23,298 bases of DNA. It comes from a virus. Position 1 is the stretch's first letter; the number at the start of each line of letters is the position of its first letter. The stretch lies in the IMG/VR virus record IMGVR_UViG_3300020438_004094, positions 1 through 23,298 of that record; one strand, given 5' to 3'. The notes beneath the pieces were generated by a model, which was not told the origin of the DNA, ran no database searches, and worked only from the letters and a program-made list of their open reading frames with translations. Below are positions 1 through 23,298 of the stretch, piece by piece. Position numbers and translations under genes: made by a program.

Positions 1-1
1 T

Positions 2-850
2 GCTGGTTTCATCCACGTTAAAAGAAACGGTGGATCATCTCAAATTGGAATGTCATTTGGTATAGGTAATAAAGATGCTGTATCAGAAAAACTTCTTTTA
101 ACTTCTGGTGGTAATGTTGGTGTAAACGATAATGATCCATCTTCATTATTGAGTATTTCCCAAACAAATGGTAATGCAAAATTACAAATTAAAAGGGCAA
201 ATAGTGCAAGCAATACAGATGATTATGGTTCCATTCTTTGGAGAAGTGCGGGAGGAACCGCTGTCGGTGGCATCAATGTGGCGAGAGAAACAGGCGAAGA
301 CAACGGATATATGTTCTTCCAGACTACCTCTGGTGGGACGATGGCGGAAAGACTTCGTATAAAGTCAACTGGTGAAGTAACAAAACCAGCAAATCCAGCA
401 TTTATTGTTAGGTATTCTGTTAATGAAACCACTTGGAATGTAGCGACAGACGGTTGGACAAAAATTCTTTTTGACGAAGAAATGATGGATAAGGGTAGTA
501 ATTATAGCACTGCTAATAGTGAATTCACAGCACCAGTCACTGGTACGTATCTGTTCGGAGCAGAATTACAATTAGAAGCTCCTAATGGAATTAGTAGCGG
601 TTATCTTACAAGTGGATCTAATTGGATGTATATTACTTTCATAGTAAATGGTTCTACAACATTGGTTGAAAGTGAAGGTGGAACTAGAACTGATGCTAAT
701 TTCAATTCGATGTATAATTCATATAATCCCACTCACCTATTGCAATTAGCTGCTGGTGATACAGTTTGTATGTACCGCACTGGAAACTATACTAGTATTA
801 AATTTAAAGGTGGTGCCGAATCTGTTTTCTGGGGATACTTGGTAGGATAA
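2..850 (+). CDS. Fibre-like virion protein with C1q-like C-terminus (5' partial)
   Basis: The reading frame is open to the left edge (frame starting at base 2), so the true start lies outside; the ATG at 50 is only the first Met in the window. The protein has a beta-rich, Gly/Ser/Thr/Asn-rich repeat part ending in an ERLRIKSTG motif and EVTKP. A domain of about 150 residues follows that looks C1q/TNF-like: FTAPVTGTYLFGAELQL, alternating hydrophobic strands, and a terminal FWGYLVG. C1q-like domains at phage fibre tips usually bind receptors or drive trimerisation. The next gene has the same ERLRI, VTKP, C1q, GYLVG order. A tail fibre or other virion appendage is inferred; the exact structure is unknown. 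The stop at 848-850 is followed in frame by a possible relic of an older C-terminus. Confidence 0.75.
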   Translation, partial: AGFIHVKRNGGSSQIGMSFGIGNKDAVSEKLLLTSGGNVGVNDNDPSSLLSISQTNGNAKLQIKRANSASNTDDYGSILWRSAGGTAVGGINVARETGEDNGYMFFQTTSGGTMAERLRIKSTGEVTKPANPAFIVRYSVNETTWNVATDGWTKILFDEEMMDKGSNYSTANSEFTAPVTGTYLFGAELQLEAPNGISSGYLTSGSNWMYITFIVNGSTTLVESEGGTRTDANFNSMYNSYNPTHLLQLAAGDTVCMYRTGNYTSIKFKGGAESVFWGYLVG

Positions 851-904
851 TCTGCTTTAAAAATTGAAACTCTAGAGGGAAGATTAGATGCTGCTGGTCT
901 TTGA
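851..904 (+). other. In-frame relic of a coiled-coil fibre C-terminus
   Basis: Directly after the TAA at 848-850, and in the same frame, the sequence encodes SALKIETLEGRLDAAGL and then a TGA at 902-904. The heptad-like LKIETLEGRL resembles short coiled-coil ends of other phage fibre proteins. The TGA runs into the GATAAATA promoter motif of the next gene, much as the downstream fibre gene's own stop does. The simplest reading is a leftover of the ancestral gene end after a C1q-like module was recombined in. Stop readthrough is a less likely alternative. Confidence 0.5.
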
Positions 905-910
905 TAAATA
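903..910 (+). promoter_or_regulatory. Putative T4-type late promoter (GATAAATA)
   Basis: GATAAATA matches the T4/cyanophage late-promoter core (TATAAATA-like) at 7 of 8 positions. It lies 20 bases before the ATG of the fibre gene at 930. The same motif stands at nearly the same distance before the next fibre gene. In AT-rich DNA this 8-mer also occurs by chance, so the spacing and repetition are the main support. Confidence 0.5.
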
Positions 911-929
911 CTAAAAAAGTCTTTGGCAG

Positions 930-2783
930 ATGGGTATCCAGATAAACGGGCAGACTGATACTATTAGCGCAGTTGATAATAACTTTTCTTTGGCAGGAAA
1001 TGTAAGTGTTGGCGGAGTACTTACATATGAAGATGTGACGAGTGTAGATGCTGTTGGTTTATCTACATTTCAGGCAGGTATTCACGTAACTGGTGGATTG
1101 GTTGGTATCGGAACTGATAATCCAGTAAGAAAGTTAGACGTAGATGGGACATCAAGATTTACTGATTACATTTATGGAAATTCAACAACTAACAAGATAT
1201 ATGTTAATGATGATTTAGCACTATCTGCGACTAAAAAATTATACTTTGATACGGGTAGTAACACCTATATTCATGAAGAATCTGCTGATAATCTCGCAGT
1301 GGTAACTGGTGGTGCCGAAGCAATTCGTATAGATTCAAATGGTCGGTTGTTGGTGGGTGCAACTTCATCATATGGTTCTGCTAATTCGGATGATTTAACC
1401 ATTGGTGATAGAACTCAATCTGAGGTTGGTATAACTCTTGGTGCTACAGTTGCGTCGGCAATACGTTTTGCAGATGCTGGTAATGTTTCGGCTGGAATGA
1501 TTCAATATGTTCATAATTCTGGAGGAACGGATTATCTAAATTTTTACACAAATGGTTCAAATGAAAGACTTCGCATAGATTCAAGTGGAAGACTTACATC
1601 AACTAGATCAACAACTACAGCATATAATGCAGCAGCAACCACAAATGATTCAAATGTTGTAATTTTAAATTCAGGTGCTGCAGGACACGCAACATTACAA
1701 TTCCAAAGCCTATCTGGGGGAACTGCAAATACAGGGCAAGCAACAATTAGTGCCACTAGTGAAGGCGCATCAACTAAAAATACTGTATTAACATTTGGAA
1801 CAAGACAAAATTCCGACTCAACAGTAAGAGAAAGACTTCGTATAACTTCTGCTGGTTATGTTGGTATCAATCAAAGCACACCACAGACTACATTTCATAG
1901 TACAGGAACTACTAACGGACAACAAGCAACTTTTGGTATTGATGACTCCGGTCTAAAAATATCAACATTCCAGAAAACAGATAACGATGCGGGTGTAATT
2001 CTTGATGCACAAAAATCAAGCAATGGCACACTAACATTTGCTACAGCGGGAACAGAAAGATTTCGTATAACTTCTACTGGTGATGTTCGGATAAATGTAG
2101 ATGGATCTGGAGGAGCATCAAGTCAGCAGGGAATCTTACGATTCTATCGCACAGCATATTCAAACGATATGCTTGACTCCCGTATCGTTTTTGATACTTC
2201 TGGTGGTGCTAGTTATTCTACTAATTCTGTTTATGCAGCTGTAATTGCAGGAAAGAGAACTACAGAGGATAATGGATCTTCTGAATTAAGTTTTTATACT
2301 TGTAATACTAGTAATTCTTTTGCTGCACAAGAAAGACTTAAAATAACTTCTGCTGGATATGTAACAAAACCAAATACTCCATATTTCTCGGTACAAGGTA
2401 GTCCAAATTTAAGTAATTTTACTAATTACGATAATAGTGTTCATACTTTTGGCACCATTAATAGTAATAACGGAAGTCATTATAATAATTCTACTGGGAG
2501 ATTTACTGCTCCTGTTGCTGGGTTCTATTGGTTTAGTGGTGGAATATGGTCCAGTAATTCGGATAATTCTGCCGGAACTTACTTATTTAATTTAGTACGA
2601 GATAACAGTGGTGGTGGTGGTGAACTCCAGTTTGCTGGTGCTAATCATCGAATCAATAAAAATCAATTAACTGTCAGTGCTGGAATATACATGACCGTAG
2701 GACAATCTGTACGTTTGTGGTACAACGGATCTATACAAGGATCAACACCAAGAAATTATTTTAGTGGGTACTTAGTAGGATAA
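930..2783 (+). CDS. Fibre-like virion protein, repeats plus C1q-like C-terminus
   Basis: A 617-residue protein. It begins MGIQINGQTD, followed by a TYEDVTSVDAVG segment that recurs in the next gene. The middle contains at least four copies of an ERLRI(T/D)S(A/S)G-type unit (DNA near 1560, 1829, 2052 and 2328) between variable beta-rich stretches. After the last unit comes YVTKP, then a C1q-like domain (FTAPVAGFYWFSGG, ending NYFSGYLVG). This pattern fits cyanophage tail-fibre or appendage proteins, with repeats acting as shaft modules and the C1q domain at the tip. No membrane segments or catalytic motifs are visible. The ATG is 20 bases downstream of a GATAAATA motif, so late expression is inferred. 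Its role in host recognition is inferred, not shown. Confidence 0.75.
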   Translation: MGIQINGQTDTISAVDNNFSLAGNVSVGGVLTYEDVTSVDAVGLSTFQAGIHVTGGLVGIGTDNPVRKLDVDGTSRFTDYIYGNSTTNKIYVNDDLALSATKKLYFDTGSNTYIHEESADNLAVVTGGAEAIRIDSNGRLLVGATSSYGSANSDDLTIGDRTQSEVGITLGATVASAIRFADAGNVSAGMIQYVHNSGGTDYLNFYTNGSNERLRIDSSGRLTSTRSTTTAYNAAATTNDSNVVILNSGAAGHATLQFQSLSGGTANTGQATISATSEGASTKNTVLTFGTRQNSDSTVRERLRITSAGYVGINQSTPQTTFHSTGTTNGQQATFGIDDSGLKISTFQKTDNDAGVILDAQKSSNGTLTFATAGTERFRITSTGDVRINVDGSGGASSQQGILRFYRTAYSNDMLDSRIVFDTSGGASYSTNSVYAAVIAGKRTTEDNGSSELSFYTCNTSNSFAAQERLKITSAGYVTKPNTPYFSVQGSPNLSNFTNYDNSVHTFGTINSNNGSHYNNSTGRFTAPVAGFYWFSGGIWSSNSDNSAGTYLFNLVRDNSGGGGELQFAGANHRINKNQLTVSAGIYMTVGQSVRLWYNGSIQGSTPRNYFSGYLVG

Positions 2784-2786
2784 ATA
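2779..2786 (+). promoter_or_regulatory. Putative T4-type late promoter overlapping a stop codon
   Basis: GATAAATA spans the TAA stop (2781-2783) of the preceding fibre gene and lies 22 bases before the ATG at 2808. Motif and spacing match those before the gene at 930, which supports individual late transcription of the fibre genes. Confidence 0.5.
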
Positions 2787-2807
2787 TAAAAAAAAGACTA
2801 AGCAATA

Positions 2808-5216
2808 ATGGCACTTAATCGTCTTACAAATATAACCAGTTCGGGACTTGGAAGTGTACATTCTTATGAAGTTGCTGGAGTAGTAGCAGTCGGTGTCATC
2901 ACTGCTTCTAGTTTTTCTGGCAATATTACTGGTAATATAACAGGAAATATAGTTGGTGATGTAACTGGTAATGTAACTGGTAATGTAACAGGAAACGTAA
3001 CTGGTAATACTTCTGGAACTGCTGGTGGATTAACAGGTTCTCCTAGTATTACAGTTACTGATATAACGGCATCAGGAAATGTTTCTATTGCGGGAACCTT
3101 AACTTATGAGGACGTAACTAACATTGATTCAGTTGGTGTTATAACTGCTAGAAGTGGTATTGATGTAACTGGAAATATTTTAGGGACTCAAGATCAAACA
3201 TTTATTGGTGCAAATACTTCTGATGGTTCAGATAATAAATCTGTAATGCTTGGTGGAGGTGGTGATACCTCTACTAATAGAGGTGCTTATGTATGGGTGA
3301 AGGGTAATGAATATTCTGGTGCTGGTGGTGAACTTATATTATCTGGAGGTGCAGTATCATCGGCTCTCATAGATTTTTATACTAATAGTGTACAACGAGC
3401 TAGAATTACATCTACGGGTGAACTAAACATAGGTGGAAGTTATACTCAAACAACAAATAAATTAAATGTTACTGGAACTGCATATGTTAGTAGCGATATA
3501 ACTGCAGGAGATGACATCATCGCTGCAGATGAGATAAGAAATAATGTTCCTGGTGATTTCTGGGCAGCAGATAATACATTTATTAATTTAAATGCGGTAG
3601 GTAACTTAACACATATGGGTGGTTATGAGACTAACTTAACATCAAATGGTTATCGTGATACAAATGGACAGTGGCAAAGTCTTGCAGCAAATAGTAACAC
3701 TGGTGCAGCACAAATAGGATTATCACCACAAGGAAATATTATTTTTAGAACTGATGCTTCTAAATCAAATGGAACAGCACATAATCCAACTGAAAGACTT
3801 CGCATCACATCAGCAGGAGAAGTTAAAATCGCATCTGGTGGATTTTTAACTATTGATACAAATCCAGCATCATCTTATGGTGTATCAGAAGCATTAAGAA
3901 TTGATGATGGTGGAGTGTCTAATGATAGAGCACTTCAAATTTTTGAGTATCAGCATAGTGGAGCAAGATCTCATAGAATTCAATTTAACACAAATACAAC
4001 TACAAATGGTTCTGCATATACTTACACTCAAGGTAATTATGGTGGATCATCATCAATAGAGTTTCATAATACTGGACATTTAATATTTTATACAGATGCA
4101 GAAGCTACTGGTGGTTCAACAGATAGTATTACACCATCAGAAAGACTTCGTATAGATTCTAATGGTAATGCAAGACTAGGACCAGGTGGAAATATTACAA
4201 ACTCTACTAACTATTCAACTTTAACTCTTGCAAATCTAGCAGGTGGTGTTATAGAGTTTGTAGATTCGGGTAATAACAATCTTGCAGGAAATATAATAGG
4301 TGCAGAAGGTTCTGGGATGTATATTTCCTCAAAACAAGATACTCCTATTATTTTTAGAACTGGTGCAAGTAATACTGAAAAACTTCGTATAACTTCTGAT
4401 GGTAAACTAATTCTCTCAATGACTGGGAGAACAACTCCACACACTGTTCAAGGTGATGGTGCGATGTTTATTGAGCAAAATTATGATGGTAACTTAGAAG
4501 CATTAACAATTAGAAATAAAGGTACTGGCGCAAGTGCCGCTACATCAATAGGTTTCAGTTTGAATAGAAGTGGTGGTGATTATGACTTCTTAGGTGGAGA
4601 GATTAAGTTAATAAAAGAACAGACTTGGACAACAACTGATTCGACTATTGATAGTGCAATGACCTTCAGCACTACGACAAATAATACTCTTACAGAAAGA
4701 CTTCGTATTACTCATGCTGGTAAATTATTAATTAATTATACCGATGTTGACGATTCTAATGCCCTCTTTCATGTTAACGGTCAATCGAAAGTTTCAAATA
4801 TTGTTACTGGGAGGGTGCATGATTCATCAAATAACAATAACAGAACAATTTTACTTTTTAGAATGAATCAAGGAAACAATGGGTTCCATTTTTCTGGTAA
4901 AATTTACATTAATAGTTATACCGGAAATGCTACGGTAGATTGCATTATAACTGTTAGATATAATGATCAAAATATTGCTGTTAATGTTATAGATGCTACA
5001 AATAGCAGTCAGATTGCTAAAGTTAACTTACGTGTGGTTACTGCTAATTATGGTTCGGATAGATATCTTGGAATCCAGAAAAATGGTGGAGGAACTGGTG
5101 TTGCCTACCTTAATGCTTTTGTGAGTGGTAATATTGATAACACTGGTGGTGGTGGCATAAGAGAAGTCAACAATAGTAGTTTGGGTAGTGTGACTAATGA
5201 AGGTAACTTAAATTAA
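2808..5216 (+). CDS. Large fibre-like virion protein with GN[IV]T repeats
   Basis: An 802-residue protein, starting MALNRLTNITSSGLGS 22 bases after a late-promoter-like motif. Residues about 38-70 are eight four-residue GN[IV]T-type repeats. A LTYEDVTNIDSVGVITARSG segment shared with the preceding paralogue follows. The rest is beta-rich with ERLRI/EKLRI units (DNA near 3789, 4138, 4376 and 4695) spaced by roughly 80-120 residues. The C-terminus (last ~130 residues, ending REVNNSSLGSVTNEGNLN) differs from the C1q-like ends of its two neighbours, so the tip module is different. Unusually rich in Asn, Thr, Ser and Gly. A virion fibre or host-interaction protein is inferred from composition, repeats and context. 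Confidence 0.72.
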   Translation: MALNRLTNITSSGLGSVHSYEVAGVVAVGVITASSFSGNITGNITGNIVGDVTGNVTGNVTGNVTGNTSGTAGGLTGSPSITVTDITASGNVSIAGTLTYEDVTNIDSVGVITARSGIDVTGNILGTQDQTFIGANTSDGSDNKSVMLGGGGDTSTNRGAYVWVKGNEYSGAGGELILSGGAVSSALIDFYTNSVQRARITSTGELNIGGSYTQTTNKLNVTGTAYVSSDITAGDDIIAADEIRNNVPGDFWAADNTFINLNAVGNLTHMGGYETNLTSNGYRDTNGQWQSLAANSNTGAAQIGLSPQGNIIFRTDASKSNGTAHNPTERLRITSAGEVKIASGGFLTIDTNPASSYGVSEALRIDDGGVSNDRALQIFEYQHSGARSHRIQFNTNTTTNGSAYTYTQGNYGGSSSIEFHNTGHLIFYTDAEATGGSTDSITPSERLRIDSNGNARLGPGGNITNSTNYSTLTLANLAGGVIEFVDSGNNNLAGNIIGAEGSGMYISSKQDTPIIFRTGASNTEKLRITSDGKLILSMTGRTTPHTVQGDGAMFIEQNYDGNLEALTIRNKGTGASAATSIGFSLNRSGGDYDFLGGEIKLIKEQTWTTTDSTIDSAMTFSTTTNNTLTERLRITHAGKLLINYTDVDDSNALFHVNGQSKVSNIVTGRVHDSSNNNNRTILLFRMNQGNNGFHFSGKIYINSYTGNATVDCIITVRYNDQNIAVNVIDATNSSQIAKVNLRVVTANYGSDRYLGIQKNGGGTGVAYLNAFVSGNIDNTGGGGIREVNNSSLGSVTNEGNLN
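2919..3014 (+). repeat. 12-bp tandem repeat encoding GN[IV]T units
   Basis: Eight consecutive 12-base units with consensus GGTAATGTAACT lie in the reading frame of the 2808 gene. The first units read GN-I-T and the later ones GN-V-T, and the array then decays into NTSGTAGG. Exact 12-mers recur among the central units, so slippage could change the copy number. Confidence 0.85.
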
Positions 5217-5250
5217 AATAATGCTCTCGGAAATAATTTAATATTTTTTT
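5208..5250 (+). terminator. Possible weak AT-only terminator after the fibre genes
   Basis: TTAAATTA (5208-5215) and TAATTTAA (5234-5241) form a perfect 8-bp but all-AT stem with an 18-base loop. Seven T residues follow at 5244-5250. The stem includes part of the stop codon of the large fibre gene. The lack of G-C pairs makes it weak. Confidence 0.3.
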
Positions 5251-5307
5251 AATGTGTGTTGTGACATAAACATATTTTTGCACGTTAGAAGTGCTGAGTA
5301 GTATAGC

Positions 5308-5313
5308 TATAAT
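5308..5313 (+). promoter_or_regulatory. Possible -10 element before the small-gene cluster
   Basis: TATAAT lies 18 bases before the ATG at 5332 in an otherwise gene-free stretch (5217-5331). At the 17-base distance the -35 region reads TTAGAA, a poor match. It is offered only because a new run of small genes starts here. Confidence 0.3.
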
Positions 5314-5331
5314 GTATTTCAAAATAAAACT

Positions 5332-5487
5332 ATGCACCCCGACGAATTTTCTAATTGGGTGAGAATAAAGGAGACTTTTGAGAAGTTTGGAAATACTGAC
5401 AATTTTTATTATAAGAGAGCCTGTGCTATAGTATCGGGAGCACCCGATCCGATGAAAAATCTACCTAATGTCTCACAGGATGCCTGA
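5332..5487 (+). CDS. Small conserved-type phage protein, 51 aa
   Basis: A short ORF, MHPDEFSNWVRIKETFEKFG..., with a charged amphipathic N-terminal half followed by NFYYKRACAIVSG and a short Pro-rich end. The domain is not recognised. It is supported by its position as first gene of a tightly packed + strand series, by overlap with the next gene (which starts at 5468 or 5480), and by plausible codon use. It resembles small hypothetical proteins I associate with T4-like cyanophages, but I cannot name a family. Confidence 0.6.
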   Translation: MHPDEFSNWVRIKETFEKFGNTDNFYYKRACAIVSGAPDPMKNLPNVSQDA

Positions 5488-5683
5488 GATAAAACCCAGT
5501 CATTATGTTACTGAAGAAAAATGTCAGGAGATGATTGATGATGCCATACGAAAGCATAATCGTAACGCTGGAATTATCAGTATGTGTGTTGGTTGGGTTG
5601 TTCTCGCACTTTTTGCTGAGGGTCTTCTTCGACTCATCGGAGTTATAGATCCCCTTTTTCCATGGTTAAAAATTACACTGTAG
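5468..5683 (+). CDS. Small single-pass membrane protein, 71 aa
   Basis: The N-terminal half is hydrophilic (HYVTEEKCQEMIDDAIRKH). A predicted membrane helix at residues about 35-57 (IISMCVGWVVLALFAEGLL) and a short hydrophobic tail follow. Function is unknown. The start could be the ATG at 5468 or the in-frame ATG at 5480 (MPEIKPSHYV); both overlap the end of the preceding 51-aa gene and neither has a clear Shine-Dalgarno, so translational coupling is likely. The next gene starts 4 bases after its stop. Confidence 0.65.
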   Translation: MSHRMPEIKPSHYVTEEKCQEMIDDAIRKHNRNAGIISMCVGWVVLALFAEGLLRLIGVIDPLFPWLKITL

Positions 5684-5687
5684 AGTT

Positions 5688-6158
5688 ATGAAAGTTGGAT
5701 TGATTGGTTTGGGTCGTACTGGTGAAGGTATGGCGCGTCGTATGCTTGCAAAGGGAATTGAAGTTTGGGGTTATAGTAGTACTAACTATGAGAATGCCTG
5801 TGGACAATATGAAGCAGGACACCTTAGTGGATGCGTAACTTCACTAGAGTATCTTGTTAGAGCAGTCAAAACTGATAATAAGAAATTTATTAGTGCTGGT
5901 AAAATTCCTGGTATCTTTCAGATTACACTCCCAGAGCAAAAGGCAGAAGACACACTTGATGAATTGCTACCTTTACTTGAGGAGGGTGATATTATTATTG
6001 ATCATAGTACCAGTGATATAAGAAAATGTCAGGAACTGGAACTGTATTGTTCTAAGTTGGGTATCTTATATATTTTCTCTGGGGTATATGGAGCACATGT
6101 TGCTATTGATGCTTGTTCTAAAATTTTCCAATCACTATCACCAGGTAATGTTGAATGA
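5688..6158 (+). CDS. 6-phosphogluconate dehydrogenase-type NAD(P)-binding domain, C-terminally truncated
   Basis: The N-terminus is a clear Rossmann fold of the 6PGDH/beta-hydroxyacid dehydrogenase family: MKVGLIGLGRTGEGMARRML (residues 1-20, GxGxxG at 7-12). EEGDIIIDHSTSD follows at about 105-117, and an SGVYGA at about 131-136 where the family has its substrate-binding SGG-type motif. Full-length decarboxylating 6PGDHs of this type are roughly 300 residues or more, and some cyanophages carry gnd to boost the pentose phosphate pathway and NADPH. This one stops at 156 residues and lacks the all-helical C-terminal domain with the catalytic Lys. It is probably not an active dehydrogenase as read. 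It could be a decayed gnd or a free-standing nucleotide-binding domain. Its stop overlaps the next ATG (ATGA). Confidence 0.75.
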   Translation: MKVGLIGLGRTGEGMARRMLAKGIEVWGYSSTNYENACGQYEAGHLSGCVTSLEYLVRAVKTDNKKFISAGKIPGIFQITLPEQKAEDTLDELLPLLEEGDIIIDHSTSDIRKCQELELYCSKLGILYIFSGVYGAHVAIDACSKIFQSLSPGNVE

Positions 6159-6286
6159 CTTTAGCACATGTCTTACTCTGGGTATCAATTCCATTTGTTC
6201 TACTTACTATAACCTTTGGAATTTATAGGGGCGAAAATTTTTATTACGAGAGTGATGACTATGATGGAAATGGAACAGCACATTAA
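6155..6286 (+). CDS. Small membrane protein, 43 aa
   Basis: The ATG overlaps the stop of the truncated dehydrogenase (ATGA at 6155-6158). The product has an N-terminal membrane helix (residues about 4-24, HVLLWVSIPFVLLTITFGIY). A short acidic, Tyr-rich tail (ENFYYESDDYDGNGTAH) follows. Function is unknown; small one-helix proteins of this kind are common in cyanophage genomes. This frame makes the upstream extension of the next ORF (to 6216) unlikely. Confidence 0.6.
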   Translation: MTLAHVLLWVSIPFVLLTITFGIYRGENFYYESDDYDGNGTAH

Positions 6287-6287
6287 A

Positions 6288-6479
6288 ATGCGTTATGATT
6301 TCGCTATGAGTGCATTCGCCAGAATGTATGGCGTAAATTATGTAATGAGTTCACCTGATGTTTCTAGATTTTGTAAGAAGTGGGCTGAAACTGAGGGGCA
6401 AGAAGCACCTCACGGAACTATAAGTGAGATTAACTTTTACTTTTTAGATCACTGGAAAATCTGGGGAGGATACGTATGA
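6288..6479 (+). CDS. Hypothetical protein, 63 aa
   Basis: MRYDFAMSAFARMYGVNY... is Tyr/Trp-rich, ends FLDHWKIWGGYV and has no membrane segment. The frame is open further upstream to 6216. I chose the ATG at 6288 because it follows the preceding stop by one base, whereas the longer start would run through the 43-aa membrane gene. Its stop overlaps the next ATG. No domain recognised. Confidence 0.55.
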   Translation: MRYDFAMSAFARMYGVNYVMSSPDVSRFCKKWAETEGQEAPHGTISEINFYFLDHWKIWGGYV

Positions 6480-6643
6480 CCCACATCGCACTCAAGGCAG
6501 CACACATTGCTGCTGCCACACTCAATAATCCTTTTGGAATTGGAACACTCAGTCTTGCATTAGTTTTTGTGCCTATTATTGGTATGCACCTGGTTCACAA
6601 ATACGGTTGGCAACACTGGGCACCGTTTGACAGTCACCACTAG
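6476..6643 (+). CDS. Small membrane protein, 55 aa
   Basis: Starts in an ATGA overlap with the preceding stop. MTHIALKAAHIAAATLNNP is followed by a membrane helix at about 21-40 (GIGTLSLALVFVPIIGMHLV) and a His/Trp-rich tail, HKYGWQHWAPFDSHH. Function is unknown. It is the last of the six-gene cluster. A longer ORF in another frame from 6567 is a shadow of this gene and the spacer after it. Confidence 0.55.
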   Translation: MTHIALKAAHIAAATLNNPFGIGTLSLALVFVPIIGMHLVHKYGWQHWAPFDSHH

Positions 6644-6661
6644 TAGTGTTATAGTACTTAT

Positions 6662-6756
6662 GTTGTTCTTGCAACAACTGCGGTGCTTCCCTTTGGTAGG
6701 TTCAGAAGTAGCGGCGATAGGAACCTACCATTCAACTGCCAGTATAACCACTGGCA
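6662..6756 (+). other. Spacer with three consecutive hairpins
   Basis: Between the stop at 6643 and the promoter at 6759 lie three perfect inverted repeats. GTTGTT/AACAAC is at 6662-6667/6673-6678. GGTAGGTTC/GAACCTACC is at 6695-6703/6721-6729. TGCCAGT/ACTGGCA is at 6737-6743/6750-6756. None is followed by a T run, so they are not standard intrinsic terminators. They could protect or process the upstream transcript end or form part of a small RNA. Confidence 0.55.
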
Positions 6757-6758
6757 CC

Positions 6759-6787
6759 TTGACTATATAATGTCAAAACCTTATAAT
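6759..6787 (+). promoter_or_regulatory. Strong sigma70-type promoter
   Basis: TTGACT (6759-6764) and TATAAT (6782-6787) are separated by exactly 17 bases, 23 bases before the ATG at 6811. A host-type (early) promoter is inferred for the gene group beginning at 6811. Confidence 0.75.
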
Positions 6788-6810
6788 GTAAGGGTAAACC
6801 AAACGCAACA

Positions 6811-7026
6811 ATGGCACTGACTGAAAAATTCAAGAAGGACATTAGCACTCTTCGTGCTGCTTCTACTGGAGAAATTTTCCTTGATGTAAAGAATCCAAAA
6901 CTTTTCAAAAAGGTACGCCGATACTACGAACGTGAAGGTGCAGTATTTTCAGGAGAACCACTTGATGATTATGAGATGTTGATGGAACTCATTTACAATG
7001 ACATTGAAACTGTTGAGGTCAGTTGA
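6811..7026 (+). CDS. Small conserved-type cyanophage protein, 71 aa
   Basis: MALTEKFKKDISTLRAASTGEIFLD... is a charged soluble protein with a helical Lys-rich start, a KLFKKVRRYYEREGAVF stretch and an acidic C-terminal half. It resembles a small hypothetical protein common in T4-like cyanophages; no function is known to me. It directly follows a near-consensus sigma70 promoter, and its TGA abuts the ATG of the methyltransferase gene, so the two are probably co-transcribed early. Confidence 0.7.
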   Translation: MALTEKFKKDISTLRAASTGEIFLDVKNPKLFKKVRRYYEREGAVFSGEPLDDYEMLMELIYNDIETVEVS

Positions 7027-7695
7027 ATGGATGACTTTTCAACAGTCAGCAGACAAGAATTTATTTCTAGTCAGTTGAAAGTATCCTTTAATGGTGTTGA
7101 ACGGGTAGATCAAAACTACTCTCAAGCACTACAGGATATTTTCGTTCTTACAATGCTAAATGGTAAAGAGAATGGAACCTATGTTGAAATAGGTGGAGCA
7201 CATCCAATTAATATTAATAACACTTATCTTCTTGAAAGTGTTTTCAATTGGTCTGGAGTTTCTTTTGAAATTAATACTGATTTAGCAAACTTTTATAATA
7301 ATGAAAGGTCGAACAAGTGTATCTGTACTGATGCAACTCAAGTAAACTATTCTAAGGTTTTTGAAGAGAATAATTTATCAAATCAAATTGACTATTTGCA
7401 AGTAGATATTGATCCTTCGTATCAATCTCTTGCTGCTTTGAAAAAAATTGATTTAAAAAATTACAGATTTTCTGTAATTACATTTGAAACAGATGTATAT
7501 CAAGGTAGCACTGCGGTTCTTGAACAGTCGCGCAATATCCTTCAAGGTAATGGTTATCAACTGGTAGCATCTAATGTGAAAAATTGCGGTCACGCATTTG
7601 AAGATTGGTATGTCGATCCAAATACTGTCACAGAGGATATTTGGTCTACGCTCCAGTCTGATAATATGGAATCAACTCAAATCCTACACTCATGA
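7027..7695 (+). CDS. FkbM-type SAM-dependent methyltransferase
   Basis: A 222-residue protein with the FkbM layout. An SQALQD motif (32-37) is followed by the SAM-binding segment YVEIGGAHP (52-60) with NTYLLE and an acidic strand end (SFEIN, 79-83). Later come LQVDIDP (124-130) and a FETD strand (153-156). FkbM enzymes O-methylate sugars or small metabolites and are often found among glycan genes. This one lies just upstream of the glycan cassette but is separated from it by a terminator, so its substrate may be a glycan but this is unproven. The gene starts immediately after the preceding TGA and overlaps the next gene by ATGA. Confidence 0.75.
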   Translation: MDDFSTVSRQEFISSQLKVSFNGVERVDQNYSQALQDIFVLTMLNGKENGTYVEIGGAHPININNTYLLESVFNWSGVSFEINTDLANFYNNERSNKCICTDATQVNYSKVFEENNLSNQIDYLQVDIDPSYQSLAALKKIDLKNYRFSVITFETDVYQGSTAVLEQSRNILQGNGYQLVASNVKNCGHAFEDWYVDPNTVTEDIWSTLQSDNMESTQILHS

Positions 7696-7970
7696 ATGAT
7701 CTAGATCCAAAGTCTGTTGCAACGACTAAGACTACCGTGATCCACGAGAGGTTCCCCTACCGCTATGTGCAAAGGGGTTACATTCAACTGAATGGTAAAC
7801 CTGATTTTCGTTTGCAAAAAGCACACGAGTATACTAAGAAGTATTCTGACATCTATCTGTTTGATAATGGTGATCAGATGCTTCTTGCTATTGAAGACTT
7901 TGAGTATGCCAAATGGTTAGATCCAGATGGTGTGCCTTGTTATGTAAAAGACACTACATCAGCAACTTAA
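7692..7970 (+). CDS. Hypothetical protein, 92 aa
   Basis: MNDLDPKSVATTKTTVIHERFPYRYVQRG... has no recognised domain. It is a soluble mixed alpha/beta-looking protein with an aromatic and charged centre (HEYTKKYSDIYLFDNGDQM) and ends CYVKDTTSAT. It overlaps the FkbM stop by four bases. A fragment at 8013 begins with similar DNA (ATGA...GATCC.AAAGTC), which hints at a partial duplication. Confidence 0.6.
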   Translation: MNDLDPKSVATTKTTVIHERFPYRYVQRGYIQLNGKPDFRLQKAHEYTKKYSDIYLFDNGDQMLLAIEDFEYAKWLDPDGVPCYVKDTTSAT

Positions 7971-8012
7971 ATGGAAAAGGATGTCATCAATCCAACTCTG
8001 ATACACGAGTGA

Positions 8013-8248
8013 ATGACGGTATATGATCCTAAAGTCACGGATGGACTCTAACAGAACTGGTGGAGTCATTAGACCCTCTTATGAGTTTACGACATCTCTC
8101 AAATGGCGTTGGTGCGGATGGGTTACTCCCGCCAGGTTTCTTGTTTCCTGTAAAAGAACAAGTGGCGTGCATGGCAAGACCTATGGTAGGATGGTTGAAA
8201 GACCATCCTTTTTTGTATGAATCTACACTTAGTACTATTTGGCGATAA
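8013..8248 (+). pseudogene. Probable frameshifted small gene
   Basis: An ATG at 8013 gives MTVYDPKVTDGL and a stop at 8049-8051. A one-base shift near 8048 continues into an open frame reading TELVESLDPLMSLRHLS, NGVGADGLLPPGFLFPVKEQ and VACMARPMVGWLKDHPFLY, up to 8248. The joined product looks like one coherent protein. Its end runs into the glycosyltransferase gene at 8217. No slippery sequence is evident, so an inactivating indel is more likely than programmed frameshifting. A GTG at 8060 could instead start a shorter intact gene. No domain recognised. Confidence 0.4.
8189..8214 (+). terminator. Intrinsic terminator before the glycan cassette
   Basis: GGATGGT (8189-8195) and ACCATCC (8202-8208) form a perfect 7-bp stem with a 6-base loop, followed by six T (8209-8214). 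It sits three bases before the ATG of the first glycan gene and would separate the 6811-8000 transcript from the cassette. It also lies inside the tail of the frameshifted reading frame. Confidence 0.7.
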
Positions 8249-9038
8249 GAACTTTTCTCTTGGAAAGAATCGTATTATTAAACAAGCAGAGAATTTTGGT
8301 ATCTTTAAAAGTATTCAACAGTTTTCTGAGGATGATTTGACTGGAGATTTCTGGGAAAATCACGCAAAGAAAATGATGATGCCTAGAGTTGGTATGCCTG
8401 ATAAATTCTATGGGTATTATGCCTGTAAACCATATTTTGTTGGTAAGGCATTAAGAAACATTCCTGAAGGTGACGTTCTCCTCTATGTTGATAGTGGTTG
8501 TGAACTCAACAAGAATGGAATGAAAATGATGGAGCAGTATTATACTGAGTGTCTTGAAAATAATGGTGTATTCTTTAGTTTGAATCTTCCAGAAATTCAG
8601 TGGACTAAGATGGACACTTACCGACATATTGCTGGACCAGATGATAGTCATATGGTTACTAGACAAATCATTTCAGGTATCTTCTTGATGAAACATAATC
8701 CTATTATGATTGAGATTGTGGATAAGTGGAAAGAACTCTGCATCAAAGATGGTGGACGTTATCTTGATGATAGTCCCTCAGAATTTGAGAACCATCAAAT
8801 CTTTAATGATCATAGGCACGATCAATCTATTCTTTCATTGATGATGAAGATCTATTCTCAGTATGATGATTTTACATTCCACGAGGATCATACTTTTGAA
8901 ACCATTTGGGATGCTGCTGGTTTGAGTGGAGTTCCTGTGGGACCAGAGCAGGCCAAAATATGGAATACATATGGTAGAGATTATCCAATCTGGGCAACCA
9001 GAAATGGTAAAATTGATTTTACTAATTGTCAAATATGA
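8217..9038 (+). CDS. Putative glycosyltransferase
   Basis: A 273-residue protein. It has an N-terminal beta strand (NLHLVLFGD), a GDVLLYVDSGCELN segment (86-98) like the metal-binding strand of GT-A transferases, and a late HDQS motif (201-204) common in small nucleotide-diphospho-sugar transferases that act on polysaccharides. No signal peptide or membrane helix, so it is cytoplasmic or peripheral. It is the first gene of the cassette and overlaps the isomerase gene by four bases. No promoter is evident between it and the terminator just upstream. The specific GT family and sugar are not determined. Confidence 0.6.
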   Translation: MNLHLVLFGDKNFSLGKNRIIKQAENFGIFKSIQQFSEDDLTGDFWENHAKKMMMPRVGMPDKFYGYYACKPYFVGKALRNIPEGDVLLYVDSGCELNKNGMKMMEQYYTECLENNGVFFSLNLPEIQWTKMDTYRHIAGPDDSHMVTRQIISGIFLMKHNPIMIEIVDKWKELCIKDGGRYLDDSPSEFENHQIFNDHRHDQSILSLMMKIYSQYDDFTFHEDHTFETIWDAAGLSGVPVGPEQAKIWNTYGRDYPIWATRNGKIDFTNCQI

Positions 9039-9376
9039 ATAAAGTAGAAAGACCTTGGGGATGGTATGAAACCATTCACGAAGGAGATAGATTAAAAATT
9101 AAAAATATTGAAGTCAATCCAGGACAAAGTATATCCTTACAATTTCACTATCACAGATCTGAGCATTGGGTAGTTGTTGGTGGAACTGCAAAGGTGCGAG
9201 TTGGTGATGAAGAAAAATTGTTGAGTCAAAATGAAAGCATTTATGTTCCTCAGACAGAAATACATCGTCTTTCAAATCCAGGACTAATACCTTTAAGAAT
9301 AGTAGAAGTTCAATGTGGTTCTTATCTTGAAGAGGATGATATTGTACGGATTGATGACAATTATGGAAGATCTTGA
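9035..9376 (+). CDS. Cupin mannose-6-phosphate isomerase (type II), stand-alone
   Basis: A single cupin domain of 113 residues matching the C-terminal isomerase half of bifunctional ManC/AlgA. Landmarks are RPWGWYETI (6-14), VNPGQSISLQFHYHRSEHW (28-46) with metal-ligand His38, His40 and His44/Glu43, the second cupin motif around His77 (EIHRLSNPG), and EVQCGSYLEEDDIVR. It should convert fructose-6-P to mannose-6-P, the entry to GDP-mannose and GDP-fucose. The pyrophosphorylase half of ManC is missing here. I chose the ATG at 9035 (ATGA overlap) over an alternative start at 9026. Its stop overlaps the -35 box of the gmd promoter. Confidence 0.85.
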   Translation: MNKVERPWGWYETIHEGDRLKIKNIEVNPGQSISLQFHYHRSEHWVVVGGTAKVRVGDEEKLLSQNESIYVPQTEIHRLSNPGLIPLRIVEVQCGSYLEEDDIVRIDDNYGRS

Positions 9377-9401
9377 CATCTGTGCGTTTTTGTTTTACAA
9401 T
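9373..9401 (+). promoter_or_regulatory. Sigma70-type promoter upstream of gmd
   Basis: TTGACA (9373-9378) and TACAAT (9396-9401) are 17 bases apart and 20 bases before the gmd ATG. The -35 hexamer contains the stop codon of the isomerase gene (9374-9376). It is the clearest promoter inside the glycan cassette and probably drives the long run of overlapping genes after it. Confidence 0.7.
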
Positions 9402-9421
9402 GAATTGAGATTACAATTTTT

Positions 9422-10423
9422 ATGTCTGTAGCGTTAATAACGGGTATAACCGGACAAGATGGATCATACCTAGCAGAACTTTTGCTTGAAAAGGGGTATG
9501 AAGTTCATGGTATTGTTCGTCGTTCTTCTCTGATTAATACTCATCGTATTGATCACATTTATGATAAACTTACTCTTCATTATGGGGATCTAACTGATGC
9601 TACCAATATTATTGGGGTAATTAAGAAGGTAGAACCTGACGAAATATATAATCTAGGTGCTCAGAGTCACGTTAAGGTTTCATTTGAAACTCCTGAATAT
9701 ACTGGTAACACTGATGGTCTTGGAACTCTCCGTGTTCTTGAGGCAGTGCGCCTTCTTGGTATGGAAAATAAGGTTCGTATTTACCAAGCATCTACATCAG
9801 AGTTGTATGGTTTGGTTCAAGAAGTTCCTCAAAAAGAAACTACTCCGTTCTATCCACGCTCACCTTATGGTGTAGCTAAACTCTATGGATATTGGATCGT
9901 CAAAAACTACAGAGAGTCCTATGGATTACACGCAAGTTCTGGAATTCTTTTCAATCATGAAAGCCCCCGACGAGGGGAAACGTTTGTTACCCGAAAAATT
10001 ACCAGAGGATTGTCCCGTATTTCAGTTGGGGAACAAAACGTATTATCTCTCGGAAACCTTGATGCACGAAGGGATTGGGGGCACGCAAAAGACTTCGTAG
10101 AAGCAATGTGGTTGATGCTTCAGCAGGATGAACCTGATGATTATGTTATCGCTACTGGTGTTCAATATTCTGTTCGTGATTTTGTGAATGAGGCAGCACC
10201 TTACTTTGGTATGAATATTGAATGGATGGGTGAAGGTCTTGATGAAGTTGGTTATGATTGGAATACCAAACGACCTGTTATTAGAGTTGATAAAGGATAT
10301 TTCCGCCCTGCTGAAGTAGAAACTCTTCTTGGGGATCCTTCTAAAGCAAAACAAAAAATGGGTTGGGAACCTAAAATTTCATTTAAAGAATTGGTTGAGG
10401 ACATGGTGGTTTATGGACAGTAA
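9422..10423 (+). CDS. gmd: GDP-mannose 4,6-dehydratase
   Basis: A 333-residue extended short-chain dehydrogenase, near the usual GMD length of about 340-370. The NADP-binding [10 protein letters not shown] is at 7-16 and IVRRSS at 31-36. Catalytic residues lie in STSELYG (124-130) and YGVAK (Tyr149, Lys153). [10 protein letters not shown] (near 177-186) is the typical GMD signature. It converts GDP-D-mannose to GDP-4-keto-6-deoxy-D-mannose, the first committed step to GDP-L-fucose. Directly preceded by its own sigma70-type promoter and overlapping fcl by 11 bases. All expected active-site residues are present, so it should be functional. Confidence 0.95.
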
Positions 10424-11363
10424 GAGTCGCGTTTATGTTGCTGGGAACACAGGTCTTGTGGGTTCTGCAATCGTTCGTATGTTGCATACTAAAGGATATA
10501 CGAACATTCTTTCAACACCTTCCAGTCACTTTGATCTGCGAAGGCAGAGTGATGTTGAAAGATTTTTTGAGAATAATGATCCAGAATACATCTATCTCGC
10601 TGCTGCAAAGGTAGGTGGTATTGTTGCGAACAGGGATTATCCTGCTCATTTCATTTATGATAATTTGATGATTCAATCAAATATTATTCATGCTGCTAGG
10701 AAGTTTGGATCTAAGAAACTTTTGTTCCTTGGATCTTCCTGCATCTATCCGAAGATGTGTGAGCAACCTATTAAAGAAGAGTATCTTTTGACTGGTCCTC
10801 TGGAACCTAGTAATGATGCTTATGCGGTTGCGAAGATTGCTGGCATCAAGATGTGTCAAGCATATCGTACACAGTATGGTTTCAATGCTATTTCATTGAT
10901 GCCAACTAATCTGTATGGACCAAATGATAACTTTGATCTGAAAACCTCTCACGTTCTTCCTGCATTGATTCGTAAATTGGATGCTGGTAAGAATAGTATT
11001 GGTCACGATCTTGGCGGTCCTTTCCACAACCCTGTGGAACTGTGGGGTGATGGATCTCCAATGCGTGAGTTTCTTCACGTTGATGATCTTGCTGATGCCT
11101 GCTTTATTGCCATGCAAAAGTATGATAAATCGGAACCACTTAATGTTGGAACTGGTGAAGATGTAACCATCAAAGAGCTTGCAAAAACAATTGCTGGCGT
11201 TGTTGGTTTTAATGGCGAGTTAAGATGGGATACTAGCAAACCGAATGGTACACCACGAAAGGTTTTAAATGTAGATAAGATTAAGGCACTTGGTTGGGAA
11301 CCTAAGATTAGTTTGAAAGATGGAATCAAATCCACATATGAGTGGTATAAGGAATGTCTGTAG
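10413..11363 (+). CDS. fcl: GDP-L-fucose synthase
   Basis: A 316-residue epimerase/reductase. [11 protein letters not shown] (11-21) is the NADP-binding GxxGxxG, SSCIYP (108-113) carries the active-site Ser/Cys, and YAVAK (Tyr137, Lys141) is the catalytic pair. A conserved [10 protein letters not shown] and [13 protein letters not shown] are also present. It turns the GMD product into GDP-L-fucose by 3,5-epimerisation and 4-reduction. The frame is open upstream to 10329, but the ATG at 10413 matches the family N-terminus and gives an 11-base overlap with gmd. With gmd it forms a complete GDP-mannose to GDP-fucose route. Confidence 0.94.
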
Positions 11364-11926
11364 GTGAGTTCTTTAAAAAACATATAGACTCAATCTCTGT
11401 ATCATATATTAATCTTGATACTGCAAAGGCAGATAGACTTGTGGAGTTACTTTCTACCTGCACTGGTAAAATTTTCTTCACTGGTGTGGGTAAGAATGGT
11501 CACGTTGCAGCAAAAGCAACGTCAACCTTTTCTTCCATTGGTTTGCCTTGTTTCTTCTTGAATCCTGTAGATAGTGTTCATGGAGATATGGGAGTTATTT
11601 CTTCTGAAGATATATTAATATCTGTCTCGAAGAGTGGGAATACCGAAGAGTTGCTGAATTTTCTACAATATGTTAATAGAAAGCAGTGCAGGTTGGTTAC
11701 GATACATTCAAATCCTGGCAACAAATCAAGTAAATATTCTTATTTGGATATTGATTTGCATGTTGATAGTGAGGCAGATCATTTGAATATTGTACCAACT
11801 TCTTCTATTGCAATTTTTACTATATTCCTACAATCAGTTGCTTGTGAAATATCAAGAAGAAGAAATCTTACACTGCAAAAATTTATTTTTAATCATCCTG
11901 GTGGAAGTATTGGTAAATTAAAATGA
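11354..11926 (+). CDS. SIS-domain sugar-phosphate isomerase, KdsD-like without CBS domains
   Basis: A 190-residue SIS domain closely patterned on arabinose-5-phosphate isomerases: FTGVGKNGHVAAK (42-54), HGDMG (76-80), SVSKSGNTEE (90-99), PTSS (148-151) and a C-terminal HPGGSIGKL (181-189). Residues corresponding to the KdsD catalytic set seem present (Lys47, Glu98 or Glu99, Glu140, His181). Family members normally have about 320 residues with a CBS pair that is absent here. The expected reaction is D-ribulose-5-P to D-arabinose-5-P, or a similar aldose/ketose isomerisation. Overlaps fcl by 10 bases and the next gene by ATGA, placing it with the nucleotidyltransferase-kinase and HAD genes in a probable second activated-sugar pathway. 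Confidence 0.8.
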   Translation: MSVGEFFKKHIDSISVSYINLDTAKADRLVELLSTCTGKIFFTGVGKNGHVAAKATSTFSSIGLPCFFLNPVDSVHGDMGVISSEDILISVSKSGNTEELLNFLQYVNRKQCRLVTIHSNPGNKSSKYSYLDIDLHVDSEADHLNIVPTSSIAIFTIFLQSVACEISRRRNLTLQKFIFNHPGGSIGKLK

Positions 11927-13437
11927 TTAAATCGCAAGATATTAAATATGTAATCGTTCAGTCTGGTGGTAAAGGAACCAGAATGGGTCATTACGCTCAG
12001 AATAGACCGAAGTGTTTAGTTCCAGTAAATGGAATGCCAATGATCATAAACACTATGAAAGTGTATAATGATAAGAAGATCATCATTATTGGAGATCACT
12101 TAGTTGATGTTCTTGATTGCTATCTTCATTCTTTTGGTAAAGAATATGACTATAAGATTGTAAGAACAGAAGAACCTGGAACTGCAGCAGGTCTTACTAA
12201 GGCAGTTTCTTTCATTCCAGACGGAGAACCGTTCATTATCACTTGGTCAGATCTTTTCTTTGAGAAAGAACAAGAGTTCACTCTTGAAACAGAACTACTT
12301 GTAGGACTTTCAAATACATTTAAATGTAGGTGGAAGTATGATAATGCTTTTATTAATGAATCATCTACAGAACTTGGTGTATCTGGATTTTTTGCTTTCT
12401 GGGATAAGTCCAAGTTTGATAAACTCTCAACGGACAGTTCTCTTGTTAGGGGATTTTTGAGTAGTGAATATACTTCTGAAAATATTTCTACTTTCTATAA
12501 TCATGACTGTTTTGAGGTTGGTGAAAAAGAAAGGTATGAAGAACTCATATCTCAAGGACCAAATCATAGGTTCTTTAACAAAGTTGATATTAAGGAAGAC
12601 TTAGTATACAAAGAGTGTATTGATGTCAAGTATAACTCAGTTCATCAGAATGAGAAAGACTGGTATGAGTTTGTTGGTGAAAAATTTGATAGGATTCCAA
12701 AAGTATATAAAACTGAACCATTAGTTCTTCAGAGAATCAAAGGGAAGCATCCTTGGGAAGATCTTTATGGAAGTGATGTCATTGAAAATTATTGCAACAC
12801 TCTAGATATCCTTCACAACATTGATTCTAAAGAAGGTAATATGGGAGATTGTATGAATGTCTATTTCTCCAAACCGTATCAAAGAATTAGAGAAATTTCT
12901 AATATAGTTCCTATGGTTCATAGATCATACATTAATATTAACGGTAAGAATTGTATTAATCCATATAAAGATCTTTCATACTTTGAAGATATTATTAGTT
13001 CGATCAGTAATGTAAATACTTATAATATTATTCATGGAGATTGTACTTTTAGTAATACCTTGGTTGATGATAGTGGCAAGGTATGGTTGATCGATCCTCG
13101 TGGAACTTTTGGTAATACAAAAATCTATGGAGACAAGAGATATGATTGGGCAAAACTTTATTACTCTGTATCTGGAAACTACGATTCAATCAATTCTAAA
13201 CAATTCAAAGTAAGTATTTTAAATGATTATGTTGATCTTGAAATCAAGTCTAATGGATATGAGCAGATGTCTGACTACGTAATTAGTAGATCTGGGATGA
13301 CTAAAAAAGAAATGCTTCTAATAAACGCTACCATTTGGTTATCTCTGACTGGGTATGTTAAAGAAGATATTGATGCTGCAATGTACGCTTTTTATAAAGG
13401 ATGTGAATTATGGACACAAGCATTTTCTCAAGATTAA
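11923..13437 (+). CDS. Bifunctional sugar-phosphate nucleotidyltransferase / APH-type kinase
   Basis: A 504-residue two-domain protein. The N-terminal ~240 residues are a nucleotidyltransferase: VQSGGKGTRMG (12-22), NRPKCLVPVNGMPMI (27-41) and a WSDLFF metal-binding segment at 108-113. The C-terminal ~250 residues resemble aminoglycoside/choline-kinase-like phosphotransferases: HGDCTFSN (371-378, catalytic Asp), LIDPRG (389-394) and DKRYDWAKLYYS (404-415). The fusion implies sequential phosphorylation and NMP transfer to a sugar or small alcohol. Alternatives are a LicC-LicA-like choline or ethanolamine module, or a heptose-type route. The SIS gene before and HAD gene after, both overlapping, favour a sugar. 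The nucleotide (GTP or CTP) cannot be read with confidence. Confidence 0.78.
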   Translation: MIKSQDIKYVIVQSGGKGTRMGHYAQNRPKCLVPVNGMPMIINTMKVYNDKKIIIIGDHLVDVLDCYLHSFGKEYDYKIVRTEEPGTAAGLTKAVSFIPDGEPFIITWSDLFFEKEQEFTLETELLVGLSNTFKCRWKYDNAFINESSTELGVSGFFAFWDKSKFDKLSTDSSLVRGFLSSEYTSENISTFYNHDCFEVGEKERYEELISQGPNHRFFNKVDIKEDLVYKECIDVKYNSVHQNEKDWYEFVGEKFDRIPKVYKTEPLVLQRIKGKHPWEDLYGSDVIENYCNTLDILHNIDSKEGNMGDCMNVYFSKPYQRIREISNIVPMVHRSYININGKNCINPYKDLSYFEDIISSISNVNTYNIIHGDCTFSNTLVDDSGKVWLIDPRGTFGNTKIYGDKRYDWAKLYYSVSGNYDSINSKQFKVSILNDYVDLEIKSNGYEQMSDYVISRSGMTKKEMLLINATIWLSLTGYVKEDIDAAMYAFYKGCELWTQAFSQD

Positions 13438-13754
13438 ACAAGACTTGGATTTTTGATCTTGATGGTACTCTTGTTATTCATAATGGATACAAGTGTGGAG
13501 AGGATACTTTGCTTCCAGGAATTAAAGACTTCTTTCATAAGAATATAACTGACACTGATTATGTTCTTATTATCACTGCAAGACATAGTGAGTTTAAGGG
13601 TATTGCTGAAAAGTGTTTTTTGGAAAATCAAATTGAGTATGATAAAATCATATATGATATGCCAAATGGAGAAAGAATACTTGTGAATGATATCAAACCA
13701 AGCGGACTGAAAACTGCATATTCTTATAATCTGGATAGAGATACTGGATTATGA
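13410..13754 (+). CDS. Small HAD-family phosphatase
   Basis: A 114-residue HAD without a cap domain. Motif I is FDLDGT (15-20, Asp16 and Asp18), motif II is TAR (56-58) and motif IV is the acidic VNDIKPSG (92-99). The MPNGERILVNDIKPSG region is typical of small HAD phosphatases in capsule or LPS gene clusters. It probably dephosphorylates a sugar phosphate or phosphorylated precursor. The start at 13410 overlaps the kinase domain gene by 28 bases; no later in-frame Met precedes motif I, so this start is needed. It overlaps the next gene by ATGA. Substrate unknown; context suggests the product of the SIS isomerase. Confidence 0.72.
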   Translation: MDTSIFSRLNKTWIFDLDGTLVIHNGYKCGEDTLLPGIKDFFHKNITDTDYVLIITARHSEFKGIAEKCFLENQIEYDKIIYDMPNGERILVNDIKPSGLKTAYSYNLDRDTGL

Positions 13755-14518
13755 CGGTTAAAATTGCATTGAATGATCCTAGGTACAACTATTCGTATAA
13801 GGGATTTTGTTCTATAGTCTGTGCCATTATTGACATAGCGTTAGAGCATTATTCCGTTTATGCTGATTGTGATTGTGAAGTGGTGGAATCTCAGACATTA
13901 GAATTATTTGATTCTATTCATACAGGAGAATCTGAGTATGATGCTGGACCTTGGTGGTTGCAAAGATTTTTTTCAAATGAACTACATCATAGTGAATATT
14001 CTGCTCATACAGTTGCTAATCCTAGTAATTTGATTTTAAAGAATATGATCTTACAAAATATTTTGTCAATCAAAAAGGATAAGTTGCTCAAGTTTGAGAA
14101 TAAGTATAAAGGTCTTGGACTTACTAGTAGAACTCTTGCAGTTCAGATCAGAGGAACTGATAAAAATACTGAGATTAAAGAACCAAATATTGAAAATATA
14201 ATTTACAAAATTGATAGTTATTTGGAATCCAATTTGGTTGACAATATTTTTCTAGCTACAGATGACACCAAATTTTTTAATAAGTTAAAGTCTCATTATG
14301 GAGACTTGCTTTTATATGACAATGAAGTTAGAATGAGTGAGGATGGCACACCTCTTCATAGACTATCAGATAGAGATGTGGTCAATGAAGAAGTATTATC
14401 TAACGTATACATTCTTTCAAGATGTAAGCACTTTCTCTATAGTTTTTCAAATGTAAGTCTTCTTGCTTTGATTATGGGAGCAAATACACAGGAGACAATT
14501 GTTAATTTAAATTTATGA
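13751..14518 (+). CDS. Putative fucosyltransferase, GT23/NodZ-like
   Basis: A 255-residue protein with the peptide pattern of the NodZ/FUT8 and protein O-fucosyltransferase superfamily. LAVQIRGTDK (129-138) corresponds to the HxRRTDK donor-binding motif, NIFLATDD (165-172) is a nucleotide-pocket strand, and LYSFSNVSLLALIMG (229-243) resembles the family C-terminal motif. The canonical first Arg-Arg pair reads IRG, so one Arg is replaced by Gly. GDP-fucose is the expected donor, consistent with gmd/fcl upstream. No membrane helix. Overlaps both neighbours by four bases. The assignment rests on short motifs only. Confidence 0.55.
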   Translation: MTVKIALNDPRYNYSYKGFCSIVCAIIDIALEHYSVYADCDCEVVESQTLELFDSIHTGESEYDAGPWWLQRFFSNELHHSEYSAHTVANPSNLILKNMILQNILSIKKDKLLKFENKYKGLGLTSRTLAVQIRGTDKNTEIKEPNIENIIYKIDSYLESNLVDNIFLATDDTKFFNKLKSHYGDLLLYDNEVRMSEDGTPLHRLSDRDVVNEEVLSNVYILSRCKHFLYSFSNVSLLALIMGANTQETIVNLNL

Positions 14519-15192
14519 AGTATATCTATCATCACCTAGGACTTGGAGATCATATCATTAACAATGGTATGGTCCGTCACTTTTACAAAGAGTATGGTGC
14601 AATCACGTTGTTTGCTTACAAGCATAACGTAAAGAATGTTCAGTATATGTATCGCGATCTTGAAAACTTTCAAGTGATCGGATCCGAGAGTGATGCTCAA
14701 ATTGATTCTTACATTCAAAAGACTGGAGTTGATTGCATCAAGATTGGATTCTCTGATCTCAGTGGTCTAATGCCTGAACTTGCTTTTGACAAAGCATTTT
14801 ATAAGTTGGCAGATCTTGATTTTTCTATTCGATTTGATGAGTTCTATTTGCAGAGAGATCTTGCTAAAGAGAATGAAGTTATTGAAGCATTAAATCCTAC
14901 TGGAGAAAAGTATGTCTTTGTTCACGATGATTCGATGCGTGGGTTCTCTATTGATCTTGAGAAGGTAAGGACTGATTATAAGATTGTTATGAACGATAAG
15001 CAGTTCAATGTGTTTGATTATCTTACACTCATTGAGAATGCTGAAGAGGTTCACTTTATGCAGTCTTCATTTAAAGAACTTATTTGTTCTTTCAAATTAG
15101 ATAAACCAACTTTATATCAACATAACTATGTCAGACAGTATGAAGAATGTATGAACTCTGTTGGACTTAATTCTTTTATTGAAATTGACTGA
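14515..15192 (+). CDS. Putative GT-B glycosyltransferase (GT9-like)
   Basis: A 225-residue protein. It begins with HHLGLGDHIINNGMVRHF (6-23), recalling the glycine-rich start of ADP-heptose-type GT9 transferases. A C-terminal half follows with EEVHFMQSSFKELICSF (177-193) and then KPTLYQH (197-203), the position where GT9 enzymes bind the nucleotide. It is shorter than typical GT9 members (about 330 residues), so part of the fold may be reduced. Overlaps the preceding gene by ATGA and shares one base with the next. Sugar and acceptor unknown. It may instead belong to an unnamed family of phage or cyanobacterial glycan genes. Confidence 0.45.
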   Translation: MKYIYHHLGLGDHIINNGMVRHFYKEYGAITLFAYKHNVKNVQYMYRDLENFQVIGSESDAQIDSYIQKTGVDCIKIGFSDLSGLMPELAFDKAFYKLADLDFSIRFDEFYLQRDLAKENEVIEALNPTGEKYVFVHDDSMRGFSIDLEKVRTDYKIVMNDKQFNVFDYLTLIENAEEVHFMQSSFKELICSFKLDKPTLYQHNYVRQYEECMNSVGLNSFIEID

Positions 15193-15902
15193 TGATTAGT
15201 ATTGTAACTGGAACACTTAATCGAGTTGGAATGCTTCCAGCACTGATCCAAAATACCGTAATGTCTGATGAAAGACTTGAACTTGTATTGGTAGATGGTG
15301 GGAGTACTGACGGCACTATCAATTATATTAAAGAGTTAAATCATCCACAGATCAAACTTATTGAAGTTGGTGGTAGAAGTTCATACCCACACTTTATGAA
15401 TTTGGGTATTCGAGAAGCAACTCACGAAGTGATCTGTCAATGGAACGATGATGTCATTCTTGCAAACGAATGGTCTGAAGTTTTTATTGAACTCCAGTCT
15501 GATCACGACTTCTATCTTTTTAATTGGAAGTACGGATCATACGAGGATGTTAATAATCCCGTTTGGTTAGAAGGAACTGATCATACCAAAGGTTGGTGTC
15601 TTTGTAATACGATACCCGATGGTGGTACAGAGATTGTTATGAACTACGGTCTCTATCACAAAAAAATATTCAGGGAGATTGGAATGTACAATCCTGAATA
15701 TAAGTACTATTGTGCTGATGGTGATATGGCACACCGTGCATATAACTTTGGATACACGGTAAAAGATCTGCGTAATATTCGTGTTTGCTCTTTACCTACA
15801 TCTAAAGTTGCAACACCTCATCCAAATGATGGCGTCATCTATAATAACAATATGGCATTGCATCAGCAGAAAATTTTGCCAGAAGGTCTTGACTATCTTT
15901 GA
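15192..15902 (+). CDS. Family 2 glycosyltransferase
   Basis: A 236-residue GT-A protein. SIVTGTLNR (3-10) is the first strand, VDGGSTDGT (34-42) the nucleotide-binding segment and QWNDDV (83-88) the DxD-like metal site. A YYCADGDMAHRAY region (near 172-184) lies where GT2 enzymes carry the catalytic acidic residue. Short and without membrane helices, it probably adds one sugar to a lipid-linked or nascent glycan on the cytoplasmic side. Starts one base within the preceding stop. Its 3' end overlaps by 10 bases the end of the convergent - strand gene. The sugar is not determined. Confidence 0.82.
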   Translation: MISIVTGTLNRVGMLPALIQNTVMSDERLELVLVDGGSTDGTINYIKELNHPQIKLIEVGGRSSYPHFMNLGIREATHEVICQWNDDVILANEWSEVFIELQSDHDFYLFNWKYGSYEDVNNPVWLEGTDHTKGWCLCNTIPDGGTEIVMNYGLYHKKIFREIGMYNPEYKYYCADGDMAHRAYNFGYTVKDLRNIRVCSLPTSKVATPHPNDGVIYNNNMALHQQKILPEGLDYL

Positions 15903-16564
15903 GCGATCATATCTCTATGATTGTGAATTTGATTATCGTTCTCATCGAATGGTTCTCCAATGAAAGCATAGTTATCTAATTTACGATCTCTTTTGATATG
16001 TGTAGATGCTTCAAATCCAAAGTATTCATCGTGAGAGAATAGGCTTTCTTTTGCTTTTGGATAGATAACATCCCTCAAGAAGCATTGATCAATAGATCTA
16101 TCAAAGTCAGAACGACTTGCCATATAGTCTTCGATCTGATTTTTGATATCTAATATGAAACCACCTCTACAACCCCACATACCAGCGTTAATCTCCCACA
16201 TATGACCACCTGGATGGTCTCTAATGATGTGAAACATCTTACCAGACTCTAACCACTCATTAACTGCTGCAACGTCTCTTTCAAAGAGGCGAGAGTCACA
16301 ATCTCTGGATATCATACACTCAATATCTTCAGAGACGGGCATAAATCTCCAGAGTGCATTCCAGTGAGTTAGATCTTGTTCTGTATTGACTAGAGTTACA
16401 TTATTGCTTTCTAAGTCCTCTAATACATAGTCAGGTACAGAATCATTATGATATAGACGCATCTCCCAACCTGGGTAAAACTCTTTAGCAAGTTCTGAGT
16501 TTTTTATTGCGCCGACAGTGTACTTGGGGTTATCCCCCCATAATGAAAATGACAAAACCTTCAT
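15893..16564 (-). CDS. Putative glycosyltransferase, only - strand gene in the window
   Basis: 223 residues from the ATG at 16564; an in-frame TTG at 16576 would add four. MKVLSFSLWGDNPKY leads into a GT-A-like layout: WEMRLYHN (33-40), ECMISRDCDSR (82-92) with a DxD-like DCD, EINAGMWGCRGG (124-135), and DQCFLRDVIYP (159-169). The small size, DxD-like motif and DQ-type late motif fit polysaccharide sugar transferases, but the exact family is not recognised. It overlaps the GT2 gene tail-to-tail by 10 bases and is divergent from the GT10 gene with 24 bases between starts. A CATAAATA on its strand 20 bases upstream may be its own late promoter. Confidence 0.6.
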   Translation of the reverse strand: MKVLSFSLWGDNPKYTVGAIKNSELAKEFYPGWEMRLYHNDSVPDYVLEDLESNNVTLVNTEQDLTHWNALWRFMPVSEDIECMISRDCDSRLFERDVAAVNEWLESGKMFHIIRDHPGGHMWEINAGMWGCRGGFILDIKNQIEDYMASRSDFDRSIDQCFLRDVIYPKAKESLFSHDEYFGFEASTHIKRDRKLDNYAFIGEPFDENDNQIHNHRDMIAQR

Positions 16565-16583
16565 ACTATTCTTCAATCTTTAT

Positions 16584-16591
16584 TATTTATG
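16584..16591 (-). promoter_or_regulatory. Putative late promoter for the - strand gene
   Basis: On the - strand these bases read CATAAATA. They lie 20 bases before the ATG at 16564, the same spacing seen before the fibre genes at 930 and 2808. The motif covers the start codon of the divergent GT10 gene. Chance occurrence is possible in AT-rich DNA. Confidence 0.4.
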
Positions 16592-17404
16592 GGCACCAAA
16601 AAGAAATACAATTTGATTGGTGGAGGATTCAATCATTATGAAAGAGGGAATAAAGGATCATCAATTTATAAACAAGAATCAAAGTTTATTGATTGGGTAG
16701 ACTCTGGAGCAGAGGATACTTTTTATATTGATGAAAATATTGGAATGGCATTTGATGACGATACTAGTATAAAGAAGTATGCTTTATTATTGGAATCAAA
16801 GGAGATAAAACCAAATGTATATGAAGATGTAAAAAGAAACTATCTTCATTACATTAGAATTTTTGATGCTATCTTCACACATAATAAAGAAATGCTTGAC
16901 TTGCATCGTAAGTTTAAGTATGCACCTCTTTATGGAAGCTGGATACCAGAACCAAAACTTTATGAGAAGACTAAATTAGTCTCAATGATTTGTTCAAATA
17001 AAGTTATGTGTGCTGGACATCAAAACAGACTTTCTTGGGCACAAAAACTTCGGGGGTCAGTTGATTTTTATGGACGTGGATTCAATGATATTGAATCTAA
17101 GGAAGAGGGATTATCTGACTATATGTTTTCTGTTGCTATTGAAAACGCATCATACGAATCTTACTTTACTGAAAAGGTTCAGGATTGTTTTTCTACGGGA
17201 ACAATACCAATTTACTATGGCGCTCCTGATATTGATAAGTTTTTTAATCCAGATGGAATTATCACCTTGACGGATAACTTTGATGTATCTAAATTGACTT
17301 CCGAAATGTACTATGATAAAATTGATGCTGTGAAAGAAAATCTTGAGATTGTCCGAGATCACTTAATTAACGAAGATAACATTTACAAAACCTATTTGCA
17401 ATAA
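16589..17404 (+). CDS. Alpha-1,3-fucosyltransferase, GT10
   Basis: A 271-residue protein with a clear GT10 C-terminal half: DFYGRG (159-164), DYMFSVAIEN (177-186), YFTEKVQDCFSTGTIPIYYG (192-211) and a following FFNPDGIITL (218-227). These are the donor-binding motifs of alpha-1,3/1,4-fucosyltransferases, which use GDP-fucose and are found in bacterial O-antigen loci. The N-terminal acceptor domain (about 1-120) is divergent. No membrane anchor. With gmd and fcl in the same cassette, GDP-L-fucose is the likely donor. First gene after the divergent - strand gene, with two bases to the FkbM gene that follows. Confidence 0.85.
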   Translation: MGTKKKYNLIGGGFNHYERGNKGSSIYKQESKFIDWVDSGAEDTFYIDENIGMAFDDDTSIKKYALLLESKEIKPNVYEDVKRNYLHYIRIFDAIFTHNKEMLDLHRKFKYAPLYGSWIPEPKLYEKTKLVSMICSNKVMCAGHQNRLSWAQKLRGSVDFYGRGFNDIESKEEGLSDYMFSVAIENASYESYFTEKVQDCFSTGTIPIYYGAPDIDKFFNPDGIITLTDNFDVSKLTSEMYYDKIDAVKENLEIVRDHLINEDNIYKTYLQ

Positions 17405-17406
17405 TC

Positions 17407-18027
17407 ATGCTATTCAGTTTTAGAAACATTCAAGAAAAATATAATATGGATATCAAAGGTATCATCCATATTGGTGCTCATAGGGGTCAAGAGATTTCTG
17501 ACTACATTGATGGTGGTATTCAAGATATTATATTGTTTGAACCACTGACTGCTAATTTTGAAATCCTTGCAGGAAATCTTGCTGAAATGAATGCAAATAT
17601 TTCTGGTCATCAAGTTGCTCTTGGCAATGAAGAAAAAAGGGTAACAATGTACCTTAGTAGTAATGAGCAGATGAGTAGTTCTATTCTTAGACCTATGAAG
17701 CATATACAAAATCATCCTACAGTTCTTTTTGAAGGAACCGAGGAAGTTGATATGATGCGATTAGATAGTTACAGTGATGAAACTGAAGAATTCAATTTCA
17801 TTAACATGGATGTTCAAGGATATGAACTTGAAGTTCTAAAAGGTGGAACCGAAACTTTAAAGCATATTGATTATGTTTACTGTGAAGTAAATCGTGATGA
17901 AGTTTATGAAAACAATGCTTACGTTGAAGAGTTGGATGAGTATCTTGCCAACTACGATATGGACAGAGTTGAAACTGTTTGGTCTGGTGGTATCTGGGGA
18001 GATGCTCTTTATATTAGGAGAAAGTGA
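17407..18027 (+). CDS. FkbM-type SAM-dependent methyltransferase
   Basis: A 206-residue protein with the FkbM order: IIHIGAHRGQE (19-29) for SAM binding, ILFEPLTANFE (42-52), and FINMDVQGYELEVLKGG (131-147), followed by YVYCEVN (157-162). Between two fucosyltransferase genes, it probably O-methylates a sugar; methylated fucose is a common terminal cap, but the target is inferred. It differs from the FkbM protein at 7027, which has IGGAHP and VDIDP variants, so the two are not recent duplicates. Its stop shares one base with the following ATG. Confidence 0.85.
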   Translation: MLFSFRNIQEKYNMDIKGIIHIGAHRGQEISDYIDGGIQDIILFEPLTANFEILAGNLAEMNANISGHQVALGNEEKRVTMYLSSNEQMSSSILRPMKHIQNHPTVLFEGTEEVDMMRLDSYSDETEEFNFINMDVQGYELEVLKGGTETLKHIDYVYCEVNRDEVYENNAYVEELDEYLANYDMDRVETVWSGGIWGDALYIRRK

Positions 18028-18878
18028 TGACCATTAGTTATAATCGTTTAGGATCAAATGGTCGTCTGGGTAACCAGATGTTTCAGTACGCAGGACTAAG
18101 AGGAGTTGCTGCTAATCGTGGATTTGATTGGTTGATTCCTTCTCCAGACAGTTATGGAGATTCAAACTATGGATTGTTTGATTGCTTCAGAATGTCTTCT
18201 GTGGAAGATAAAAACTTTGGGCAACTCAATGCTCAAAGTATTCAAACAGGGCAGTTTCATTTTGCACAAGACTTCTTTGATGGTTGTCCTGATAATGTAA
18301 ATCTTCATGATCACTTTACTACTCAGAAGTATTTTTTGAATATTGAAGATACGATCAGAGGTGACTATACCTTCAAGGATGAAATTCTTGAACCTTGTTC
18401 TGAGGTGATTGGGCAGTGTGATAATCCTATCTTTCTACACGTTCGTAGAGGGGACTATGCAGTTCATACTGCTGCTCATCCTTTGATTCCTATGTCATAT
18501 TATGAGAAAGCATTAGAACTGTTCTCAGAGGATTCTACGGTTCTTGTTTTTTCAGATGATATAGAATGGTGTAAGCAGCAAGAATTATTTTCTGGTGATA
18601 GGTTTATGCTTTCTGAATATACAGAGAAGTATCCACAAACAAGCGATACCTTGTTTGGTAAACAAAACACTCTTATCCCGTATTTTGATTTATGTATGAT
18701 GACCTTATGTGAGGGTGGTATCCTTGCAAATAGTACAATGAGTTGGTGGGGTGCTTGGTTGATGAAAAATAAAAGACAACCAATTGTTGCGCCAAATCCT
18801 TGGTTTGGTAATTTCTATGAAAACTACAATATGAATGATCTTCTTCCAGATGGATGGGTTGAGGTAGAGTATGAATGA
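18027..18878 (+). CDS. Alpha-1,2-fucosyltransferase, GT11 (copy 1)
   Basis: A 283-residue GT11 protein. GRLGNQMFQYA (12-22) and HVRRGDY (138-144) are the hallmark GT11 donor motifs. VFSDDIEWC (174-182) and NSTMSWWGAWL (235-245) complete the set. Bacterial GT11 enzymes transfer fucose from GDP-fucose, usually to galactose in O-antigens. The start is the ATG at 18027, one base within the preceding stop, preceded by AGGAG at 18016-18020 at good spacing; a GTG at 18024 is less likely. Overlaps the next gene by 8 bases. Paralogue of the gene at 19685. Confidence 0.92.
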   Translation: MTISYNRLGSNGRLGNQMFQYAGLRGVAANRGFDWLIPSPDSYGDSNYGLFDCFRMSSVEDKNFGQLNAQSIQTGQFHFAQDFFDGCPDNVNLHDHFTTQKYFLNIEDTIRGDYTFKDEILEPCSEVIGQCDNPIFLHVRRGDYAVHTAAHPLIPMSYYEKALELFSEDSTVLVFSDDIEWCKQQELFSGDRFMLSEYTEKYPQTSDTLFGKQNTLIPYFDLCMMTLCEGGILANSTMSWWGAWLMKNKRQPIVAPNPWFGNFYENYNMNDLLPDGWVEVEYE

Positions 18879-19698
18879 TTTAACTTTTTTAATGCCTTGT
18901 AGGATTGAAAGTGAAGATAGATTAAAAAATATCATTACCACTATTGGGTACTTAACTTATAACTTTCCAGAGTGTAAAATTATTGTTCAGGAAAACGATA
19001 AGAAGTCTGTTTTTAGAGAGCAGGTTATTCCTGTACTTGAAAAAATATTCGGGAAGTTCCCTCAAACAATCACACATAGATTTGATGAATGTCACGATGG
19101 TTTTTTCCACAAGACTAAAATTCTGAATGATTTAGTTTTGGCGGCAGATACTGAAATTGTTTACAACTATGATGTAGATCATTTGCTACCAGTATCCAGT
19201 TATAAGGCAGCATATAATATGATTAGTAGTGGACAGTTTGATGCTGTCTATTGTTATGGCGTTGGTGTTTATCAGTATCTTGTTGACTATCCGATTGAGA
19301 TGTTCAATGAGTTCATTCAATCTAAATTTGATTTGAACGTTTTGTCGTCGGGATGTAATATCTCACCATCTGTAATGGGTCTGGGTCAAATGATTCGCAG
19401 ACAAACTGAGATCGATTCATATATGTGGAATGAAAATTTCCTTGCCTGGGGTCCAGAAGATTGTGAATTCTTGTATAGGATCCAAGTTATGGGTGCTAGA
19501 GTTGGTAGAGTCAATGATATGTGTTATCATCTCAATCACGAAAGAACATTCAACTCTCATTACCATAATCCAAAGTGGCAGGAGAATATGGGAATTTGGC
19601 AAAGGATGAGGGGGCTTGATAAAAATTCAATTGTCGATTATTATGAAAAGCAAGAGTATGTCAAAACACGTAGGAGTGAAGTAAATGCTAGCGTTTAA
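18871..19698 (+). CDS. Glycosyltransferase, GT2/GT7-C-like
   Basis: A 275-residue GT-A protein. A LTFLMPCRI start (4-12) is followed by NYDVDH (99-104) with the DxD metal motif. NENFLAWGPEDCEFLYRI (187-204) and YHLNHER (219-225) match the C-terminal acceptor and catalytic region found in GT7-like galactosyl/N-acetylgalactosaminyl transferases and in many capsule GT2 enzymes. It probably adds a Gal- or hexosamine-type residue that could serve as acceptor for the flanking fucosyltransferases; this is inferred from position between two GT11 genes. Overlaps both neighbours (8 and 14 bases). Confidence 0.75.
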   Translation: MNDLTFLMPCRIESEDRLKNIITTIGYLTYNFPECKIIVQENDKKSVFREQVIPVLEKIFGKFPQTITHRFDECHDGFFHKTKILNDLVLAADTEIVYNYDVDHLLPVSSYKAAYNMISSGQFDAVYCYGVGVYQYLVDYPIEMFNEFIQSKFDLNVLSSGCNISPSVMGLGQMIRRQTEIDSYMWNENFLAWGPEDCEFLYRIQVMGARVGRVNDMCYHLNHERTFNSHYHNPKWQENMGIWQRMRGLDKNSIVDYYEKQEYVKTRRSEVNASV

Positions 19699-20491
19699 TC
19701 ATCTAGGAACACTGGGTAGACTTGGAAATCAAATGTTCCAGTATGCTTCTCTCAGAGGCATTGCTAGAAATCGTGGCATAGACTTTTGTATTCCAAATCA
19801 CGATCAAGTCATTGACGATCCTTTTGGATTTAAAATGAAAATTGAATTGTTCTATCCTTTCAATATGTCTAATGTTCAAACTAGGAACATTCATATGCTT
19901 GACCGTGGATATGCTCCTGTAGCAGAAGAGAAGCACTTTCATTTTGATGAGTTTCTTTTTAATATGTGTCCAGATGAAATTTCTCTTGCTGGATTTTTTC
20001 AGACTGAAAAGTATTTTAAAAATATTGAATCTGAAATTCGTGAGGACTTTACTTTTAAATCTGAAATCATAGAACCCTGTAAGGAAATGATTGAAGATGT
20101 TGGTGAGGCAATCTCACTTCATGTTCGTAGAACTGATTACCTCAAGAATCCAAATCACAGTGCTCTTGAATTAGACTACTATAAGAAAGCATTGAGGAAA
20201 TTTGATAAAGTACTTCCTGTGATTATCTTTTCTGATGATCCTGAATGGTGTCAGGAACAGGAACTATTTTCTGGTGATCGTTTTATGGTTTCTGAATCTG
20301 GAGACCAGTATATTGATATGTGTTTGATGACGCTGTGTCAGCATCATATCATTGCCAATAGTTCTTTCTCTTGGTGGGGTGCTTGGTTATCTGGTTCTGA
20401 TGACGTTGTAGCGCCTTCTAAGTGGTTTGGGGAGGATAATTCTGATAAGGATACTAAAGATCTATATGCAGAGGGATGGCAAGTTATCTGA
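19685..20491 (+). CDS. Alpha-1,2-fucosyltransferase, GT11 (copy 2)
   Basis: A 268-residue GT11 protein: GRLGNQMFQYA (11-21), HVRRTDY (146-152), IFSDDPEWC (181-189) and NSSFSWWGAWL (225-235). It aligns along its length with the GT11 copy at 18027 but differs in the donor motif (RTD instead of RGD) and in a longer N-terminal acceptor region. The two are ancient paralogues, perhaps with different acceptors or linkages. GDP-fucose is the expected donor. It overlaps the preceding transferase by 14 bases and shares one base with the GT25 gene. Confidence 0.92.
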   Translation: MLAFNHLGTLGRLGNQMFQYASLRGIARNRGIDFCIPNHDQVIDDPFGFKMKIELFYPFNMSNVQTRNIHMLDRGYAPVAEEKHFHFDEFLFNMCPDEISLAGFFQTEKYFKNIESEIREDFTFKSEIIEPCKEMIEDVGEAISLHVRRTDYLKNPNHSALELDYYKKALRKFDKVLPVIIFSDDPEWCQEQELFSGDRFMVSESGDQYIDMCLMTLCQHHIIANSSFSWWGAWLSGSDDVVAPSKWFGEDNSDKDTKDLYAEGWQVI

Positions 20492-21282
20492 TGGAAAAAA
20501 ATAAATCAGCACATAAACTCAAAGGACTTCCTCCAATCTATGTTATCAATCTTGATGATAAGGAAGAGCGTTGGGAATATATGGAAGATCAGTTTAAATA
20601 TTGGGAAATTAAAAACTATCAACGTGTTTCTGCTTATGATGGCAGAGGTGATAATGATCTTGGAGAGATTCTTAAAGGTCGTTATCCTGATCAGATGAAT
20701 TCTGGTGAGGTTGGATGTGTTACCTCACATTTGAAAGCAATCCAGATGTTTCTGGAGACAGACGCACCCTGTGCGCTAATAATGGAAGATGATTGTGATA
20801 TCTCTACAGCATTTCATTGGGGATTTAGTTGGAAAGATTTCTATGCAAAGGTCCCATATGATTATGATGTAATTCAATTGGCAATTATTAATCCTGCTTC
20901 AATTACGGTTCAACTTCATCATAGATTTGTCAATGACTTTTCTACTGCTTGTTATATGATTACTAGACATCATGCAGAGAAACTTGTGAGACTTCATTGT
21001 CGTGGAGATAGGTATAAACTAGATCAAGGAGTTAAACCTCGTGCTGTTGCTGATGACTTGATTTATAATTCTGGTAATACGTTTGCTATGCCTCTCTTTC
21101 TCTATAAGATTGCTTTAGGATCAGATATTCACGATATTCATATTGATGTCTTTCATAAGAGTAGTCACGATGGTTTATGGCAGTTCTGGAAAAATCAAGC
21201 AGCAGATATAGAAAACTGGGATCAAATGTTTGATTATAATCCATATGCAGGAAGATTGCCGCCTGGTTTTGAGGGAAAATAA
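20491..21282 (+). CDS. Family 25 glycosyltransferase (LPS type)
   Basis: 263 residues from the ATG at 20491; the frame is open to 20476, but the TGATG overlap favours 20491. YVINLDDKEERW (17-28) is the GT25 N-terminal signature. SGEVGCVTSHLKA (71-83) and the metal-binding IMEDDCD (97-103) follow. GT25 enzymes add galactose or related sugars to LPS cores in bacteria and to collagen in eukaryotes. This is the last gene of the glycan cassette; the next feature is a sigma70-type promoter for the hli group. Substrate unknown. Confidence 0.88.
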   Translation: MEKNKSAHKLKGLPPIYVINLDDKEERWEYMEDQFKYWEIKNYQRVSAYDGRGDNDLGEILKGRYPDQMNSGEVGCVTSHLKAIQMFLETDAPCALIMEDDCDISTAFHWGFSWKDFYAKVPYDYDVIQLAIINPASITVQLHHRFVNDFSTACYMITRHHAEKLVRLHCRGDRYKLDQGVKPRAVADDLIYNSGNTFAMPLFLYKIALGSDIHDIHIDVFHKSSHDGLWQFWKNQAADIENWDQMFDYNPYAGRLPPGFEGK

Positions 21283-21300
21283 AAAAACTCCTAAGGATGG

Positions 21301-21329
21301 TTGACAAAACTTTATATTTACTATATAAT
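21301..21329 (+). promoter_or_regulatory. Consensus sigma70-type promoter for the hli group
   Basis: TTGACA (21301-21306) and TATAAT (21324-21329) match the consensus exactly, with a 17-base spacer, 28 bases before the GTG start at 21357. Strong early expression of the following small photosynthesis-related genes is inferred. Confidence 0.85.
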
Positions 21330-21356
21330 ATGTAAAGAAACATTACGGAGTGTATC

Positions 21357-21575
21357 GTGACTGTAACAACCAATGACCGTGGACAACAGAATTTGTTTGC
21401 TAAAGAACCTCAGATGTATATCTCCGAGACTGACGCACAGCGTTATGGTTTCGAGACATATGCAGAAAAAGCAGAGAAATTAAATGGACGGACTGCTATG
21501 GTTGGATTTGTTGCTGCTGTTGTCTCTTATGCTTTCAGTGGTAGCGTATTCTTTTTTGGTGCGTTCGGATTCTGA
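21357..21575 (+). CDS. hli: High-light-inducible protein (long form)
   Basis: A 72-residue protein whose C-terminal half is a chlorophyll-binding Hli helix: AEKLNGRTAMVGF (39-51), with the conserved Glu40, Asn43 and Arg45, then a membrane helix to the end. Hli proteins protect photosystems from excess light; cyanophages carry them to keep photosynthesis going during infection. It starts with GTG at 21357, with GGAG about 7 bases upstream; no ATG precedes the conserved region except Met20. A soluble ~35-residue N-terminal extension is present. First gene after a consensus promoter; its stop shares one base with the next ATG. Confidence 0.9.
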   Translation: MTVTTNDRGQQNLFAKEPQMYISETDAQRYGFETYAEKAEKLNGRTAMVGFVAAVVSYAFSGSVFFFGAFGF

Positions 21576-21790
21576 TGATTGAACTTCTTACTTACTATGT
21601 CATTGGCGGTGCCCTTATTCTTGGACCACCCGCAATCTTCCTGATCATTGCTATGATGGGAGCCATCCAAAATACGAAAGGTCGTATGGTTGGGTACAAA
21701 GACCACAAAACTTATGGTGATATCTCATTTTATGAGAACGCACCATCAGATCAAACTAAATTTTATCTTACACTAGGAGAAAACTCATGA
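21575..21790 (+). CDS. Small membrane protein, 71 aa
   Basis: MIELLTYYVIGGALILGPPAIFLIIAMMG gives one long N-terminal membrane helix. A hydrophilic tail (NTKGRMVGYKDHKTYGDISFY...) follows and ends FYLTLGENS. No family recognised. It starts one base inside the hli stop and overlaps the short hli by four bases, so it is co-translated with photosystem-related genes and may act in the thylakoid membrane; that is inferred from context only. Confidence 0.65.
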   Translation: MIELLTYYVIGGALILGPPAIFLIIAMMGAIQNTKGRMVGYKDHKTYGDISFYENAPSDQTKFYLTLGENS

Positions 21791-21894
21791 ACGAAAACGC
21801 AGAACGCATCAACGGTTGGGCAGCAATGATCGGAGTGATTGCAGCAATGGGTAGTTATGCAGTCACAGGTCAAATCATTCCAGGAGTATGGTGA
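21787..21894 (+). CDS. hli: High-light-inducible protein (short form)
   Basis: Only 35 residues: MNENAERINGWAAMIGVIAA and then MGSYAVTGQIIPGVW. This is a minimal Hli helix with ERINGxAAMIG and the typical cyanobacterial/cyanophage end TGQIIPG. The Arg that usually follows Asn-Gly is Trp here, so the canonical Arg-Glu pair across helices may be changed. Starts in an ATGA overlap, and its own TGA shares a base with the next ATG. Confidence 0.85.
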   Translation: MNENAERINGWAAMIGVIAAMGSYAVTGQIIPGVW

Positions 21895-21959
21895 TGGGAT
21901 TTGTAGTAGCAGCATTGCTGTTTCTTATTCCAATTGGTGCAGCAGCTAGAAACTCATGA
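21894..21959 (+). CDS. Candidate 21-aa membrane peptide
   Basis: MGFVVAALLFLIPIGAAARNS is almost entirely one membrane helix. Its ATG shares a base with the hli stop (TGATG) and its TGA overlaps the next ATG, the same coupling as its neighbours. It is similar in size and style to one-helix photosystem or cytochrome b6f subunits, but I cannot match it to any of them. It may be a real peptide or chance; the two-sided overlap is the main support. Confidence 0.4.
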   Translation: MGFVVAALLFLIPIGAAARNS

Positions 21960-22099
21960 GTATAGAATGGGCACAGGCAATTATTTTTTTATTGACACCC
22001 TTATTCTTTATGCTCCTCTTCATAGAAACTAATGAAGATGATGATGGACCACCAGATGGAGGGATGATGACACCAGTTTATGTGCCATCCCCCTCTTGA
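21956..22099 (+). CDS. Small membrane protein, 47 aa
   Basis: MSIEWAQAIIFLLTPLFFML gives one N-terminal membrane helix. An acidic linker (ETNEDDDGPPDGG) and a Pro-rich end (MMTPVYVPSPS) follow. It resembles small cyanophage membrane proteins of unknown function seen near hli and petF. Starts by ATGA overlap. Its stop (22097-22099) lies within the -35 box of the ferredoxin promoter. Confidence 0.6.
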   Translation: MSIEWAQAIIFLLTPLFFMLLFIETNEDDDGPPDGGMMTPVYVPSPS

Positions 22100-22124
22100 C
22101 AAAGTAACAAATTTTCTATATAAT
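22096..22124 (+). promoter_or_regulatory. Consensus sigma70-type promoter for ferredoxin
   Basis: TTGACA (22096-22101) and TATAAT (22119-22124) match the consensus exactly with a 17-base spacer, 22 bases before the ferredoxin ATG. The -35 box contains the stop codon of the preceding gene, as at the gmd promoter. Confidence 0.85.
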
Positions 22125-22146
22125 TTTACCTCACATACAAAAATTA

Positions 22147-22437
22147 ATGGATTATAAGATTACACTTCAAACTTCTGATGGTGACGAAACCATTACTTGC
22201 CAAGATGATCAGTACATCTTAGACGCAGCAGAAGAAGCAGGAGTTGATATGAACTATTCCTGTCGTGCTGGTGCTTGTTCTTCCTGTGCTGGTAAAGTTA
22301 TCTCTGGCACAGTAGATCAGTCCGATCAATCTTTCTTGGATGATGATCAGATTGAAACTGGGTTTGTACTGACATGTGTTGCATATCCTACTAGCGATTG
22401 TGTAATTCAAACAGAACAAGAAGAGAATCTTTATTAA
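22147..22437 (+). CDS. petF: Plant-type [2Fe-2S] ferredoxin
   Basis: A 96-residue, very acidic protein with the plant-type cluster motif [11 protein letters not shown] (Cys39, Cys44, Cys47) and LTC (Cys77), near the usual length of 96-99. Ferredoxin accepts electrons from photosystem I and feeds ferredoxin-NADP reductase and bilin reductases. Phage copies probably redirect electrons toward nucleotide synthesis or phage-coded bilin reductases; no such reductase lies in this window. All four ligands are present, so it should bind the cluster. It has its own consensus promoter. Confidence 0.95.
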
Positions 22438-22459
22438 TACTATAAAGTATTCAATAAGT

Positions 22460-22615
22460 ATGACTAATCCTAATCAACTGTATGAAGACATGCAGAAACT
22501 GGATGATATGTACGAAGAACTTCTATGGCATCCAGATGATGAACTACAGTTTACTCACGACGGTGAAAAAATTATTATAACCAATAAGACTGTAGAAAAT
22601 AGAAAAAAAAGATAG
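22460..22615 (+). CDS. Small acidic protein, 51 aa
   Basis: MTNPNQLYEDMQKLDDMYEE and then LLWHPDDELQFTHDGEKIII form a helical, acidic N-terminal part and a short beta-like end with a basic tail (ENRKKR). It resembles a small conserved cyanophage protein without known function. It lies 22 bases after petF; a small hairpin (22436-22451) spans the petF stop. Probably co-transcribed with petF. Confidence 0.6.
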   Translation: MTNPNQLYEDMQKLDDMYEELLWHPDDELQFTHDGEKIIITNKTVENRKKR

Positions 22616-22631
22616 TGATGATTTCATCACA

Positions 22632-22639
22632 TATAAATA
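22632..22639 (+). promoter_or_regulatory. T4-type late promoter (TATAAATA)
   Basis: An exact TATAAATA, the T4 late-promoter consensus, lies in the 74-base spacer before the gene at 22690. It stands one base before a sigma70-type -35 box, giving a possible early/late tandem promoter leading toward the gene at 22690 and psbA. Confidence 0.55.
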
Positions 22640-22640
22640 A

Positions 22641-22668
22641 TTGACTTTTCAACTCTACTCTATATAAT
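22641..22668 (+). promoter_or_regulatory. Sigma70-type promoter embedded in a terminator hairpin
   Basis: TTGACT (22641-22646) and TATAAT (22663-22668) have a 16-base spacer. The -10 box forms most of the loop of the hairpin at 22651-22678, so promoter and terminator share DNA. Confidence 0.55.
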
Positions 22669-22684
22669 GAGTAGAGTTTTTTTT
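22651..22684 (+). terminator. Intrinsic terminator downstream of petF
   Basis: AACTCTACTC (22651-22660) and GAGTAGAGTT (22669-22678) form a perfect 10-bp stem with an 8-base loop, followed by T residues through 22684. It would end transcripts from petF and the 51-aa gene. Transcription starting from the -10 box in its loop would escape it, because only the second arm is transcribed. Confidence 0.8.
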
Positions 22685-22689
22685 ATTAT

Positions 22690-22851
22690 ATGCCGAAAAA
22701 TCAATTGGATAAAGATGAATTGATATGTCACGTTCTCAAACTCAAATCTGAAATTGATGGAGAACCAAAGACTGTTTGGCAGGGAGAAAAAGATTTGGCT
22801 CACAAGTATCTAAATCGAGTCTTAAATCAGATTCAACAATATAGGTATTGA
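22690..22851 (+). CDS. Small conserved-type cyanophage protein, 53 aa
   Basis: MPKNQLDKDELICHVLKLKS and then EIDGEPKTVWQGEKDLAHKY are charged and helical, ending RVLNQIQQYRY. I recognise the pattern as a small hypothetical protein that often occurs near psbA or structural genes in T4-like cyanophages; its function is unknown. Preceded by the late/early promoter and terminator composite and followed 3 bases later by the psbA promoter. Confidence 0.68.
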   Translation: MPKNQLDKDELICHVLKLKSEIDGEPKTVWQGEKDLAHKYLNRVLNQIQQYRY

Positions 22852-22854
22852 TGC

Positions 22855-22883
22855 TTGACAGGTTGGGGAAACCGTAGTATACT
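22855..22883 (+). promoter_or_regulatory. Sigma70-type promoter for psbA
   Basis: TTGACA (22855-22860) and TATACT (22878-22883) are 17 bases apart. An overlapping ACTAAATA (22881-22888) is a 6 of 8 match to the late consensus and might allow later transcription too. The psbA start codon is 171 bases beyond the -10 box. Confidence 0.8.
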
Positions 22884-23053
22884 AAATAAATCAGTAAGTT
22901 AAGGATCCAACACAATTCTTAACTCTTCTTTACACGCCTCACCAAGACTAAACAGCGTGTCTAAACAACAGTCTTTAATACCTGCCTCTGAGGGTGAGAC
23001 AGGAATATTTTACTTAGTGTTCCCCGCACTTATATCTAACCCTTTTCAAAACA
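22884..23053 (+). promoter_or_regulatory. Long structured psbA leader
   Basis: The ~165-base untranslated leader contains several complementary segments. AGTTAAG/CTTAACT is at 22897-22903/22918-22924. ACACGC/GCGTGT is at 22932-22937/22955-22960. AAGACT/AGTCTT is at 22944-22949/22970-22975. An imperfect CCTGcCTC/GAGaCAGG stem is at 22981-22988/22996-23003. The second and third pairings interlock, so they can form an H-type pseudoknot or two alternative states. No ORF of note and no T run are seen. A role in psbA mRNA stability or translation is inferred. Confidence 0.5.
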
Positions 23054-23298
23054 ATGGCTAACGCTACATTACAACAACAACAAACCTCTTCGTGGGAATC
23101 ATTCTGCGAGTGGGTAACTTCTACCAATAACCGCCTCTATGTCGGTTGGTTCGGCGTACTGATGATTCCAACTCTGTTGGCAGCAACTATCTGCTTCATC
23201 GTCGCCTTCGTCGCTGCTCCCCCTGTGGACATCGACGGCATCCGTGAACCCGTCGCTGGTTCACTCATGTATGGTAACAACATCATCTCTGGTGCAGT
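23054..23298 (+). CDS. psbA: Photosystem II D1 protein (3' partial)
   Basis: The first 81 residues of D1 (full length about 360) are present before the window ends: [20 protein letters not shown], then [20 protein letters not shown], the first membrane helix, and [21 protein letters not shown]1 is the rapidly damaged core subunit of photosystem II. Cyanophages express their own copy to sustain photosynthesis during infection. The Trp-Glu-Ser-Phe start and [13 protein letters not shown] segment match cyanobacterial D1 closely. Codons are richer in C and G than in surrounding phage genes, in keeping with host origin and high expression. Own promoter and a long structured leader precede it. Confidence 0.98.

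Follow-up and report, generated by a model that had tools for sequence, protein, structure and literature searches.

Promoter-early stem-loops (PeSLs) of T4-type phages were reportedly described by Arbiol in 2010 and by Comeau in 2014, and RB49 is said to be one of the phages in which they were described. They are also described in two citing papers (PMC4503421, PMC3950731). In the second of these, the haloarchaeal virus HGTV-1 carries TATA-box and inverted repeat motifs before many of its ORFs, which its authors compare with PeSLs (PMC3950731). Within the titles and abstract openings of a limited collection on promoter-terminator overlap in phages, no case of a -10 or -35 box serving as the loop of a terminator was found.

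Here, we analyze a junction between two small genes in a virus record of 23,298 bases (IMGVR_UViG_3300020438_004094), the whole of which is referred to as the window, and whose hli, ferredoxin, and psbA genes resemble marine cyanomyovirus ones. The gap between a 51-aa ORF and a 53-aa ORF is 74 bases long and contains all parts of the element (Table 1). The sequence-only reading had described TTGACT-16-TATAAT with its -10 box in the loop of a perfect 10-bp stem followed by a T run, and both direct reading and the promoter and terminator scans agree with it. The promoter is near the sigma-70 consensus (11/12 in the promoter scan), and the terminator scan recovers a perfect stem with 10 pairs, 4 of them G-C. 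RNA spanning 22641-22686 has a predicted folding energy of -14.4 kcal/mol (z -4.7), which was matched by none of 200 shuffles. The promoter (22641-22668) is nested in the terminator, and the two take up ~44 bp altogether (22641-22684). From the expected transcription start, the leader of the 53-aa ORF would measure ~15 nt, with no clear Shine-Dalgarno site. Other signals in this part of the window include a PhotoRC-II cis-regulatory RNA in the psbA leader (RF01717, 58.5 bits, gathering 39; 22920-23016, +), a TTGACA-17-TATACT promoter upstream of that RNA (22855-22883), and two consensus-perfect TTGACA-17-TATAAT promoters (+), located at 22096-22124 before petF and at 21301-21329 before an hli-like gene.

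Table 1 Coordinates of the nested element and its flanking genes in the window
Feature	Position	Strand	Evidence and remarks
petF	22147-22437		one gene above the 51-aa ORF
51-aa ORF, phrog_728, function unknown	22460-22615	+	last gene upstream of the element, preceded by petF
TATAAATA, match to T4-type late promoter motif	22632-22639	+	read directly; probably no working part of the element
-35 box, TTGACT	22641-22646	+	direct reading and promoter scan; GAC in 61/64 homologous elements
Promoter spacer, 16 nt	22647-22662		direct reading
Terminator stem, left arm, AACTCTACTC	22651-22660	+	within the promoter spacer; terminator scan, folding, covariation
Loop, 8 nt, TATATAAT	22661-22668		ends with TATAAT
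-10 box, TATAAT	22663-22668	+	inside the loop, which is nearly invariant over 12 distinct stem-loops
Terminator stem, right arm, GAGTAGAGTT	22669-22678	+	would carry the expected transcription start, ~A22675
Eight-T run	22677-22684	+	first two T belong to the right arm; T run conserved in homologs
53-aa ORF, phrog_566, function unknown	22690-22851	+	ATG at 22690; proposed gene for the restarted transcript

Between positions 4000 and 23298, the window holds 85 candidate promoters (79.0 expected from shuffles) and 11 candidate terminators (8.5 expected). Since both counts are near the shuffled expectation, neither class alone proves much; their nesting does. With a nested element defined as a stem of 8 or more plus a T tract, 300 dinucleotide-shuffled versions of the window yielded 0.00 elements per shuffle for promoters of 11/12 and 0.027 per shuffle when the promoter was relaxed to 9/12, and none was present when the 74-nt intergenic stretch alone was shuffled 20,000 times.

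In viral contigs, 149 relatives of the 53-aa gene were found, and 80 of these loci were examined along with the window and S-SKS1 (82 loci in total). The element occupies the same place at 64 of the 82, in the form of 12 distinct stem-loop sequences. Across these 12, 98.3% of the stem cells are paired, 5 of the 10 pairs have changed on both sides, and the covariation score of the stem was equalled by none of 500 shuffles, while the loop is nearly fixed as TATATA(A/C)T. A stem that changes by compensation around a loop that hardly changes argues for selection on both the hairpin and the -10 box. The GAC of the -35 box is kept at 61 of the 64 loci, with 16 or 17 nt separating it from the -10 box in every one of the 61, and the full box reads CAGACA, which is weaker than consensus, at 37 of the 64.

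The element test failed at 18 of the 82 loci, 17 of which lack a candidate, while locus L158 fails by register, with the late-type TATAAATA sitting in its hairpin loop. At loci L194/L195 and in SynMITS9220M01 (loop ATAAC) the hairpin is retained and the promoter is lost, which indicates that the two functions can part. Among other phages, the hairpin of DSL-LC03 carries AAATAC in its loop, a late-like motif is present at the 53-aa gene of Bellamy, and no such hairpin was found at the 53-aa gene locus of Sf-FS3. Homologs of the gene come straight after talC in Syn9 and S-RIM2, and straight after plastocyanin in S-8S53 and S-PRM1. From its presence and absence across these named phages, the element comes and goes with gene arrangement. 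Where present, it stays with the 53-aa gene, and the upstream neighbours vary by lineage (the window and L132, the S-SKS1 type, and L193), which would match a module border and is consistent with shuffling.

Late-type words also occur at this gene in other arrangements. A (T)AAATA word with no clear -35 box lies in or across a hairpin loop upstream of the 53-aa gene at L158 (~1238-1245), L194 (~1472-1479), and DSL-LC03 L772 (~9122-9127). In the diverged homologs L196-L199, L203-L205, L208, L209, and Bellamy L754, the short leader of the 53-aa gene contains a TTAAATA or TATACATA-like word and, after it, a hairpin; this may be a late promoter combined with a 5′ hairpin.

Viral contigs were also surveyed for the pattern TTGACW-N14-18-TATAAT-N6-14-TTTTTT, where identical matches were counted once and a match was considered nested if a stem of at least 7 pairs, at least 3 of them G-C, spanned the -10 box. 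The matches, which are samples of unknown randomness from viral contigs and cellular genomes, were nested in 25 of 118 distinct viral cases among those listed. This compares with 0 of 112 listed viral matches for a scrambled -10 box (Fisher p 1.7e-8), 3 of 109 for wrong spacing (Fisher p 1.3e-5; one of the three also has a correctly spaced -10), and 1 of 116 listed matches for the same pattern in cellular genomes (Fisher p 2.2e-7). The 25 nested matches among those listed occupy tight gene junctions, in which the -35 box follows the stop codon by a median of 6 nt and the ATG follows the T run by a median of 11 nt, and an ATG within 40 nt is found for 23 of 25 nested versus 25 of 93 plain matches among those listed (p 3e-9). 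Arm sequences differ between phages. When one long ORF per locus was compared with PHROGs (the 25 nested matches and locus L398), 19 of 26 matched a family, including DNA polymerases, a clamp loader, a major head protein, terminase, and ribonucleotide reductases, a variety that probably reflects more than a single phage group.

Eight complete cyanophage genomes, which hold 373 terminators in 1.54 Mb, revealed a second register of overlay, with the -35 box as the loop. In these genomes, 22 promoters have their -10 box at +20 to +29 nt from a terminator loop centre, versus 5 for a reversed-word control (p 0.0012), and in many of these cases the loop consists of TTGAC or a near form, with the T run inside the spacer. 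Nesting of this kind is seen in 6 of 6 strict and 8 of 11 looser matches from the eight genomes; examples with a TTGAC loop and the T run in the spacer are L762, L780, L790, L819, L820, and L838. A TTGAC-in-loop scan returned 29 of 124 matches versus 2 of 114 when the word was reversed, among the matches listed (p 1.6e-7), and the spacer is 17 nt in 27 of those 29. In cellular loci the count was 1 of 23, where the control gave 1 of 1. Both registers are present in S-SKS1, which carries one -10-in-loop copy and further -35-in-loop copies. The homolog of the window element in S-SKS1 has its stem at ~31876-31909 on the minus strand of HQ633071.1. Like the window element, the -35-in-loop overlays of cyanophages and other viral contigs share bases between promoter and terminator and keep near-fixed promoter spacing; unlike it, they use TTGAC as the loop, place the T run in the spacer, and start past the terminator.

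Shared-base overlays of promoter and terminator recur at gene junctions of other phages and are rare in unselected viral DNA. The notion that phages in general commonly carry nested elements was rejected on 3.57 Mb of viral loci picked without regard to nesting, which gave 0 of 35 matches in the -10 register under a looser pattern, 2 of 47 in the -35 register, and no peak at the loop in an offset scan.

The best reading of the locus, and a probable one on the sequence evidence, is a compact PeSL variant in which a nested promoter-terminator would both stop and restart transcription. Host RNA polymerase arriving from the side of petF and the 51-aa gene would make the whole hairpin and the U run and be released. 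On the same DNA, host sigma-70 holoenzyme would bind the -35 and -10 boxes and start in the right arm, at about A22675. Because a start within the right arm would leave the new RNA without the left arm, that RNA could not form the hairpin and would be extended into the 53-aa gene. The claim that a start in the loop leaves half of the stem agrees with this, and folding of the RNA from the nested start predicts neither the terminator hairpin nor any unusual structure. One stretch would in this way insulate two neighbouring units, probably early ones, and start the second. Two parts of the original description need adjustment. Readthrough was to be stopped from petF, for which the terminator anatomy holds, but the directly upstream gene is the 51-aa ORF and petF is one further. 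The picture of an insulator with a restart is supported by anatomy, conservation, and recurrence, but without the late promoter as a working part. Features that weigh against a nested stop and restart are a stem with just 4 G-C pairs, a spacer of 16 rather than 17 nt, the weaker -35 box of many homologs, the loci that keep the hairpin but not the promoter, and the rarity of nesting in unselected viral DNA.

Other readings accommodate parts of the same evidence. If the hairpin were a terminator alone, the promoter boxes would be chance matches in an AT-rich loop; AT-rich DNA often has TATAAT-like words, and the hairpin outlasts the promoter in SynMITS9220M01 and L194. We consider this unlikely, since terminator loops usually vary freely and this one is nearly fixed while the stem changes, the -35 GAC persists at 16-17 nt in 61 of 64 loci, and the survey result hinges on the exact -10 word and its spacing among the matches listed. 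A palindrome that covers a -10 box is a classic kind of operator, and the stretch could instead be a promoter with a palindromic repressor operator around its -10 box and no termination. That account is highly improbable given the T run that follows the right arm in homologs, the arms that differ between phages where one repressor would keep them constant, and the tolerance of G-U pairs in the stem cells of the 12 stem-loops (11 versus 2 other mismatches), a pattern that favours selection on a putative RNA hairpin over a DNA operator. Exposure of the -10 box through cruciform DNA appears disfavoured, as an extruded cruciform would disrupt the distance between the two promoter boxes. A further proposal is compatible with the nested stop and restart and adds to it, namely that after release at the T run the polymerase does not leave the DNA but starts again at the promoter on which it sits, which would couple the two units rather than insulate them. 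According to two papers, E. coli RNA polymerase in vitro slides after termination and reinitiates at nearby promoters (PMC6978380; PMC11347151), and such recycling, along with stop and start sites ~10 nt apart in the window element, lends this hand-over some plausibility. A terminating polymerase could just as well block the promoter, and the 2020 paper describes the process as not observed in vivo (PMC6978380); we therefore regard the hand-over as possible if rather doubtful.

The sequence-only reading had overlaid three signals within 53 bases by counting TATAAATA as a late promoter; the early promoter and the terminator stand, and the motif is present but is not supported as a working part. 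In a three-part element, the late promoter would shut the early promoter late in infection by overlapping occupancy, or would yield an RNA of ~40 nt. The motif abuts the early promoter. As a lone 8-mer it is weak evidence by itself. Counting both strands, the window contains 4 copies of the ATAAATA core versus 10.6 expected, and the other three are found 14-28 nt ahead of ORF starts (930+, 2808+, 16576-), so the motif is probably genuine in this phage; its scarcity and these placements suggest that the word may be avoided elsewhere in the window. At this place, however, the NATAAATA motif is common only to the window and its close sisters L132-L134 among the 64 element loci, and the terminator hairpin stands between TATAAATA and the ATG, leaving no open path to the gene. 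RNA from TATAAATA would begin near 22645 and contain the whole hairpin, so it should stop at once. Elsewhere, late-type TAAATA motifs cluster behind terminators rather than ahead of them, at +20 to +29 nt in eight cyanophage genomes (21 versus 8 in the control, p 0.021). On these three grounds TATAAATA was rejected as a working part of the composite, and a three-part element is quite improbable. A late-promoter version of the nested element was also rejected as a class: TATAAATA followed by T6 gave stems in 3 of 120 matches versus 0 of 137 with ATAAATAT, among the matches listed (p 0.1), and the single cases (L158, L194/L195, DSL-LC03) are suggestive.

Phage genomes can place the stop and start signals of neighbouring genes in identical bases, and the patterns used here offer a simple rule by which such junctions can be recognized in sequence; separate promoter and terminator callers may misread them. 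Overlays are also natural test sites for on-the-spot restart by terminated polymerase. We tentatively propose that they form a compact punctuation of phages, with two registers (-35 or -10 as loop) that let the same bases serve promoter and terminator at near-fixed promoter spacing. These overlays would fill whole junctions and would stop and start transcription in ~44 bp per module, maybe passing the terminated polymerase to the next gene. In L158, L194, and DSL-LC03, the loop word may have been swapped for late-type TAAATA, changing the timing and keeping the stop.

Among described systems, the HGTV-1 motifs resemble the window element in joining a promoter-like box with an inverted repeat, and differ in having an archaeal promoter. 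PeSLs are nearer: in them, a short cassette between genes likewise carries an early sigma-70 promoter together with a stem-loop terminator. The strong sigma-70-like early promoter of a PeSL is represented in the window by the conserved, presumably early 11/12 TTGACT-16-TATAAT, and the attached stem-loop terminator, as judged by sequence, by the covarying 10-bp stem with eight T and -14.4 kcal/mol. PeSLs are also described as marking places of module exchange and as recurring in similar copies within a genome; the 23-kb fragment holds one such element. Our scan of RB49, covering 150 of its 164 kb, recovered mostly tandem copies, with a hairpin, TTGACA 14-32 nt past the stem, and then the -10 box (12 listed). 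The offset of the -10 box from the loop centre is mainly +50 to +69 in RB49 and ~0 in the window element, which unlike most RB49 copies nests its promoter in the hairpin, within ~44 bp, and in a cyanophage. The window element lacks the tandem layout, and since in one RB49 copy a 13-bp stem is closed by a TATAAT loop, in the same geometry as the window element, that layout may not be defining. The PeSL kind is already known, and the nested overlay is a tightly overlaid form of this phage element.
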